From Vibrio sp. DW001 (GTDB taxonomy: Bacteria > Pseudomonadota > Gammaproteobacteria > Enterobacterales > Vibrionaceae), in NCBI RefSeq assembly GCF_029016285.1, contig NZ_CP091975.1, positions 1,674,001 to 1,738,000 on the forward strand: DNA of 64,000 nucleotides, in the 5' to 3' direction. Shown piece by piece: positions 1 through 64,000 of this stretch. Numbering within the stretch: the first letter of the stretch is position 1; every line of letters begins with the position of its first letter. The translations under genes and the position numbers were made by a program. The notes beneath the pieces were generated by a model. It made no database searches. It worked only from the letters and a program-made list of their open reading frames with translations, and was not told where the DNA came from.

Positions 1-1
1 T

Positions 2-1093
2 ATAGCAGCGGCTGTCGCTATGGTTGTAGCGAACACAGGGTTTGGTGAATCTTACAACAATGTGCTGCACTCATATGTGTTTGGCATGTCGGTGTCGCAC
101 TGGATTAACGATGGATTAATGGCCATATTTTTCCTTTTAATCGGTCTTGAAGTAAAAAGAGAACTATTAGAAGGCGCATTAAAGTCCAAAGAAACCGCTA
201 TTTTCCCAGCAATTGCTGCTGTTGGAGGTATGTTAGCTCCCGCATTAATTTATATACTATTCAATTATGGTGACCCACAAGCAATGCAAGGTTGGGCTAT
301 ACCGGCAGCGACAGATATTGCATTCGCACTTGGTATTATGGCGTTGCTTGGTAAACGAGTGCCTATTTCGTTAAAGGTATTTTTACTGGCTTTGGCTATC
401 ATCGATGACTTGGGTGTCGTTGTTATCATTGCTCTATTTTATAGTGGTGATCTGTCTACGCTTGCACTGACTATCGGTTTCATTATGACAGGTGTCCTGT
501 TTATGATGAATTCTAAGAACGTGACAAAACTGCCTTACTACGTTATCGCTGGGTTAATCCTATGGATAGCCGTATTGAAATCGGGTGTACATGCCACATT
601 GGCCGGTGTCGTTATTGGTTTCGCTATACCTCTGAAAGGTAAAGAAGGTGAAGAGTCTCCACTTAAGCATTTAGAGCATGCACTACACCCTTATGTTGCG
701 TTCCTGATTTTACCAATATTTGCTTTTGCTAATGCAGGCATCTCGTTAGCTGGTGTGTCATTAACAGGATTGACCTCGATGTTGCCATTGGGTATTTCGT
801 TGGGGCTTCTGGTTGGTAAACCATTAGGTATTTTTAGTTTTAGCTGGTTAGCGGTTAAAAGCGGTGTGGCTAAGTTACCTGAAGGTGTGAATATGAAACA
901 TATATTTGCAGTGTCGGTCTTATGTGGTATTGGTTTTACCATGTCTATTTTTATTTCATCACTCGCGTTTACAGGGGTGAGTGCAGAGTTTGATACCTAT
1001 GCACGTTTAGGCATACTACTTGGCTCAACGACCGCCGCGATTTTAGGGTATGTTCTATTGAGTATCTCACTACCAAAGAAAAGCGTAAATTGA
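2..1093 (+). CDS. nhaA: Na+/H+ antiporter NhaA (5' end outside window)
   Basis: Inner-membrane antiporter that exports Na+ in exchange for protons, giving salt and alkaline pH tolerance. The reading frame is open from base 2, so the first tens of codons lie upstream of the window. What is present covers most of the roughly 390-residue family length and ends at TGA 1091-1093. The family's essential aspartate pair is visible in the segment ALAIIDDLG, and other NhaA hallmarks are seen ([41 protein letters not shown]). Multiple hydrophobic helices follow throughout. A strong terminator follows 40 bases after the stop, so it ends its transcription unit. Identification is secure; only the N-terminus is missing. 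Confidence 0.96.
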
Positions 1094-1134
1094 TTTAGAA
1101 AAGAGCACGATAGATAAGTCATTTAAGAATAAGT

Positions 1135-1167
1135 AACCCCTTGATCCACGTGGCTCAGGGGGTTTTT
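1135..1167 (+). terminator. rho-independent terminator of nhaA
   Basis: A GC-rich stem (AACCCC pairing with GGGGTT, extended by TGA/TCA) closes a loop and is followed by a run of T. It lies directly downstream of nhaA. Confidence 0.85.
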
Positions 1168-1267
1168 ATTGTCTTTTTTTGTAGCGATGAATGATGCATA
1201 TATCATGCACATGACAGACTCAAATCTTTATTTTCTTATAGGTTGAGCGACTGAGCTTATCTATGGA

Positions 1268-1299
1268 CAAAAAAATGCCCAATCCAAAGTGGGTTGGGC
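1268..1299 (-). terminator. minus-strand terminator without an assigned gene
   Basis: Read on the minus strand, GCCCAACCC, a 5-base loop and GGATTGGGC form a hairpin (one A-C mismatch near the loop) followed by ATTTTTTTG, a textbook rho-independent terminator. No protein gene on the minus strand ends here. The psrA and nhaA genes both lie on the plus strand. Confidence 0.7.
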
Positions 1300-1450
1300 G
1301 ATACAAACATAGGAGTTAATAAGAAAAAGCAGTATGTGGAGTAAAACAGTGAGAAAACAAGTCTAAACCTTCTTAAACTTAGCAATGCTCTGCTTACTAC
1401 ACTTATATGACCCCCCTTATTCAAGACAGTTCAATTTAATTTCATTTCAT
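1268..1450 (-). ncRNA. candidate small RNA ending at the 1268 terminator
   Basis: The 466-base gap between nhaA and the psrA-like gene holds a minus-strand terminator with no ORF before it. Upstream on that strand there is a possible -35 (TTGAAC near 1430) and an A+T-rich -10 region, and a run AAGGGGGG that would be a good seed region in an RNA. I do not recognise the sequence as a named Vibrio sRNA. The 5' end given is a guess. It could equally be a terminator for readthrough from an unseen promoter. Confidence 0.3.
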
Positions 1451-1530
1451 TTATTGCTAAATTTTTTATGACTAATTCTCATAAATGTGATGTTAAATAC
1501 TTGTTAATTATGTTCGGTGTATGTATATTT

Positions 1531-1544
1531 CAAACAGTTGTTTA
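1531..1544 (+). promoter_or_regulatory. PsrA-type operator, probably autoregulatory
   Basis: CAAAC, four bases, then GTTTA: a near match to the published PsrA box of the form (G/C)AAAC-N4-GTTT(G/C). It lies 16 bases before the chosen start codon of the psrA-like gene, where binding would block its own expression. Known for PsrA in Pseudomonas; inferred here. Confidence 0.45.
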
Positions 1545-1559
1545 ATACGGTTGATTGAA

Positions 1560-2186
1560 ATGGCTCAGAAAAACAAAACGAAAGATAAGATATTAGATGT
1601 AGCGGAGAGCCTATTCGCAGAGCAAGGTTTTAACGATACTTCATTACGAGCGATAACCAGTAAAGCTAATGTGAATTTGGCGTCGGTCAATTATCACTTT
1701 GGAGATAAAAAAACCTTAGTAAGGGCTGTACTTAATCGATACTTAGAAGCTTTTATGCCTGCCGTCGGTGAAGAACTGCGTATTTTAAGCCAAACAGATA
1801 ATTTCTCAATGGAAGACGTATTTTCTTGTTTGAAGAAGCCATTGTTGCAACTCAATGAATTAAGACCTCATGGCGCATCTCGTTTTATGTCATTGATTGG
1901 AAGAGGCTATACCGATGTTCAAGGCCACTTGAGATGGTTTATCACCACCCGATATAATGAAGTGCTCTCTCAATTTACTAATTTGATTGTTAAAGCTAAC
2001 CCAAATTTGTCACCGGAAACGCTTTTTTGGCGATTGCATTTTACGTTGGGGACGTGCGTATTCACTATGGCCTCAAGTCAGGCATTAAGTGAAATTGCAA
2101 TTAACGATTATGGTCAAGCGGTTGATTCATCGGTAGTAATTAATCAACTTATCCCTTATCTAGCGGCAGGGGTTAGCGCGGATTAA
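1560..2186 (+). CDS. psrA: TetR-family fatty-acid regulator, PsrA-like
   Basis: A 208-residue TetR-family repressor. The N-terminal helix-turn-helix (AESLFAEQGFNDTSLRAITSKANVNLASVNYHFGDKK, residues about 13-50, quoted in pieces: AEQGF, TSKANVNLASVNYHFG) closely resembles PsrA of Pseudomonas, and the C-terminal half keeps the PsrA-like segments LFWRLHFTLG and VINQLIPYLAAG. PsrA senses long-chain fatty acyl groups and controls fatty-acid degradation genes. The neighbour 100 bases downstream is fadE, which fits. I chose ATG 1560 (MAQKN) instead of the upstream ATG at 1521, because homology begins there and the earlier start would place the operator inside the gene. Family is certain; the PsrA assignment rests on remembered similarity and context. 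Confidence 0.8.
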   Translation: MAQKNKTKDKILDVAESLFAEQGFNDTSLRAITSKANVNLASVNYHFGDKKTLVRAVLNRYLEAFMPAVGEELRILSQTDNFSMEDVFSCLKKPLLQLNELRPHGASRFMSLIGRGYTDVQGHLRWFITTRYNEVLSQFTNLIVKANPNLSPETLFWRLHFTLGTCVFTMASSQALSEIAINDYGQAVDSSVVINQLIPYLAAGVSAD

Positions 2187-2289
2187 GGGCTGAACAAGAA
2201 AAATAACTGTTTAAGCAAAGTGAAACGTTACCAATAACTAACTACTTATTTTTATAATAAAAGTACTTATAGAACAAAAGGATCGGACT

Positions 2290-4572
2290 ATGTGCTCTCT
2301 ACGTAGAAAATGGGTAAGCGACCCAGCATTTAAAATGTTTAAGAAAGTATTACCACCATTGTCAGACACAGAAAAAGAGGCAATGGAAGCGGGTAGTGTG
2401 TGGTGGGATGGCGACCTATTTTCTGGGTCACCAGACTGGCAAAAGCTGCACCATTATCCAAAGCCTTCGTTGACAACGGAAGAGCAATCGTTCATCGACA
2501 ATGAGGTTGAAACTTTGTTGGAAATGCTGGATGACCATCAGATTGTTAAGAAAGACAGAGATCTTCCAAAAAATGTCTGGGACTATATTCTTAAAGAGCG
2601 TTTTTTCTCACTAATTATTTCTAAAGAGTATGGAGGAAGAGCGTTTTCTTCTCATGCTAACTCAACCATCGTGACAAAGATTGCCTCTCGTAATGGCAGT
2701 GCTGGCGTTACGGTAATGGTACCCAACTCTTTAGGCCCTGGTGAGTTGCTTTCTCACTATGGTACTCAAGAACAGAAAGACTATTGGCTACCAAGGCTTG
2801 CTGATGGGCGCGAAATACCATGTTTTGCTTTAACGGGTCCCGAAGCGGGTTCAGATGCGGGTGGTATTCCAGATATGGGTACGGTTTGTATGGGAATGCA
2901 CGAAGGCGAAGAAGTCCTTGGCATGCGAATTAGCTGGAACAAGCGTTACATTACTTTAGCGCCAGTTGCTACTGTATTGGGCTTGGCATACAAGCTTCAA
3001 GATCCTGACGGCCTACTTGGTGGTGAGGTCGATTTAGGCATCACCTGTGCCCTGATACCGACGGATCATCAAGGCGTAGAGATTGGCGACCGTCATGACC
3101 CACTTGGCCTTGCATTTATGAACGGCCCTACTCGTGGTGAAGATGTGTTTATTCCGATGGACTGGGTAATCGGTGGTCAAGATTATGTAGGAAAAGGCTG
3201 GCGCATGTTGGTTGAGTGTTTGTCTGCAGGTCGTGGTATCTCTTTGCCAGCAATGGGTGCGGCAACCGGACACCTTACTTCACGTACGACAGGTGCTTAT
3301 GCTTATGTACGTAAACAGTTTGGTTTATCCATTGGTAAGTTTGAAGGTGTCGCTGAAGCGATGGGCCGTATCGGTGGTCTGACTTATATGTTGGAAGCCA
3401 CACGTACATTAACGACGACCTCACTCGATCTGAAAGAGAAGCCGGGAATTGTCACTGCTATTGCCAAATACCATATGACGGAAATGGCGCGTACGTTGCT
3501 TGATGACTCAATGGATATTCATGCTGGTCGAGGCATTCAACAAGGTCCGATGAACTATCTCGCGAACCAATATATTGGAGCGCCTGTTGCGATCACGGTG
3601 GAGGGGGCGAACATATTAACTCGTAACCTTATGATCTTTGGTCAAGGTGCAACACGTTGTCACCCATATGTGTTAAAAGAGATGGCAGCAGCCGCAAACC
3701 CAGACCAAGACCAAGGCGCTAAAGAGTTCGATGAATTGCTATTCAAACACATCGGCCATGGTCTCAAGAACACCTTTGGTGCTTTTACTGCTGGCATCAC
3801 TGGCTCAGCGTTTATCAAAGCGCATATGAGTGGTCCAACAAAACGTTATTACAAAGACCTAACTCGTATCAGTCGAGCTTTGGCACTTAGCTCTGATGTG
3901 GCGATGGCGACGTTGGGTGGTGATCTAAAACGTAAAGAGATGATATCGGCAAGATTAGGCGATGGATTGAGTTTTCTTTATATGGCGTCAGCGGTACTGA
4001 AGAAGTACGAAGATGAAGGACGTCAGCAAAGTGACTTGGTATATGTGGATTATTCTATCCAACATTGCTTGTATCGCGCTTCCCAAGCGCTACAAGAAAC
4101 GTATACCAATTTCCCTAATCGTATCGCTGGACACATGTTAAGTGTGCTTGTATTCCCATTAGGTAATCACTTTAAGAAACCAGCGGATCAGTTGTCTGTT
4201 AAGATTGCAGAATCTTTGATGACGCCGGGCGCGCATCGTGACCGCTTAACTCACCTATGTTACGTAGGCGTGAAAGACGATGATGCGGTTGGGTTGATGG
4301 AACGCGCGTTTATCAAGTTGTATAGTGTTCGCGGGCTTGAAAGAAAACTCATTCAGGGCGTTAAGGATGGTAAGGTCGTGAGAAAAGGTCCGTTAGTCGA
4401 ACGTCTACAACAAGCTTTGGAAGCGGGTGTTCTTACCCAAAAAGAAGTGGAGCAGATTAATGATGCTGAAGCGCTACGAAGTAAAGCCATTCAAGTTGAC
4501 CACTTTAGTCATGATTTCTCTGAAGTGAAAACTTATAAGCAATCAGAACCAAAGCTCAACAGTGTCGCTTAG
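2290..4572 (+). CDS. fadE: acyl-CoA dehydrogenase FadE (form lacking the N-terminal membrane segment)
   Basis: Catalyses the first, FAD-dependent step of beta-oxidation, acyl-CoA to trans-2-enoyl-CoA. The 760 residues align with E. coli FadE from about its residue 62 onward: KVLPPLSDTEKEA, EIPCFALTGPEAGSDAGG, NGPTRGEDVF, GWRMLVECLSAGRGI, APVAITVEGANILTRNLMIFGQGA, and a FadE-type C-terminal domain. E. coli FadE is 814 residues and starts with two hydrophobic segments; those are absent here, and AAGGA eight bases before ATG 2290 supports this short start. It is preceded by the psrA-like regulator and followed by its own terminator. Probably induced when fatty acids relieve PsrA, though I see no clear operator directly before it. 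Confidence 0.92.
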   Translation: MCSLRRKWVSDPAFKMFKKVLPPLSDTEKEAMEAGSVWWDGDLFSGSPDWQKLHHYPKPSLTTEEQSFIDNEVETLLEMLDDHQIVKKDRDLPKNVWDYILKERFFSLIISKEYGGRAFSSHANSTIVTKIASRNGSAGVTVMVPNSLGPGELLSHYGTQEQKDYWLPRLADGREIPCFALTGPEAGSDAGGIPDMGTVCMGMHEGEEVLGMRISWNKRYITLAPVATVLGLAYKLQDPDGLLGGEVDLGITCALIPTDHQGVEIGDRHDPLGLAFMNGPTRGEDVFIPMDWVIGGQDYVGKGWRMLVECLSAGRGISLPAMGAATGHLTSRTTGAYAYVRKQFGLSIGKFEGVAEAMGRIGGLTYMLEATRTLTTTSLDLKEKPGIVTAIAKYHMTEMARTLLDDSMDIHAGRGIQQGPMNYLANQYIGAPVAITVEGANILTRNLMIFGQGATRCHPYVLKEMAAAANPDQDQGAKEFDELLFKHIGHGLKNTFGAFTAGITGSAFIKAHMSGPTKRYYKDLTRISRALALSSDVAMATLGGDLKRKEMISARLGDGLSFLYMASAVLKKYEDEGRQQSDLVYVDYSIQHCLYRASQALQETYTNFPNRIAGHMLSVLVFPLGNHFKKPADQLSVKIAESLMTPGAHRDRLTHLCYVGVKDDDAVGLMERAFIKLYSVRGLERKLIQGVKDGKVVRKGPLVERLQQALEAGVLTQKEVEQINDAEALRSKAIQVDHFSHDFSEVKTYKQSEPKLNSVA

Positions 4573-4612
4573 CGTTCGTTTGGTTAAATAAACCCAATAA
4601 AAATTGGACACC

Positions 4613-4638
4613 AAAGGCATCTCATCTGAGATGCCTTT
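4613..4638 (+). terminator. terminator of fadE
   Basis: Perfect 12-bp inverted repeat AAAGGCATCTCA with a 2-base loop. The T-run is short, so termination may be moderate. The remaining bases up to fabV (to 4867) are A+T-rich promoter DNA with nothing else recognised. Confidence 0.7.
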
Positions 4639-4867
4639 CTATTGTCTAATCCCAAACTGTATTTATAAAAAGTGATAATGGTCTTGTTTGACGCTGATTT
4701 CGGTTATACGTGCGCCATTTTATGCGACAACTACTCCAACCACTTATAAATCAACAGTAATTTATAAGAAAATTGATGCGATTTCTTGATTAACCTTTTA
4801 TTCTAGCCAGAATATTAAAGGCAAAGTTGTTACTATTGCCCAAGCTTTATATTAAAGGACGCTGAAA

Positions 4868-6070
4868 ATGATCATCAAACCTAGAATTCGTGGTTTTATT
4901 TGCACCACTACACACCCAGTAGGTTGTGAAGCAAACATCAAAGAACAGATTGCTTACACCAAAGCTCAAGGTCCTATTGTTAATGCACCAAAACGTGTTT
5001 TGGTGGTTGGTTCTTCTAGTGGTTACGGTTTATCTTCTCGAATTACCGCTGCATTTGGTGGTGGGGCTTCAACCATTGGTGTTTTCTTTGAAAAAGCGGG
5101 TACCGAAAAGAAAACAGGAACAGCAGGTTATTACAACTCGGCTGCCTTCGAAAAGCTAGCACATGAAGAAGGGCTATACGCGAGAAGCTTAAATGGTGAT
5201 GCGTTTTCTAATGAAGCAAAACAGAAAACGATTGATCTCATTAAAGAAGATTTGGGTCAGATCGACATGGTCGTCTATTCGCTGGCTTCACCTGTACGTA
5301 AACTGCCTGACACAGGTGAGTTGATACGTTCAACATTAAAACCGATCGGAAGCGCTTATAGTTCCACTGCCGTTGATACAAATAAAGATGTGATCATCGA
5401 AGCGAGTGTTGAACCAGCTAACGAGCAAGAAATCAATGATACGATTACCGTTATGGGTGGGGAAGATTGGGAGCTATGGATCAATGCTTTATCTGAAGCC
5501 GGTGTGTTAGCTGAGGGATGCAAAACCGTTGCCTATAGCTACATTGGCACGGAATTGACGTGGCCTATCTACTGGGACGGCGCGCTCGGTAAAGCGAAGA
5601 TGGATCTAGATCGTGCAGCCCATGCACTCAATGAGAAATTGGTGGCGCTTAATGGCAGTGCCAATGTCGCGGTACTAAAGTCTGTTGTTACACAAGCAAG
5701 TTCTGCTATACCGGTTATGCCTCTTTATATCGCGATGGTGTTTAAGAAGATGCGTGAAGAAGGCGTACATGAAGGTTGTATCGAACAGATCCAACGCATG
5801 TTTAGCCAGCGTCTGTATAAAGCGGATGGTTCAGTTTCAGAGGTGGATGAAAGTAATCGTTTACGTCTTGATGACTGGGAATTGCGCGATGACATTCAAG
5901 AGTACTGTAGCGAGTTGTGGCCTCAAATTACGACTGAAAATCTGAAAGAATTGACCGATTACGTTGAGTATAAAGAAGAATTCTTGAAGCTATTTGGTTT
6001 TGGCGTTGATGGCGTCGACTACGAGGCGGATGTTAATCCTGCTGTCGACTTTGATATCATCGATATCTAA
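4868..6070 (+). CDS. fabV: trans-2-enoyl-CoA/ACP reductase FabV
   Basis: Reduces the enoyl thioester in the last step of each fatty-acid elongation cycle using NADH; FabV enzymes are naturally triclosan resistant. 400 residues, the usual length. The N-terminal Rossmann motif is [15 protein letters not shown] (about residues 44-58). The FabV active-site spacing Y-x8-K is seen in [10 protein letters not shown] (about 235-244), and the preceding segment [13 protein letters not shown] is characteristic. RBS AAGGA is 8 bases before ATG. Placed beside fadE and psrA, it makes a small lipid-metabolism cluster, but it has its own promoter region and terminator. Confidence 0.95.
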
Positions 6071-6084
6071 GTTTACGTGGTAAT

Positions 6085-6112
6085 AAAAAAGCGCTCATTT
6101 GAGCGCTTTTTT
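6085..6112. terminator. bidirectional terminator between fabV and ybjL
   Basis: AAAAAAGCGCTCA and its complement around a TTT loop, with A-run and T-run on either side, so it can stop transcription from both convergent genes. Confidence 0.85.
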
Positions 6113-6151
6113 GATCATAAGGACAAGACGATAGCGTGGGCTTAAATTGAC

Positions 6152-7834
6152 TCAGCTCAAAATGATGAGTAGGGTGCCTGCAAGTGTCATCAAAATATTC
6201 GCGATAGCGTAAGTACCTGCATAACCTAGTGCTGGGATCGTGGACCTTGCATATTCGTTAACAATGTCCATTGCTGGTGCACAGGTTCTCGCACCAATGA
6301 TTGCTCCAAAGAGTAGGGCTCTATTCATTTTAAAGACGTAAGCACCAACAAGGTAAGCGAGGACTACTGGAACCACGCTTACAATCAAGCTTATTAGTAT
6401 GATCTGTAATCCGGTTTGATTCATAAAGGTGAATAGATTTCCACCCGCACTAAGACCTATTCCTGCCATAAAAAACATTAAGCCAAGATCCTTCACCATA
6501 TTCAGTGCGCCCTGAGGAACGTAGCCAAAGGTTGGGTGATTTGCTCTTAAGAACCCAAGGGTAATACCTGCGAGTAAAAGTCCAACTGCATTACCTAAGC
6601 CAAAGGTGACTTGACCGAAAGTCATGGTAACTAACCCAAAGAGAATACCAAGGATAAAAAAACTGCAAAAAGCCAATAGATCCGCCATTTGGCTGTGTAT
6701 AGATATAAAACCAATACGTTCGGCTAGCCCTAACACGCGGCTCTTTTCACCACTAACCTGCAGAATGTCACCCTTAGCTAGAACAATGTTGAGGTCCATT
6801 GGCATTTCAATCTGAGCTCTGACTACTCGGTTTAAGAAACAGCCATATTCCGAAAGGTTAAGATCTGACAGTTTTTTACCAGATATGCTGTCACTTTTTA
6901 CGACTATCTCTTCTTCAACAATTCGAAGGTCAAGTAAATTGCGGTCGAATACCTCTTTACCATTTCTAAAACTCGGGTCTAAGCGGGCATGGCTATCGGG
7001 ATAACCAACCAATGCGATTTCGTCGCCCTCTTGTAAGATGGCATCTCCATCAGGATGGGCGAGTATGCCGTTGCGCCTGATTCTTTCGATGTAACAACCA
7101 GTTTGACGATAGATACCCAGCTCTCGAAGGTTTTTACCATCGATCCAATTAATGAGCTCCTTGCCGACACGATACGCTCGAATAATCGGCAAATAAACCT
7201 TTCTATGGGCGGCACTACCAATACCACGTTCCTGTGCTATTTGTTCTGCACTATCGTGTAAATCTTGCTTCTGCAGCTTGGGTAGTAGTTTCGCAAACAG
7301 TATCATACTTATCAAACCAACCAGATAAGCCAGCGCATAGCCAACAGATAGGTTCTGTAACACCAGTTCCATGTCTGCATTATGCGGAAGTGTGGCTAAA
7401 CCCGAATTCAGAGCATCTTGTGCACCAACCAAAACCGGCGTTGCAGTTAATGCTCCAGCCATTAGTCCAGCCGAGAGACCGTAATCTAATCCAACCAAGC
7501 GGCTAGCGAAATAGGTTAGAGAAATAGCAGAAATAAGCACAATTAAGCTCAGCATCAAATAATGCTTACCATCTCTAAAAAAGATGCCGAAAAAGTTGGG
7601 TCCAGCTTCAATGCCGACGCAATAGATAAATAGCATGAAACCAATGGTTAATGCTTCGTGGCCAATTGAAAACCCAAGGTTACCCATGACGAGAGCGGTA
7701 ATAAGCACGCCAATTGAGTTTCCTAATTGAAAACCACCAAAGCGTATTTTACCTATTGCTAAGCCAATGGCGAGGACGACAAAAACGAGTAATATTTGAT
7801 TCTGTTCAAGGATTAAAGCGACATCAATATTCAC
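6152..7834 (-). CDS. ybjL: YbjL-type aspartate:alanine exchanger-family transporter
   Basis: A 560-residue inner-membrane protein of the AspT/AAE family, the same length as E. coli YbjL. It shows the family layout: an N-terminal block of about six hydrophobic helices (residues 10-190), two cytoplasmic TrkA-C-like domains (about 205-375), then a second helical block to the C-terminus. Conserved family motifs include [40 protein letters not shown] and GARTCAPA. In E. coli ybjL lies next to grxA; here grxA is also next, but separated by an 11.9-kb inserted element. The transported substrate is not known from sequence; YbjL has been linked to glutamate export. Confidence 0.9.
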
Positions 7835-8099
7835 AGATTTAACTCAAAAATTTATAGTTTGAAATAGAAGGCGTATGAATGAATTGTATCTGAATATTTA
7901 TAAAAGATAAGCGTAATTTAAGCTTTTCTTTGATTATTGGAAGAATACCAAGCTGAACAATGTAAATGTCATTTCTCAGGCGGTTCAAGAGACGCCATTG
8001 AAGTCTGCTTAATGCATCTGCATTGCTGGTTCAGTCAATTGTTCAGATTACTGTAAACCGATGAGGTATATGTACTTAGATAAAATTTGAGTACAAAAA
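7835..8099. other. ybjL promoter region up to attL
   Basis: Noncoding, A+T-rich. It contains the ybjL upstream region. Its right edge is the run GTACAAAAAA, which on the minus strand is the T-tract of the original grxA terminator. No other feature seen. Confidence 0.5.
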
Positions 8100-8121
8100 A
8101 AGCCCTAGAAAGGGCTTTAAT
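8100..8121. repeat. left attachment repeat (attL core)
   Basis: 22-bp sequence beginning AAGCCCTAG and ending GGGCTTTAAT, identical to 19973-19994. Both copies are themselves hairpins (AAGCCCT/AGGGCTT). With the A-run to its left, this copy reads on the minus strand as hairpin plus T-tract, i.e. the distal half of the former grxA terminator. The P2 attachment core as I remember it has a comparable AAGCCC...AAGGG arrangement. Confidence 0.85.
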
Positions 8122-8489
8122 TATGAACATATCTATATGATTTATAAGTAATTATATTTTATTAGCGCCACTAAGTGACCACTACTTATTTTTTAACACT
8201 TTTTTGCTTACTTGAGGAACCCTATTGTCTGTCATAGTATCCATGCCGAGTGGCAAGCCCTGTCTTGGTCTTTTTATGATTCTATCCTATTGATTTATAG
8301 GGTAATGATATTAATTATCCCAAAGGAATAAAATTAACCATGCTAATCATATAAAATGTGTTGCTTTTCAATCTATAAAATATTTACGATAATAGCCAAG
8401 ATTAGAAGCACCTAATCACTGTACGGTTTTAAGTACCACACAATAAATTAAAATAACCGCACATTAAACGTTGGTAACCGAGGTAACCT
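8122..8489. other. left end of the element, noncoding
   Basis: A+T-rich, no ORF recognised. It contains an arm-type repeat at 8169-8182 that matches one near the right end, as expected for integrase binding. The rest probably holds the promoter of the 106-aa gene (GAGGTAACCT ribosome-binding region before ATG 8490). Confidence 0.5.
8169..8182 (+). repeat. candidate integrase arm-type site, left
   Basis: CACTAAGTGACCAC; the right end of the element has CACTAATTGACCAC at 19859-19872 in the same orientation, one mismatch in 14. Repeats of this kind beside both attachment cores are expected for arm-type binding by P2-family integrases. Confidence 0.45.
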
Positions 8490-8810
8490 ATGAGCTTTTG
8501 GGAATTTTTAGTAATCGTAGTTGTATTTGCAATCTTCTTTAATGTCATTTCAACCAGACAACGAAGAAAACGCCTCATGGCGAAATATAGAAACGAACAT
8601 ATAGTTAACCGTCTTATGAAAAAAACTTTTTGGCAAGGACAAACAAAAGACGAACTAATTGACTCTTTAGGAAAACCACAAGACATCTCTCAAAAAGTTC
8701 TCAAAACAAAAACAAAAGAGATTTGGAAGTACAACAAGTCGGGCAAGAATAGATATGGACTAAAAATTACAATAGAAAACGGTCTTGTCATTGGGTGGGA
8801 CCAAAAATAG
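8490..8810 (+). CDS. small membrane-anchored protein of unknown function
   Basis: 106 residues. An N-terminal hydrophobic helix (residues about 4-20) is followed by a basic stretch (TRQRRKRLMAKY) and a soluble domain with the pattern FWQGQTKDELIDSLGKP...KTKEIWKYNKSGKNRYGLKI...NGLVIGW. That pattern resembles the BamE/SmpA-like fold of small bacterial proteins found widely as accessory genes. No function is assigned. It is the leftmost gene of the element, on the opposite strand from the phage structural genes, and its stop lies only 11 bases before the tRNA-Trp fragment. RBS GAGG before ATG 8490. Likely cargo. Confidence 0.65.
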   Translation: MSFWEFLVIVVVFAIFFNVISTRQRRKRLMAKYRNEHIVNRLMKKTFWQGQTKDELIDSLGKPQDISQKVLKTKTKEIWKYNKSGKNRYGLKITIENGLVIGWDQK

Positions 8811-8821
8811 GACAAAATTTT

Positions 8822-8870
8822 GCGGATTCCAAATCCGCGTGTTGGGAGTTCGAATCTCTCCACCCCTGCC
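8822..8870 (+). pseudogene. 3' half of a tRNA-Trp gene
   Basis: The anticodon arm (GCGGA stem, 7-base loop TTCCAAA with anticodon CCA, TCCGC stem), variable loop, T arm (GGGAGTTCGAATCTCTCC) and 3' acceptor strand CACCCCT-GCC match bacterial tRNA-Trp. The 5' acceptor strand and the D arm are absent: upstream sequence is the end of the 106-aa gene and does not pair. The last base of CCA is T. So this is a fragment starting at the anticodon stem, as left by tRNA-targeting integrases. Confidence 0.85.
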
Positions 8871-8905
8871 TTTTCTTTTTGCATATCTATGCAAAAAGAA
8901 AAGGC
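8868..8905. repeat. 18-bp perfect palindrome after the tRNA fragment
   Basis: Arms GCCTTTTCTTTTTGCATA and its exact complement with a 2-base TC spacer. It overlaps the last bases of the tRNA fragment and the first arm of the following terminator. Confidence 0.85.
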
Positions 8906-8927
8906 CACTCTTCGGAGTGGCCTTTTT
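8903..8927 (+). terminator. terminator downstream of the tRNA-Trp fragment
   Basis: GGCCACTC, UUCG tetraloop, GAGTGGCC, then TTTTT. This is the kind of terminator that closes a tRNA operon; here it may also stop readthrough from the 106-aa gene. Confidence 0.85.
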
Positions 8928-9204
8928 GTCATTTCAGATTCTATATTTCGTTGTTCCTAGCAAACTATTATCTCCACAGTCTTTTAGATAGTTTTGTCAA
9001 TGTGTTTGATGTAAAGCAGATGTGCTGTCATATTGGAGATATACGGATTACAAGCGCATACTGTTATTGGTATGAAGGCCGCTATGCTGTTAGTGTATTG
9101 TTTTATATAGAATAAAAAGGCGATCTTTGTAGTTGCATCAGAGGTTATGTGGCAATGTGTCATATAATGAGCGTAAACTTTTGTCGTTAATTTAGAGGGA
9201 AGCT

Positions 9205-9699
9205 ATGAGTTGGAAAACGATTTGGTTAGGGCTGATTAACTGGGTATTTCCTATTTTGGTGATAACGCCGTTGATAATGTATTTACACGTGTTCGTAGAG
9301 AATTCCACCGTATACGCATTAACATCAGCATGTATGATATTTATCTACTATGTGTTTACATTCTTTCGTTTAGAGTCAACGTTAAGTAAAACTCATCGTT
9401 ATGATATGGCGATGATTCCTGTAGTATATGTACTGGTACTAATCATAGTCGCTGCTTTGTTTTCATTCCCATTTATTATGACTAATGCTTTTCTAAATAC
9501 AGGGAAGTACATATCATCGTTCGATATTTTTTACTATTGCATGATTTCTTTGACGTCAGTAGGTTATGGCGATTTATCTCCTGTAAGTACTGCTGAACGA
9601 ATCTTAGCTATTGGAATGTCTTTAGTAGGTACATTGCATATGGTTATGTTTATTTCAGTTTTAGTTGGAAAACTTAGTGTTCTGAATAAAAAAAGCTAG
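9205..9699 (+). CDS. potassium-channel-like membrane protein (cargo)
   Basis: 164 residues, mostly hydrophobic. Two N-terminal helices (about 8-28 and 36-54) precede a pore module: helix 72-93, a pore loop with the K+ selectivity signature TSVGYGD (117-123) and a final helix about 131-155. This is the Ion_trans_2 family pattern, without a cytoplasmic RCK/TrkA domain. It should act in the inner membrane as a tetrameric K+ channel. RBS AGAGGGAAG precedes ATG. It has its own promoter region and terminator on the strand opposite to the capsid genes, which marks it as an independently expressed moron. A role in exclusion or abortive infection is possible but not shown. Confidence 0.75.
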   Translation: MSWKTIWLGLINWVFPILVITPLIMYLHVFVENSTVYALTSACMIFIYYVFTFFRLESTLSKTHRYDMAMIPVVYVLVLIIVAALFSFPFIMTNAFLNTGKYISSFDIFYYCMISLTSVGYGDLSPVSTAERILAIGMSLVGTLHMVMFISVLVGKLSVLNKKS

Positions 9700-9826
9700 T
9701 AAACGTTTAAGGTTTAAAGTTACTTGAACTAATCTCTGGAGCTTGTGTACGAGCACAAGTTCAAACTCATTTATGTCTGAAAGTAAGTAGAGATTTCTGA
9801 CTTCATAAAAATGAATGAGTAATAGA

Positions 9827-9854
9827 AAGGCCACTAGAAATAGTAGCCTTTTTG
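9827..9854 (+). terminator. terminator of the channel gene
   Basis: AAAGGC-ACTA arms around GAAA (one bulged base) with a T-run; lies between the convergent channel and scaffold genes. Confidence 0.7.
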
Positions 9855-9874
9855 TATTTTGACGTCGTGAGAGG

Positions 9875-10423
9875 TCAAAGGTACATGTCTTCCTCTTCCT
9901 CTCTATCAGACTCACCTGTAAGTGCAATGGCCTGTATGGTTAGGTTCTCTACTTGAGCAGATAACTCGGTGACTCTGTTTTTCAAGACACTGATTTGATC
10001 TTCTTTCTTATAGAACGAACTCTTCTTCACAACGTTATTCGTAGAAGTAGCTGAAAGATGAATTTGAGTGGTACCTAGAGAGGATGGGTTATCCGTTAAC
10101 GCAAGGCCAGTTAAGTAAGCTTTGCCTGTGCCTGCAAACTCTTCTATGTACTCACAAGCCGCGTGTAACAGTTGTCCTTGCTCAACGGTATGCAATAGCC
10201 TTGAATTAGGCTTTAGCACCGCATAGAGCTTGTTACTATGCTTTTTTAGTGAAGCAACAGAGCCAAGCTTTTCACCTCTTCGTTCTTGGTCTTTATTTAT
10301 GCGAGCGGTATAAACACTTGGGTTATAACTCTCTGCCATTTCGTCGATAATTTGCTGGCTGATTTCTCTACCACCAACAGACACACCTGCGGTTAAAATA
10401 CAGATTGGATCAGATATAAACAT
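9875..10423 (-). CDS. gpO-like capsid scaffold with a disabled protease domain
   Basis: 182 residues, related to the P2 capsid scaffold/protease gpO (284 residues). Matching segments: AESYNPSVYTARIN to P2 AETFDPRVYGCRIN, and FAGTGKAYLTGLALTDNPSSLGT to P2 FANTGKCYLVGLAVTDDPASLGT (in pieces). The P2 catalytic residues Asp19, His48 and Ser107 align with Gly17, Gln46 and Ala89, so proteolysis should be lost. The C-terminus is short, with a heptad-like stretch (residues about 136-166) and an acidic tail, lacking most of the gpO helical scaffold. Start ATG 10423 has RBS GAGGA; the earlier in-frame ATG at 10465 does not. It follows the capsid gene by 77 bases and is probably cotranscribed. Confidence 0.85.
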   Translation of the reverse strand: MFISDPICILTAGVSVGGREISQQIIDEMAESYNPSVYTARINKDQERRGEKLGSVASLKKHSNKLYAVLKPNSRLLHTVEQGQLLHAACEYIEEFAGTGKAYLTGLALTDNPSSLGTTQIHLSATSTNNVVKKSSFYKKEDQISVLKNRVTELSAQVENLTIQAIALTGESDREEEEDMYL

Positions 10424-10500
10424 ATGTTGTCCTCTTCTTCGTATTGAACGAACGAGCCCGACCAAGTGATAGGCGAGCTCCTTTCACTAAAATCTTGGGG

Positions 10501-11529
10501 CTATTTCCAAGCACCATTTTTGTTAAGTTTGACTGCATCGAAATCAATGGCAGCGGCTTTGTCTAATTGCTCAATGATGTAACACAGCGACATTGATTCG
10601 AAGCTCTCTAGACGGTTGAATCTATCGTTGCGTCTTCCAAATGAACGCCTAAAGGCGCGAGCTAAGAAGTAAATGGATAGGTTGTCGAAACTGGTGACCA
10701 TGATACCCCGTGCAGGAAAACAAGACGGCATAAAGGCAGGCATGGCGCCATAGGATTCTTTAATCTGTCGCATCTCTATTTGGTGAACGGGTTGCTTAGG
10801 ATCAACACGTTTTTGATAGAAGCTGGCCGCATCATGAGCCACTAAATCACTGCCAAGTAATACAACGAGGTCGTTAACATCACGATGACGGGGCGCTATT
10901 TTCGCCTTCACAGCGGACACGGCTTCATTAACGCTAGCGTAGTGACCATCTTCACCAATACGTATCTCTTCGCTCTCAGGGCTTAATATAGACGCTTCTC
11001 TGTGGTCTCTTAACGCTTGAATCCAACCTTCTGTTACATCTTCGCCGTTGGGGTTAAGTGCTTCGTCGGAATCATCGGCGGTCTCTTTACCAAAAAAGCC
11101 GACGCGTATTAAATCTAAGTTCGCATGCTTTTGCATTTCACGCTCAAAACAGTCATTAAAGTCGTCATGGTGCGCCCAAGCATCCATCGTTTCGTAGGAG
11201 ATAGCAGAATCAAAGTTAACTTGTTTACATTCATAAGGCATTCCAGTGCTCGGGTTTATTTTGCGCGGTATGCGTGTTCCGCCCTTGGCAGTATCGGTAC
11301 GTGCTGCAATGAGCTTGCCACTGCCTAAGCCTATCGAATTGTCCATATCTCGCACCACTAGAACGAGGTTGATGCGATTGAGAAATTCATCCGTTTTTCT
11401 CATTCGGATGAGTTCGCCTCTGGCCTGTGAACTCTCGACATAAAACCCCCCGTCTTGGTTAAGGGTGTCATATTGTTTTTGCTTATCGTCTTTGTATGCG
11501 CGGAATTTAATATCTGTGTTTGTGTCCAT
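10501..11529 (-). CDS. gpN-like major capsid protein
   Basis: 342 residues, close to the 357 of P2 gpN, the HK97-fold major capsid protein. Colinear matches include FLNRINLVLV with FLTRINIVPV, the TDTA-GGT segment, YECKQVNFDSAISYETMDAWA with YECDQINFDFYIRYKTLDLWA (in pieces), VTEGWIQ with VAVGWLQ, IRIGEDGHYASVNEAV, and LENLSIYYM-like FDNLSIYFL near the C-terminus. No frameshift or internal stop. In P2 the order is O then N; here the capsid gene comes first. The upstream 247 bases hold the promoter. Known role: forms the procapsid with scaffold. Here it is inferred to build satellite capsids or to co-assemble with a helper's. Confidence 0.92.
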   Translation of the reverse strand: MDTNTDIKFRAYKDDKQKQYDTLNQDGGFYVESSQARGELIRMRKTDEFLNRINLVLVVRDMDNSIGLGSGKLIAARTDTAKGGTRIPRKINPSTGMPYECKQVNFDSAISYETMDAWAHHDDFNDCFEREMQKHANLDLIRVGFFGKETADDSDEALNPNGEDVTEGWIQALRDHREASILSPESEEIRIGEDGHYASVNEAVSAVKAKIAPRHRDVNDLVVLLGSDLVAHDAASFYQKRVDPKQPVHQIEMRQIKESYGAMPAFMPSCFPARGIMVTSFDNLSIYFLARAFRRSFGRRNDRFNRLESFESMSLCYIIEQLDKAAAIDFDAVKLNKNGAWK

Positions 11530-11734
11530 GGGTTGTCCTGTTGGTTATTAAATGGATCTATTTCGTGAGGTTCTATTTAACCGATTTAAAAGACGTAACT
11601 GCACTGGATAGAATTCTAGATAGCGGTTCTAGAAGGTGATAAGCAAGATTGCGGCGGCGGGTTGGGTATTATGAAGAGGTGAGTTTGGTTTCCTCTTCAG
11701 TTTCTTATCTCACAATCATCTGTTGGAAAACTCT

Positions 11735-11762
11735 AAAGCCGCTCTCTCTGAGCGGCTTTTTT
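11735..11762 (+). terminator. plus-strand terminator upstream of the capsid gene
   Basis: AAAGCCGCTC, TCTCT loop, GAGCGGCTTT, then T-run on the plus strand. No plus-strand ORF ends here, so it may insulate the capsid operon or end a short transcript from 11580-11735. That stretch also has a G-rich core (GCGGCGGCGGGTTGGG) and two TTCTAGA motifs. Confidence 0.7.
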
Positions 11763-11776
11763 GTGTCTGTTATTTA

Positions 11777-12070
11777 TTAAACGGTTTGCTTGAATACCAT
11801 CGCTGGCCCTACAGGCTCATCACTTGGCGGTCGTTGTGATGGGGTCAGCATGCTAATAATCTTCTCTCGTCTCTTTGCTACTTCGGGTTGTGCCTGCTCA
11901 TCAGGGGGTTGGCTATTGGAATTCTCCACAATAAATTCTTCAAATACAGCGTACTGGCGAAATCGTGCCTGGCACGTTGTGCAATGACAGCAAAATTCCC
12001 TTACTTCATTGGAAATTATCCGCGAAGTTACGATTCGATATTTCGCACCGCAGTTAGGGCAATCTAACAT
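11777..12070 (-). CDS. Ogr/Delta-type zinc-finger late activator, copy 1
   Basis: 97 residues. The N-terminal 50 residues match the Ogr/Delta family of P2 and P4, which bind zinc and activate late promoters through RNA polymerase alpha: Cys4-X2-Cys7, X22, Cys30, with the last cysteine at 33 (CX2C instead of the usual CX4C), followed by the typical F-x-x-Y-x-V/F region. The C-terminal half is variable and polar. The start overlaps the end of copy 2 by 7 bases, so the two are translationally coupled. It sits between copy 2 and the capsid gene, where a late activator of that operon would be expected. Confidence 0.8.
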   Translation of the reverse strand: MLDCPNCGAKYRIVTSRIISNEVREFCCHCTTCQARFRQYAVFEEFIVENSNSQPPDEQAQPEVAKRREKIISMLTPSQRPPSDEPVGPAMVFKQTV

Positions 12071-12246
12071 GTGGCCTCCGGTTTCTTTGGAAGATTAATA
12101 CCTCCAATCAGGCTTAGAGATACCTTGAAAGAAGAAGAGCAATTCAAGTTAGAGCACTGACATGAGTGTTCACTCTGCTTGGCTGTTTGTCTCTGTTTGC
12201 TAATGACGTGCGCTTTGGAATAGCAAATCGGACACGTTACATACAT
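12064..12246 (-). CDS. Ogr/Delta-type zinc-finger protein, copy 2
   Basis: 60 residues, about the length of P2 Ogr (72). Cysteines at 5, 8, 31 and 36 give the exact family spacing C-X2-C-X22-C-X4-C, with the family tail pattern SNLNCSSSFKVSLSLI. Probably a late transcription activator. First gene of a leftward set with copy 1 and then the capsid genes. Confidence 0.8.
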   Translation of the reverse strand: MYVTCPICYSKAHVISKQRQTAKQSEHSCQCSNLNCSSSFKVSLSLIGGINLPKKPEATC

Positions 12247-12830
12247 ACGTTTTCCCTCAATTCTAAATGATGCCTTTAGAATGACGGTATCAACTCGGTG
12301 ATCTTCTGAATATTCAATGACTTTCTAAAATCCAATTCTAGAAAATGGCTGATGCGCAACTGTGCGTATTTTTGCGCGCAGATAGCGCGCGCAGGCCCCG
12401 TTCGGACTCACCCACCCCTCCGCACCGAAATTCCGCACGTTAAATTCGCGCAAAATAGGGCGCATGGTGTATATGGCTTGAAAGCTTGTTGGATAAGGGC
12501 TTGAGAGCGATTCCTAAAAAATAGCAGGATCGCAAACGTGCGTTTTTTTGCGTTTTAATTAAAAAATGCGCATTCAGGCTGTTTTTATACAGAAAAAAGA
12601 AGGTATCGTTCACTAAGGGGGAGTGAAACTTGTTGAGTAAAGAGTCAATTCAAAAGACCACACAACTTGTTGCATCCAAATATTCTCTAAAATCTAAATG
12701 GACTTGTCTTTTACACTTCCGTTTGCCCGAACTCGATTAATTATAAATGACGTATGGAAGTCAAACAGCCATGTGTCCTAATAGGAGTTGGCTCTCAGGT
12801 TGTGAACTTAAACTTCAGTTGGAAAAAATA
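12247..12830. other. large intergenic region between Ogr genes and cargo
   Basis: 584 noncoding bases with sharply uneven composition. The left part has short repeats of TGCGCA/GCGCGC type, a G+C-rich core at about 12372-12440, and further CGTGCG-type motifs to 12565; the right part is A+T-rich with no recognised promoter motif. By P2 synteny (cos lies between the gpA side and the structural side) this is where a packaging site should be. The opposed promoters for Ogr copy 2 and the cargo must also lie here. An in-frame ATG at 12747 is not used as the cargo start. Confidence 0.5.
12372..12440. other. candidate cos/packaging site
   Basis: A G+C-rich block (GCGCGC, GGCCCCG, CCCACCCCTCCGCACCG) in an otherwise A+T-rich element, flanked by short repeated TGCGC motifs. 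Position agrees with cos in P2. I see no exact P2 cos sequence, so this is an inference from place and composition. Confidence 0.3.
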
Positions 12831-13649
12831 ATGAAAGAAATAAAATTTAAAATCTCTTATCGAAAAGGTGAAGCGCATGAGGGACGTCTTGATATGTATG
12901 ATGCGTCTACATCATTACAAGGTTTTGCAAAAGCACTTTCCATTACTACACATGCCTTATTAAACGATGGTGAGATCAAGAAAAAGGGTAATAGAATTGA
13001 AGGAGCAAAAATATATATTCATCCATCAAGAAAAGGTTCTTTTGAAGAGCTTATTACTTTAGCCGTAGAAGAGAAAGTAGCTCTATCAATAGGAGCGAGT
13101 GTAATAGCTAATGTTTTCTATGACTTAATCAAGTGGACATGGAACCAAACGTTAGACAAAACATATGAGCCAGCTACACCTCATGTAAAAAAACTTCATA
13201 ATCGTGTGGAGCATTTTATTGGTGAAATGGAAGAAGCTTTAGAAATCCCACTAGAACAAGCTCATCGTCCAATAAAACAAAATGATGACATGACTATTTC
13301 AATAGTACGCACAAAAGTTGGTGATGTTGTTACGCTTGATAACAATACTTTGAAAAGTGTCTCGTTATACACAGAAAACAATCTAATAACGGAGATTATA
13401 GGCAATATAACTCGGTACAATATTCTTTCTGGGTTTGGTCGATTCTACGATGATGAGTTAGAGAGAACGGTGTCTTTCAAGCTACAAGAAAGTGTAAGCT
13501 CCAACCAGAAGCAGCTCCTAACATGGTCAATGCACCATGCTCAAAATGGAGATGGAGGCAAAATAAAACTAGAGGTCAAACGCGTGATGTCTGCAAAAGG
13601 TGCGGTAAAACGTTATCTAGTACACAAGGTAGCGCAAGCGGTGATTTAA
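12831..13649 (+). CDS. cargo protein of unknown function
   Basis: 272 residues counted from ATG 12831 (MKEIKFKISY); the upstream ATG at 12747 would add 28 residues with no ribosome-binding site. I do not recognise the family. Visible features: a beta-rich N-terminus ending in DASTSLQGFAKAL, a basic loop (KGNRIEGAKIYIHPSRKGS), a hydrophobic stretch at about 85-110 (ALSIGASVIANVFYDLIKWTW) that could be one membrane helix, and a charged C-terminal half. It is A+T-rich, on the strand opposite the phage genes, and is followed 107 bases later by a DUF2971 gene. Its position matches the P2/P4 moron slot where anti-phage genes are usually carried, so defence is the leading guess. Confidence 0.55.
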   Translation: MKEIKFKISYRKGEAHEGRLDMYDASTSLQGFAKALSITTHALLNDGEIKKKGNRIEGAKIYIHPSRKGSFEELITLAVEEKVALSIGASVIANVFYDLIKWTWNQTLDKTYEPATPHVKKLHNRVEHFIGEMEEALEIPLEQAHRPIKQNDDMTISIVRTKVGDVVTLDNNTLKSVSLYTENNLITEIIGNITRYNILSGFGRFYDDELERTVSFKLQESVSSNQKQLLTWSMHHAQNGDGGKIKLEVKRVMSAKGAVKRYLVHKVAQAVI

Positions 13650-13756
13650 CAATGAATAGTGACACACGAGATTTTGGGTTTGCAGTGATGAATAAAGCTA
13701 ATTTCAATTGTAAACCCGTCACTCTCAGGAATAAGATATCTAACTAAGGAAAAAAC

Positions 13757-14602
13757 ATGCTCTATAAATATACTGCACCTGACGGCATTATTAGCTTAAA
13801 AAACAAGAGTTTTAAAATTACGCCTCCTAACCAGTTCAATGATCCTTATGAGTTCATCCCTCGAATTTCTAATGGCACAGATCATGAAGAGATGAAAAAG
13901 TACTTACTAGATGAAGAAAACTTAGTCGAGTTCTATGAGGAAGTAATTGAACAGGAGTTATTTAAGGGCACATATGAAGAGTTCAAGGATGATATCGTAA
14001 ATTCTGCTGATAGGTTTGTGTCCACGATAGTTGACAACACTATGGATAAGGACACTCAATGGCAAAGTGCGCAGGACTTTTTAGAAATAATAAGTCAGAT
14101 AGTAGGGGTGTTTTGTCTCACTAAATGTCCCTCGAATATTTTGATGTGGTCCCACTATGCTTCTAGTCATACAGGTATCGTTATTGGAATAGAGGAAGGT
14201 AGCCAATTTCTCGACAATTCGGATGGTGTACATAGAGTTGAATATACAAACGAACGACCAGAGTTAGATTTATCATGGTTGGATGGAAGTAAGAATATTG
14301 CTGAATTTGGCATAGAAGTTCTAAGAAAAAAATTTTCATGTTGGGCTTATGAAGAAGAGGTTAGAGCAGTATTCAGCTTAGCCGATAGCAAAGCTTTTGA
14401 TACCGATTATGGGACTATATTTCTCAGAGAATTCGATCCTAATTCTATCCAAGAGGTGATTTTGGGTTGTAGGTGCTCACCTGAACTAGAAGACGAAGTA
14501 ATTGATATTCTAAGTGATGAATGCTATCTGCATGTGAAGTTAAAAAAGGCAACCTTAGACCCTATTAACTATAAGATAAACTCAGAACTAATCCTTGATT
14601 AG
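13757..14602 (+). CDS. DUF2971 protein (cargo)
   Basis: 281 residues with the DUF2971 signature: LYKYT at the N-terminus, ITPPNQFNDPYEF (residues about 24-36), VFCLTKCPSNILMWSHYASSHTGIVIGIE near 118-146 (given in pieces: CLTKCPSNILMWSHYA, SHTGIVIG), then FSCWAYEEEVRAVF and EVILGCRCSPE toward the C-terminus. DUF2971 proteins are common in mobile and defence-associated regions; biochemical function is unknown. RBS AAGGA precedes ATG 13757. It ends 12 bases from the convergent Ogr copy 3. With the 272-aa gene it forms a likely two-gene cargo unit. Confidence 0.8.
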   Translation: MLYKYTAPDGIISLKNKSFKITPPNQFNDPYEFIPRISNGTDHEEMKKYLLDEENLVEFYEEVIEQELFKGTYEEFKDDIVNSADRFVSTIVDNTMDKDTQWQSAQDFLEIISQIVGVFCLTKCPSNILMWSHYASSHTGIVIGIEEGSQFLDNSDGVHRVEYTNERPELDLSWLDGSKNIAEFGIEVLRKKFSCWAYEEEVRAVFSLADSKAFDTDYGTIFLREFDPNSIQEVILGCRCSPELEDEVIDILSDECYLHVKLKKATLDPINYKINSELILD

Positions 14603-14614
14603 TACGCTGAACAA

Positions 14615-14857
14615 TTAAGTCTCCACAAACAAATCAATCTGATCCAAATCCTCCGGCCTGCACAACTCAGGTTGGAGGTTCGGATTAGGCTTTCCCCCAA
14701 CTGGTTTAATAATCCGATGCACTGATGTGTAGGTCACGAAGATAACCCCGCAATTTAAGTTCATGCACTGACAATATGCCTCGCGTGTCTCTTTGCTCAT
14801 GGCTCGCGAAGTGGCTATTCGGGCTTTGCTTTCACATTTTGGGCAGGTAATTAACAT
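14615..14857 (-). CDS. Ogr/Delta-type zinc-finger protein, copy 3
   Basis: 80 residues; cysteines at 5, 8, 31 and 36 give C-X2-C-X22-C-X4-C, and the rest of the core (SRAMSKETREAYCQCMNLNC, VTYTSVHRIIKPV) is the closest of the three copies to P2 Ogr. It lies just downstream of the gpA-like gene on the same strand, apart from copies 1 and 2, so it may belong to the early transcript and act as the first switch to late expression. Confidence 0.85.
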   Translation of the reverse strand: MLITCPKCESKARIATSRAMSKETREAYCQCMNLNCGVIFVTYTSVHRIIKPVGGKPNPNLQPELCRPEDLDQIDLFVET

Positions 14858-14975
14858 CGTTCCTCTCTTAATACACTAACGCGCTTCGCTTGTTGAAACA
14901 CCCATCGAGCAAATCAGGCTTGTTTTACTCGATGGCCGTTTGGGGATTGCATCTGAAAATCGTTTTTAGCCGCGT

Positions 14976-16847
14976 TTACGTCACGGCTAACCGTCCATTT
15001 CGAATACTCACTGTCATGTGCTCATCGATTGGGACTTTCTCGCCCCGTTCTAGCGGAGTGAGTAGGGTCTTAACTCGTTTGGCATTCCATCCTGTGACCA
15101 CCATGAGGGCTTTTTCTAACGGCGAAAGTGGCTTTTCAGGAGCAGGGTTACAGTTATTTTCAGTGCTCCGAGACGGGACTCCGTCCCTTTTTGGAGTCGC
15201 TTTTAAATCGGATTTTCTAATGATTTCCCACTGCGCTTTGATGGTGTTAACGCAATGGTGCATGAAGGAGAACCCAACGATTTTCTTTACCGTTTCAAAA
15301 TAGCGGTTCTCTTTCTCTTCATAGGTAATTTGCGCGTCTCCGATGCCTTGAACAAAGTCTTTCCATCTTGATTTGTCGGCATGGCCGTGTAGGTCGGTGA
15401 GTTCATCACATTTGAGTGCTTTAATTTCCTCGGTCGAGGTTTTGCGCAGTGCGCGCCAAATCGAGACAGGTGCGCCACCGAATTGCTGAAACTGGCGAAT
15501 GCGCCAAAGGGAAGCCCAAGCGCGCACCGATTGCGCGGCTTTTTTGTCGGCCTCGGACATGTGCGAGCCGTTAAGGTTTTTTGCTATGTACTTAGCAATG
15601 TAGGCCGTTGCGCCACCCTTGGAAGGGTCGCAAAATTTGCAGTCGAAACGCGCCCTTAGTACCGGCTTATTTCGCTTCTTCAACTTGCCGTTAACCGTCT
15701 TGTAGTAAAGCTCTTGTTTATCTTCTTCAATGGCAATGTCTCGCAATGTAGAAACAATGAGCTCTTTTTCATCTTCTTTACAAAATAGGAAATAGTGCGC
15801 GTGCGCGGTTCCGTCTTTGTGTGGCTCGGCTACTCTAAAACCGAAATAATCTATCCCTTGCTTAGCAAGTATTGCCCTTGCTCGTGACCACTGTTTCATG
15901 AGGTTTTGGTGTCCCTCTTTCGGGTTTGCACCATTCCAATTCTTACTGTTTCGGTGGTACTTACTCGCCAGTGTCCACGTAATAAACGCGGCGGTGTATC
16001 CTTTAGTGTTGGCCAGCTCTTCAAAGCCTCGACTTCTTACCATCATTTCAATACGGCGGTTCTCAGGGTTCGATGTGCTCGCCATGAAGACATTTTCTAA
16101 ATCAACGCTGATATCTTCATCCGCATTGTAGATACAATAATCGGCTAGGAACTTAGCTTGTTTATCTTGCGCTTCTAGAAAGTTATTGAGCGTCATGGCG
16201 CTGACGTATTTTGATTGATTGGCATTGCTGCCTACACGACTAAGCGCGATTTGTGAGTACTCAATGTACTCAAACTTTAAACGCTCTAATCGGTCGTTTA
16301 TCCAATCGTCTGTGGTCATCTTAGTGATAGCGGTAAAGTACTGCTCGAAAGTAGGGCGCTTGGGTAGTCGAGGCGGCGTGATGTGATAATGCCTTATTAA
16401 TTTAGACAGCTTTCGGCACAGTAAACGAAGGTGATGTTCATCGCCGTCACCATCAAACTCAAGAATTAGTTTTTGTAGGTGCGTGACGAGCGTTAAACCA
16501 AATTCTTTACGCTTCTCATCAAGCATTAGAATGTCATGCGTCAAGGCGTTCATGTCGGATTTGATACTGGTTTGAATCTTGCCGATGCGTCTTTTTTTAC
16601 GTTCAGTGTAACGGGTGATTTTGCGGTATTCATTGCGGTCAATGCGACGACTGGCGAAGGGGTAGCGGTGTTCGATGTGCTCAGCAGACAGAAAGCTTTT
16701 CTTTGTCACTTCCCTTGCGAAGGATTCAAGACTGCTACGGGATGCGTTTTCACGCTTTGAACGGGCATAAACTTTTTTGTTTATATCACTCACCACAAAC
16801 TTAGGCAGTGTTGGGTAAAAGTGTGTTTGAAAGCTAGATACTATCAT
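14976..16847 (-). CDS. gpA-like rolling-circle replication initiator (HUH endonuclease)
   Basis: 623 residues, related to P2 gpA, which nicks the origin and starts rolling-circle replication. The metal-binding HUH motif is at His349-Ala-His351 (GTAHAHYFLF), and the two catalytic tyrosines with P2 spacing are Tyr416 and Tyr420 in AYIAKYIAKN. The upstream motif GFRVAEPHKDG and the cysteine pair CKFC are also as in the family. The N-terminal 250 residues are basic and helical. Full length with no frameshift, so replication should be autonomous. In P2 the origin lies inside gene A; I did not locate it here. It belongs to the Cox-initiated early operon. Confidence 0.9.
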   Translation of the reverse strand: MIVSSFQTHFYPTLPKFVVSDINKKVYARSKRENASRSSLESFAREVTKKSFLSAEHIEHRYPFASRRIDRNEYRKITRYTERKKRRIGKIQTSIKSDMNALTHDILMLDEKRKEFGLTLVTHLQKLILEFDGDGDEHHLRLLCRKLSKLIRHYHITPPRLPKRPTFEQYFTAITKMTTDDWINDRLERLKFEYIEYSQIALSRVGSNANQSKYVSAMTLNNFLEAQDKQAKFLADYCIYNADEDISVDLENVFMASTSNPENRRIEMMVRSRGFEELANTKGYTAAFITWTLASKYHRNSKNWNGANPKEGHQNLMKQWSRARAILAKQGIDYFGFRVAEPHKDGTAHAHYFLFCKEDEKELIVSTLRDIAIEEDKQELYYKTVNGKLKKRNKPVLRARFDCKFCDPSKGGATAYIAKYIAKNLNGSHMSEADKKAAQSVRAWASLWRIRQFQQFGGAPVSIWRALRKTSTEEIKALKCDELTDLHGHADKSRWKDFVQGIGDAQITYEEKENRYFETVKKIVGFSFMHHCVNTIKAQWEIIRKSDLKATPKRDGVPSRSTENNCNPAPEKPLSPLEKALMVVTGWNAKRVKTLLTPLERGEKVPIDEHMTVSIRNGRLAVT

Positions 16848-16901
16848 GGCTTTGTTTGTTCCTCTTCTTCATGCTGTCACCAGTGACGGACGCTATAAAA
16901 G

Positions 16902-17093
16902 CTATATACGCTCTAGGGAAACAAACTTTCCTGACTGTACATCGCGCAAGGTGTTAAAGGTTAAATTCCGATGGTCACAACAAGCCGACGCAAGTATTTT
17001 AAATTCCGGCTCACGCTCAACCGGAACCCATACCGTGACCTTTTTTAGTCCTTTTTCATGTTGGGCTAATTCATACTTTTTATTGCGTGACAT
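16902..17093 (-). CDS. small early protein, possibly ribbon-helix-helix
   Basis: 63 residues, strongly basic N-terminus (SRNKKYELAQHEKGLKKVTVWVP) and a C-terminus LRDVQSGKFVSLERI. The segment KKVTVWVPVER looks like the strand of a ribbon-helix-helix DNA-binding protein. Such genes are common beside gpA in P2-like phages. Function unknown. Confidence 0.55.
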   Translation of the reverse strand: MSRNKKYELAQHEKGLKKVTVWVPVEREPEFKILASACCDHRNLTFNTLRDVQSGKFVSLERI

Positions 17094-17102
17094 GGGCTTG
17101 CC

Positions 17103-17312
17103 TTATTGCGCGTTCAGGCGAGGGGATGCATTGACATTGCACACCTCATTGATGGCTGAATGTGCCTCAGCTTGAATGCGTTTCCACATAGTCAATGTGG
17201 CGCGCTCCTGCTCTGTCGGGAGGTGTATAATTTCGCTAATACTATCGGCGGCTAAGGTATACAAACTTTCTAGCTCTTCTAAGGAGTGAACCTTAATAGT
17301 GATATTTGCCAT
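17103..17312 (-). CDS. small early protein, paralogue A
   Basis: 69 residues. Shares a layout with the neighbouring 75-aa protein: MxNITIKVHSLEELESL at the start, then TMWKRIQAEAHSAI in the middle. No known domain. Separated from the 75-aa gene by only 3 bases, part of the early operon between the Cox-like gene and the initiator. Confidence 0.6.
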   Translation of the reverse strand: MANITIKVHSLEELESLYTLAADSISEIIHLPTEQERATLTMWKRIQAEAHSAINEVCNVNASPRLNAQ

Positions 17313-17315
17313 GCC

Positions 17316-17543
17316 TTAGCCCTCATCCTGATAATCAGACTCATCGTCACTATTGGCTTGTAGCTTTTCCATGGCGTTTCCGGCTTCAAGGTGGATTTGT
17401 TTCCACATCATGCTAATTAACGTTTGGCTCGTGGTGAGGCGACTTGCATCCCCTTCTAATAGAGCGTTGTGCCTGATAGCGGAAACATTTTGCAGGTTCA
17501 ACGCTTCTTCAAAGGTGTTGATATCAATTGAGATAGTGACCAT
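17316..17543 (-). CDS. small early protein, paralogue B
   Basis: 75 residues, with MVTISIDINTFEEALNL at the start and MMWKQIHLEAGNAMEKL in the middle, matching the 69-aa protein position for position, plus an acidic tail. Probable tandem duplication. Function unknown. Confidence 0.6.
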   Translation of the reverse strand: MVTISIDINTFEEALNLQNVSAIRHNALLEGDASRLTTSQTLISMMWKQIHLEAGNAMEKLQANSDDESDYQDEG

Positions 17544-17586
17544 TAGTGATTTCCTTGTAGTCGTCCGTTTGTTTGAATTCTTATCG

Positions 17587-17760
17587 TTATTCTTCCAAGC
17601 TTTCTAACAGTTGGATTGCATCAATGAGTTGTGTTTGAATGGTGTCGAGATAGTCTCGATGCGCGGCAATGATTTTTCCGGCGGTCACGCACTTTAAAAG
17701 GACTTTTGCTTCACTCGAATGTGAAAAATCTATATTGATGCTGTGTAGTGGCGTACTCAT
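17587..17760 (-). CDS. small early protein of unknown function
   Basis: 57 residues from ATG 17760, which overlaps the Cox-like stop as ATGA, a normal coupling arrangement; the upstream ATG at 17775 would overlap more. Contains a short helical C-terminal region (DTIQTQLIDAIQLLESLEE). No recognised family. Confidence 0.5.
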   Translation of the reverse strand: MSTPLHSINIDFSHSSEAKVLLKCVTAGKIIAAHRDYLDTIQTQLIDAIQLLESLEE

Positions 17761-18008
17761 ATCGTTGACTTCCAATCTTGATTTTCTTGTGCCTGCTCTT
17801 TCGCATATTGAGCAAGGGCCAACATGTTGACAAAGCGCTTGCCGCGTCTTTTACCAGTGCGACGAATCATTGGTAAACGACCTTCATCACCCGCACTATT
17901 TACAGCATTAACCGTCATGCCCGACAGTTCGGCAAATTTTTCAGGCGTGACGAATGGCGCATAATTGGCGGCTTCAATATTTATTTTTGTTTGTTCATGG
18001 TCTATCAT
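17757..18008 (-). CDS. Cox-like early regulator/excisionase
   Basis: 83 residues from ATG 18008, which has RBS AGAGGT; an upstream ATG at 18050 lacks one. The helix-turn-helix segment VTPEKFAELSGMTVNAVNSAGDEGRLP resembles P2 Cox (YQEFAKLIGKSTGAVRRMIDKGKLP, compared in pieces). It is followed by a basic stretch and VNMLALAQYAKE, where Cox has its conserved aromatic/hydrophobic segment. In P2, Cox represses the repressor promoter and directs excision. It is divergent from the repressor gene and first in the early operon, exactly the P2 arrangement. Confidence 0.75.
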   Translation of the reverse strand: MIDHEQTKINIEAANYAPFVTPEKFAELSGMTVNAVNSAGDEGRLPMIRRTGKRRGKRFVNMLALAQYAKEQAQENQDWKSTI

Positions 18009-18124
18009 GCTACTTACCTCTATATGTTTTGGCGGGTTATGCAATGCCATTTCATGTTTTGTTATTTACTGGTACTTATTAAAAGTGTTTGGTCATGCCA
18101 TGTCAATGAAAAAAGGAAAAAATT
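18009..18124. promoter_or_regulatory. lysogeny switch region between Cox-like gene and repressor
   Basis: Divergent promoter region. ATGCCATTTCA at 18044-18054 and ATGCCATGTCA at 18094-18104 are near-identical direct repeats, candidate operators for the repressor or Cox. A+T-rich boxes (TTATTT, TTATTAAAA) lie between them. Confidence 0.45.
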
Positions 18125-18886
18125 ATGCGTGAATGGTTTCTTAGTACGGAACTGCTCGAACTAGATGGCGTACCCTCTAGCACTACAGGAATTGCCCAAA
18201 AAGCAAATAGAAACAATTGGTTAAAAAGAAAGGCGGTAGGAAGAGGTAAAGCCTTTGAATACCATTTCTCTAATTTTCATGCTGATGTGCAAAAACAAAT
18301 AATTGAGAAGTACATCACAACACCTGATGACTTAAAAAGTTCAGATTATGGCGAGATAGACAAAGACAAAGCATACGAGTCTATTATCAGGCAACTTAAT
18401 GAACGTGCTAAAACATATGAAAGCAACGCGTCAGAGATGATTCCTCTATCTCATTTTGAAAAATGGAGCAAACTTCCTGTATACGATGTTTACGCTGCCG
18501 CTGGGGCAGGTTCTTTGGTTCAAACCGAATATCAAATAGGGACATTTCACATCCCAACCGAACTGCTTAATGAATTCGGACTAGATGACAAAAATAGTTC
18601 AATCATTTTTGTAGATGGCGATTCAATGGAACCAACGTTAAGCCACAAAGATCGGCTATTAGTAGATATAAGAGAAACTCAACATCCCGTTTCAAATGGT
18701 GTTTACGTGATTCGTATAGATGATGCTGTATATGTTAAACGTCTTAGTTGGGACATAGCTAATGGGCTATATAACGTCATTTCAGATAATCTTAAATATT
18801 CCGCCTTTCAGATTAACCACAATAATGGCCGCAACTTTAAAATTATTGGCAAAGCCGTAACGATAGTTATGAAACCTATATTATGA
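18125..18886 (+). CDS. self-cleaving phage repressor (Mu-type HTH plus S24 peptidase)
   Basis: 253 residues. The N-terminal 60 residues (EWFLSTELLELDGVPSST, then RNNWLKRKAVGRGKAFEYH) match the winged Mu-repressor-type DNA-binding domain, not the lambda/434 type. The C-terminal part is a LexA/CI-like S24 peptidase: cleavage region AAAGAG at 124-129, nucleophile Ser167 in GDSMEP, general base Lys205 in YVKRL. It should keep the element quiet and be inactivated in the SOS response. P2's own C repressor is short and not SOS-cleaved, so this is a replacement module. The gene overlaps the integrase start by four bases (ATGA). Confidence 0.88.
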   Translation: MREWFLSTELLELDGVPSSTTGIAQKANRNNWLKRKAVGRGKAFEYHFSNFHADVQKQIIEKYITTPDDLKSSDYGEIDKDKAYESIIRQLNERAKTYESNASEMIPLSHFEKWSKLPVYDVYAAAGAGSLVQTEYQIGTFHIPTELLNEFGLDDKNSSIIFVDGDSMEPTLSHKDRLLVDIRETQHPVSNGVYVIRIDDAVYVKRLSWDIANGLYNVISDNLKYSAFQINHNNGRNFKIIGKAVTIVMKPIL

Positions 18887-19854
18887 GCATCAAAAAAGAG
18901 GGTGATAAATGGCGCGTCGATTTACGCCCTTCGGGGAGGAACGGTAAACGATTCAGAAAGTTATTTGATAAAAAAAATGAAGCTCTAGCGTATGAAAAAC
19001 ACATTCTAGCGACTCACCACAATAAAGAATGGTTAGGACTACCAGAAGATAGGCGGCAGCTTTCTGAGCTTATTGAGATATGGTGGAAAAAGTCAGGTCA
19101 ATTTAAACGATCAGCAGAAGACTATCGCAATAAATTAAATATCATCTGCAATGAGCTAAATAATCCTCAAGCAAATAAAATTAATAATTCATTAATTTCT
19201 GATTGGAAAACATACCGTTTAGAAAAAGGTCAATCACCTGCCACTATCCGGCGCATGCTATCCCCATTAAGCAATGTTTTCACTGTCCTGATTGATAGCG
19301 GTGACTTTACAGCGCAACACCCAATTAAGGGGATTTCTCGCCCCAAAGAGCCTGTTAGAGAAATGACTTTCTTGACGTATGAACAAGTAAAAATACTATT
19401 GAATGATATCTCACACGACAAAGAAATGGTCAGTGCCGTAAAAATCAGTTTGGCGACGGGTTCCCGATGGACGGAAACTATTTCTCTTAAGGCTACGAAT
19501 CTCACTCCGTATCGAATTCGTTTTACAGATACTAAGACAGGTAAACACCGTACTGTACCGATAAGCAAAGCTCTTTATGAGGAAGTATATCCAGAAGACG
19601 GCGGCGCATTATTTCTTACAAATCCACACCACAATCTTAGACAAAGGATTGGTAAATTGTTCGATCTACCGAAGGGACAAAAGAACCATGTTTTAAGGCA
19701 TACTTTCGCGAGTCATTTCATGATTAATGGTGGTAGTATTTTGACACTTAAAGAAATTCTTGGTCACTCTTCTATAACGCAGACTATGACTTATGCACAC
19801 CTAGCCCCTGACCACTTACAAGATGCTGTAAGACTAAACCCACTCGATAATTAA
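18883..19854 (+). CDS. int: P2-family tyrosine integrase
   Basis: 323 residues. The N-terminus (VDLRPSGRNGKRFRKLFDKK, HHNKEWLGLP) and C-terminus (FMINGGSILTLKEILGHSS, AHLAPDHLQDAVRLNPL) follow P2 Int closely. Catalytic residues are all present: Arg195 (TGSRWTE), His269 and Arg272 (HVLRHTF), His295 (LGHSS), Tyr304 (MTYAH). Intact, so the element should still excise with Cox. Translationally coupled to the repressor; attR follows 118 bases after the stop. Confidence 0.95.
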   Translation: MSIKKEGDKWRVDLRPSGRNGKRFRKLFDKKNEALAYEKHILATHHNKEWLGLPEDRRQLSELIEIWWKKSGQFKRSAEDYRNKLNIICNELNNPQANKINNSLISDWKTYRLEKGQSPATIRRMLSPLSNVFTVLIDSGDFTAQHPIKGISRPKEPVREMTFLTYEQVKILLNDISHDKEMVSAVKISLATGSRWTETISLKATNLTPYRIRFTDTKTGKHRTVPISKALYEEVYPEDGGALFLTNPHHNLRQRIGKLFDLPKGQKNHVLRHTFASHFMINGGSILTLKEILGHSSITQTMTYAHLAPDHLQDAVRLNPLDN

Positions 19855-19858
19855 TGTC

Positions 19859-19872
19859 CACTAATTGACCAC
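19859..19872 (+). repeat. candidate integrase arm-type site, right
   Basis: CACTAATTGACCAC, partner of 8169-8182. A related inverted half (AAAAGTGACTAAA on the minus strand) lies at about 19884-19896. Confidence 0.45.
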
Positions 19873-19913
19873 AAACATCATGTTTAGTCACTTTTTACCA
19901 TATCGAACTCAAT

Positions 19914-19940
19914 AAAAAAGCCTTGATAAACAAGGCTTTC
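19914..19940 (-). terminator. element-borne terminator facing grxA
   Basis: On the minus strand: AAAGCCTTG, 5-base loop, CAAGGCTTTTTTA. It lies inside the element beyond attR and would stop grxA transcripts before they enter the integrase gene from behind. Confidence 0.75.
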
Positions 19941-19972
19941 ATGCTACTTCATTTGACATCATTTCTATTTTT

Positions 19973-19994
19973 AAGCCCTAGAAAGGGCTTTAAT
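19973..19994. repeat. right attachment repeat (attR core)
   Basis: Identical 22-bp copy of 8100-8121. Read on the minus strand it is the grxA terminator hairpin, but here it is followed by AAAAATAG instead of a T-tract, because the insertion separated the hairpin from its T-run. Confidence 0.85.
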
Positions 19995-20023
19995 ATCAGA
20001 TAACTCGTGTTGGACACTTTATA

Positions 20024-20281
20024 CTACAAGCCTAAGTTCGCTCTAGCGTAAGTTTCAAATTCTGTGCAACCACCAACATGGTCTTGATCGATAAAGATCT
20101 GAGGCACTGTTTCTACAGGTTTACCCACTGTTTTCTCTAGATCCGCTTTGCTAATACCTTCAGCGTGAATATCTACATAACGATAGTTAAAATCATCACG
20201 ACCTTCTTTCAACGATTCCGCGATTTCTTTCGCACGGACACAAAACGGGCATGCAGGGCGACCAAAAATAACAACAAACAT
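20024..20281 (-). CDS. grxA: glutaredoxin 1
   Basis: 85 residues, same length as E. coli GrxA, a glutathione-dependent thiol reductase that serves ribonucleotide reductase and OxyR. Redox site CPFC at residues 11-14 of FGRPACPFCVRAKE; the conserved KPVETVPQIFIDQDHVGGCTEFE segment is present (TVPQIF cis-proline loop, GGCTEF). The start is ATG 20281 with RBS AGGAG; the longer frame upstream to 20434 has no support. Its terminator was the target of the integrated element. Confidence 0.95.
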   Translation of the reverse strand: MFVVIFGRPACPFCVRAKEIAESLKEGRDDFNYRYVDIHAEGISKADLEKTVGKPVETVPQIFIDQDHVGGCTEFETYARANLGL

Positions 20282-20632
20282 AACTTCTCTCCTAAATCTG
20301 TTTAAGCTAACTAATTCGCTATGGATTAACCATTTTTTATGGACTAACGATGTTTTTATGCGCTCACTATGCCCTAATATTTGAAGAAAATAAAGATGGA
20401 ATATCCTTTGAATCTGATAGGTATAATCTATCATTAAATATAGGTGAAAGAATATACGTCGAATTGTTGGTCGAGACAGGCGTCGAGCTTGTCATTCCAT
20501 ATACATGCACAATGTGAACAAATACATAGTTTTACAATTACACTCGAGAGAGTGCACGCACATTGTACTAAATCAATAAACAAGAACTCAAACTCAAGCA
20601 ACCTAGTTTTAGAAATTTTAATGGAGGTCTGC
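20282..20632. other. grxA / alcohol dehydrogenase divergent intergenic region
   Basis: 351 noncoding bases with promoters for both divergent genes. Contains TGTGAACAAATACATA near 20515, a weak half-match to a CRP site, and a partly symmetrical stretch around GTGCACGCAC. No confident regulatory element. Confidence 0.4.
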
Positions 20633-21871
20633 ATGTTTCAGTTTATGACATCGGCAAAGGTTATATTTGGTGAAGGAGCACTTAATTCGTCCTTATCTGT
20701 ATTCAACCAATATGGGTATAGTGTTTTACTTGTGACTGGAAAAAACATGGCTCGCGCCGTGCCTGTAGTAGGTTATTTGAAAAGCCAAAATATGCGATAC
20801 CAACATGTATCGATATCGGGTGAACCCAATATCTCCATGGTAGAAGAAACGGCTGTAGTGGGGCGTCGATTTAAGCCAGATATGGTCGTAGCGATAGGGG
20901 GTGGGAGCGTTATTGACATGGGAAAAGCATTATCAGCGATTATCCCAAATCAAGGGGATCTTTATGACTACGTTGAAGTTGTTGGTCGAAGTGTCCCTTT
21001 AAAAACCAAACCGCTTCCATTTATCGCTATCCCAACCACGGCAAGCACGGGTTCAGAAGTCACTAACAAAGCCGTGTTGAGGTCTGGTCAAGACAGGGTT
21101 AAGGTGAGCCTTCGTTCACCCGATATCTTGCCAGACGTGGCGATTATTGACCCAAAGTTAACCTATGACACCAACCTGAATATATCTAGCAGAGGTGCGC
21201 TCGAAACCTTTACTCATCTGATGGAATCTTATGTGTGCGGCGACCCAAACCCGTTGACAGATACAATTTGTGAAGAAGGGTTAAGGCGATTGACGGAAGC
21301 GGCCATTCCAGGCTGTAAAAATAATGATTATAAAGCGAGATCAGACCTAGCCTTTGCGGCAATGCTAGGTGGAATGGCCATTAGCAACGCTAAGCTGGGC
21401 GCTGCTCATGGTTTAGCCTCATCTCTAGGGGGAAAAATAGAGGCTCCTCACAGTATTATTACCGCAAGACTGGCCCCTTTTGTCATGGATGAAAACATCA
21501 AATCGGCAGAGGATATGGGACGAGGTGATATTCTTAATCGCTACCGGGAGATAGCCAAAATCGTCACCGGAAATCCTGAGGCAAATTATTTGGACAGCGT
21601 AGCGTGGATCAAAATGATGTTAGAACGGCTTGAGTTGCCGAATCTAAGTGAGTTTGGCATCTGTAAGACATCATTCCATCGAGTGGCAAGGGATGCAATG
21701 CAATCGTCGTCAATAAAAGGCAATCCGCTACCGTTAAATGAGGACCGTTTGGTTTTCATTCTTCAGCAAGTCTGCTCATGTGAAGAGCCTACTGGCCTCG
21801 ATGATGGTGTTGTGGTGTCAGGCAGCGTCAAAATTGAAGAGGTAGATTTTCAATCTAGAGAAGAGGTGTAG
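20633..21871 (+). CDS. iron-type (group III) alcohol dehydrogenase
   Basis: 412 residues from ATG 20633, which has GGAGG five bases upstream. NAD-binding loop VAIGGGSVIDMGKA (about residues 85-98) and PTTASTGSEVTN mark the iron-containing ADH family. The metal site is recognisable: THLMESY and AAHGLASSLGG plus APHSIITARLAPF supply histidines. The usual ligand Asp in the DAxxH motif is Glu here (LETFTH), which is uncommon. Substrate cannot be told. It lies between grxA and hexR and has a terminator after it. Confidence 0.85.
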   Translation: MFQFMTSAKVIFGEGALNSSLSVFNQYGYSVLLVTGKNMARAVPVVGYLKSQNMRYQHVSISGEPNISMVEETAVVGRRFKPDMVVAIGGGSVIDMGKALSAIIPNQGDLYDYVEVVGRSVPLKTKPLPFIAIPTTASTGSEVTNKAVLRSGQDRVKVSLRSPDILPDVAIIDPKLTYDTNLNISSRGALETFTHLMESYVCGDPNPLTDTICEEGLRRLTEAAIPGCKNNDYKARSDLAFAAMLGGMAISNAKLGAAHGLASSLGGKIEAPHSIITARLAPFVMDENIKSAEDMGRGDILNRYREIAKIVTGNPEANYLDSVAWIKMMLERLELPNLSEFGICKTSFHRVARDAMQSSSIKGNPLPLNEDRLVFILQQVCSCEEPTGLDDGVVVSGSVKIEEVDFQSREEV

Positions 21872-21959
21872 TTATTACCCACAAATAGCGCAGAATAAAA
21901 ACGAAGTATCGGCACTGAATATTGATCGGTAAAAATAAAGTATTGATGAGGATATTGTT

Positions 21960-21985
21960 ATTCCCGTGAGAACGGGAATCTTTTT
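21960..21985 (+). terminator. terminator of the alcohol dehydrogenase gene
   Basis: ATTCCCGT, GAGA loop, ACGGGAAT, then CTTTTT. A second hairpin, ATCCCCA/TGGGGAT, follows at 21996-22016 and may serve the convergent hexR. Confidence 0.8.
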
Positions 21986-22061
21986 GATATTCGATCCCCA
22001 ACTTTCGTGGGGATGAAGTGTTTCAATCGCTCTACATTGATCGTTTGATTGATAGCCAGTT

Positions 22062-22916
22062 TTACAACTGGGTTATCTTATCGTATCGAGAATCTTTCAA
22101 TGCATCTTTTACCCGTCGTAAATTTTCTCTAAAACCAGAACCACGACGAAGTGTAAATCCGGTGGCAAGTACATCAATCACGGTCATTTGTACTACGCGG
22201 CTTGCCATTGGCATATACACATCAGTGTCTTCGGGTACATCTAAAGTAATAGATAGTGATGCGGCTTTATCAAGTGGCGAGTCCTTCGACGTGATCGCAA
22301 TGACGGTCGCGCCATTTTCACGTCCTAGGTTTGCCACCTCAACCATGCTTTTGGTTCTACCAGTATGCGAGATTAAAACAATCACGTCATTGTCGGTACA
22401 GTTGATACAGCTCATACGCTGCATAACAATATCTTCAAAGGAAGCAATTGGAATATTGAAACGAATAAATTTATTTTGGGCATCTTTCGCGACGGCTGAA
22501 GATGCGCCTAGGCCAAAGAATGAAATGCGTTTTGCCTGGGTAAGAAGATCAACCGCTCGGTTTATTTGAGAGGCGTCTAGGCTGTTTTTTGCAACGTCCA
22601 AACAGGCCATGGTTGACTCAAATATTTTGTGAGTATAGGCGTCAGGTCCATCGTCTTCTTCTACGTTTCTATTAACGTAGGGCGTGCCGTTTGCTAGGCT
22701 TTGCGCAAGATGAAGTTTAAAGTCTGGGAAGCCTTTAGTATCGAGCCTTCTACAAAAGCGATTTACAGTTGGTTCACTTACGTCGGCCATCTTTGCCAGC
22801 GTGGCGATGCTAGAATGAATCGCGGTTTGTGGCGCCGCCATAATAACTTCAGCCACTTTACGTTCAGATTTGCTGAAATTCTCTAGGCTTTTTTGAATTT
22901 TTTCCAGTGTATTCAT
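22062..22916 (-). CDS. hexR: HexR, RpiR-family regulator of central carbon metabolism
   Basis: 284 residues, colinear with E. coli HexR: N-terminal helix-turn-helix (MNTLEKIQKSLENFSKSERKVAE region and VSEPTVNRFCRRLDTKGFPDFK) and a C-terminal SIS sugar-phosphate-binding domain (about 120-260) with VLISHTGRTKSMVEVA and the invariant ITLDVPEDTDVYMPM. HexR is known to sense 2-keto-3-deoxy-6-phosphogluconate and control glycolysis, Entner-Doudoroff and gluconeogenesis genes. Here it stands alone, not beside zwf or edd. I see no classical HexR palindrome in its own upstream region. Confidence 0.93.
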   Translation of the reverse strand: MNTLEKIQKSLENFSKSERKVAEVIMAAPQTAIHSSIATLAKMADVSEPTVNRFCRRLDTKGFPDFKLHLAQSLANGTPYVNRNVEEDDGPDAYTHKIFESTMACLDVAKNSLDASQINRAVDLLTQAKRISFFGLGASSAVAKDAQNKFIRFNIPIASFEDIVMQRMSCINCTDNDVIVLISHTGRTKSMVEVANLGRENGATVIAITSKDSPLDKAASLSITLDVPEDTDVYMPMASRVVQMTVIDVLATGFTLRRGSGFRENLRRVKDALKDSRYDKITQL

Positions 22917-23278
22917 AATATTATCTAATAGTTAATGCAGCGAGTAAGTGTGTGGCCCTATTCAACTCAAGGTCAGAAAACCAAACATTTAAAAAAGTGA
23001 GTTCATCAATAAGTAAGAGAACTAAAAGCCGTCTAAGTTATAGAAAATATGCTTATTATTCGATAATTTACGGCTGTATTTAGTATAAACCTATCTACCG
23101 CTGTGCTTGAAACAAAAGCGAGTGAAAATGACGACTAATTGGCGAATCTATGACAAAGTTCAAACAAAATTTCAGTTTTGGAAGCGGATGATTGATATAT
23201 GCGCAAAAACCATGCGGTTTTTGCTACATATTGATTTGATAGTTACAGGACACCGAAAAAAAATTACAGTTCTGAAAA
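22917..23278. other. hexR upstream region
   Basis: 362 noncoding bases between panP and hexR, both on the minus strand. Contains the hexR promoter; no hairpin with a T-tract or known operator recognised. TTACAG occurs twice near 23243 and 23269. Confidence 0.4.
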
Positions 23279-24922
23279 TCACTTAAGAATTGAATGTGTT
23301 AATTTGGTTATTTCTTTCATTAACGAACCGCTGTTCTCTGAGATTTCTCGTTGCTCATCAAGTACTGACTGTAAAATCTCTTTGGTGGTAAGCGGATTGG
23401 CCAATACAACTCGAAATACAATCGTATTCATTTTGTCCCAGTTATGTGGGTTGAGTTTGGTCCGCGACACGAAAGTTTTTCCTTCTTCTCGTTGTCGTTT
23501 CTGTACATATTTGGTTAGCCCATTTAATAGCCGATGTAGCTTTTTTCTCTGATCTTTATCGGCAACGAGTAAAGCTTTAGCTGTTAATGATGGAACATAT
23601 CGATAAGTTAATAGGCAAAGTTCAGGCTCTGAGATAAGTTCAAAATCGGGTTGTTGTTTAATTAGGCCAGCAAAATACTTCGCTTTCTCGATGCTTTGGT
23701 CGATAAGCAATTCATAACCAGGCCGACTGATTATATGCATGCTGGAATAAACAAGCATGGCCATACCAGAGCGTGACCCCTCTAATGTATGGCTACCTAA
23801 ATCTTTTGACCCTTTTCTTAATATGTATTCGGCATGGTGCTCAATTGCCGCCATGTCATCCGGGTTTTTGAACAAGACCATTCCCGCGCCCATTGGAATG
23901 TAGAGTTGCTTGTGTGCATCTATAGTTACTGAGTCGGCTAACTCAATACCATCCAGGAGGTGACGGTGGTTGTTTGACATTAATGTCGCGCCACCCCAAG
24001 CCGCATCCACATGGAAATGACACCCTTCGCGTTGACTAATTTCTGCTATCTCGCGAATGGGATCAATGTTGCCTGTTTCCGTTGTGCCTGCAACACCAAT
24101 TATCGCGAATGGTTTGATGTTTTTGTGCTTCAACTCAGCAATTTTTTCTTGGAGCGCTCGGGTACATAGTCGATTATTATCATCGGTTTTAATTGGGATC
24201 AGTGAATCCTGCCCAATACCCAGTATATTCGCGGCTTTCTTAAGTGAGTAATGGCCTCTATCTGAAACCAATATAGCTAAGCCTTCATAACCATAATGTT
24301 TCATTGCATTGAAAAGCCCTTCATTTTCAACACCATTAAATTCGTTATCAGCCTTGAGAGCATTATTTCGTGCTACCCAGAGTGCCGTAATGTTGGCAAT
24401 GGTCCCACCGGAACAGAACGAGCCTAATGAGTGTTTGGCGCTATGCATCCATTGCTCATAAAATGCGTCATCTTGCTGGTATATAAGGCGATGTAACATA
24501 CCCAATACTTGTCTCTCAAGAGGTGTGAACGCTTTGGAGGTTTCTATCTTCACTAAGTTTTGATTTAAAGCGATCATTATCTTTGACAAAGGCATCAAGA
24601 AATAGGGCAATGCCGACGTCATATGACCAATAAAACTTGGTGCAGATGTATGTACTGAATGAGAAACGAGGGTGTCCAATAAGTGCTGAGTATGATCGGA
24701 AACAAATACAGGCACCTCAGGAATAGCCGCTTCAGAGAAATCTTTTTCAATTTCGCGCAGCGGTTTTTCTTCGGCGACGATATGTTCGCGCAAAAATTCA
24801 TTTAAATTTTGCGACAGTTTCGCTTCAATTTGAGTGAGTGCAGAATCTGCGGCTTCTGGGATAGTGAAGATTCGAAGCAAGCTTTCAAGACTTACATCTG
24901 CTGTTTTGTTTTTCGTTACCAT
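23279..24922 (-). CDS. panP: PLP-dependent aspartate 1-decarboxylase PanP
   Basis: 547 residues of the glutamate-decarboxylase-like PLP family, matching the Vibrio-type PanP enzyme that makes beta-alanine for pantothenate and CoA in organisms lacking PanD. PLP features: GSFCSGGTIANITALWVARN (about 165-184, phosphate loop), HVDAAWGG (Asp and Ala contacting the ring), and the Schiff-base lysine in SVTIDAHKQLYIPMGAG. Full length. The alternative within this family is another amino-acid decarboxylase, but length and N-terminal sequence fit PanP. Confidence 0.85.
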   Translation of the reverse strand: MVTKNKTADVSLESLLRIFTIPEAADSALTQIEAKLSQNLNEFLREHIVAEEKPLREIEKDFSEAAIPEVPVFVSDHTQHLLDTLVSHSVHTSAPSFIGHMTSALPYFLMPLSKIMIALNQNLVKIETSKAFTPLERQVLGMLHRLIYQQDDAFYEQWMHSAKHSLGSFCSGGTIANITALWVARNNALKADNEFNGVENEGLFNAMKHYGYEGLAILVSDRGHYSLKKAANILGIGQDSLIPIKTDDNNRLCTRALQEKIAELKHKNIKPFAIIGVAGTTETGNIDPIREIAEISQREGCHFHVDAAWGGATLMSNNHRHLLDGIELADSVTIDAHKQLYIPMGAGMVLFKNPDDMAAIEHHAEYILRKGSKDLGSHTLEGSRSGMAMLVYSSMHIISRPGYELLIDQSIEKAKYFAGLIKQQPDFELISEPELCLLTYRYVPSLTAKALLVADKDQRKKLHRLLNGLTKYVQKRQREEGKTFVSRTKLNPHNWDKMNTIVFRVVLANPLTTKEILQSVLDEQREISENSGSLMKEITKLTHSILK

Positions 24923-24974
24923 ACAAAAGACGTATTTAATATTATCAACTATTTTGAGCCGCTCAATCTAAACG

Positions 24975-24998
24975 AAAACGGGAGCAATGTCCCGTTTT
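24975..24998 (-). terminator. terminator after the 170-aa periplasmic protein
   Basis: AAAACGGGA, 6-base loop, TCCCGTTTT; T-rich on the minus-strand side. Confidence 0.65.
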
Positions 24999-25051
24999 AA
25001 TTGTGAAAACTCAATTCTTAAAGATGATGCAGTATGTGAAAACCTGTTTAG

Positions 25052-25564
25052 TTACAGGCAATTAACTTCTTCTGCTTCAGTTATGGCTTGATTGTACTTG
25101 CTTAATACATCATCAATTTTATTTGGATGACTAAGTAAATCTGCGAATGCAGAACGTAATTCGTAGTTCTTCGCATGAGGTTTCGACTGTCTATCATTGA
25201 AGCTATCTGAAGCCAGTTTGCCTAATTCATCGTCACGACTAACAAGGTTTTTTATATCGATTTGTTCTAGTTGTAACCATGCTTCGACAGGCTTTTCTGT
25301 TGACACTTTGCTCATGTCTTCATTCAGATAATAGTGTACGGCACCGCGATTTAGTTCGAAATGGTTTTTTCGACCATTATAGAACCATGCGCCGACCTCT
25401 TCTAAATCCGGATATTGTTGAGTTGTCAATTCGATGAGATCTTGATACCAGGTTAAAGACGCATCGATGTAGGCGTCATATTTATTTGACAGGCATTGTG
25501 TATCAGCTGCTTGAGACAGTGTTGAGGCGCTACACAATAGAGCTGCAATGAGAAAGCGTTTCAT
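25052..25564 (-). CDS. predicted periplasmic protein, unknown function
   Basis: 170 residues with a clear signal peptide (MKRFLIAALLCSASTLSQA, cleavage after AQA-like SQA-A). Mature protein is acidic and helical, with two cysteines (near the new N-terminus and at NCL at the C-terminus) that could form a disulphide. No recognised domain; similar proteins are annotated as hypothetical in vibrios. RBS AAGGA before ATG. Confidence 0.7.
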   Translation of the reverse strand: MKRFLIAALLCSASTLSQAADTQCLSNKYDAYIDASLTWYQDLIELTTQQYPDLEEVGAWFYNGRKNHFELNRGAVHYYLNEDMSKVSTEKPVEAWLQLEQIDIKNLVSRDDELGKLASDSFNDRQSKPHAKNYELRSAFADLLSHPNKIDDVLSKYNQAITEAEEVNCL

Positions 25565-25719
25565 TTACGTTCCTTGGGCATGTTCTTAGGCGAATAACTT
25601 GCTCGCAAAAAAAGCGGCAATAAACAGGTTTTAATATAAGTAATCAAGTTTACACTAATGTAGCAATAAGTAACATCTCATTAACGGCTTTGAAAAGAGT
25701 TGGTTATCACATTTTTTAC

Positions 25720-26625
25720 TCAGCTACTTAACGAAACGAAAAAAAGCATAAATAGAGGGACAAGCAAACTTAGAATGAAGCCACTAACTATTGCAATTGG
25801 TACACAGCGTACCCCACCAGAGGTTTGAATGACGGGCAGGGTAAAGTCCATCGCTGTTGCACCAGCATAACCGATAGCAGTACAGGGTAGACGTTGAATT
25901 AACATCGGTATCATGACCAAAGCAACAAGCTCTCTTAAAAGTTCTATCATAAAAGAAGCGCCACCATACACAGGACCAAACGCATCTCCCATTAGGATGC
26001 CAGAAAGCGAATACCATCCAAACCCAGAAGCCATCGCTAAACCACGAGTGAGGGGAATATCTAACCATAGAGCAGCAAGTAGGCCACCAATCCAAGATGT
26101 GAGCACGATAACGACTGCGATGATCATGCCATGTTTATTCAGCAATATCTGCCTAAGTGTAAGACCACTGTTTCTAAGTTGAATACCAATAAGAAATAAT
26201 AGGAAAAACAGTATCCACTCACTCGCGCTTTCAACCCAATGGAGATCAAAGTTAAGTAACAATCCAACAGCTAAACCAGAGCCCACGACCAAAATGAGTT
26301 TCCCTGACTCTAACGCCATCGAAGAGAGTGGGAGTTTTTTGTTGGATTGTTCAGTTTTGAGTGGAAATAGCTTGTCAATAAAGGGTAGCACTAACAAATT
26401 ACACATTCCCATTAGAAGGAAAAATGTTGAGGTGAATTTTAGAATAGTTTGTAAATTGGCACTTAAGTTATCCAATGCAGCTAAACTAAGCCCCATTAAG
26501 AAAAGTATCACATAGACCAATCTAGACGTATTACTGTTGATTTGGTCGAGTAACTTTGCATTTGATATAGAAAATAGATACCCCACAACCAGTGGGGTAA
26601 AAATAAAAATCATCCCTGAAAACAT
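25720..26625 (-). CDS. lysO: lysine exporter LysO
   Basis: 301 residues, eight or so hydrophobic helices; DUF340 family, same length as E. coli LysO (YbjE), which exports lysine and thialysine. Family segments: LRNSGLTLRQILLNKHG, GLAMASGFGWYSLSGILMGDAFGPVYGGASFMIELLRE (in pieces: SGFGWYSLSG, ELLRELVALVMIP) and GGVRCVPIAIVSG. It starts 23 bases after the HDOD gene on the same strand, so the two are probably cotranscribed. In E. coli it is controlled by ArgP; no riboswitch is seen here. Confidence 0.9.
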   Translation of the reverse strand: MFSGMIFIFTPLVVGYLFSISNAKLLDQINSNTSRLVYVILFLMGLSLAALDNLSANLQTILKFTSTFFLLMGMCNLLVLPFIDKLFPLKTEQSNKKLPLSSMALESGKLILVVGSGLAVGLLLNFDLHWVESASEWILFFLLFLIGIQLRNSGLTLRQILLNKHGMIIAVVIVLTSWIGGLLAALWLDIPLTRGLAMASGFGWYSLSGILMGDAFGPVYGGASFMIELLRELVALVMIPMLIQRLPCTAIGYAGATAMDFTLPVIQTSGGVRCVPIAIVSGFILSLLVPLFMLFFVSLSS

Positions 26626-26648
26626 GGTAGAACCTGTGTGATTTGAGG

Positions 26649-27587
26649 CTATAGCCCGGTTGCCGTCATAACATCCGCAATGCGGGTGTTAAATTCATTC
26701 ATTGGTAGGTTACTTAGCTCATACATGGCTTGTGCACCTGCAAGATTAATCTCGACATGGTGGTCGTCAATAGCTTCATCTTGTTTTCTAAACATCAGAA
26801 GATGGTGAGCGATGCGAGCAATATCCAAATAGCTTATTTCTTCATGTTTTTCCTGTTCATCAGTGCGTTTTTGGTGTTTTTCGTTCGTCGCTACCTCGAG
26901 AAAATCGCTATCAAATAACCAATGTTTTAGGACCAGTTCACTCGTCACGGCGCAACTTGATTCAAAGATGTGCATAGCTAATTGCTCATCTATATAATTG
27001 CCATTGTCCAGATAATAATGGTATTCGCTTACCAAACAAAAAAGCCCAATATCGGCTAATAACCCTACAAGTAACGCTTTTTCAGCTTCTAAGTAATCAT
27101 ACTCTTCAGGTTGATAGTTCTGTATTTCTTGAGTCACTAATAGCATTGTTGCCGCTAACTCTCGTGACGTTGCAGCACTGTTGACCAATATTTTACGACA
27201 TTGCTTTGATAGATGAGAACTGTGCTTAAGTTGCTCAATAGACTGCGCAGTTACAATATCGCGGACTCTATAGATACCTAATCTACATACCGCCGTTTGT
27301 ATATCTGTGCAGGTAATATTCCGTCTGTTAAAGAAGATAGAATTAGCAACACGAATGACAACGGCTGCCAAGCTCGGGTCATCAATAAGACACTCCGCAA
27401 TATCGAACACACTTGTTTCTTCTCCGATGCTCAATTGCTGAATTTTAAGCACCACTTCGGGTATTGGTGGCAATGTTATGCGCCCGGTTTGAATTGATTG
27501 CTCTACTAATTGAGCAAATTCAGATTCTAATCCGTCTAAAAGGGCTGTTTTGTTTTCAGGCAGCCAAAAAAAAGATAAATGATTCAT
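26649..27587 (-). CDS. HDOD-domain protein
   Basis: 312 residues. Residues about 30-235 are an HDOD domain, a catalytically inactive relative of HD phosphohydrolases: LPPIPEVVLKIQQL, LIDDPSLAAVVIRVANS, TAVCRLGIYRVRDIV, ALLVGLLADIGLF. Such proteins act in signalling, often with c-di-GMP or two-component pathways, but partner and output are unknown. The C-terminal 70 residues are acidic. Upstream of lysO in one unit. Confidence 0.85.
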   Translation of the reverse strand: MNHLSFFWLPENKTALLDGLESEFAQLVEQSIQTGRITLPPIPEVVLKIQQLSIGEETSVFDIAECLIDDPSLAAVVIRVANSIFFNRRNITCTDIQTAVCRLGIYRVRDIVTAQSIEQLKHSSHLSKQCRKILVNSAATSRELAATMLLVTQEIQNYQPEEYDYLEAEKALLVGLLADIGLFCLVSEYHYYLDNGNYIDEQLAMHIFESSCAVTSELVLKHWLFDSDFLEVATNEKHQKRTDEQEKHEEISYLDIARIAHHLLMFRKQDEAIDDHHVEINLAGAQAMYELSNLPMNEFNTRIADVMTATGL

Positions 27588-27961
27588 GAAGTTCGTCCTA
27601 ATTACTTGGCATCAATCTTACATGCGGTTGTTGCTCTCTGCCAACCACATATTCAATTAATTGCGCCACTATTTGGTAAGGCGTTGTCTACGTAGGCTGC
27701 GACTACAGCAGAAAACGTAACAAAAGATGTCTTCTTGAGTGATTTCTTTAATTTTGTTGAGTATTCACGTGAAGTTAGTCGAAAAATAAACCATTTCATA
27801 CCGCTTAACGTCTAGTTATTCCGCCAACCAAGCATGTCCAGTAGTACCATGATAGCGTTACTATTCTAATAATTATATCAATTACAATAATTTAAGTTTA
27901 ATTCGTCGTTGAAGGCATTGAAGTTTGTAGAAATTAATATGTTATTTCAGAGGTGAAATTA
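27588..27961. other. intergenic region before tfoY
   Basis: 374 noncoding bases between divergent genes. I looked for the c-di-GMP-I riboswitch known before V. cholerae tfoY (its conserved GACGCAAAGCC core) and did not find it. Nothing else recognised. Confidence 0.45.
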
Positions 27962-28549
27962 ATGAATAATTCAGACTTTTATGTTTACGCAGGAAAATTT
28001 GGTGTTTTTCAGAAACACTCTATGTTTGGTGGGATAGGGCTATTTATTCAAGGTGCTATGTTTGTTTTGATTTTTGGTGATGCTTTGTATTTGAGGGGAG
28101 GAGGGCGTCTAGACGCGGACCTACGTGCCTTGGGCTGTAATCGGTATCGACATGTTAAAAAACAAGCTGTTGTTACGGTCAACTATTACGATATATCAAC
28201 ACTTTATAGCAGAAGGTATTTAAGGCTTGATGGTCTTATTGAACGTTCAATTCGATTGTCGATTGCCAATAAGGCATATCGACGCTCCGTCGAGAGTAAA
28301 CGGCTAAGGGACTTACCCAATATGCGATTAACCTTAGAGAGGATGGTTAAGAAAGCGGGTATCTCAGATGTCAGTTCATTTATGGAGTTTGGTGCTGCTG
28401 AAGTGTATAAAAAAGTGCGACATCAATATGGTGAAAATACAGATATTAATCTGTTGTGGAAGTTTGCTGGCGCGGTTGAAGGTACTCACTGGAGCTTATT
28501 GAGTAATAAAACGAAAAAGGAATTGAAACGTACTTGTGATCTCTCTTAA
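27962..28549 (+). CDS. tfoY: TfoX/Sxy-family regulator, TfoY type
   Basis: 195 residues from ATG 27962 (MNNSDFYVY; RBS AGGTG), preferred to GTG 27953. N-terminal TfoX domain (FQKHSMFGGIGLF, LRGGGRLDADLRALGCNRYRHVKKQ in part, VNYYDIS) and C-terminal TfoX domain (RRLRDLPNMRLTLERMVKKAGI-like, WKFAGAVEGTHW). Details match TfoY more than TfoX. In V. cholerae, TfoY promotes motility and type VI secretion and is controlled by c-di-GMP; the riboswitch is not seen here. Followed by its own terminator. Confidence 0.75.
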   Translation: MNNSDFYVYAGKFGVFQKHSMFGGIGLFIQGAMFVLIFGDALYLRGGGRLDADLRALGCNRYRHVKKQAVVTVNYYDISTLYSRRYLRLDGLIERSIRLSIANKAYRRSVESKRLRDLPNMRLTLERMVKKAGISDVSSFMEFGAAEVYKKVRHQYGENTDINLLWKFAGAVEGTHWSLLSNKTKKELKRTCDLS

Positions 28550-28574
28550 CGCGATGCCCAGTAGAAATTAATAC

Positions 28575-28603
28575 TAAAAACCTAGCCCTCGCTAGGTTTT
28601 TTT
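28575..28603 (+). terminator. terminator of tfoY
   Basis: AAAAACCTAGC, CCTC loop, GCTAGGTTTTTTT. Confidence 0.9.
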
Positions 28604-28737
28604 CATTTCAAACGCAACAATATCTACTTTTACTGGAACTAAAGCTAATATTAACTATATGATTACTGAGAATATGCATGATATCTTGAAATACGTTTTA
28701 GTTTGCCTGTAACCATGGATTGGGAGCGCAATATTTA

Positions 28738-29763
28738 GTGCTTGATTATTTTCTACGTAGAATGATGTTAGTTATCCCCACTTTTATAGGGATTACTATT
28801 CTGATATTCGCCATCACTCGCCTTGTCCCGGGTGGACCGGTTGAACGCATCCTTTCTAGTATTCAATTTAATAGCAGTGAAACGGCAGTCAGTAATGATG
28901 TAGGCGCAAGCTCGGCACTTTCAAAGGATCAAATTGCACAACTCAATGAGTTTTATGGATTAGATAAGCCCGTAGTGGAGGCGTACTGGGAATGGTTGAC
29001 CAAAATCATGTCTCTAGATTTTGGCGAATCAACACGCTACTACGAACCTGTGACCGATATGATTGCAGAACGTTTGCCAGTCTCACTGTTTTATGGCGGT
29101 ATGACATTTTTTATCGCTTATTTCATATCAATTCCATTGGGATATTTTAAAGCACTCAAACATGGTTCGGTGTTTGATTCACTTTCTTCTATTGCGATTT
29201 TTATTGGCTACGCCTTACCCGGTTATGTGGTTGGTGTTTTGTTGATTACTTGGTTTGCTTACAATTTGGAGTGGTTTCCAATGGGTGGCTTTGTCGGCGA
29301 TGATTTTGACGACTATGAGTCCTTTTATGAGCAAGCTAGCGATGTGTTATGGCATGCCGTATTGCCACTTATCTGTTATCTGATTGGTGATTTTGCCACT
29401 CTGACAATGACAATGAAAAATAACTTAATGGAAAACCTGTCGGCCGACTACATTCGCACAGCAATCGCGAAAGGATTACCATTTCAACAGGCCGTACGGA
29501 AACATGCGCTCAGAAACAGTCTTATCCCAATTGCGAGTCATTTTGGAAATTCGTTGCTCTTTTTCATGACGGGTTCATTCCTTATCGAGGTAATCTTTGA
29601 CATCAACGGTATTGGTCTTCTTGGGTATGAGTCTATTGTTGAAAGAGATTATCCAGTCGTGATGGGAATTGTTGCGGTAAATGCATCGATGTTATTGGTT
29701 GGCAATATTCTTTCTGATATGTGTGTCGCTCTTGTCGACCCACGTGTGAAGTTTGGGGAGTAA
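28738..29763 (+). CDS. peptide ABC transporter permease, YejB-like
   Basis: 341 residues from GTG 28738, 9 bases after GGGAGCG; a TTG at 28720 is the alternative start. OppB/DppB-type permease with six helices, the RLVPGGP N-terminal motif (ITRLVPGGPVERIL) and the EAA-like cytoplasmic loop at about 235-270 (YIRTAIAKGLPFQQAVRKHALRNSL, in part). Overall closest in memory to E. coli YejB, including GIGLLGYESIVERDYPVVMG. First gene of a five-gene import operon; works in the inner membrane as a heterodimer with the next gene's product. Confidence 0.88.
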   Translation: MLDYFLRRMMLVIPTFIGITILIFAITRLVPGGPVERILSSIQFNSSETAVSNDVGASSALSKDQIAQLNEFYGLDKPVVEAYWEWLTKIMSLDFGESTRYYEPVTDMIAERLPVSLFYGGMTFFIAYFISIPLGYFKALKHGSVFDSLSSIAIFIGYALPGYVVGVLLITWFAYNLEWFPMGGFVGDDFDDYESFYEQASDVLWHAVLPLICYLIGDFATLTMTMKNNLMENLSADYIRTAIAKGLPFQQAVRKHALRNSLIPIASHFGNSLLFFMTGSFLIEVIFDINGIGLLGYESIVERDYPVVMGIVAVNASMLLVGNILSDMCVALVDPRVKFGE

Positions 29764-29764
29764 A

Positions 29765-30811
29765 ATGATACTAAAAATGGACCCCTTAACTCAAAGGAAA
29801 TTTAGACGTTTTAAAGAGATAAAACGGGGATACTGGTCATTCTTGGTTCTATCAACGCTTTTGGTGCTGTCTATTTTTGCGGAGATGCTTGTTAACAGCA
29901 AGGCCTTAGTAGTGAGCTATCAAGGCACGTATCACTTTCCTGTTCTTTCTGATGTCATTCCGGGGACGGAATACGGTCTTGATTACCTTTCGGAGGCAAA
30001 TTATAGAGAACTGAAGCAAAAATTTGTCGAAGAAGATCAAGGTGATTTTGTTGTGTTACCTATTATTCCCTGGAATCCATATGAACAAGACTATAGTGGC
30101 GATTATCCGCCGACAGCACCAGATGTGAAAAGTAAACATTATTTAGGGACGGACATTATCGGTCGAGATATTTTGGCTCGATTGGTATATGGGTTTCGCA
30201 TCGCGATGGGGTTCGCATTGATCACTATGGTTATTTCTTATGTGATAGGTACAGCAGTTGGCTGTGCAATGGGCTTTTGGGGCGGAAAATTTGATCTCAT
30301 ATTCCAGAGGGTGATAGAGGTATGGTCAATGGTGCCATTTCTGTATGTCATTATGATTTTGGTTTCAATTATTCAGCCAACGTTCACGCTTTTTGTTTTT
30401 ATTAATGTGCTGTTTGGTTGGATGGGGATCACTTGGTACATGCGAACGATGACCTACAAAGAGTCAGCAAGGGAATATGTACTGGCAGCTAGGGCCTTAG
30501 GGGCTTCTACTGCTCGTATTCTATTTAAACATATCCTACCAAATACTATGGTCATGATTGTAACGTTAGCGCCATTCACTATTGCAGGTAACATAACCGC
30601 ATTGACCGCGTTGGATTACTTAGGTCTGGGATTAATGCCGCCTACGCCTTCATGGGGAGAATTATTACAACAAGGAAAGTCTAACCTAGACTCCCCCTGG
30701 ATAGTTATGTCGGTTGTTACATCAATTGTTTTGGTACTCGTTATGGTGACATTTATCGGAGAGGCTGTTCGTGCGGCGTTTGATCCTAAGAAATTCACAC
30801 GGTATAGCTAA
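29765..30811 (+). CDS. peptide ABC transporter permease, YejE-like
   Basis: 348 residues from ATG 29765, one base after the previous stop with RBS GGGGAG inside it. OppC-type permease; the opening TQRKFRRFKEIKRGYWSF and the large periplasmic loop after helix 1 (about 45-130) are YejE features. LGTDIIGRDILARLVYG and the EAA loop YVLAARALGASTARILFKHILPN (in part) are standard. Translationally coupled to the YejB-like gene. Confidence 0.9.
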   Translation: MILKMDPLTQRKFRRFKEIKRGYWSFLVLSTLLVLSIFAEMLVNSKALVVSYQGTYHFPVLSDVIPGTEYGLDYLSEANYRELKQKFVEEDQGDFVVLPIIPWNPYEQDYSGDYPPTAPDVKSKHYLGTDIIGRDILARLVYGFRIAMGFALITMVISYVIGTAVGCAMGFWGGKFDLIFQRVIEVWSMVPFLYVIMILVSIIQPTFTLFVFINVLFGWMGITWYMRTMTYKESAREYVLAARALGASTARILFKHILPNTMVMIVTLAPFTIAGNITALTALDYLGLGLMPPTPSWGELLQQGKSNLDSPWIVMSVVTSIVLVLVMVTFIGEAVRAAFDPKKFTRYS

Positions 30812-30888
30812 GGTCTGTTGGCCTTTCGATATTATTTTTCAGCGTATGACCACCAGTCCCTAGGTCTAGCGCACACAAGGATGTAGAT

Positions 30889-32721
30889 ATGAAAATGAAT
30901 AAAATTTTAGCGACAATTATGTTCTCCGGTTGTTCTTTTTTCGGTTGGGCAGACCAACCCTTACCCTCGAATCTAGTCTGGGAAACCAATTTGAGCGATC
31001 CGCTTTTTGCCTCTGCAGATGCGCAATTTGGCGGCACTTTTCGCACTTCTATTGCAAGCTTTCCGCAAACATTCAGAACCGTAGGACCTGATGCAAATGG
31101 CTCCTTTCGCGCTTGGTTGCTCGACGCGCATCCGTCTTTGGTTAGTAAACATCCTGATACGGGTGAATGGATCCCAGATATTGCAACTGAATGGGCATTT
31201 AGCGAAGACCATAAAACGGTGTTTTATAGGTTGAATCCTGAGGCGAAATGGTCAGATGGCGAGGCTGTAACCGCTGATGACTTCACTTATGTACTCACCT
31301 TAATGCGTTCGAAGGATATTGTGGCGCCGTGGTACAACACCTATTACAACACCGTATTGAAAGATGTAGTGAAGTACGATGATCATACTATTTCCGTCAC
31401 ATTGTCTGAAGCGAAAGACAATAAAGACCTGTTGGAAAGCACGAGTATGGCGCCAAGACCAAAACATTTTTATAAGCCAGATATCGACAAGAACGGGGAC
31501 GGCGTCGACGACAATTTTGTAAGAAAATACAATTTTAAAGTAGAGCCGACCACATGGGCCTATGCCATAGATAAGGTAAAGAAAGGTCGTTCGATCACCT
31601 TTAAACATGTAGGTGAAGATTGGTGGGGGTATAGCAACCCTTATTATAAAAATCGTTACAACGTAGAAAAAATTAGAATTCAGGTTATTCGTGATGATGA
31701 TATCGCGAGAAAGCATTTTGAAAAGGGTGACTTGGATTCTTATCACTTAGTTCGTCCTACTTTGTGGCATGAGAAATCAAGCGGAGAAATATACCAAAAA
31801 GGGTACGTTCAAAAATTTTGGGGATTCAATCAGGTATCTCAGGGGGCAGGTGGGATGTGGTTGAATACCGCCAAACTTAAATTGAGTGACATCAACGTAC
31901 GTAAAGGGGTTGCGCATGCGACAGACTTTGATGGCATGATAAAAAATGTATTACGAGGCGACTACTCAAGGCAACCGAACGGAATGGGCGTGGGTCAAGA
32001 TAAGTTTACTAATGAGTTGATAACCGCACCTGTTTTTGATCCGGCTTTAGCGGCTCAATATTTTGATAAGGCAGGTTTTGCCACTGTCGGTTCTGATGGT
32101 ATTCGAGAGAATGCGAAAGGTGAGAAATTGACATTTGCCATCACCTATTCAGCAAGGTTCCATACCCCAAGATTGGCTTACTTAAAAGAGCAGGCGAAGC
32201 TTGCGGGAATGGAGTTTACGCTAAACCTTATCGATGGGTCGTCAGCGTTCAAATACGTGAGCGAAAAGAAGCATGAGATTTCGTTCCACGGTATGGGGTC
32301 AGGTTCACAACCTCATTATTGGGAGTATTTGCATTCCGTAAACGCAAATAAGCCACAAACCAATAACTTCACAAATTACAGTACACCAGAGTTGGATAAA
32401 CTCATCACGGAGTTCCGTTCTGAATTCAGCAGAGAAAAGCGCGAAGATTTATCTCGAACCATTCAGAAAATAGTGGATGATGCGAGCATCATTATTCCGG
32501 GCTACATGGTTCCTTATACACGCAGTGCACATTGGCGTTGGATGAAGTTTCCGGCGCAACCAATGACCAGAAAAACAGAGAGTTTATTTAGTACTGGCGC
32601 ACCATCAGACCTTGGTACCTATTGGATTGATCTGGAGGCTAAAAAGGAAACGTTAGCCGCGATGAAAAAAGGCACGTCGTATGAACCGGTAACGACAATC
32701 AATGATACATATAAGTTTTGA
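30889..32721 (+). CDS. extracellular solute-binding protein of the Yej-type importer
   Basis: 610 residues, family 5 solute-binding protein (SBP_bac_5). The N-terminus is a signal peptide with FSGC at residues 10-13 of the MNK start, an imperfect lipobox, followed by a possible signal peptidase I site GWA-DQ, so lipidation is uncertain. Family motifs: FRTVGPDANGS, KWSDGEAVTADDFTYVL (about 120-137), and a long C-terminal lobe. Odd: DKNGDGVDD at about 203-211 is a calcium-binding-type loop. Binds peptides or peptide-like ligands and passes them to the permeases encoded just upstream. Confidence 0.85.
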   Translation: MKMNKILATIMFSGCSFFGWADQPLPSNLVWETNLSDPLFASADAQFGGTFRTSIASFPQTFRTVGPDANGSFRAWLLDAHPSLVSKHPDTGEWIPDIATEWAFSEDHKTVFYRLNPEAKWSDGEAVTADDFTYVLTLMRSKDIVAPWYNTYYNTVLKDVVKYDDHTISVTLSEAKDNKDLLESTSMAPRPKHFYKPDIDKNGDGVDDNFVRKYNFKVEPTTWAYAIDKVKKGRSITFKHVGEDWWGYSNPYYKNRYNVEKIRIQVIRDDDIARKHFEKGDLDSYHLVRPTLWHEKSSGEIYQKGYVQKFWGFNQVSQGAGGMWLNTAKLKLSDINVRKGVAHATDFDGMIKNVLRGDYSRQPNGMGVGQDKFTNELITAPVFDPALAAQYFDKAGFATVGSDGIRENAKGEKLTFAITYSARFHTPRLAYLKEQAKLAGMEFTLNLIDGSSAFKYVSEKKHEISFHGMGSGSQPHYWEYLHSVNANKPQTNNFTNYSTPELDKLITEFRSEFSREKREDLSRTIQKIVDDASIIIPGYMVPYTRSAHWRWMKFPAQPMTRKTESLFSTGAPSDLGTYWIDLEAKKETLAAMKKGTSYEPVTTINDTYKF

Positions 32722-32777
32722 TGAATCTGTCCAAGCTTCTAGGTTTCTAAACGAATATAGGTCAAAGGGAGAAGAGG

Positions 32778-33626
32778 ATGGTAGAAGCCGAGATAATTTT
32801 GCAAGTGCGTGATTTAGAAACGGAGTTTATTACTGATGATGGTACGGTTAAGGTACTTCATGGCGTGAATTTCGACGTACAACAAGGCCGGACACTCGGG
32901 TTGGTTGGTGAGTCTGGTTGTGGAAAAAGCGTCACATCTATGTCTATCCTAGGCTTGCTACCGAAGCCTTATGGGAACGTAACACGCGGCAAAATCTTAT
33001 ATAAGGGCACTGACTTACTCAAACTTCCTCCTGAACAAATGTATGCGATGCGAGGGAATAACATCTCTATTATTTTCCAAGATCCGATGACGGCGTTAAA
33101 TCCAGTACAGACGATCAAGGCGCAGATCGACGAAGTTTTGGTATTGCATCGCAAAGAGTTAAATAAGAAGCAGAGATTGCAGTTTTCAATTGAGATGCTC
33201 GAGAAAGTGCGTATTCCAGAGCCTGAAAAAAGGTTGACTGAATATCCGCACAATCTTTCTGGCGGAATGCGACAACGCGTAATGATAGCGATGGCATTGG
33301 CCTGTAAACCCGACATATTAATCTGTGATGAGCCAACGACTGCTTTGGACGTTACTGTACAAGCATCCATATTAACGTTGATGACTGAATTGCAAGAAGA
33401 AACAGGAATGGCGATAATTTTCATTACTCATGATCTCGGTGTTGTTGCCGAAATGTGTGACGACGTTGCTGTAATGTATGAGGGGAAAATTGTTGAACAA
33501 GCCGATGTGTTTGAATTGTTTGATTCGCCAAAAAACCCTTATACGCAAAAGTTACTTAGGTTAATGCCGAATCTAGATAACCCTCCTAAGCAGATGATTA
33601 TCATTGATTTTCCACATGACAGTTAA
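32778..33626 (+). CDS. peptide ABC transporter ATPase, OppD/DppD type
   Basis: 282 residues. Walker A GESGCGKS (about 45-52), Q-loop FQDPMTALNP, signature LSGGMRQRVMIAMAL, Walker B ILICDEPTTALD, H-loop FITHDLGVV. Cytoplasmic motor subunit. It ends soon after the OppD-like C-terminal segment and is shorter than E. coli OppD (337). In E. coli yejF both ATPases are one fused protein; here they are two genes, 11 bases apart. Confidence 0.9.
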   Translation: MVEAEIILQVRDLETEFITDDGTVKVLHGVNFDVQQGRTLGLVGESGCGKSVTSMSILGLLPKPYGNVTRGKILYKGTDLLKLPPEQMYAMRGNNISIIFQDPMTALNPVQTIKAQIDEVLVLHRKELNKKQRLQFSIEMLEKVRIPEPEKRLTEYPHNLSGGMRQRVMIAMALACKPDILICDEPTTALDVTVQASILTLMTELQEETGMAIIFITHDLGVVAEMCDDVAVMYEGKIVEQADVFELFDSPKNPYTQKLLRLMPNLDNPPKQMIIIDFPHDS

Positions 33627-33637
33627 GAGCGATACGC

Positions 33638-34453
33638 ATGCAAGAAGTGATTCGAATTGAAAACCTAAAACAATACTTTACATCTGGAAGCGGTGTGTTT
33701 CGTAAAGGATACACAGTGAAAGCGGTCGATGGCGTGTCACTTCATGTCTCTAGAGGCGAGACATTAGGACTCGTCGGTGAGTCAGGTTGCGGTAAAAGTA
33801 CCTTGGGGCGTTCAATACTAAAACTCTACGAGCCAAATGGGGGGAAGATATTCTTTGAAGGACAGGACATCACGGGATATACCACTAAGCAGATGCGCCC
33901 TTTAAGAAAAGACATGCAGATAGTGTTTCAGGACCCGCTCGAATCACTTAATCAGCGACATACCATTAGCATGATTATTGAAGAACCATTTATTATCCAT
34001 GGAATTGGTACGAAGGAAGAGCGGAAGAAATGGGTTGAAGAATTACTTGTTAAAGTGGGGTTGTCGAAAGAAGCGAAAAATCGTTATCCCCACGAGTTTT
34101 CGGGTGGTCAGAGACAAAGAATTGGTATTGCAAGAGCGATTGCCCTCAAGCCTAAGCTGCTAATTTGTGATGAGTCTGTATCGGCTCTCGATGTTTCGGT
34201 TCAAGCTCAGATATTAAACTTATTGCTACACCTTCAGCAAGAAATGGACCTTGCGATGATATTTATCTCGCACGATTTATCGGTCGTCAGGCATGTTTCT
34301 GACCGAGTTGCTGTGATGTATTTCGGCAAAGTGGTTGAACATGGGACTGTATCTGAGATCTTTGAGTCACCTAAAGACGATTACACAAAGACATTGCTTG
34401 CGGCTATTCCTGTCTCTCACCCAAACCAGAGAAAACGCAAGTCACAAAAATGA
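33638..34453 (+). CDS. peptide ABC transporter ATPase, OppF/DppF type
   Basis: 271 residues. Walker A GESGCGKS, Q-loop FQDPLESLNQRHTI, signature FSGGQRQRIGIARAI, Walker B LLICDESVSALD (Ser replaces the usual Pro after Glu, as in DppF/OppF relatives), H-loop FISHDLSVV. Last gene of the importer operon, followed by a terminator at 34575-34614. Confidence 0.9.
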   Translation: MQEVIRIENLKQYFTSGSGVFRKGYTVKAVDGVSLHVSRGETLGLVGESGCGKSTLGRSILKLYEPNGGKIFFEGQDITGYTTKQMRPLRKDMQIVFQDPLESLNQRHTISMIIEEPFIIHGIGTKEERKKWVEELLVKVGLSKEAKNRYPHEFSGGQRQRIGIARAIALKPKLLICDESVSALDVSVQAQILNLLLHLQQEMDLAMIFISHDLSVVRHVSDRVAVMYFGKVVEHGTVSEIFESPKDDYTKTLLAAIPVSHPNQRKRKSQK

Positions 34454-34574
34454 ATATAAGCCGTTTAAATTACCTATTGAATAGGATTGGTATAAATAGC
34501 ATTGATAGCATATAGAGTTTAAAAAGGCCGTTAAGGCTGTCTTCAAGCGGTGGTGAATATCAGAAATCAGATGT

Positions 34575-34614
34575 AAAAAAAACCGAGTTACGTGTATTCG
34601 TATCTCGGTTTTTT
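34575..34614. terminator. bidirectional terminator after the importer operon
   Basis: AAAAAACCGAG...CTCGGTTTTTT with a longer interrupted stem; lies between the convergent ATPase gene and the outer-membrane protein gene. Confidence 0.8.
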
Positions 34615-34642
34615 GTGTTTAATAGCGAACGATTTATTGGGT

Positions 34643-35188
34643 TTACATTTTAAATCGTGTTGTAAGCATTAACTGGTCGCCATAAAAGTCATTGATTTTA
34701 CCTTCAATACCAATGCTAAATAATTCTGTTGAATGGAAACGAGCATAGACGGAACCGATGATATCGTCGTCGTCGTCAATATCTACATAGCCGACTTTAC
34801 CACCAAGCTCTAACTGAGGCCCTATCCATTGGCGAATACCAAGGTTAATTTCCATTCCAAGATCGCTACTGGCATTTTTCTTGTCAACACCACGTAAAAG
34901 CATCTCACCGGTCAAGTCTGCCCAGTTATTAATTGGTGCGTGGAAACCAAAACCAGCGGCAAGGTTATAGTCGCTCTCGAATTCTGAATCAACTCTTACG
35001 ACAGCATGCGCATTCGGGTGAATAGACGTACTGTAAGCGCCACCGAAAGTAACAGGGTCAATGCCAATGCGAGCTTCAACATAGTCATAGTTAAAATTGC
35101 TCATAACGGATGGGCTGTTTGGATCTGAAGCGGCAAATGCAGAGCTAGAGGTAAGTGCAAGAGCGGCAATAAAAAGTATTTTTCGCAT
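34643..35188 (-). CDS. small outer-membrane beta-barrel protein
   Basis: 181 residues. Signal peptide MRKILFIAALALTSSSAFA, then alternating amphipathic strands (YDYVEARIGIDP, LAAGFGFHAP, LTGEMLLRG, LEMEINLGIRQWI-like, LELGGKVGYVDI) and a C-terminal strand LMLTTRFKM, consistent with an eight-stranded OmpA/OmpW-size barrel. An acidic turn DIDDDDDI may face outside or bind metal. Function unknown; similar proteins are common in vibrios. Confidence 0.65.
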   Translation of the reverse strand: MRKILFIAALALTSSSAFAASDPNSPSVMSNFNYDYVEARIGIDPVTFGGAYSTSIHPNAHAVVRVDSEFESDYNLAAGFGFHAPINNWADLTGEMLLRGVDKKNASSDLGMEINLGIRQWIGPQLELGGKVGYVDIDDDDDIIGSVYARFHSTELFSIGIEGKINDFYGDQLMLTTRFKM

Positions 35189-35390
35189 AATTAAAGTAAA
35201 CCTATGTCCTTCAAGTTAATTCGGTAGTAGCAAAATCACATTACTATTTTTCTAACCATATAATTTTAAACACTTCCCGTCATTAAATAAATGGCGTTTC
35301 GACTATACTTGTTTGAAAAGCAATCAATTATTACGCCATTTTACCTTGCATCATGATGTAACAGTCAGAAAATGAATTAAAGTGTGATTT

Positions 35391-35888
35391 TTATTCACCA
35401 AATTGACTGCGTTTATCTGAAATTGCGTTGAATATTTTTTCTGTATCAAGTATTCGGCCCCAAGGCATAAGATCCGGTTCATTTTCAATCATATATTGCG
35501 TTAACTGCTGGGTCAGAGTCTTGAGCAATTCGTCACCATGCCATGGTTTGGCAATGTAGAAGTCTAAGCTTGCGCTGTTTACCGCATTTATTGTCGCTTC
35601 TAAGTCGGCTTGTCCTGTAAGGAGCAGTTTTCTTGCTGATTTGGTTTCTTTTGCTTCGTTCAGTTCAATCAGAAAGCTAATTCCAGTTTGTTCGGGCATT
35701 ATGTGGTCACATAGAATCAAGGCCAATTTAATATCATCATCAGCGTTTTCTTGAATAACCTCTTTGGCTTCTGCCACTGATTCTGCTCCCTCAATTATAA
35801 AGTTATCTTCAAACCGGGAAAGGTCTTGTACTACGCTGTCCAATACTTCGCGTTCATCATCTACACAGAGAATGAGATATTTATTCAT
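35391..35888 (-). CDS. stand-alone response regulator receiver protein
   Basis: 165 residues with one CheY-like receiver and no DNA-binding output domain. Acidic pair CVDDE at 8-12, phosphoacceptor Asp in LILCDHIMP (about residue 60), Thr in LLTGQ, Lys-Pro in YIAKPW. The last 40 residues are a short helical tail. Its start overlaps the stop of the kinase gene by four bases (ATGA), so the two proteins are a matched pair. Confidence 0.88.
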   Translation of the reverse strand: MNKYLILCVDDEREVLDSVVQDLSRFEDNFIIEGAESVAEAKEVIQENADDDIKLALILCDHIMPEQTGISFLIELNEAKETKSARKLLLTGQADLEATINAVNSASLDFYIAKPWHGDELLKTLTQQLTQYMIENEPDLMPWGRILDTEKIFNAISDKRSQFGE

Positions 35889-37846
35889 CGTATTTCCTTA
35901 TCAGTATTTACCACAGTGTTTGCAGGTTGAAACGGCAGCCATACAATCATTTTGGTGTATTCATCTGGGTTAGATTCAACCTCTATCCAACCGCCATGTT
36001 GGGCTAAAATTTGGTGACAAACGGAAAGCCCAATACCTAAGCCAAAGTTGCCCTCTTTTTTTGTTGTATAGTTTAATTCAAATATCTTATCTTGTTGTTC
36101 TTGAGGAATACCGTGACCATTGTCTTCAAAGGTAACCTTGGCATAGAGTAAATCATCCTTAATTACTTGTTCTGAAGAAATCTTAAGACAACCATTTTCT
36201 GGGAATGCGTCAACAGCATTGGATACAAGGTTGGTCCAAACTTGTTGCATCGCATTGGTCAAACAGAGAATATCCGGCAGGTCTTGATACTCTTTAATCA
36301 CGGTATGTCGCTTAAGCTTATTTTCAAAAATGACCAGTGTATCCTCGATACCTTCATGAATATCGATAACGTGCATGATCTCGTTATCTTGGCGTGCGTA
36401 GCCCTTTAAACTCTTAACCATATCCGCAATACGCTTGGCACACACCTGTATGGAACGAAGAGTGGAACCAGTGACATAGTACTTCTCTAAACCAGCGATG
36501 GTGCCAGCGAGATCCTTGCTCTCTTTACCGAGTTGTAAAATCTCAGATAGGTCTCGATGTAAGTTGAGCTGTACGACTTTCTTGGCGAGTTTTTTATCGT
36601 TAATATCAGACAATATATTTTTGGTTTGTTGCCTAACATCCGATGTCGACATTGGTCGAGAATGCATTGATTCTCTTAATATATTGGCACCTAGTTCCTG
36701 ATGCGATGTCGGTAGTGGAGAGTGTATAAGTTCATCAATCTTAGATGTTAAGGTATCTGCGCCTCGCAGAATTGCAGCAATAGGGTTGTTTAGTTCGTGT
36801 GCTACGCCGGCAACTAACTGGCCTAGCATGGCCATTTTTTCTCTTTCTATTAGTTGTTGATGTGCAGTTTCAAGCGACTCATAGGTCCTTTGCAATTCAA
36901 GCTTTGTGTTTATGCTCCTTTGCAACCTTCGATTGAAATGCCGCAGCAATATGTTCGTAAATAGAGGCAGCAATTCACTGTTTGAGTTCAGGACTTCAGA
37001 GAAGATATCTTTGTCCAGTTTAATTACTTTTGTTTCCGTCAATGTAATCGCTGTTGAGAAAGAGATTTCACCAGTAACAAATGACATACCGCCAACCAAG
37101 CTACCTTTTGAATGCCTGACAACCTCTCGTTGAATAGAGAGATCATCGGCCTTATATAGCGCGACTTCACCTTCAACGATGAACCATAGAAATTCATTAG
37201 GGTCGCCTTCTACAGTCAATAAATGGTCAGAAGAGTAGGTTCTACATGCTCTAGAATCGTCTTTCTCTGCAAAAAATTTCAGCAACGATCCAATAAACTG
37301 ATCGGTAAGATAGGAGTCACTTAATCGATGGAAGTCATGGATGAAGCCGGAGCGAAATGAGTCAAGTTTGTTCTCTATATGCGCACTTAATATTCGAGAT
37401 TGATCCAATATAGCGCTGTAGTGAAGCCAGTCTGCAGCTGGGGTTCCGAGAATAAATGTTGTCAGTTCTTTTTTTGCGGTTTCTAAAATCGCATCTTTCT
37501 TCAATGGCTTAGTAAGGCAATGATCCAAACGTCCTTCGTTGACGGCAGAGAGAATGGTATTGATGTCTTCACCATCACTGACTAATATTTTGCGAGCGTC
37601 TTTCGTATGATCTTGTCGATCCAACTGAATCAAAAACTCAGCGGCATCAAATGACTGACTTGAAGCCGCGATCGCCATGGCGACGGATTGGCCACGTTCT
37701 TGGACAAATTCTAATGTCTGTTGAGCTTCTTCTGGTGAATCAACGCAACAGATGTCGAAATGCGTTGAGAGAGAAGCAAACTCCGTTCTCAACATTTCTA
37801 CCGATATCGGGTCATTATCTAGATAGAGCAATACATATGGAGTCAC
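35885..37846 (-). CDS. hybrid histidine kinase with pseudo-receiver and cNMP-like domain
   Basis: About 653 residues. Three parts in order: a receiver-like domain (1-125) that keeps YLDND and LTKP but has Ala-Ala-Ser (around residue 61-63) where the phosphoacceptor Asp should be; a cyclic-nucleotide-binding-like domain (about 190-310, VEGDPNEFLWFIVEGEVALYKAD in pieces, KGSLVGGMSFVTGE); and a histidine kinase core with H-box VAGVAHELNNPIAAI, N-box LVSNAVDAF, and G-boxes FEDNGHGIP and GLGIGLSVC. No membrane helix, so cytoplasmic. Start at GTG 37846, placed five bases from GAGG, is preferred over GTG 37852. Confidence 0.88.
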   Translation of the reverse strand: MTPYVLLYLDNDPISVEMLRTEFASLSTHFDICCVDSPEEAQQTLEFVQERGQSVAMAIAASSQSFDAAEFLIQLDRQDHTKDARKILVSDGEDINTILSAVNEGRLDHCLTKPLKKDAILETAKKELTTFILGTPAADWLHYSAILDQSRILSAHIENKLDSFRSGFIHDFHRLSDSYLTDQFIGSLLKFFAEKDDSRACRTYSSDHLLTVEGDPNEFLWFIVEGEVALYKADDLSIQREVVRHSKGSLVGGMSFVTGEISFSTAITLTETKVIKLDKDIFSEVLNSNSELLPLFTNILLRHFNRRLQRSINTKLELQRTYESLETAHQQLIEREKMAMLGQLVAGVAHELNNPIAAILRGADTLTSKIDELIHSPLPTSHQELGANILRESMHSRPMSTSDVRQQTKNILSDINDKKLAKKVVQLNLHRDLSEILQLGKESKDLAGTIAGLEKYYVTGSTLRSIQVCAKRIADMVKSLKGYARQDNEIMHVIDIHEGIEDTLVIFENKLKRHTVIKEYQDLPDILCLTNAMQQVWTNLVSNAVDAFPENGCLKISSEQVIKDDLLYAKVTFEDNGHGIPQEQQDKIFELNYTTKKEGNFGLGIGLSVCHQILAQHGGWIEVESNPDEYTKMIVWLPFQPANTVVNTDKEIR

Positions 37847-38017
37847 AGTCACCTCGTAGACGTTTTATTTTCCAATGTAACAATTTTCTACCTTTCGATA
37901 TGAGAGGTGAGTAAAACTCTTCACTCACCACATTTGAAAACTCTGATTTAACTCAAGGTTTTAACTTATTGTTAACTGAGCTAGACTCAATGTTTTAAAA
38001 CCATTAAAAGTGAACAC

Positions 38018-39280
38018 ATGCAACAGTTGAAAAAATATGGAGCGATAGGTGGTGCGTTGGTATTGGTGGCTTGTTGGCCTTTAGCCGTCGGGCAGATCGC
38101 TCAAAATGTATTGAAAGATGGAATAAGGTCCTTAGACTCGAGTGAAATTTCAGCTGAAATCGTCAGTTATGAAAGAGGTTACCTATCTGCCGTCGCTACT
38201 ACAAAATACATTATTGAAGATCCGGCTCTCAAAGAACAGTTTGTTATTGATGGTTTACCGACTGAATTCATTCTTAAGCATGATATCAAACATGGACTTA
38301 TTCGTGTTGCAACCGAAACCAATTTGGTTGACTTCGATTCTCTACCTGCAACGTTATCGACCATTACTCAGTTAAATGGCAACACTGAATTTTCATTAGA
38401 TATGGATAATGTAAATTATGAAGCACCAGACTCCTCTGGCACTTCTATCTATCTAGCCGCGTCTCAAATGACGGGAAATGCAACCGTATTAGGCGAAGTC
38501 GATTTAACCTTTAAGTTCCCATCATTACAGGTGCATTTTGGCACTGGCGAGAGTATCAATATTTCGTCTATTACTGGATTTGCGACAGGTAAAAAAGTAA
38601 ACGGTTTTTGGCACGGAGAACAGCAAGTGAATGTGGCCAATTCAGCCATGTTGATGCCAGACGGTACTGTGTATACCAGTGCGAAGGATTTTAGCTACAA
38701 TTTTAGTTCTTCTACCGATGAAACAGGTGAAAGGTTAAACACAAACCATATTGTTAAAGCAGGCGATATTGTCACCAGTGAAGGTGCGTTGAGTAATCTG
38801 AATCTTGATTTTACGATTGGCAATCTAGACAAAAATGCCTTTGAAGGTTTGGTTGGTTTATATCAGTCTAGCCCCATAGTTGATGAAACCGTAATAGGTC
38901 AATCTACTCCTTTGATAGATGCGTTATTTAGCCAAGGATTTCAGGTTGCACTTAATGATCTAGAATTGACCCTTGGTGAAGGCTTGTTTAAGTCAAGTTG
39001 GTTATTGGAAGTACCAAAGGGCACGGATGACGTGAGCCAAGACTTTAGCAAGGTTATTCCAGCGTTGACCGGTAAGCTCAATACCTTCGTATCGAATGAT
39101 TTAGTAAAAGCGTACCCTTATATGCAAGAGGGGATTGATGAGATGGTTATTATGGAAATCATGCTACCCACGGATGATGGTTACACAATAGACGCTGCTG
39201 TTTCAGAAGGAAATCTAGAATTTACCAGCGGGCAAAAAATCCCGCTACTAGCCATGTTTATGTCAGTAATGATGCGATGA
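38018..39280 (+). CDS. DUF945 (YdgA-family) protein
   Basis: 420 residues. One N-terminal hydrophobic segment (YGAIGGALVLVACWPLAVG, residues 7-25) then a long periplasmic or membrane-facing domain of the YdgA/DUF945 family (SYERGYLSAVATTKYII, LSNLNLDFTIGNLDKNAFEGL in pieces). The N-terminus has VACWPLAVG, but the Cys is not in a convincing lipobox. Role in the envelope is presumed; no specific function is known. Own terminator follows. Confidence 0.8.
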   Translation: MQQLKKYGAIGGALVLVACWPLAVGQIAQNVLKDGIRSLDSSEISAEIVSYERGYLSAVATTKYIIEDPALKEQFVIDGLPTEFILKHDIKHGLIRVATETNLVDFDSLPATLSTITQLNGNTEFSLDMDNVNYEAPDSSGTSIYLAASQMTGNATVLGEVDLTFKFPSLQVHFGTGESINISSITGFATGKKVNGFWHGEQQVNVANSAMLMPDGTVYTSAKDFSYNFSSSTDETGERLNTNHIVKAGDIVTSEGALSNLNLDFTIGNLDKNAFEGLVGLYQSSPIVDETVIGQSTPLIDALFSQGFQVALNDLELTLGEGLFKSSWLLEVPKGTDDVSQDFSKVIPALTGKLNTFVSNDLVKAYPYMQEGIDEMVIMEIMLPTDDGYTIDAAVSEGNLEFTSGQKIPLLAMFMSVMMR

Positions 39281-39316
39281 TCGTGGTGATATTTTAGAAA
39301 AAACCCGCATTCATTT

Positions 39317-39343
39317 AAAAGAGGTCATTCGACCTCTTTTTTG
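39317..39343 (+). terminator. terminator after the DUF945 gene
   Basis: AAAAGAGGTC, ATTC, GACCTCTTTTTT. Confidence 0.85.
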
Positions 39344-39421
39344 TGCTTTTTCTGTTGCGCAAAACGTGCTATTACTGGTTCCAGTTCACAAAAATCAGAT
39401 TAAGCAGGAGCATATATCATC

Positions 39422-40504
39422 ATGGGAACGATCTACAATTTCAGTGCAGGACCAGCGGCTTTGCCAAAAGCAGTAATGCAAAAAGCGCAATCCGAATTAG
39501 TTGACTGGAATGGACAGGGCACATCGGTGATGGAAATTAGTCACCGTAGCAAAGAATTTATCAAAGTAGCGAACGAAGCAGAACAAGATCTTCGAGATTT
39601 GCTGAGTATTCCTAATAATTATAAGGTGCTTTTTTGTCATGGCGGAGCACGCGCTCAGTTTGCTGCCGTACCGATGAACCTGCTCGGAACAGCGAAAGTC
39701 GCCACGTATATTGATGGTGGATATTGGGCTGAAAGTGCAATTACTGAAGCGACTAAATACTGCCAACCAGATGCATTTAACGCAAAGACAGAGATTGATG
39801 GAAAGGCGGCGATATTACCAGCCAGAGAATGGAAGATTTCAAAAGAGGCAGCCTATGTTCACTTTTGTCCAAATGAAACCATTGACGGAGTTGAAATCAA
39901 TGACTTGCCAGTAACCGACAAACCTATCGTCGCGGATATGTCGTCCACTATATTGTCTCGTCAAATCGATGTCTCTAAATATGGTGTTATCTACGCTGGC
40001 GCTCAGAAGAACGTCGGACCAGCAGGTATATGCATTGCTATTGTTCGTGATGACCTTCTAGAACTCGCCACGGAAACCTTACCAAGTGTGCTTAACTATA
40101 AAGTGCTCGCGGCTAAGGATTCTATGTTTAATACCCCTCCGACTTATGCATGGTATCTGTCTGGGTTGGTTTTCAAGTGGCTCAAAGAGGCCGGTGGTGT
40201 AGAAGCTATCGAAAAAATTAACCGTGAAAAAGCGGCGTTGTTGTATGCCGCTATTGATGAATCGGCGTTCTATAATAACGCCGTTCACACGAACAACCGT
40301 TCGTTGATGAATGTGCCTTTTCAACTCGCGAAACCAGAATTAGACAATACGTTTCTCGATCTTGCAGATGCGGCAGGTTTAAAGGCGCTGAAAGGGCATA
40401 GAGCGGTGGGTGGTATGCGTGCTTCGATCTACAATGCGATGTCATTAGAAGGCGTTCAAGCCTTGGTTGAGTTTATGAAGAAATTTGAAGCTGACTATGC
40501 CTAG
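39422..40504 (+). CDS. serC: phosphoserine aminotransferase
   Basis: 360 residues, usual length. Transfers amino groups to 3-phosphohydroxypyruvate (serine synthesis) and acts in pyridoxal phosphate synthesis. N-terminal [25 protein letters not shown] (phosphate loop region), PLP lysine in [12 protein letters not shown] (about residue 197), C-terminal [12 protein letters not shown] that binds the substrate phosphate. RBS AGGAG before ATG 39422. Single-gene unit with terminator at 40524. Confidence 0.97.
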
Positions 40505-40523
40505 TCGTTTGCTGAAATAATAA

Positions 40524-40550
40524 AAACCCACCGGCTATTCAGGTGGGTTT
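40524..40550. terminator. terminator between serC and cydC
   Basis: AAACCCACC, 9-base loop, GGTGGGTTT; convergent genes on both sides. Confidence 0.75.
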
Positions 40551-40595
40551 CTAACAAGCCTATTAAAACCGGTCGTGGTTACACGTTTACTATCG

Positions 40596-42317
40596 TTACA
40601 AAGTTTGATGCAAACGGTGGTAGCGTCCTTGTAAACCAATCAGTTCATCATGTGTGCCTTGCTCAACAATAGCGCCGTCTTCAATCAGACATATTTGATT
40701 CATCGCCTCTAAACCCACTAAACGATGGGTGATAAAAATCACGGTCTTTCCTTTGAAATGTTGGTCAAATAAAGTGATAATCTGGCGTTCCGTTTTTTTG
40801 TCCAAGCCTTCTGTTGGCTCATCAAGTAATATGATTGGTGCGTTATGCAAAATGGCTCTTGCAATACCGATACGACGTTTCTCTCCACCGGAAAGTTGAC
40901 GGCCACCGTCACCCAACCATGTATCGAGACTCTTACCTTCTAATAGTGCTTGTAACCCCACTTTGTGCAGTACTGATTTCAGCTCTTCATCAGAGGCATC
41001 GGGTTTCGCGATAGCAAGGTTATCTTGTAGCGTGCCATTAAGAATATCGACGCGTTGGCTGACGACCGAGATAGTATTTCTTAGCGTGTTCTCACTCACT
41101 TCCTTTAATGGTGTGGAGGCGACAGAGATCGAGCCATCTGTTGTATCCCAATAGCGACAAAGTAGCTGTATGAGAGTGGATTTACCTGACCCTGTTTGAC
41201 CAAGGATAGCGACACGTGTATTACTGGCTATGTGCAGGTTAAGGCTATTGATAATGGTTTGTTCCGAATCATCATAACGAAAACTGACATCATTAAATTG
41301 AATGTCATACTTTGTTGAATTAAGCTCTCCCTGCTCAGGAAATTTTACTTCCGGTTCAGCAAGGATTATTTCATTCAGTCGTCTAGCGGAGGTGAGCGTT
41401 TGTCCTAGGTACTGGAATGCACCTGCTATCGGCATTAACATTTCAAAACTAGCCATAGTGGCAAAAGCAAATAACGCGATCATCGGGCCTGGTGGATTAC
41501 CGCCAACGCCATCTGCTGCGAGCCACAAGATCAGTGTCAATGTCAGCCCATTTGCTAGCATGAGCAACCCGCTTGCCATGCCCGTTAAATTTGCATTTAC
41601 GAACTGATTATTTAGCAACTTAGTTTGTGAATTAAGAATCGCATTCCGATAGCGTTCTTCTGCACCAAATAAAACCAGTTCACTGTGTCCTTGCAACCAA
41701 TCGAGTGAGGCGACGCGGAGATCGGATTTTTGGGTGGTGAGTTGCTGACCATTGTGTTTACCGAGTTTGTAAAATACGACTGGCCAGATAATCAATAGTG
41801 ACATTAATATGGCACCAAGGATTAAACCTAAAGTAAGGTCGAACCAACTTAGAAATAGAGTAAGCGTCGCAATACCCAACGCACTCACAACTACCGGACT
41901 AAGCAGTCGAAGATACACATGGTCCATCGCATCGACATCGGCGACTAATCGATTTAATAAGTCACCATCACGTAGATTGGCGATACGGCCGGGGACGAGC
42001 GGGGCCAATTTCTTGAAAAAGAAAACCCTGAGTTCTGTTAACAATTTAAATGTTGCGTTGTGGCTTACTACACGTTCCCCCCAACGACCTGCAGTTCGGC
42101 CCATTGCTAAGCCGCGTACTGCACCGCCGGGTAACATGTAGTTAAAGGTTTTTCTGGCCACGCTAAGACCCGCAACGGCAGAGGCTGAAATAAACCAACC
42201 AGAAAGAGTCAACAAACCAACAGAGGCGAAAAGGGTCGCAAACGCAAGCAGCATACCTGCTGAAAGGCCGAACCAATGTTTTTTATAAAGCGTTATATAA
42301 GGCAATAACTCACGCAT
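40596..42317 (-). CDS. cydC: cysteine/glutathione exporter subunit CydC
   Basis: 573 residues from ATG 42317 (MRELLPYITLYKKH) with RBS AGGAG; the frame continues upstream into cydD. Same length as E. coli CydC. Six-helix membrane domain (LTLSGWFISASAVAGL, RTAGRWGERVVSH), then ABC ATPase: Walker A GQTGSGKST, signature LSGGEKRRIGIARA, Walker B ILLDEPTEGLD. Heterodimer with CydD exports glutathione and cysteine to the periplasm for cytochrome bd assembly. Overlaps cydD by 8 bases. Confidence 0.95.
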   Translation of the reverse strand: MRELLPYITLYKKHWFGLSAGMLLAFATLFASVGLLTLSGWFISASAVAGLSVARKTFNYMLPGGAVRGLAMGRTAGRWGERVVSHNATFKLLTELRVFFFKKLAPLVPGRIANLRDGDLLNRLVADVDAMDHVYLRLLSPVVVSALGIATLTLFLSWFDLTLGLILGAILMSLLIIWPVVFYKLGKHNGQQLTTQKSDLRVASLDWLQGHSELVLFGAEERYRNAILNSQTKLLNNQFVNANLTGMASGLLMLANGLTLTLILWLAADGVGGNPPGPMIALFAFATMASFEMLMPIAGAFQYLGQTLTSARRLNEIILAEPEVKFPEQGELNSTKYDIQFNDVSFRYDDSEQTIINSLNLHIASNTRVAILGQTGSGKSTLIQLLCRYWDTTDGSISVASTPLKEVSENTLRNTISVVSQRVDILNGTLQDNLAIAKPDASDEELKSVLHKVGLQALLEGKSLDTWLGDGGRQLSGGEKRRIGIARAILHNAPIILLDEPTEGLDKKTERQIITLFDQHFKGKTVIFITHRLVGLEAMNQICLIEDGAIVEQGTHDELIGLQGRYHRLHQTL

Positions 42318-44097
42318 CGAGATCTCCTTTTCCTTCTTCTTGTGCACTGTTTTTCGCATCTAACATGCTAGCGAAGAGTCCATGGCTTTGTTTAAGTTCC
42401 TTATAGGACCCTGATTCGACAATGCACCCCTCCTGCATTACAAAAATCTGTTCAACGTTTTTGAGTTGTGAAAGTTGATGTGTAACGATGAGAGTTGTGC
42501 TTTGGTTGATCTTGTTTTGTAACCCTTTCATAACGAGCTTTTCGCTGCGTGCGTCAAGGCTTGCAGTTGGTTCATCCAATAGCCAAAAATTGCCTTTTTG
42601 TAACATGGCACGAGCTAGGGCTAATCGTTGAGCCTGACCGACTGATAAACCACCAGATCGGTCACTGACCTGATAATCCAACCCATGTTGAGAGACAAAC
42701 TCAGCGGAATAGGACTCTTTGAGAACAGAATCAAGTTGCGCAACAGAAACATCGTTGTTGCCTAACGTAATGTTATCTTTAATAGTGCCGTGCAGAAGCA
42801 GCGGGTTTTGCCCAACCCAACTGATCTGGTCACGCCATTGAACAAGATCCGCATCCTTAATCTCAACATTATTGATCTTCAAACTTCCTTCGTAAGGTAA
42901 AAAACCAAGGATAGCGTTGATAAGGCTGGTTTTACCTGCACCACTTGGTCCGATAAGTGCCGTCATTTGATTAGGTTTTATGCTAAATGATAAAGGTCCT
43001 ACCAATGTTGACCCTTCTGGGCTTTTGACGACCAAGTCATAGGCTTCTATTTTGATGGAGTTAACATCGCAAATAGGTTCGTGTCCAGACGATTGATGTG
43101 ACACCTCGGTATTTAAGAAATCAACAATACTTTCCGCAGCGCCGACCGCTTGAGCCTTTGCGTGGTAAAAGGTGCCGAGATCTCGTAAAGGCTGATAAAA
43201 TTCAGGTGCCAGAATAAGAATAAAAAGACCAGAAAATAGTGTAATGCCGGTTCCGTAATACCCAAAATCGAGCTCGCCAATATAACTGAAACCGAAGTAA
43301 ACAGCCGTAATCGCGATGGATATAGAAGTGAAAAATTCCAAAACAGCCGACGACAGAAAAGCGACTTTTAGGACGTCCATAGTTCGGGTTCTAAACACCT
43401 CTGAAGCGCCATGAAGTGTCTCTTCTTCGGCTTTCGTTCTATTGAATAGACGGATAGTAGTCATAGATTGCAAACGGTCATAAAAATGGCCAGACAGACG
43501 TTGCAAAGCTTTAAAATTCTTTCTGTTGGCTTCAGCGGCTTTCATGCCAACCAATGCCATGAAAAATGGCACCAACGGTGCAGTGATAAGGAAAATCAAC
43601 CCTGCCGCCCAGTTAGTCGGGAATACTACAACGAGAATAACCAAAGGAATTAACACAGAAAGAGACATCTGTGGAAGATAGCGAGAAAAGAAATCCTGCA
43701 TATCCTCTACCTGTTCTAATAACAATGTTGCCCACGTTCCGGCGGGTTTTCCTTTGATATAAGCCGGTCCAACAGCGCGCAACTTATCCAAGATAAGTTG
43801 GCGGATGTAAATTCTAATTTGCTCGCCAGCGCGAAAACCAGCGATCTCTCTTCCCCATGTGCAGGCTGAACGAGCCACAACCGTTAGCGCGAGGCCTAGG
43901 AAGTAGGGAACAAGTTGACGCTTATCTACATTTTCTATAATAAGCTGATGCAATATCGATGCGAGTAATCCTGCCTGAGCAAGTAAGACAATACTAGAGA
44001 ACACCCCTAGAGAGACGCTAATAAGCAGCCATCGCTTAGCCAGTTTACCTTGAAGCTTCAGCCACTTATTGAGGTTTTTTTGTTTTGTTTTATCCAT
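42310..44097 (-). CDS. cydD: cysteine/glutathione exporter subunit CydD
   Basis: 595 residues. Membrane domain (about 20-330) followed by ATPase with Walker A GPSGAGKTS, signature LSVGQAQRLALARA (Val replaces Gly, as usual in CydD), Walker B WLLDEPTASLD. Upstream of cydC and downstream of trxB on the same strand, the same order as in E. coli. Confidence 0.95.
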   Translation of the reverse strand: MDKTKQKNLNKWLKLQGKLAKRWLLISVSLGVFSSIVLLAQAGLLASILHQLIIENVDKRQLVPYFLGLALTVVARSACTWGREIAGFRAGEQIRIYIRQLILDKLRAVGPAYIKGKPAGTWATLLLEQVEDMQDFFSRYLPQMSLSVLIPLVILVVVFPTNWAAGLIFLITAPLVPFFMALVGMKAAEANRKNFKALQRLSGHFYDRLQSMTTIRLFNRTKAEEETLHGASEVFRTRTMDVLKVAFLSSAVLEFFTSISIAITAVYFGFSYIGELDFGYYGTGITLFSGLFILILAPEFYQPLRDLGTFYHAKAQAVGAAESIVDFLNTEVSHQSSGHEPICDVNSIKIEAYDLVVKSPEGSTLVGPLSFSIKPNQMTALIGPSGAGKTSLINAILGFLPYEGSLKINNVEIKDADLVQWRDQISWVGQNPLLLHGTIKDNITLGNNDVSVAQLDSVLKESYSAEFVSQHGLDYQVSDRSGGLSVGQAQRLALARAMLQKGNFWLLDEPTASLDARSEKLVMKGLQNKINQSTTLIVTHQLSQLKNVEQIFVMQEGCIVESGSYKELKQSHGLFASMLDAKNSAQEEGKGDLDA

Positions 44098-44196
44098 TTA
44101 CGTTTAAGGCTTCTTTATTTGGACCTGTAGATTTTATGAGAAAAAAATCTGTAGATTCATTCGTTATTTAGAATAAGAGGGAGAGTATACAAAAAG

Positions 44197-44222
44197 AAAA
44201 CCAGCGGGAATACCGCTGGTTT
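44197..44222 (-). terminator. terminator of trxB
   Basis: On the minus strand AAACCAGCGG, 5-base loop, CCGCTGGTTTTCTTTTT. It separates trxB from cydDC. Confidence 0.85.
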
Positions 44223-44274
44223 ATAAGGTTATGATAGAAAGCGGTTAATTAATGCAATAAATAGAGATAATTGG

Positions 44275-45327
<1,053 letters not shown>

Positions 45328-45388
45328 TTATATTTTATAAGAGAAAAGTGACGATAGACAAAATGAGCAAAGGTTAGTGGTCTCTAAG

Positions 45389-46759
45389 TCACCAGAAAAA
45401 GTGTGCAATTATGGTTAAAACGGTGATACAAACGATATTCAATACGAAACCGACGCGCATCATATCCTTTTGTTCTATGTGACCAGAGGCAAATACTATG
45501 GCGTTTGGTGGTGTCGCGACAGGGAGCATGAAGGCACAGGATGCAGACATAGCAATAATGAGTGACAGGATAATGGGAGAGACGCCAAGAACTTCGGCAA
45601 TACTAGCGAATATTGGAATGAGAAGTGCTGCACTTGCGGTATTACTGGCGAATTCGGTTAGAAATACCACGAAAGTTATAATGGAAAGGAGGGTAATGAA
45701 TAATCCCATTTGACTAAGTACATCGCTGAGTTCATTAGCAAGAAATACGCTCGTGCCTGTCTCTTTGAGTACATTACTTAGGCAAATTCCTCCACCAAAG
45801 AGAAGCAATACTCCCCAATCAACCGTTTTTTCAATATCTTTCCATTCGACCACACGCGTGCCTCCTAATAGTAAGATGGCGCCAATAGCGACGAGGGTAT
45901 CGAATTTACTGTATCCCCCTAAAAAGGCGTTAATAGGCCGACTGAATATCCAGAAGCTTACGGTTAATGCGAAGATAACTAAAGTGAGTTTTCTCTTTGG
46001 CGTCCATTCCAATGTGGTGTGGTGTATCTCAAATGATTGGGAAAGATTTGGTTTGGTGAGTAGGTATAAAGCGAGTACGGCAATCGGGAGCAAAGTCAAA
46101 GACACGGGTAACCCTAAAGCGACCCATTGGGTAAAGTTTAAACCGAGTTCTGCGGCAGCAATTGCGTTGGGAGGAGAGCCCACAAGTGTTGCAATACCGC
46201 CTATAGATGCGCAGTAAGCGATGCCCAATAAAACAAAGACATAGGTGCTCTTGTATTTTTTCTCATCGACATTGCTCATTACACCTAAAACAAGCGGAAG
46301 CATCATGGCAATGGTTGCCGTGTTTGATATCCACATTGAGAGCCCTGCGCTAACGGTAAACAACATCAATACGGCGACGGACATTTTGCCTTTTGCCGCA
46401 ATCAATACTTGATCCGCAATTGCTTTATCAATTTTTTGCTTATGCAGAGCGGCCGCTAAGGCAAAACCGCCTAGAAAAATAAAAATAATAGAGCTAGAGA
46501 AATAACTTAGGGCTTTTGATGTGTCGAATATATTGAATACTACGGCTAATACGGGTACGAGAAGGGCGGTGATACTGACGTGTAGTGCTTCGGTTAACCA
46601 AAGAATGGCGATAAACATAAGAATACTTAATCCATGCACAACGCTTGTTTCAAATGATAGAGAGTTGAGCATAAAGATAAACAGACAAATGTCGGCCAGA
46701 ATAATAACGGTATTTTTGTTTATATAACTGTTTATTTTATCAGACGTAAGATTCTTCAT
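45389..46759 (-). CDS. DASS-family sodium:dicarboxylate transporter (INDY type)
   Basis: 456 residues, about 11 helices. Two SNT signature motifs bind Na+ and carboxylate: [12 protein letters not shown] (about 145) and [12 protein letters not shown] (about 375), each paired with a re-entrant hairpin; also VGSPPNAIA and [15 protein letters not shown]. Closely related in layout to VcINDY, the structurally solved V. cholerae succinate transporter. Probably takes up C4-dicarboxylates with sodium. Single gene; RBS AAAGGGG. Confidence 0.88.
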
Positions 46760-46869
46760 AGTTCGCCCCTTTCGCTCAGTCGTTCACTATTTAGTATAGG
46801 ACGCTAAGTTATTGGGTAAGGGGAAAAAGTGAAGGGTTGGATATCTAACGAACAATTTAATGATCTGTC

Positions 46870-47628
46870 TTAAGTTCCTGCTTTGATCGTCAGTGTTTTA
46901 TCGACCTTGGTGCTCGTGACACTATGCTTGATAGGTTCTTTGGGGCCCAAAAACTTCGGTTGAGTTTCAAATATATAAAGGTCTAGTAGCGCTTTTACTC
47001 GGGCAAAAACTTCTCTAAAACGTATCGTTAAGCCAGAGTGCTGTTTTGGGCCTGGAACGGCAAGGCACACTGCCTCAATATCGTAATATTCCGCTATGAA
47101 TAGTGCTCGTTCGCAGTGGAACTTTTGAGTGACAATAATAAACTCATCGGCTTCGAAGATTTTTTTTGCGCGAACGATAGAATCCAACGTTCTAAACCCT
47201 GCATAATCGAGGTAGATAGCTTCTTCGGGTACGCCTGCTTTCAGTAGATCTCTTTTCATTGTCCATGGTTCGTTGTATGAACGATGGGCATTATCGCCAC
47301 TAAGTAGAAAGGCGTCGACCTTATCATTTTTGAATAAAGTAATGGCGGCGTTAATTCGATTTGCATAGTAGTCGTTAAGTACTTTTCCCAAGTACTTACT
47401 TGTGCCTAAGACCAATGCGACATCATAATTCGGTAAGTGAGAGGGTTCAGTATAGATGTCGTTTTTTGTTGACCAACTAAAGACACGATCAACAAATACC
47501 AAAGCCAGGACAAAAGCAATACAGAGCGCTGTTACGCCCAATATAATGACCCTTGCGGATGCTCTGCCACGTAAAAAACTTGGTTTACTCACCATCTTTT
47601 TAGTCGCTGTCGGAAAATGCCCAAACAC
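46870..47628 (-). CDS. sanA: SanA-like inner-membrane protein (DUF218)
   Basis: 252 residues; one N-terminal helix (about 26-47) and a periplasmic DUF218 domain: VALVLGTSKYL, YYANRINAAITLF, FLLSGDN, IVRAKKIFEADEFIIVTQKFHCERALFIA in pieces, as in E. coli SanA, which affects envelope permeability to vancomycin at high temperature. Enzymatic role is not known. Upstream of it by 24 bases is DUF3392 on the same strand. Confidence 0.85.
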   Translation of the reverse strand: MFGHFPTATKKMVSKPSFLRGRASARVIILGVTALCIAFVLALVFVDRVFSWSTKNDIYTEPSHLPNYDVALVLGTSKYLGKVLNDYYANRINAAITLFKNDKVDAFLLSGDNAHRSYNEPWTMKRDLLKAGVPEEAIYLDYAGFRTLDSIVRAKKIFEADEFIIVTQKFHCERALFIAEYYDIEAVCLAVPGPKQHSGLTIRFREVFARVKALLDLYIFETQPKFLGPKEPIKHSVTSTKVDKTLTIKAGT

Positions 47629-47652
47629 ATTAAATCTTTCCTAATTCGTAAA

Positions 47653-47976
47653 TCATACATGGCGCTGCCTTTGTGCCCAGATACCAATGACAATAAAGCA
47701 AGAAACGATGGATACTAATAATAGCCCAGTATTTAAAGTCTTTAGCCACAAAGATAGGTAAGGTGAAGCCTTAACTATTAACAAGCCATAACCAAATGCA
47801 TTCAGCAGTACAAATGCGAAAGTTCGCACAATAAAATGCTGTCGGACCATCACTTTTCTTAGCAGGCGATTAATGTCTCCGCCTAAAATAACCAGCATAC
47901 ATGCAATAAAGGCGATAGAAATCTCAGAGATATAAGGGACAATGTGCCTTCCAACTGGAGCAAGAATGTCAAACAT
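47653..47976 (-). CDS. DUF3392 membrane protein
   Basis: 107 residues with three hydrophobic helices (about 18-36, 50-68, 78-97) and the DUF3392 features GRHIVPYISEISIA and GDINRLLRK. Small inner-membrane protein found in gammaproteobacteria. Function unknown. Likely cotranscribed with sanA. Confidence 0.75.
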   Translation of the reverse strand: MFDILAPVGRHIVPYISEISIAFIACMLVILGGDINRLLRKVMVRQHFIVRTFAFVLLNAFGYGLLIVKASPYLSLWLKTLNTGLLLVSIVSCFIVIGIWAQRQRHV

Positions 47977-48118
47977 GGCTTAACTTTTAACCTAACGTAT
48001 TCTTAATAAGAGGATTCTATCAAATATCAATCTATTGTCTTGTGTTGAATTGATTTTTCTCATTGTATAAAATCGGTATAGTAGCCCTTCATGCATCCTC
48101 ACCTCTTTGAGTTAGACC

Positions 48119-50467
48119 ATGCTATCGCTCCCAATCGACAACATTAAAAGTAAATTTCTACAGATTCTACCAAAGCATCATATCGTCGTTGAAGCAGAAA
48201 CGGGCTCTGGAAAATCAACCAAACTTCCTTTATGGGCATCAGAACATGGCCGCGTACTGGTCATAGAACCGAGGCGAATAGCGTGTACGTCCCTAGCGAC
48301 TTATCTAGCCAAACAAAATGGTTCTGAGTTGGGGGACAATATTGGCTATGCAATAAAGCTTGAATCTTGCTTTAGCATAGAGACCAACATCGTTTTTGTT
48401 ACCCCCGGAGTTGCACTAAGGTGGTTTTATGACGATAGATTAGCAGAGTTTGATATCGTGTTAGTTGATGAATTTCATGAAAGACGATGGGATACTGATC
48501 TACTCGTCGCTTTATTACAAAAAACACAAGGACACCGACTGATTATTACCTCCGCAACCATAGAAGGAGATAAACTTGCACGATATATCGGCGCGAAGAG
48601 GTTAATTGCACAAGGCCGTCAATATAATGTGAGGTTAATTAATAAGAGTTTAGATTCGCACTATTTACCAGACAACAAAAATAGTGTGCAGAATGCGGCA
48701 GATTGCGTGAAATCGGTTTACCAAGACACCCCTGGCGACATACTTGTCTTTATGCCTGGCAGAAACGAAATTACTCAATGTGTCCAATCTCTGTCTAAGT
48801 TAGAAAATGTCGAAGTGGTGATGCTACACGCATCGGTTTCTGACAGTGAACGGCAGCGAGCGTTAACACAATTGGGTAAGAAGAAAATTGTGGTGGCCAC
48901 AAATGTTGCAGAAACGTCGTTGACGATACCTAATATTACCTTGGTCATTGACTCCGGTTTAGAACGAAGAACATTGCAACGTAATGGTCGTACTGTATTG
49001 AGCTTAAGAAGCATCTCAAAAGCGAGTGCAAAACAGAGGTCAGGTAGAGCAGGGCGTGTGATGGATGGTGAATGTATTCGTCTCTATGGAGAACATGCAC
49101 CATTAGAAATGGTAACACCACCAGAATTACTGCGCGAAGAGTTGTCTGAGGCCATGTTAGCGTCCGCCTGTTGTGGATTTGAGTTAGGTGAACTCACGTT
49201 CTTAGATGCTCTCCCCGAAAAATCGCTTACGCAAGCAAAATTAGTATTGTTAAAAATGGCCGCGATTGATAACAACGGAGTGGTTACTGAACATGGAAAA
49301 CGGCTTTACCCGCTACCCATCGATACGCTATATGCCGACCTGTTAACTCGAATGCCTTGTAATGCAACGAAAGAAGCTATGATCGATTTAGCGGCGGCGC
49401 TTTCGGTGCCTGCTGCGCTTTACCAATTGCCGAGTGATGAACACGGTCTAAACAAAATTGCGCAATGGGAACCCAATAGTTGCGATGCTGAGATCTTGAT
49501 AAAGATTGTGCGGGGAGATGTCCAAGATAATATTCAATTAGAGATTGATGCAGTTAGAGAAGCAAGGAGGCTCGCTCAGCAAATGCGCCGCGTCTTTCAT
49601 TTGCCAGAGCTTGAAGTAGCGTCTCGTTTTAAGCGGGTTGAATTTGTTTCAGCGATAGCAGGGAACCATCCTGAATTGGTGTTTGTTAGACGGAAGAAAA
49701 GGCGACAGGCACTCGGCAATGGTCTTATAGAGATGGTTCCTGCACGAAGCAGTCGATTTTCTGATGGTGATGAGGCTGCGATAGTCTTGGATCAACACAG
49801 CCTGCCCGGGAAAGGGAGCAAACAGACACTCAATCTGGCAACCGTGATGTTACCTATCCCTTTAAATCTTATCGCCCGATTAGGGTTAGGCGAGTGGATA
49901 CAGGGTAAGACGACGATCATAGATGGTCAATTATACAGTCAGTTGTCGTTGATATTCGCAGGGCGAGAAATCATGAATCGGCTTGTTGAGCCCGAGGGAG
50001 ACCAACTGTTAAAACCATTACTAGACGCAGTTTTAAGACAAAAAGTGCTTCCAGGTTTTGCGAACAAACGCAGGCAAGAGATTGATCATTGGTGTCTTTT
50101 TACAGAACTAGGCTTGGATGAGAGATATTCTGGCCCGCAATCACTAACTTTTGAAGGTTGGTTTATTCGTCAGCTAAAGGATCTCGGTGTCGATAAGCTA
50201 GATGAATTATTACTTTTTAGCGAAGATGACCTTCTTTTTGCGGGGATTCCTTATTGGGAATATGATGATTTTTCGCAGAAGTACCCATTTCGTCTCAATC
50301 TTGGAGACCTACATCTAAAAGTAGAATATGTGCCGAGCAAAAAGCGGGTATATATTTTGTATGAGAGTGGTTTGCGTAAAAGCGAACCAAAACGGTGGGA
50401 GTTACCAATCTGGTCTGGATGGCGTATTCAGTATAAAAAATCGAGTCGAATAGTAGACATCAAATAA
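48119..50467 (+). CDS. hrpB: HrpB-like DExH ATP-dependent RNA helicase
   Basis: 782 residues (E. coli HrpB 809). Helicase core: motif I ETGSGKST, Ia EPRRIA, II DEFHERR (DEFH is normal for HrpB), III TSATIEG, V ATNVAETSLTIP, VI QRSGRAGR. The C-terminal region has the HrpB-type ending LKVEYVPSKKRVYILYESGLRKSEPKRWELP in pieces. The middle of the C-terminal half diverges from E. coli, so it may be a distinct branch. Function of HrpB in bacteria is unsettled. No clear RBS at ATG 48119. Confidence 0.82.
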   Translation: MLSLPIDNIKSKFLQILPKHHIVVEAETGSGKSTKLPLWASEHGRVLVIEPRRIACTSLATYLAKQNGSELGDNIGYAIKLESCFSIETNIVFVTPGVALRWFYDDRLAEFDIVLVDEFHERRWDTDLLVALLQKTQGHRLIITSATIEGDKLARYIGAKRLIAQGRQYNVRLINKSLDSHYLPDNKNSVQNAADCVKSVYQDTPGDILVFMPGRNEITQCVQSLSKLENVEVVMLHASVSDSERQRALTQLGKKKIVVATNVAETSLTIPNITLVIDSGLERRTLQRNGRTVLSLRSISKASAKQRSGRAGRVMDGECIRLYGEHAPLEMVTPPELLREELSEAMLASACCGFELGELTFLDALPEKSLTQAKLVLLKMAAIDNNGVVTEHGKRLYPLPIDTLYADLLTRMPCNATKEAMIDLAAALSVPAALYQLPSDEHGLNKIAQWEPNSCDAEILIKIVRGDVQDNIQLEIDAVREARRLAQQMRRVFHLPELEVASRFKRVEFVSAIAGNHPELVFVRRKKRRQALGNGLIEMVPARSSRFSDGDEAAIVLDQHSLPGKGSKQTLNLATVMLPIPLNLIARLGLGEWIQGKTTIIDGQLYSQLSLIFAGREIMNRLVEPEGDQLLKPLLDAVLRQKVLPGFANKRRQEIDHWCLFTELGLDERYSGPQSLTFEGWFIRQLKDLGVDKLDELLLFSEDDLLFAGIPYWEYDDFSQKYPFRLNLGDLHLKVEYVPSKKRVYILYESGLRKSEPKRWELPIWSGWRIQYKKSSRIVDIK

Positions 50468-50849
50468 GAGTAATTAACCACAAAGTGACTTGTTAAATAA
50501 TAATTTATTAGCCTCAAATTATTCGTTTAAATAATTATTTAAACAGTAAACTATCAGTTTAAATAATTATTTAAACAGTAAACTATCAGTTTAAATAATC
50601 TAAATTTGAATAGTAGTCTGCCAGTCTGCTGTCCTATTATTATTAGAACTGTGTTTAGTGGATAAATATTACAAGGCGTAATGTTATAGGTCTCATTACT
50701 GTAGGTTTTTTGTTAAAACCTTGGTTTTAGTATGCTTTAACTGAGATTCAGCTCATGAGAACAGAACAATGTACTATATTCTATTGCTAACTGAGCGAAG
50801 GTGTTGAATAGTAGTACCGTTGTTTTACCGCTATCGCTTGGGGGGCATA
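50468..50849. other. intergenic region with palindromic tandem repeat
   Basis: 382 noncoding, very A+T-rich bases. Left part holds a 32-bp tandem repeat with palindromes; the right part has a promoter-like stretch and a strong GGGGGG ribosome-binding region before the 125-aa gene. A small AAAACC-GGTTTT hairpin is at about 50713-50731. Confidence 0.6.
50525..50599. repeat. 32-bp tandem repeat with a 20-bp perfect palindrome
   Basis: The unit starts at 50525 and 50557, with a partial third copy from 50589. Each of the first two units has the perfect palindrome GTTTAAATAATTATTTAAAC followed by AGTAAACTATCA. Looks like a tandem operator for a dimeric DNA-binding protein, or a slippage-prone hairpin array. 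Confidence 0.8.
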
Positions 50850-51227
50850 ATGGAAAAGCAAGAAACGATATCAGCTGTATTTGATTACACATCATTTTTA
50901 GGTGCTAGTTGTAAAAAAAAGTGGACCTTTATCGAGGCGATTGGATTTTTTTCGCCTATCTTTGGTACTGTTTGGAAAAGCAACATCGATGAAGCTCGAA
51001 AACCTGAAGATAGATTATGGGACCAAGCCTTTAATAATCTCTCAGCGCAGAGTAGTGATGAATCAAACCTAATTAGTCTGGTTAACCTAGCAAAGCATGA
51101 AGGTATAAAAGAACTCCGACTAATGATGCCTTATGAGCTTGATGAGATCCAAATAGAAAAAATCATCAAACACACCAATGCACAAGTTAAGCATATAACT
51201 CAAGATGAGTTATTCGTCCAAATATAA
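50850..51227 (+). CDS. small protein of unknown function
   Basis: 125 residues from ATG 50850, preceded by GGGGGG. No recognised domain. The N-terminal part is aromatic and hydrophobic (WTFIEAIGFFSPIFGTVWKSN), the C-terminal half is charged with a Rossmann-like pattern (LVNLAKHEGIKELRLMMPYELDEIQIEKII). Ends at a bidirectional terminator shared with purC. The palindromic repeats upstream suggest tight regulation. Confidence 0.6.
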   Translation: MEKQETISAVFDYTSFLGASCKKKWTFIEAIGFFSPIFGTVWKSNIDEARKPEDRLWDQAFNNLSAQSSDESNLISLVNLAKHEGIKELRLMMPYELDEIQIEKIIKHTNAQVKHITQDELFVQI

Positions 51228-51229
51228 TA

Positions 51230-51254
51230 AAAGGGACACATTTGTGTCCCTTTT
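51230..51254. terminator. bidirectional terminator between the 125-aa gene and purC
   Basis: AAAAGGGACACA, 1-base centre, TGTGTCCCTTTT-type inverted repeat between convergent genes. Confidence 0.8.
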
Positions 51255-51284
51255 GCATCTCAGTTGTTAACGTCACATTATGTT

Positions 51285-52391
51285 TTAATCGGTTATCAGA
51301 TCATAATCTGCTCGTAACACATCAATAATTTCTTTCTTCGGGTTATCACTCATGTGAATTTTTTGCCCCGTTATTTTTTCAGCGATACCGATATAGACTT
51401 CTGACACTTTAGTTATCGCCTCGACTGGCAGTTTATTGTTCTTTGCGAGTGCAAATCGTTCATCCATACGCGCTTTATTTAATAATATATCGGGGTCAGG
51501 AAAATAATTCAGCAAGAATTGTCTAAAACCTTCTTTAGAGTTCTCGACGATATTTCCTTTTTGATACTCTGCTTTATCCCAAATTCTGGACGAATCAGGC
51601 GTACCGACCTCATCCATGTAGATGAGTTTCTCATCACCTTGACGGTCAATGACATAACCAAATTCAAATTTTGTATCGACAAATATTTGACCCACATCAC
51701 TCAGCGCAGAGCTAATGACATTGAACCCTTCTTTAAGCAGTTTCTCGTAGGTTTTGATATCACTAGATTGAGAGAAGTTGAAGGCGGCAAAACTGTCTTC
51801 TATGTCTTGGCGAGAGATATTCACGTCGTCAGCTTCAGGAACATTGGGTATTCCTTTAAGAACACCTTTGGTTGACGGCGTAATGAGAAGCTCAGGCAGT
51901 GATTTATCTTTTTCTAGGCCTTTAGGAAGTTGAATACCACAGAATTCATTTTCGCCTTTGTCATAAGCTCGCCACATAGAACCGGTAATATATTGGCGAC
52001 AAATTGCTTCAATCATTACTGGTTTTGCTTTTTGGACTATCCAAACAAACGGGTGAGGGATATCCAATATATGACTTTCAGCCAGGCCATTCTCTTTAAA
52101 GAGTTTAAACCAGTGATTTGAGATAGCGTTGAGTGCTGCTCCTTTGCCGGGAACGCCTTTCAATCCACCTTCCGCTTCCCAAATGCAATCGAAAGCTGAG
52201 ATTCTGTCACTGATTACCATGATGGCAAGTGGCGCGTCAGATGCGACATTGTAGTTTTTTTCTTTGATTAATCGCTGGCTATCTTCTTCAGTTAACCAGT
52301 AGACGGAACGTACTTTTCCGCTATGAACAGGTTTGTTGGTACGGATTGGAAGATCATCATTAACAGCGAGAACTTGATCAGAGAGACTCAT
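51285..52391 (-). CDS. purC: SAICAR synthetase
   Basis: 368 residues from ATG 52391 (RBS AAGGA); the 30 upstream residues have no support. It is the longer form found in vibrios, versus 237 in E. coli PurC. Family motifs: [10 protein letters not shown] (phosphate loop), [53 protein letters not shown]. Ligates aspartate to CAIR in purine synthesis. A PurR box lies in its promoter. Confidence 0.95.
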
Positions 52392-52694
52392 CGAGACATT
52401 CCTTGGTAGAGGCTTCAAATTATGGGCGCATAATACCAGAACTAGAATGGACTGCCACTGAAAAAGCAAACGATTGCGCAAAATAGATGTATTAATACCA
52501 ATACGAATGGTGTCAATAGATCTATTTCATAAGGTGTTATTACTATTACTAGCTAAAATATGGAGCAAACACTACGTGCTAAAAATAGCACTAAAAATTT
52601 ATATTAAAATCAAGTCGTGAGTCGTATTGATTTTGCAGTTCCAAATCAACTGTTAACGACACACGCGAATAGCGGGAAGGCTAAAGCATGACGA
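52392..52694. other. purC upstream region
   Basis: 303 bases. Contains the purC promoter with an extended -10 (TGGTATTAT on the minus strand, about 52428-52436) and the PurR box. The rest, up to the SulA-like stop, shows nothing. Confidence 0.55.
52464..52479. promoter_or_regulatory. PurR operator of purC
   Basis: AAGCAAACGATTGCGC, matching the PurR consensus ANGCAAACGNTTNCNT except the last base. It lies 73-88 bases before the purC start, just upstream of or overlapping the -35 region. Known: PurR with hypoxanthine or guanine represses pur genes. Confidence 0.7.
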
Positions 52695-53105
52695 TTAATG
52701 ACATAAATAACTTGGCTCTGATTGCTCATTTAAGAAAAACACAGCGCAGTTTCTTAACTTGGCAACCGTGAGAATCCTTGCTCGTGCATGTAGATCTAAA
52801 TTTGAGCTTGCGACTACAGCACTTGCTGTTCCCGCTTCAAAAGCTTTAATAACAATCTCTTCTTCAGAATATTGATTAGAAGGCTTCAAATGAATCACGT
52901 TGGTGCAATTGATTTTGTGTTGAATCAATTCAGATTGCATTGGGCGAGGGCAGTTTGCCGTATATAAGATCCACTGTTTTTTTCGAGACAGCTTTGCCAA
53001 TTTAAGATATATGCCATCCGAAAAATAAGAGCGCTGGTTGAGCTCTGTTGTCGGGTTCAATGCCGCTACTGTGTCGGTTGTGTTATCAATGTTTAGTTGA
53101 AGCAT
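52695..53105 (-). CDS. sulA: SulA-like SOS cell-division inhibitor
   Basis: 136 residues (E. coli SulA 169). The core KKQWILYTANCPRPMQSELIQHKINCTNVIHLK, given in pieces (QWILYT, INCTNVIHLK), aligns with the SulA segment LLWLT...LPLTKVMQI, and IVIKAFEAGTASAVVAS with MVRALRTGNYSVVIG. Similarity is weak, but the promoter carries a perfect LexA box, as for sulA. SulA binds FtsZ and halts division during DNA damage. Shorter N-terminus than E. coli. The alternative is a SulA/RecA-like protein of other function. Confidence 0.68.
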   Translation of the reverse strand: MLQLNIDNTTDTVAALNPTTELNQRSYFSDGIYLKLAKLSRKKQWILYTANCPRPMQSELIQHKINCTNVIHLKPSNQYSEEEIVIKAFEAGTASAVVASSNLDLHARARILTVAKLRNCAVFFLNEQSEPSYLCH

Positions 53106-53126
53106 AATACTGTCTCTCTGTACATA

Positions 53127-53142
53127 CTGTATAGATACACAG
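53127..53142. promoter_or_regulatory. LexA (SOS) box
   Basis: CTGTATAGATACACAG, exact CTGT-N8-ACAG. It ends 22 bases before the start codon of the SulA-like gene. Confidence 0.85.
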
Positions 53143-53256
53143 TAGTCCGTATTTGATCGGCATGCAAGTATTTTTTCGCTGATTTTATAGGCGAATCAGA
53201 CAATTTTTAGACAAAGGACATGAAAAATAAGGGCTTTAGCTGAATTATAGATATAA

Positions 53257-53279
53257 AAAAAACCGCATTTGCGGTTTTT
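53257..53279 (-). terminator. terminator of the zinc-ribbon gene
   Basis: AAAAACCGCA with TTTGCGGTTTTT; follows the minus-strand small gene. Confidence 0.75.
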
Positions 53280-53303
53280 AATTGGAGGATAACGACTGGT
53301 TTT

Positions 53304-53492
53304 TTATGCTCGTATGCTCACGGCTGCTTTATTTCTTAATGCAATTTCGTCAATGTTGAATAAATTGACATCGATTTTTGCCATGTCATTACAGCTTTCA
53401 CAGGAGTGGTGATATTTACCATCAACATAGTCATGGCGGATCAACATACTATATCTGTTGCACCAATCGCAGTTTCCTTCAGTGTTAATCAT
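53304..53492 (-). CDS. small zinc-ribbon protein
   Basis: 62 residues from ATG 53492 (RBS GGAGAG); 71 if the upstream ATG at 53519 is used. Two pairs of cysteines, CDWC and CESC, separated by about 19 residues make a zinc ribbon. Function unknown. Own terminator. Confidence 0.65.
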   Translation of the reverse strand: MINTEGNCDWCNRYSMLIRHDYVDGKYHHSCESCNDMAKIDVNLFNIDEIALRNKAAVSIRA

Positions 53493-53626
53493 TACATTCT
53501 CTCCAATGGCTTTATGCAATTATATCCAATCGACCAAATGAATGGACAATTTAGTACAATGCTATTTTTGGGCAGTATTATGACATATCTGGAACTTAAA
53601 TGTTAAATATTTGTTACCCACTGGCG

Positions 53627-54520
53627 TTATCGTTGTTTAAGATAAGTACTAATGACTTTTATTGCGCTATTTAATCGCTTCATTTCTTCGTCGCTGCCGT
53701 TAGCGTCAGGGTGATAAATACGGCTTAATTTCTTGTATCTTAATTTTATTTCTTTTTCACTAGGTAAGTGGTTTGGGTGGTAACCAAGCACAGCACACGC
53801 AAGCATAGTGCTTTGGTCTACATTGGTTTTTTTTATTTCGATTTGATTTTGTTTTAGCTGTGAATGCGCTGCGGTTAAATGCCTTTGAAGCGTTTTAATC
53901 TTTTTGCTTTGATGATGTAGCTGATTGTCTAACTGAGTCTTCTTCTCGCCTTGTCTACGCGTAATTCGACGCCTTATATACCCATACGTAACCACGCTGA
54001 TCAGAATAAAAAACGTAACGATGATATCACTGTTGATTCTGTTCTTATTATGATTAGTGGATTCAGCGGCGCTCGTTATGGACTGTTGAATATCTTGGTC
54101 TATCTGATCATCAAGTATTGTTATTGAGGAGAGTTGTTTGGATTTTCGATTATTAAACTGAGCTTCTAATACCCGAGCATAGCCCAACTCCGCCTCAGTA
54201 ACATCGTTGTTGCTGCCTACTAAATACCAGTTTTCAGCGATAGGTAGCGATTGGAAGCTTTCGCTATCGATAGATTCGAAAAGATTACCGAGAAGAACAG
54301 TAGCTTCTCCATTTCCCAGCGTTGCCGCTCTAATTAGCCAATAATGACTTTCTTTGAATTTTTTCTCTTCTTTATATGCAATCGAAAGCTCTAATTGTGC
54401 TTGGCTGTCCCCAGACTCTGCAGTAGTAATAAGATTTTCGTCGATCGCTGCGGTGACGGAATATGAGAGTGTGCTCATGAGGAGACAACAAACTAACCAA
54501 ACAGACCTAAAAAATATCAT
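53627..54520 (-). CDS. membrane-anchored protein with Sel1-like repeats and a C-terminal J-domain
   Basis: 297 residues from ATG 54520 (MIFFRSVWLV). Order: signal peptide to about residue 24; Sel1/TPR-like segment (AESGDSQAQLELSIAYKEEKKFKESHYWLIRAATLGNGEA in pieces, 30-120); one transmembrane helix at about 165-183 (IIVTFFILISVVTYGYI); a coiled-coil region (about 190-230); and a C-terminal J-domain with HPD in IYHPDANG. The J-domain would lie in the cytoplasm and recruit DnaK. Follows the DUF2786 gene by 31 bases. Confidence 0.72.
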   Translation of the reverse strand: MIFFRSVWLVCCLLMSTLSYSVTAAIDENLITTAESGDSQAQLELSIAYKEEKKFKESHYWLIRAATLGNGEATVLLGNLFESIDSESFQSLPIAENWYLVGSNNDVTEAELGYARVLEAQFNNRKSKQLSSITILDDQIDQDIQQSITSAAESTNHNKNRINSDIIVTFFILISVVTYGYIRRRITRRQGEKKTQLDNQLHHQSKKIKTLQRHLTAAHSQLKQNQIEIKKTNVDQSTMLACAVLGYHPNHLPSEKEIKLRYKKLSRIYHPDANGSDEEMKRLNSAIKVISTYLKQR

Positions 54521-54551
54521 GTTGCTATCCCACGTATTCCAATGTATATGG

Positions 54552-55235
54552 TTACTCAAGCATTTTTGGTGCTTTGGCACCATCGACAGGCCGATTGACC
54601 GATAGTTTGCGACCTTTTTTTAATCCTACTTCGTAGTCTTTTGTGATGTTCTTCATCGCGTCTCTTAGTTGTTGCTTAAAAGTTTCACGATCGATGTTTT
54701 TGAATTCACGGTCAATATAGTTGTTGATTTTGTTGTTTGAATCGTCGTCGGGTGCAATTTCAGGTAATTTCTCTAGAGCGCCTTCTACCCAACCAGACAC
54801 AAATGAGTTTACTCTGCGTGTGACTTCCGTGTTGCTGGTCCCGGTACCAGAAAAGCTATTTCTAAACTGGCCAGTGTGTTCGTTCATTTCTCGATAGATA
54901 ATGTCGAAAGCAAATGCGGCAAAAATGGCGCGATCAGCTTCTCCTATAAATTCTACGCGTTTAAGTCCTTTATGGTTTAAGAGAACAGCTTCAACACCAA
55001 ACTTAGTGTTGATACCACGAATTACTCTTAATATAGTGGAACTAATACTGGTTGGTAGCAGATGGGTAGATTGGGTTTTGCCCATCTTAATGAATTCAAT
55101 ATCGTCTTTATCCAGACCATATTTGATCATTAGGCGATGGGCCATTTTAATTGCTTGTGCAGCCTCGTTTACATTGGCTGAGTTACCTAACTCTAGGCAT
55201 TTTGCAATTTTCTTTAGCGCTTTCTGCTTATCCAT
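54552..55235 (-). CDS. DUF2786 protein
   Basis: 227 residues. N-terminal DUF2786 domain (ALKKIAKCLELGNSANVNEAAQAIKMAHRLMIKYGL, about 5-40), then a conserved region (VEFIGEADRAIFAAFAFDIIYREM) and a basic C-terminus. Often found as an accessory protein in gammaproteobacteria; function unknown. Probably cotranscribed with the J-domain gene. Confidence 0.82.
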   Translation of the reverse strand: MDKQKALKKIAKCLELGNSANVNEAAQAIKMAHRLMIKYGLDKDDIEFIKMGKTQSTHLLPTSISSTILRVIRGINTKFGVEAVLLNHKGLKRVEFIGEADRAIFAAFAFDIIYREMNEHTGQFRNSFSGTGTSNTEVTRRVNSFVSGWVEGALEKLPEIAPDDDSNNKINNYIDREFKNIDRETFKQQLRDAMKNITKDYEVGLKKGRKLSVNRPVDGAKAPKMLE

Positions 55236-55334
55236 GAACCTACTTAAAATAGAGTGCTTAACTTCGAAAAGTCGACTATTTTACCTACTTTTGACTCGGA
55301 GATAAAGGAGAGCTTTGATATAGAAGAGTAATAA

Positions 55335-55355
55335 AAAACCGTCTTTCGACGGTTT
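55335..55355 (-). terminator. terminator after the DUF3334 gene
   Basis: On the minus strand AAACCGTC, GAAA, GACGGTTTTTTA. Confidence 0.85.
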
Positions 55356-55385
55356 GCTACGAGTAGGAAGACAAATAATGTCTAA

Positions 55386-56066
55386 CTATATCCCTAGTTC
55401 ATCTAATAAATCGTTTGCAGAATGGTTTGATTCCACCTCTTCAGATTTCGTCTTGGCTTTTTTATTTTGCTCTTGTTCTAGAATAAGATCAGGGTCAGAA
55501 CTTTCTTCTAACTCAAACTCTTCCATTTGAATAAACTCGGTTTTATCCATCGCTAGTTCTAAGTAGAAAATGTTATTGCCTTCTGTTGAGAACGTTACGC
55601 GTCTAGCTTGGGGTCTATCTAAGTTAGTATCGATAGAAATAAGAACCTGCTTATTGATTGCGAGCATTTTAGGTTGGTTTTGAGTAATGTTAGTTTTTAG
55701 TTCTTTACGGATTTTATGCGTAAAGTCACCAACCAGTTGGTTCATCAATTCACCTAATACGTCACCCACTTCATCTGAGGTGTGAAGTATCGCGAGCTCT
55801 TCTTCTGGCATACCCATGTTGCGCATGTAATTGGTGTAAATTTCTAATGCGGACTGTGAGGTAAAGTTAGTGACAACCAAACCAGAAAAACCACCATCGA
55901 ATAAGACAAAACAACCAAAATCCGGTCGTAAGCAGGTCTTATTTATTTTTTGTACCATAGCTGAGTATTTTATGTCGGTATTGGTCGCCGTGCTCAAAAC
56001 GCCTGAAACAGATTGGCAGAGCATAAGCAAGATATCTTCGGTAGTGATGACTTTATTTTTTTTCAT
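55386..56066 (-). CDS. DUF3334 protein with CheX/CheC-like signature
   Basis: 226 residues, Vibrio-typical DUF3334. Residues about 98-120 (DEVGDVLGELMNQLVGDFTHKI) carry the spacing of acidic and Asn residues seen in CheC/CheX phosphatases (E/D-x3-E...N-x3-G). The last 45 residues are charged and disordered-looking. It may act on CheY-like proteins, but that is inference from a motif. Confidence 0.7.
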   Translation of the reverse strand: MKKNKVITTEDILLMLCQSVSGVLSTATNTDIKYSAMVQKINKTCLRPDFGCFVLFDGGFSGLVVTNFTSQSALEIYTNYMRNMGMPEEELAILHTSDEVGDVLGELMNQLVGDFTHKIRKELKTNITQNQPKMLAINKQVLISIDTNLDRPQARRVTFSTEGNNIFYLELAMDKTEFIQMEEFELEESSDPDLILEQEQNKKAKTKSEEVESNHSANDLLDELGI

Positions 56067-56251
56067 TGTGTCTATTCTTATATTGATTTCACATTAGTTG
56101 TTATTGATTATGAACAAAAATATCGACTAGGTCATTAGGAATAGTGTTTTGTTCAAATGTCAGATGAGGTAAAGTGACCCAAATCATAATTTTAACACTT
56201 AAGCATCCCCTTAACTGTAGGATACAGTGTAGGTAGAGGGCAGGAAGCACA

Positions 56252-59200
56252 ATGTCTAGCAATGCAGATATGTCTAAAAACGTAAAATCAGTGACCAGAA
56301 TGACACTACCCCGGTTAGAGAACCAAAATAGTGTTGACCCGGTTGTATTAAAATACTTGGACCAGTTAGCTACCCAAGGTTTTACTGGTGATATGGAATC
56401 TCAATACTCGAGCCGTCTCGCGGTTGCAACGGATAACAGCGTTTATCAACAATTGCCACAAGCGGTTGTGCATCCAAAAACGACTGCCGACGTTATCCTT
56501 ATCGGTAGGTTAAGTCAGCATCCAGATTACGAGCGCATTACTTTTTCACCTCGAGGTGGAGGAACAGGGACTAATGGTCAGTCGTTAACCAAAGGCATTG
56601 TTGTCGACTTGTCTAGACATATGAATAAAGTGTTAGAGGTTAACGAAAAAGAAGGATGGGTTAGAGTACAAACTGGCATCATAAAGGATCAACTTAATGA
56701 TGTTGTCCGTCCATATGGCTACTTTTTCTCTCCTGAACTGTCAACCAGCAACAGAGCGACACTTGGCGGTATGATTAATACCGACGCTTCAGGCCAAGGC
56801 TCTCTTCGGTATGGTAAAACCTCTGATCACGTTCTTTCATTGCAAGCCGTGTTTGCAGACGGATCAGTCTATGAGACAGATAAGTCTCATGGGGGGAATG
56901 AAATAGGTGAGTATGCTTACAACGCCTATCAAGTAACGGAACAAGTATGTCGAGAGAAAAGAACACAAATAGTTGATAAGTTCCCACCATTAAATCGATT
57001 CTTAACTGGCTATGATTTAAAAAATGCGTTGAGTGAACAAGGCGAGTTTGATTTGACTCGTGTGCTGTGTGGTTCGGAAGGATCATTGGCTTTTATAACC
57101 GAGGCCAAATTAAATCTTACCCCAATCCCTAAGACAAGAACCCTAGTCAACGTAAAATATAATAGCTTTGATTCTGCACTTAGAATGGCGCCGTTTCTTG
57201 TAGAAGCTAACGCCTTGTCTGTGGAAACCATTGATTCAAAAGTGCTCAATTTAGCGAAAGAGGATATTGTTTGGCACTCTGTTAGTGATCTGCTTCTTGA
57301 TGTACCAGACAAAGAAATGCTTGGTATCAACATTGTAGAGTTTGCAGGAAATGATACAGGAGTCATCGTTGAACAAGTTGCTGCCTTAACGGCGCAACTC
57401 GACCTGATGCTCACAAATGACGAGAGAGGACTGATAGGCTATCAAGTCTGTGAGGACTTAGCGAGTATCGGTCGTATATACGGCATGCGGAAAAAAGCCG
57501 TTGGTCTGCTAGGGGCAATAAAGGGGAGAGCGAAACCCGTTCCTTTCACTGAAGACACGTGTGTACCACCAGAACATCTTGCCGATTTTATTGCGGAGTT
57601 TCGTGAGCTATTAGATAGCAAAGGACTATATTACGGAATGTTTGGCCATGTCGATACTGGCGTACTTCATGTTCGTCCAGCGCTTGACCTTTGTGACCCT
57701 TTACAAGAGGCTTTGATGCAGGAGTTATCTGATCGTGTTGTTGCTTTAGTTGCCAAGTATGGTGGCTTGATGTGGGGAGAACATGGAAAAGGTTATCGCT
57801 CAGAATATGGGCCGGAATTCTTTGGCGAGGAGTTGTTTATTGAACTCCGTCGTATAAAAGCGGCGTTTGACCCAATGAACAAAATGAATCCAGGAAAGAT
57901 ATGCACACCATTGGATAGTAGTGCTGAACTGGTAAAAGTGAGTGATACAAAACGGGCGTTTTACGACCGTCAAATTAGCGTTACAGTAAGAGATAGCTTC
58001 AAGCAAGCAATGGAGTGTAATGGCAACGGGCTCTGCTTTAACTACGATACCAGTTCACCAATGTGTCCTTCTATGAAAGTGACAGCAGATAGAAGGCAAT
58101 CGCCTAAAGGTCGTGCAGGACTTGTTCGTGAGTGGCTTCGTCAACTGACGGAGCAAGGTATTGATATCCTCGACCTAGAAAATGAGACGTTGAGTAAGAA
58201 CCCAACAATTAGCGTAATGGTTGATCGAGTAAGAAATAGCCTAAACAAACGGCACGAATATGATTTTTCACATGAAGTGTATGAGGCAATGAACGGCTGT
58301 CTAGCGTGTAAGGCTTGTGGCACTCAGTGCCCAATTAAAGTTGATGTGCCGAGTTTTAGATCTCGTTTCTTAAATATCTACTACTCTCGTTATCAGCGCC
58401 CAGCGAAAGATTACCTCGTCGCAAATATTGAAACGATGTTGCCGCTAATGGCAAAAGCACCCATGGTAGTAAATGCGGTTCTAGCCCAGAAATGGGTACA
58501 AGGTTTAACGGCAAAAACAGTGGGGTACATTGATGCGCCTTTGTTATCAAAACCGACATTGAAGCAACAACTTGCCGATAATAATAACGTTAAATTTGAT
58601 ATTCAAAAACTAGCGCAACTTTCTAAAGAAGACAGAGATAATCATGTGCTTATCGTACAAGACCCATTCACCTCTTTTTACGATGCAGAAGTGGTCGCCG
58701 ACTTTGTTGTTTTGCTTGAAAAACTTGGAAAACAACCGATTCTGTTACCGTTCAAACCAAATGGGAAAGCACAGCACATAAAGGGGTTCTTAAAACAGTT
58801 TACGGGCACCGCACAAACAGCGGCAAGTTTCTTAAATATGGTCTCTGACTTGAATATTCCAATGGTTGGTGTTGACCCAGCTCTTGTGCTTTGTTACCGC
58901 GATGAGTACGTTGATATTTTGGGAGAACAAAGAGGGGAGTTTCAAGTGCTGAATTCCCATGAGTACCTGATTGACCAACTTGATAGTCTAAAGGTTGGTG
59001 AACCATCAAATGAAGCACCGTGGCATCTTTTTGCACACTGTACTGAGAAAACACGATTGCCAAACGCCGAAAAAGAGTGGCAAACAATTTTTAAATTTTT
59101 TGGCGGCGTGCTAGAGAGCGTGTCTGTAGGTTGTTGCGGGATGGCGGGAACATTCGGACACGAACAAGACAAGTACCAGATGTCGAAAGATATCTACAAT

Positions 59201-59338
59201 TTGAGCTGGGGAGTTCAGATGCAGCACTTAGACAAAAAACGTTGCTTGGTCACAGGATATTCTTGCCGTAGTCAGGTCAAGCGATTGGAGCATGAGAAGA
59301 TGAAGCATCCGGTGCAGGCTCTACTGCTAATGATTTAG
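56252..59338 (+). CDS. ydiJ: FAD/Fe-S D-2-hydroxyglutarate dehydrogenase YdiJ
   Basis: 1028 residues (E. coli 1018). FAD-binding type 4 domain with PRGGGTGTNGQSL (about 91-103) and NTDASGQGSLRYGKTSDHV; oxidase C-terminal domain with GHVDTGVLHVRP and WGEHGKGYRSEYGPEFFG (histidine ligands); then a 4Fe-4S region with cysteines in MNGCLACKACGTQCPI, and a C-terminal CCG domain (VGCCGMAGTFGH). Removes D-2-hydroxyglutarate formed by SerA, which links to serC in function though not in operon. RBS GGCAGGAAG. Confidence 0.95.
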   Translation: MSSNADMSKNVKSVTRMTLPRLENQNSVDPVVLKYLDQLATQGFTGDMESQYSSRLAVATDNSVYQQLPQAVVHPKTTADVILIGRLSQHPDYERITFSPRGGGTGTNGQSLTKGIVVDLSRHMNKVLEVNEKEGWVRVQTGIIKDQLNDVVRPYGYFFSPELSTSNRATLGGMINTDASGQGSLRYGKTSDHVLSLQAVFADGSVYETDKSHGGNEIGEYAYNAYQVTEQVCREKRTQIVDKFPPLNRFLTGYDLKNALSEQGEFDLTRVLCGSEGSLAFITEAKLNLTPIPKTRTLVNVKYNSFDSALRMAPFLVEANALSVETIDSKVLNLAKEDIVWHSVSDLLLDVPDKEMLGINIVEFAGNDTGVIVEQVAALTAQLDLMLTNDERGLIGYQVCEDLASIGRIYGMRKKAVGLLGAIKGRAKPVPFTEDTCVPPEHLADFIAEFRELLDSKGLYYGMFGHVDTGVLHVRPALDLCDPLQEALMQELSDRVVALVAKYGGLMWGEHGKGYRSEYGPEFFGEELFIELRRIKAAFDPMNKMNPGKICTPLDSSAELVKVSDTKRAFYDRQISVTVRDSFKQAMECNGNGLCFNYDTSSPMCPSMKVTADRRQSPKGRAGLVREWLRQLTEQGIDILDLENETLSKNPTISVMVDRVRNSLNKRHEYDFSHEVYEAMNGCLACKACGTQCPIKVDVPSFRSRFLNIYYSRYQRPAKDYLVANIETMLPLMAKAPMVVNAVLAQKWVQGLTAKTVGYIDAPLLSKPTLKQQLADNNNVKFDIQKLAQLSKEDRDNHVLIVQDPFTSFYDAEVVADFVVLLEKLGKQPILLPFKPNGKAQHIKGFLKQFTGTAQTAASFLNMVSDLNIPMVGVDPALVLCYRDEYVDILGEQRGEFQVLNSHEYLIDQLDSLKVGEPSNEAPWHLFAHCTEKTRLPNAEKEWQTIFKFFGGVLESVSVGCCGMAGTFGHEQDKYQMSKDIYNLSWGVQMQHLDKKRCLVTGYSCRSQVKRLEHEKMKHPVQALLLMI

Positions 59339-59423
59339 CTGAAAATTGTACTCAATAATAGTCGTTCAACTAAACAGGTTGACAATGGTATTTGTTAATG
59401 TGTAAGAAACTGGGAACCAAGAT

Positions 59424-59885
59424 ATGAAAGTGTTAGAACTGAAAGTACCACCAGTATTTGTGTTCCTAGTGTGCCTTTGCCTTATGTATTGGTTTCACTC
59501 GTTAAGTGCGTTATTTACTATCGGCGTTCCGATTTCAAACGTTGTCCTTGCTATCTGTTTTGTTGGGGCTGGCTATTTTGGTCTTAGTGGAATCTATGAA
59601 TTTAAGAAAGCAAAAACATCGGTACATCCGGTCGATATCAATAAGACGACATCGGTAGTAGATACAGGCGTCTATAAACTAACCCGAAACCCTATGTACT
59701 TTGGTTTACTGCTACTTTTGTTTGGTTTTGGCTACTGGTTACAGGATCTCTCCAGTTTGGCAGTGTGCGTTCTATTTGTAATGTACATGAACCGGTTTCA
59801 AATTGGCCCTGAAGAGAGGCACTTAACAAGTAAGTTTGGCAAGGGTTATACGGATTACCAAAACAAGGTTAGGCGTTGGATTTAG
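59424..59885 (+). CDS. isoprenylcysteine methyltransferase-family membrane protein
   Basis: 153 residues with about four helices and the ICMT/PEMT signature: GVYKLTRNPMYFGLLLLLFGF in pieces (KLTRNPMYFG), then GPEERHLTSKFGKGYTDYQNKVRRWI where the EE and YxxY are conserved. SAM-dependent methyltransferase fold in the inner membrane; substrate unknown. Confidence 0.85.
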   Translation: MKVLELKVPPVFVFLVCLCLMYWFHSLSALFTIGVPISNVVLAICFVGAGYFGLSGIYEFKKAKTSVHPVDINKTTSVVDTGVYKLTRNPMYFGLLLLLFGFGYWLQDLSSLAVCVLFVMYMNRFQIGPEERHLTSKFGKGYTDYQNKVRRWI

Positions 59886-59891
59886 CCAAAT

Positions 59892-59924
59892 AAAAACCCC
59901 CGTCACATAGTGAAGGGGGTTTTT
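59892..59924. terminator. bidirectional terminator
   Basis: AAAAACCCCC...GGGGGTTTTTA between convergent genes. Confidence 0.85.
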
Positions 59925-59944
59925 ATTTAATACGATACTGAGAA

Positions 59945-60670
59945 TTAAGCTGTGATAACAAACTTGGATAAAAATGCGTCTTTACATTCAATAAATCGAG
60001 AGACCAGATCATCCACTGCAGTATGGTCATATGGACGTAATCCACTTGCGACCATTCGCTTGACCCCTTTACCTACTAATTGACCATCTTCTTTAAAATC
60101 AAAGTTGAGAGTGACGATACCGCGTTTTCCTGCAACATCAAACGTCGCACCTGAAAACTCAACCGCTGGATGATGGAGATCTAAACGAGAAAACTCTATC
60201 TCCATACTTTCATAGATAACCAATGGACGTTGGCAGTTGATCATCATTTTTTGTTGTTCCATCAAAGGAACCATGATGTGAGGGAAGTTCATTCCAGAAA
60301 ACTGTACGTAATTTTTAACGACATGTTCAATTAACTCTGCATCGTGACTCACTTCACCTTCTCGGTTCATATGCAGATATTCTTTACCATTTTCATCTAC
60401 AACCGCACTTTCATTTTCGCACTTGTTCTCTACTTGAAGCGCAACGCCATCATTGACCATGCCAGAAAAATCGAAACGCATCTTTTGGCTGATCCCTTCT
60501 TTTTTAAGTAAGACAGCAAAAAGAAGATCGCCAGGTACGCAAAAACGTTTGTTATCTTCGTCGTGAAGCGGGTTAAAATCGCCGGCTACTTTTTTTGCAA
60601 AGTGGCTCGCTTGACGTCGAGTAAATTGAAATTTCTGGTTAAGTACTGAAAAATAAGGAGTTAAAAACAT
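59945..60670 (-). CDS. DUF3581 protein, hot-dog-like
   Basis: 241 residues. N-terminal FAKKVAGDFNPLHDEDNKRFCVPGDLLFAVLL in pieces (GDFNPLHD, VPGDLLFA), a motif shared with MaoC-type hot-dog hydratases, though only as a resemblance. DUF3581 is conserved in vibrios and relatives; function unknown. Possibly lipid or acyl-thioester related. Confidence 0.75.
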   Translation of the reverse strand: MFLTPYFSVLNQKFQFTRRQASHFAKKVAGDFNPLHDEDNKRFCVPGDLLFAVLLKKEGISQKMRFDFSGMVNDGVALQVENKCENESAVVDENGKEYLHMNREGEVSHDAELIEHVVKNYVQFSGMNFPHIMVPLMEQQKMMINCQRPLVIYESMEIEFSRLDLHHPAVEFSGATFDVAGKRGIVTLNFDFKEDGQLVGKGVKRMVASGLRPYDHTAVDDLVSRFIECKDAFLSKFVITA

Positions 60671-60814
60671 AATTCTCTGCTAGTCGCTAAAAACAGATTA
60701 ATTATATACAATTTTTTTTGTGACAATGGTCTAATCAGTGAGTTTTGACCAACAACTGTCATTCAATAAATGTTAATGGTCAATGAGATCACGAGTTTAA
60801 GAACTTAGCTAGAG

Positions 60815-61537
60815 TCAACCGAGTAATTCTATTGTGCTAGAACTCAATAATTGGGTTAATGCAGCAAGATAAGTTTCGCTTGAATCGTCGGGAGACACGG
60901 CGGGTAACTCGACGGTTACACAAGGTAAGTTATTCTCTTTGCACCATGTTCCGAATGAGCCCGGTGTTTCATAACCAACATTTGGAACCACTGGAAGATT
61001 GAATCTATTTGATAACCAATGGGCAAGGTGGGACATATTTGGATCATCGATACAAGCAAGAGGCTCGTGAAAGCTTATAGAAAATAAAGGTTTTAGTTTA
61101 GTAATCAAACTAATTAACCCCTCGGTTTCCGGTTCTGGGCTCGTACCGTTACGGGTTTTAATCGTCACATCTCTTGTATTTGCTCTGCCGTTCCAGCGGT
61201 AGACAGTATCTTCAATTAATTGATTCCGTGTTGGGAAGTTTCGGTTTAGATCAACGTAGTTAGCATTCGAGCGTGTTCCTAACTGATTGCCATCGGGATT
61301 AACAGATAAGATGACATGGTGTTTTTGTTGGTTTTCAACAAGTGTGCGTAGTGCACATGATAACGCTGAAATTGAGGCCGTTTCATCACCATGAGTTCCG
61401 GCAAAAATTAGGCCCGCCTGATCGACATCAACTTGAGCAGGGAAATATAACAATGGGGCACCATGAACAGAGTGACCATATAAAATCGGTTCAACGGTGA
61501 ATGTTGCTCTATCAGAACGCTGTCTTAATTGTATCAT
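60815..61537 (-). CDS. mpaA: murein tripeptide amidase MpaA
   Basis: 240 residues from ATG 61537, eight bases after GGAAAGG; ATG 61549 would add four residues. Zinc carboxypeptidase: zinc ligands HGDE (about 50-53) and His in SFHEPLACID; DLNRNFP gives the substrate Arg/Asn; catalytic Glu in VTVELPAV. Hydrolyses the gamma-D-Glu-diaminopimelate bond of murein tripeptide during recycling. Next to mppA on the opposite strand, as in the E. coli mpaA-mppA region. Confidence 0.9.
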   Translation of the reverse strand: MIQLRQRSDRATFTVEPILYGHSVHGAPLLYFPAQVDVDQAGLIFAGTHGDETASISALSCALRTLVENQQKHHVILSVNPDGNQLGTRSNANYVDLNRNFPTRNQLIEDTVYRWNGRANTRDVTIKTRNGTSPEPETEGLISLITKLKPLFSISFHEPLACIDDPNMSHLAHWLSNRFNLPVVPNVGYETPGSFGTWCKENNLPCVTVELPAVSPDDSSETYLAALTQLLSSSTIELLG

Positions 61538-61713
61538 TAGCCTTTCCATTTTTTAATATGTGAGCTTTACCCTAAACGACGCCCCACACAAACTGATATA
61601 TTTACATCTCGTAATATGTCATAGAGATATAAACAATATCATTATGGTTTGTCTATATATATCAATTAGTCAATGCGTTATTTAATATGTGCATCAACAT
61701 TCAAGGATGACCA

Positions 61714-63345
61714 ATGGAAAACAAGTGTAAAACCCCTCTCTCAATACTAACGAGTGTAATTTTGTCGATCGCCTTTTCTGTACAAGCAAAAGCAGCCAAT
61801 GTGCCAGAAGGTGTGTCACTCGCAGAAAGACAGGTTTTGGTAAGAGGCAATGATGCAGAAGCTGCGACGTTAGACCCTTTACAAGCAGAAGGGATGCCAG
61901 AAATGCATATCCTACGAGACTTGTTTGAAGGGCTAGTTATTCAGGATGAAAATGGCAAAGTAATCCCCGGTGTCGCCGATAAATGGGAAAATAAAGGAAA
62001 CCAAGTCTATACATTTCATCTTCGTCAAGATGCGCGTTGGTCTAATGGTGACCCTGTCACTGCGGAGGATTTCCTGTTTAGTTTACTACGAGTCGTTGAT
62101 CCAAATTTTGCCTCTCCCAACGCGTGGTATTTGAAGCTGACAGAAATAAAAAATGCCAAAGCGATAATTGAAGGAAAAATGCCAGTAGAATCATTGGGTG
62201 TAAAAGCGTTAGATGCCTATACCTTGGAATTTGAATTGGACAAACCGGTTCCGTACTTTATCGCCATGACCGCACATACTGCGATGATGCCACTCCATGC
62301 TAAAACAGTATTATCTAACGGTGATAAATGGGCTAGGCCTGAAACCATGGTTTCTAACGGTGCGTTTAAGCTTACTGAATGGGTGATTAACGAACGTATC
62401 GAGTTGGAAAGAAATGAAAACTATTGGGATAACAGCAATACGGTTTTAAACCACGTAACTTATATCCCGTTTGAAAACCAAAATTCTGCACTTAATCGAT
62501 ATAAAACTGGCGAAGTTGATATGACGTCAGATGTACCAGCACAGATGGCGATAAAGATTAAAGAAACCTACCCAGATGACTACCGTGTGACACCTTTGCT
62601 ATGTACCTACTACTATGCCTTTAACACGCAACACAAACCATTTGATGACCCAAAAGTACGTAAGGCTGCGGCGTATTCAATCAAGCGTGATGTGATAACG
62701 AATGGAATTACGAATGTCGGAAATGCACCGGCATTTACCTTCGCGCATAAAGATGTTGCGGGCTTCAAAGCGACTTTACCGGATTATGCCAAATTGAGCC
62801 AGACGGAACGAGAAAAGCAAGGTGCATTATTGGCTAAAGAAGCCGGTTTTGACGAACATAACCCAATTAAAGCTAAGCTTTTATATAACACTAGCGAAAG
62901 TCACAAAACCATAGCTATTGCCATTGCGTCTATGCTCGATAAAAATCTAGGGGCACAAATAATGCCCGAAAACCAAGAATGGAAGTCATACCTGAGTGCT
63001 AGGAAATCGGGTGATTTTGATATCTTAAGAGCATCGTGGTGTGGTGACTACAACGAAGCCTCTACTTTCCTAAGCTTGTTTACGTCTGATAATGAACGAA
63101 ACTACGCTTTTTACAAAAATAGCGAGTACGATTTAGCGATTTCTAAAGCTCAGATGGCGACCAATGAAAAAGAAAGGAATCTGTATTACGATCAAGCGGA
63201 ATCTATCCTCGCTAAGGATATGCCAATAGCACCTATCTATTTTTATATGCAAGCTAGGTTAGTAAAATCCACGATTGGTGGCTTCCCAATGCATAACGCA
63301 GAAGGTCGAATCTATTCCAAAGACCTTTACATTAAAGCCAAGTAG
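61714..63345 (+). CDS. mppA: oligopeptide/murein-peptide-binding protein, MppA/OppA family
   Basis: 543 residues. Signal peptide to AKAA (about residue 29), then SBP family 5: LVRGNDAEAATLDPLQAEG, LRQDARWSNGDPVTAEDFLFSLLRVVDP in pieces, GAFKLTEWVINERI, and LCTYYYAFNTQHKPFDDPKVRKA. Adjacent to mpaA, so MppA (murein tripeptide binding through Opp) is preferred over OppA, which would usually head an opp operon not seen here. Own terminator at about 63361-63394. Confidence 0.78.
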   Translation: MENKCKTPLSILTSVILSIAFSVQAKAANVPEGVSLAERQVLVRGNDAEAATLDPLQAEGMPEMHILRDLFEGLVIQDENGKVIPGVADKWENKGNQVYTFHLRQDARWSNGDPVTAEDFLFSLLRVVDPNFASPNAWYLKLTEIKNAKAIIEGKMPVESLGVKALDAYTLEFELDKPVPYFIAMTAHTAMMPLHAKTVLSNGDKWARPETMVSNGAFKLTEWVINERIELERNENYWDNSNTVLNHVTYIPFENQNSALNRYKTGEVDMTSDVPAQMAIKIKETYPDDYRVTPLLCTYYYAFNTQHKPFDDPKVRKAAAYSIKRDVITNGITNVGNAPAFTFAHKDVAGFKATLPDYAKLSQTEREKQGALLAKEAGFDEHNPIKAKLLYNTSESHKTIAIAIASMLDKNLGAQIMPENQEWKSYLSARKSGDFDILRASWCGDYNEASTFLSLFTSDNERNYAFYKNSEYDLAISKAQMATNEKERNLYYDQAESILAKDMPIAPIYFYMQARLVKSTIGGFPMHNAEGRIYSKDLYIKAK

Positions 63346-63360
63346 CACCAATATTCTAAA

Positions 63361-63394
63361 CCGGGCATAGGGACAAACTATGCCCAGTCTTTTT
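63361..63394 (+). terminator. terminator of mppA
   Basis: GGGCATAG, 7-base loop, CTATGCCC, then AGTCTTTTT. Confidence 0.75.
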
Positions 63395-63632
63395 AAGAGT
63401 AGTCTCCCTGTATTGATCAGAATATCCACTGTGAGAACAATCCGATTGCTTATTCGGCTAAAAAGTTGAATTAACGGCATATTCACACTATGCAAATCTA
63501 AATTTAGCGAGTAAAATCCCTCCCTTGATGAATATCCGGTATACGTATTACTGATAGATATTCACCAAACCAAACTTTATTATAAATTAGCATGTGTTGC
63601 TTGGTACGCAACACCACTGTGAAGGATATATC

Positions 63633-64000
63633 ATGCCAGTAATTACTCTTCCTGACGGTAGTCAGCGTCAATTTGACAACCCTATTTCAACAATGGACAT
63701 CGCCGCTTCAATTGGTCCCGGTCTTGCTAAAGCGACCATCGCTGGCCGATTAGATGGCATTCGTGTCGACGCTTGTGACCTTATCGAAAATGATGCAAGT
63801 TTAGAAATTATCACGACAAAAGATGAGAAAGATGGTTTAGAAATCGTACGCCATTCATGTGCACACTTACTTGGGCACGCGATTAAGCAGCTGTTTCCAG
63901 CCGCTAAAATGGCAATTGGCCCAACGATTGACAGTGGCTTTTATTATGATATCGATTTAGAGCATTCTCTTACTGAGGAAGATCTTAAAGCGTTAGAAAA
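63633..64000 (+). CDS. thrS: threonyl-tRNA synthetase (3' end outside window)
   Basis: The first 122 codons are present: TGS domain start [15 protein letters not shown], then the editing-domain zinc-type motif [16 protein letters not shown] (about 73-88) and [16 protein letters not shown]. Matches E. coli ThrS residue by residue over most of this length. RBS GAAGGA before ATG 63633. In enterics thrS heads the infC-rpmI-rplT unit and represses its own translation; the leader here (63395-63632) is not obviously an operator. Confidence 0.95.

Follow-up and report, generated by a model that had tools for sequence, protein, structure and literature searches.

Head size choice in the P2 family is known mainly from a single pirate, P4 with its Sid protein, and an alpha primase-helicase is a feature of P4-like satellites. 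SaPIbov5, a cos-type SaPI, encodes Ccm, a homologue of the helper capsid protein (PMC8569155). In Vibrio crassostreae, cf-PISP and PISP elements have their own capsid gene, and PISPs carry few head genes (capsid E, protease and small terminase), as described in PMC13230959. PICMI elements are known for integration at fis, AlpA and a primase (PMC10803314). The 1F53_PE003-type Vibrio prophages considered here as helpers are tailed prophages reported in PMC11630473.

We analyzed a 64,000-nt stretch of Vibrio sp. DW001 (the window), in which positions 8100-19994 form an integrated element with an empty counterpart in a relative, G260. A previous sequence-only reading had proposed that capsid and scaffold genes are carried here by a satellite of P2 type, and this is supported by the existence of relatives, by purifying selection and by a separate gpN group. 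We consider it likely that this DNA is a cos-type satellite, now integrated, of 1F53_PE003-like phages; small heads would be made or redirected by the satellite's capsid homologue, with terminase and tails borrowed. No description of such elements was found by title or abstract opening among open-licence PMC papers, bioRxiv being outside the scope of this search.

Results

The element is bounded by two exact 22-bp direct repeats (8100-8121 and 19973-19994). In G260, both flanks are joined at one copy of this repeat with an altered loop, and the insertion thus measures 11,873 bp. The same comparison indicates that fis is not the integration site. A full P2-like prophage at the relatives' site, which the earlier reading had named as counting against it, was not found; the sole site examined, in G260, is empty. 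Of five elements flanked by repeats on both sides, four are 11.87, 12.18, 12.47 and 12.56 kb long, near the 11,624 bp of P4; in the fifth (L050), tRNA-Trp repeats lie only ~5.2 kb apart and the integrase is a fragment.

We scanned 19 ORFs, 17 within the element and 2 flanking, against Pfam and PHROG (E <= 0.001). The features are as follows.

8100..8121, no strand: left attachment repeat with terminator-like stem; 22-bp exact direct repeat, single copy at the G260 empty site
8822..8929, +: tRNA-Trp 3' fragment and its terminator, relic of an older attachment site
9205..9699, +: passenger ion-channel-like gene (PF07885, 1.2e-12)
9875..10423, -: short, predicted protease-dead gpO homologue, 182 aa (PF05929; catalytic residues replaced)
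10501..11529, -: satellite capsid protein, gpN homologue, 342 aa, intact (PF05125, 2.6e-79; own tree group)
11613-11635: late-box variant with 2 mismatches
11777..12070, -: Ogr/Delta-like zinc finger 1 (PF04606, 2.6e-6)
12064..12246, -: Ogr/Delta-like zinc finger 2, first late gene (PF04606, 4.2e-8)
12260-12282: late-box variant with 2 mismatches
12322..12344, no strand: putative late-promoter box TTTCTA-N11-TAGAAA, exact
12392..12444, -: 53-bp site common to PE003-type phages, probable cos
12747..14602, +: cargo slot, DUF7946/DUF7947 protein and DUF2971 protein (candidate defence family PDC-S31)
14615..14857, -: Ogr/Delta late activator (PF04606, 9e-17)
14976..16847, -: gpA-like rolling-circle replication initiator (PF05840, 1.3e-73; YIAKY motif)
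16902..17093, -: small conserved early ORF, 63 aa (phrog_11804, 4.2e-24)
17757..18050, -: Cox-like excisionase/regulator (phrog_575, 4.4e-15)
18125..18886, +: S24/Mu-type HTH repressor (PF00717, 6.8e-17; PF02316, 3.5e-9)
18883..19854, +: tyrosine integrase (PF00589, 1.3e-16; PF24624, 4e-22)
19973..19994, no strand: right attachment repeat, exact (G260 empty site)

The scans recovered all of the integrase, S24 repressor, Cox-like, gpA-like and Ogr/Delta genes that had been read from the sequence. The Cox-like ORF scores 23.1 bits against PF10743, under the family cut-off of 27.5, and all three Ogr/Delta genes exceed the PF04606 cut-off, the one at 14615-14857 being 73% identical to Ogr of the resident PE003-type prophage. 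The 63-aa early ORF is present in 6 of the 11 other satellite loci (L007, L008, L044, L046, L047 and L048). Among the 17 element ORFs there was no match to terminase, portal or tail families at this threshold, nor to alpha primase-helicase, Sid, Psu, AlpA or primase. The reversed gene order noted earlier holds: capsid precedes scaffold here, and P2 has O then N.

Searching 329 Vibrionaceae genomes with gpN gave 37 matches in 29 genomes; the context was read for 35 of these, of which 8 are satellite-type and 27 phage-type. Relatives of the element are thereby present in other Vibrionaceae. The genome of the window holds three near-identical satellite copies in all, plus a broken fourth. Related elements occur in two genera, at differing att sites, and the gene order of the three intact copies recurs in L050, which belongs to another species. 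A number of relatives appear damaged: in L048 and L049 the gpA gene is divided over different frames, the gpN of L051 lies in two frames, and no gpA match was found in L045. A scan of genome contigs with gpO as the query gave 41 pattern stretches and no relative.

1F53_PE003-type prophages, which are ~32 kb long with full virion genes, are the likely helpers. PE003-type gpN is found in 3 of 5 satellite-bearing genomes versus 24 of 324 others (Fisher p = 0.004), and a PE003-type phage co-occurs in 3 of 4 IMG genomes with a satellite. The helper prophage of G005 looks broken.

In a phylogenetic tree, 12 satellite and 24 phage gpN sequences fall on opposite sides of one branch (support 88/86, not starred), with the satellite proteins forming the sister group of PE003-type gpN, and satellite and helper gpN are 39% identical. 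The second late gene varies, being the short gpO here and a portal or nothing in relatives, and gpN is therefore the constant virion gene. Among the three copies in the window's genome, dN/dS is 0.04-0.16 for gpN and 0.10-0.25 for gpO. Both genes are under purifying selection, and values near 1, which the sequence-only reading had set against itself, were not found.

The scaffold assignment stands in part: a PF05929 homologue is present, but it is an abnormal gpO, shortened and with its catalytic residues lost. The ORF at 9875-10465 matches PF05929 (3.2e-29) over profile positions 5-168 of 268 only, and its start is probably the ATG at 10423 (182 aa), where close relatives begin. Asp19, His48 and Ser107 of P2 gpO are replaced by Gly, Gln and Ala. 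Of the 172 homologues found, 120 were listed for comparison. Among these, the Asp19-His48-Ser107 triad is kept in 103 of 103 long gpO proteins and Ser107 is missing from 16 of 17 short ones, the single short gpO with Ser107 coming from an 844-bp contig. P2 gpO S107A is reported to be protease-deficient (PMC7552001). Judged by its residues, the short gpO is a predicted dead protease. An AlphaFold model of it was set aside for its low quality (pLDDT 53).

A decayed P2-like prophage that kept two head genes by chance would also account for core genes that all have P2-phage homologues, and for relatives of which some are broken. We regard this as very improbable, given the identical order in three intact copies and L050, dN/dS far below 1, the separate gpN group, a length of about 12 kb in all but one of five elements and the repeated loss of the gpO serine. 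The earlier argument against random decay is likewise borne out by the near-identical copies and the Vibrionaceae relatives, together with this gpN group and purifying selection.

The putative late-promoter box, TTTCTA-N11-TAGAAA, has a match of its type in 11 of 11 satellite leaders and in all 5 helper intergenic regions between terminase and scaffold, where other spacings give 0-2 matches. The count is a post hoc test, because box and spacing were spotted by eye beforehand: satellite leaders contain 20 matches at spacing 11 versus 0-6 at 13 other spacings. Over whole loci the signal stands above a considerable background, with 68 matches at spacing 11 versus 17-40 at six other spacings. Seven of these 68 lie in an unrelated yong1-type region, and one exact match, at 19962, lies over the right att.

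Satellites and PE003-type phages also share a 53-bp site, which is found once per element and in both groups precedes a late operon. The exact pattern occurs in 26 IMG/VR contigs (24 PE003-type phages and 2 satellites) and at 11 places in 8 of 227 congeneric genomes, versus 0 for a reversed-pattern control. In the window's genome it marks exactly the three satellites and the PE003-type prophage, and it is absent from the yong1-type prophage. Sixteen aligned sequences share 18 invariant columns, with variable flanks. This shared site is probably cos. It could instead be another shared control or replication site, as its place upstream of late operons would allow; that we consider improbable, since the putative late box is separate (downstream of the site in satellites, elsewhere in helpers), each element has one site, the invariant columns stand between variable flanks, and the yong1-type prophage of the same genome lacks it. 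The weak likeness to HP1 cos favors the alternative: a weight matrix built from the shared sites failed to pick out cos in P2 (ends only), P4 or HP1; in HP1 the annotated cos junction ranks second, with a score of 28, and places scoring 28-30 occur also in K139 and yong1. One IMG/VR contig ending at the site proved to be only a chunk boundary.

The window's site matches that of the resident prophage at 39/54 positions, the worst of 49 phage sites (best 47). Across satellites, the sites of resident helpers rank 49, 15, 1, 24, 6 and 10 of 49; the resident prophage may therefore not be the helper, and the idea that each satellite's site tracks its own resident helper is unsupported overall.

The cargo slot is filled by other genes in relatives, and the slots hold candidate or known defence genes (PDC-S31, PDC-S25/SIR2, Septu PtuA). 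The element might thus serve defence or interference, its divergent capsid and dead scaffold acting as a poison of helper heads that protects the cell, with packaging rare or absent; the broken gpA of some relatives would fit. We find this reading unlikely: integrase, Cox and gpA are all intact in the window element, a cos-like site is of no use unless DNA is packaged, and related elements are spread across two genera at different att sites.

Discussion

Returning to a cos-type satellite of PE003-like phages, we infer the following for its induction, packaging and head size. The element's own integrase, Cox and gpA, all intact, would permit excision and replication. A helper would switch on the satellite late genes, with helper and satellite Ogr presumably acting on the shared box TTTCTA-N11-TAGAAA. 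The satellite would then produce its diverged gpN and the short, catalytically dead gpO, which may steer assembly toward a small shell with room for ~12 kb. Satellite gpN might be incorporated alongside helper gpN, in the manner of SaPIbov5 Ccm, or might form the shell without it; in Ccm-type redirection the homologue enters pentamers and so reduces head size. As for the dead gpO, it may be a scaffold unable to start maturation alone, or may blunt helper gpO. Helper terminase would cut the shared cos-like site and fill the small heads, and helper portal, protease, completion proteins and tails would complete the particle.

On balance, we lean toward a Vibrionaceae satellite lineage with a P2-type phage as its ancestor and a neofunctionalized major capsid protein as its central means of piracy, paired with a protease-dead shortened scaffold or a captured helper portal. 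Such a satellite would control the nucleation of head assembly and borrow terminase, maturation and tails. This would seemingly be a second solution to head size choice in the same capsid family, by a capsid homologue and a scaffold stripped of its protease. In nature gpN seems to come with a dead gpO, with a portal or with neither, a series that resembles a ready-made experiment separating what scaffold, portal and capsid each do; the short gpO would, if true, be nature's equivalent of the S107A mutant made in the laboratory. Helper-cos satellites would be extended to a Vibrio prophage group, and the site, the box and the missing serine provide marks for finding elements that are easily filed as prophage remnants.

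The sequence-only reading had called this a third arrangement, which is too strong because a satellite-borne capsid homologue is already known in SaPIbov5 Ccm (PMC8569155). Like SaPIbov5, our candidate cos-type satellite encodes a helper capsid homologue (PF05125), but it comes from a different phage lineage, and Ccm is 24% identical to helper CP, versus 39% for satellite and helper gpN. SaPIbov5 cos-type SaPIs are not known to carry gpO, portal or Ogr. With P4-like satellites, the element shares a size of ~12 kb, a P2-type helper, an Ogr/Delta late activator and a variable cargo slot, and for it a helper cos is probable and small heads are predicted; it differs in having no alpha primase-helicase, Sid or Psu match among the 17 ORFs, in having gpA for replication and in carrying a capsid homologue in place of the external scaffold Sid.

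Capsid-forming PICIs, cf-PISPs and PISPs likewise supply their own capsid gene. Their capsid families are PF05065 and PF03864 rather than PF05125 gpN, PISPs are plasmids whereas the window element is integrated, and cf elements have a terminase and more of the head genes, compared with gpN and short gpO only (gpN with portal, or gpN by itself, in relatives); the cf-PICI hallmark (own terminase, portal and fuller head module) is absent among the 17 element ORFs. Unlike PICMI, the element has its att away from fis and no AlpA or primase match, and unlike P2-like prophages (Peduoviridae) it shows no terminase, portal or tail match in these ORFs. The 1F53_PE003-type prophages differ in their ~32 kb and full virion genes, but as likely helpers they have much in common with it: the 53-bp site and the box are common to both, Ogr and gpN are homologous, and so is the portal in satellite relatives.

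Boundaries and content of the element

The element and two features inside it have these coordinates:

8100-19994, satellite element with exact 22-bp repeats at both ends
12392-12444, shared 53-bp site, noncoding
14615-14857, ogr3, the third Ogr/Delta gene

In a relative without it (G260), the left flank (to 8121) joins the right flank (from 19973) with a 22-bp overlap, and thus 11,873 bp are inserted in the window. Its left neighbor is a PF06826 permease gene by family scan, its right neighbor presumably a glutaredoxin gene, as read from the sequence alone. Family scans of 17 element ORFs identified an integrase, an S24 repressor, a Cox-like protein, the replication initiator gpA, three Ogr/Delta zinc fingers, the P2-family capsid protein gpN and a gpO-like protein; terminase, portal and tail families gave no match at E <= 0.001 among these ORFs. 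An ion-channel-like passenger gene (PF07885, 9205-9699) is located between the late operon and the attachment site.

A family of related elements in Vibrionaceae

Six places in the window's genome, which comprises 2 contigs and 5.46 Mb, match the gpN family PF05125:

C1:1684504 (window), C1:3464337 and C1:572907, three near-identical satellites
C1:585329, a broken relative in tandem with the third satellite copy
contig 2, two full P2-like prophages, one PE003-type and one yong1-type

Across the replication and late blocks, the DNA of the three satellites is 88-91% identical; integrase, repressor and cargo differ. Their pairwise dN/dS values are 0.04, 0.09 and 0.16 for gpN and 0.10, 0.10 and 0.25 for gpO. 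Of 329 Vibrionaceae genomes, 29 contain gpN matches, 37 in total, and we read 35 of their contexts (all but G010:C1 and G015:C168). With satellite-type defined by Ogr genes upstream of gpN and no L-R-S genes, 8 contexts are satellite-type and 27 phage-type. The eight are four in the window's genome, including the broken copy, which has no Ogr match beside gpN, and those in G004, G005, G172 and G272. IMG/VR adds four more members, proviruses of 9.5-10.6 kb. We conclude that these elements are a real, selected, multi-species family. They are probably satellites of the cos type that depend on PE003-like phages, and their core gene encodes a capsid homologue. Searches of open-licence papers listed no description of them.

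Several relatives are damaged: L048 and L049 each have a gpA divided between reading frames, no gpA match was obtained in L045, the gpN of L051 is spread over two frames, and the degenerate L050 retains no more than a fragment of the integrase, its tRNA-Trp repeats being separated by ~5.2 kb. Not every family member is therefore active; such defects are not visible in the window copy. The broken fourth satellite (L009 5017-6351, G000:C1:585 kb), in tandem with the third copy, carries a gpN of a second group, near what we take, by reading alone, to be transposase-like genes. Beside the second copy lies a 1.9-kb remnant with an integrase and a further att-like repeat (L007 12973-15204). A tRNA-Trp 3' fragment, in most copies with the terminator, is found downstream of the late operon (window 8822-8929; L007 12007-12116 and 13973-14022; L009 4113-4213), even in copies integrated elsewhere. 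It is a relic of a tRNA-Trp-integrated ancestor, followed by integrase swaps.

The slot between ogr3 and the 53-bp site varies among relatives and holds different cargo:

window, DUF7946/DUF2971 (PDC-S31)
L007 (second own copy), SIR2 (PDC-S25)
L048, Septu PtuA

Other slot proteins (L044 6349-7161, L047 5919-7507, window 12747-13649) have weak, uncharacterized or no family matches; since the slot holds defense genes elsewhere, their genes are candidates for new defense genes. The arrangement resembles the hotspots of P4-like elements described in PMC9122126.

Links to PE003-type phages

Of the 5 satellite-bearing genomes, 3 have a PE003-type gpN, compared with 24 of the 324 others (p = 0.004 in a one-sided Fisher test, a rough value as the genomes are related); the PE003-type prophage of G005 looks broken. 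Three of the four IMG satellite genomes (2551306077, 2806310940, 2912581116) also carry a PE003-type phage, which was not found in 2772190772. The accession of 1F53_PE003 falls among those that PMC11630473 deposited for 107 Vibrio cyclitrophicus prophages; the passages of that paper examined here do not describe these satellites.

Of the 11 other satellite loci, 8 contain the 53-bp site with 41-49 of 53 matches (L007, L008, L044, L046, L047, L048, L049, L051); L050 has a weak site (34/53), L045 retains the left half, and none was found in the broken L009. In PE003-type phages, the site lies directly upstream of an operon headed by a DNA-circularization protein gene. Its exact pattern occurs in 26 IMG/VR contigs, 24 PE003-type and 2 satellites. 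A second form occurs in 21, of which 17 adjoin the DNA-circularization-protein operon; the others are satellite L047, L145 (PE003-type by terminase), L160 (too short to annotate) and L152. L152 (IMGVR 3300010150_005466) is an unrelated contig with different flanks, a chance match that gives the background of that search. Satellite L047 shares the second form with both PE003-type prophages of genome 2912581116. Of 227 congeneric genomes, 8 contain the site, at 11 places in all. The window's genome accounts for four of these (its three satellites and its PE003-type prophage) and satellite G272 for one; the remaining six each lie 11.5-14.5 kb away from a gpN of the PE003 type. The site is also present in G004, which belongs to another genus, in the PE003-type prophage (41/53 to 1F53). 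In an all-pairs comparison, satellite sites were not, overall, nearest to those of their resident prophages; for the window's satellite, the resident prophage had the farthest of 49 phage sites. At L045 7057, a hybrid site combines the left half seen in L044 with a different right half, a pattern absent from all other IMG/VR contigs; it perhaps reflects a helper switch.

Its position, invariant GC-rich core and single copy per element suggest that the site is probably cos. The annotated HP1 cos junction is the second-best place in HP1 for likeness to it, which is suggestive only because K139 and yong1 score equally.

A putative late-promoter box, TTTCTA-N11-TAGAAA (<=2 mismatches), lies between the site and gpN in 11 of 11 satellite leaders, with 20 matches at spacing 11 versus 0-6 at other spacings from 5 to 18, in leaders that are partly related and for a motif noticed before counting. 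Five of five PE003-type phages have it between the terminase and scaffold genes (0-2 matches at other spacings), where the P2 record marks the late activator site; the box was not found in P2. Whole loci give a high background, with 68 matches at spacing 11 versus 17-40 at six other spacings; 7 matches fall in the yong1-type region, and window 19962 has an exact one.

A constant capsid gene and a short gpO without the protease triad

The sequence-only reading had proposed a satellite keeping a capsid protein and a scaffold. The constant part of the late operon comprises the Ogr genes followed by gpN. Next comes a short gpO in L050 and the three own copies, or a portal (73-80% to that of PE003) in L044, L045, L046, L047 and L051; L048 and L049 have neither of the two. 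Of the 59 rows in the gpN tree, 12 are from satellites, 24 from phages (18 of 25 phage loci, passing a frame filter, and 6 named phages) and 23 lack a known context. One branch parts the satellite from the phage gpN (support 88/86), with satellite gpN sister to PE003-type gpN.

According to PMC7552001, P2 gpO has its protease at the N terminus (1-141) and its scaffold at the C terminus (195-284), its S107A variant is protease-deficient, and gpN is cleaved between residues 31 and 32. In the short gpO, the middle has been lost and a C-terminal part retained. In P2 gpO, we take the triad to be completed by Asp19 and His48. Among 120 listed of 172 homologues aligned to P2 gpO, Asp-His-Ser occupies the triad positions in 103 of 103 proteins >200 aa, and the serine is absent in 16 of 17 short ones (Ala in 11, Tyr in 3, Thr and Gly in 1 each), with Asp, His or both also missing in every one of the 16; the sole short gpO with the serine is P0195, encoded on an 844-bp contig. 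The window gpO has Gly, Gln and Ala. A dead gpO and a portal may be alternative ways of owning the nucleation step, and gpN, as the sole constant late virion gene, would be the size-setting part.

Comparison with known satellites

The window element (11,873 bp, a repeat at each end) is close in size to L007 (12,179 bp between 34-nt repeats), L048 (12,467 bp, with 48-nt repeats in what is presumably a tRNA-dihydrouridine synthase gene) and the L008/L009 element (~12,560 bp, tRNA-Trp repeats); P4 has 11,624 bp. The degenerate L050, also with a repeat at each end, is smaller at ~5.2 kb. A size of about one-third of the helper's 32 kb may be what a T=4 rather than a T=7 head imposes. In SaPIbov5, PMC8569155 describes Ccm as occupying pentamers to yield T=4 heads and as insufficient by itself for complete capsids. 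Satellite gpN might act like Ccm or form the shell alone, each about equally probable; it is 39% identical to PE003-type gpN, and Ccm is 24% identical to its helper capsid protein.
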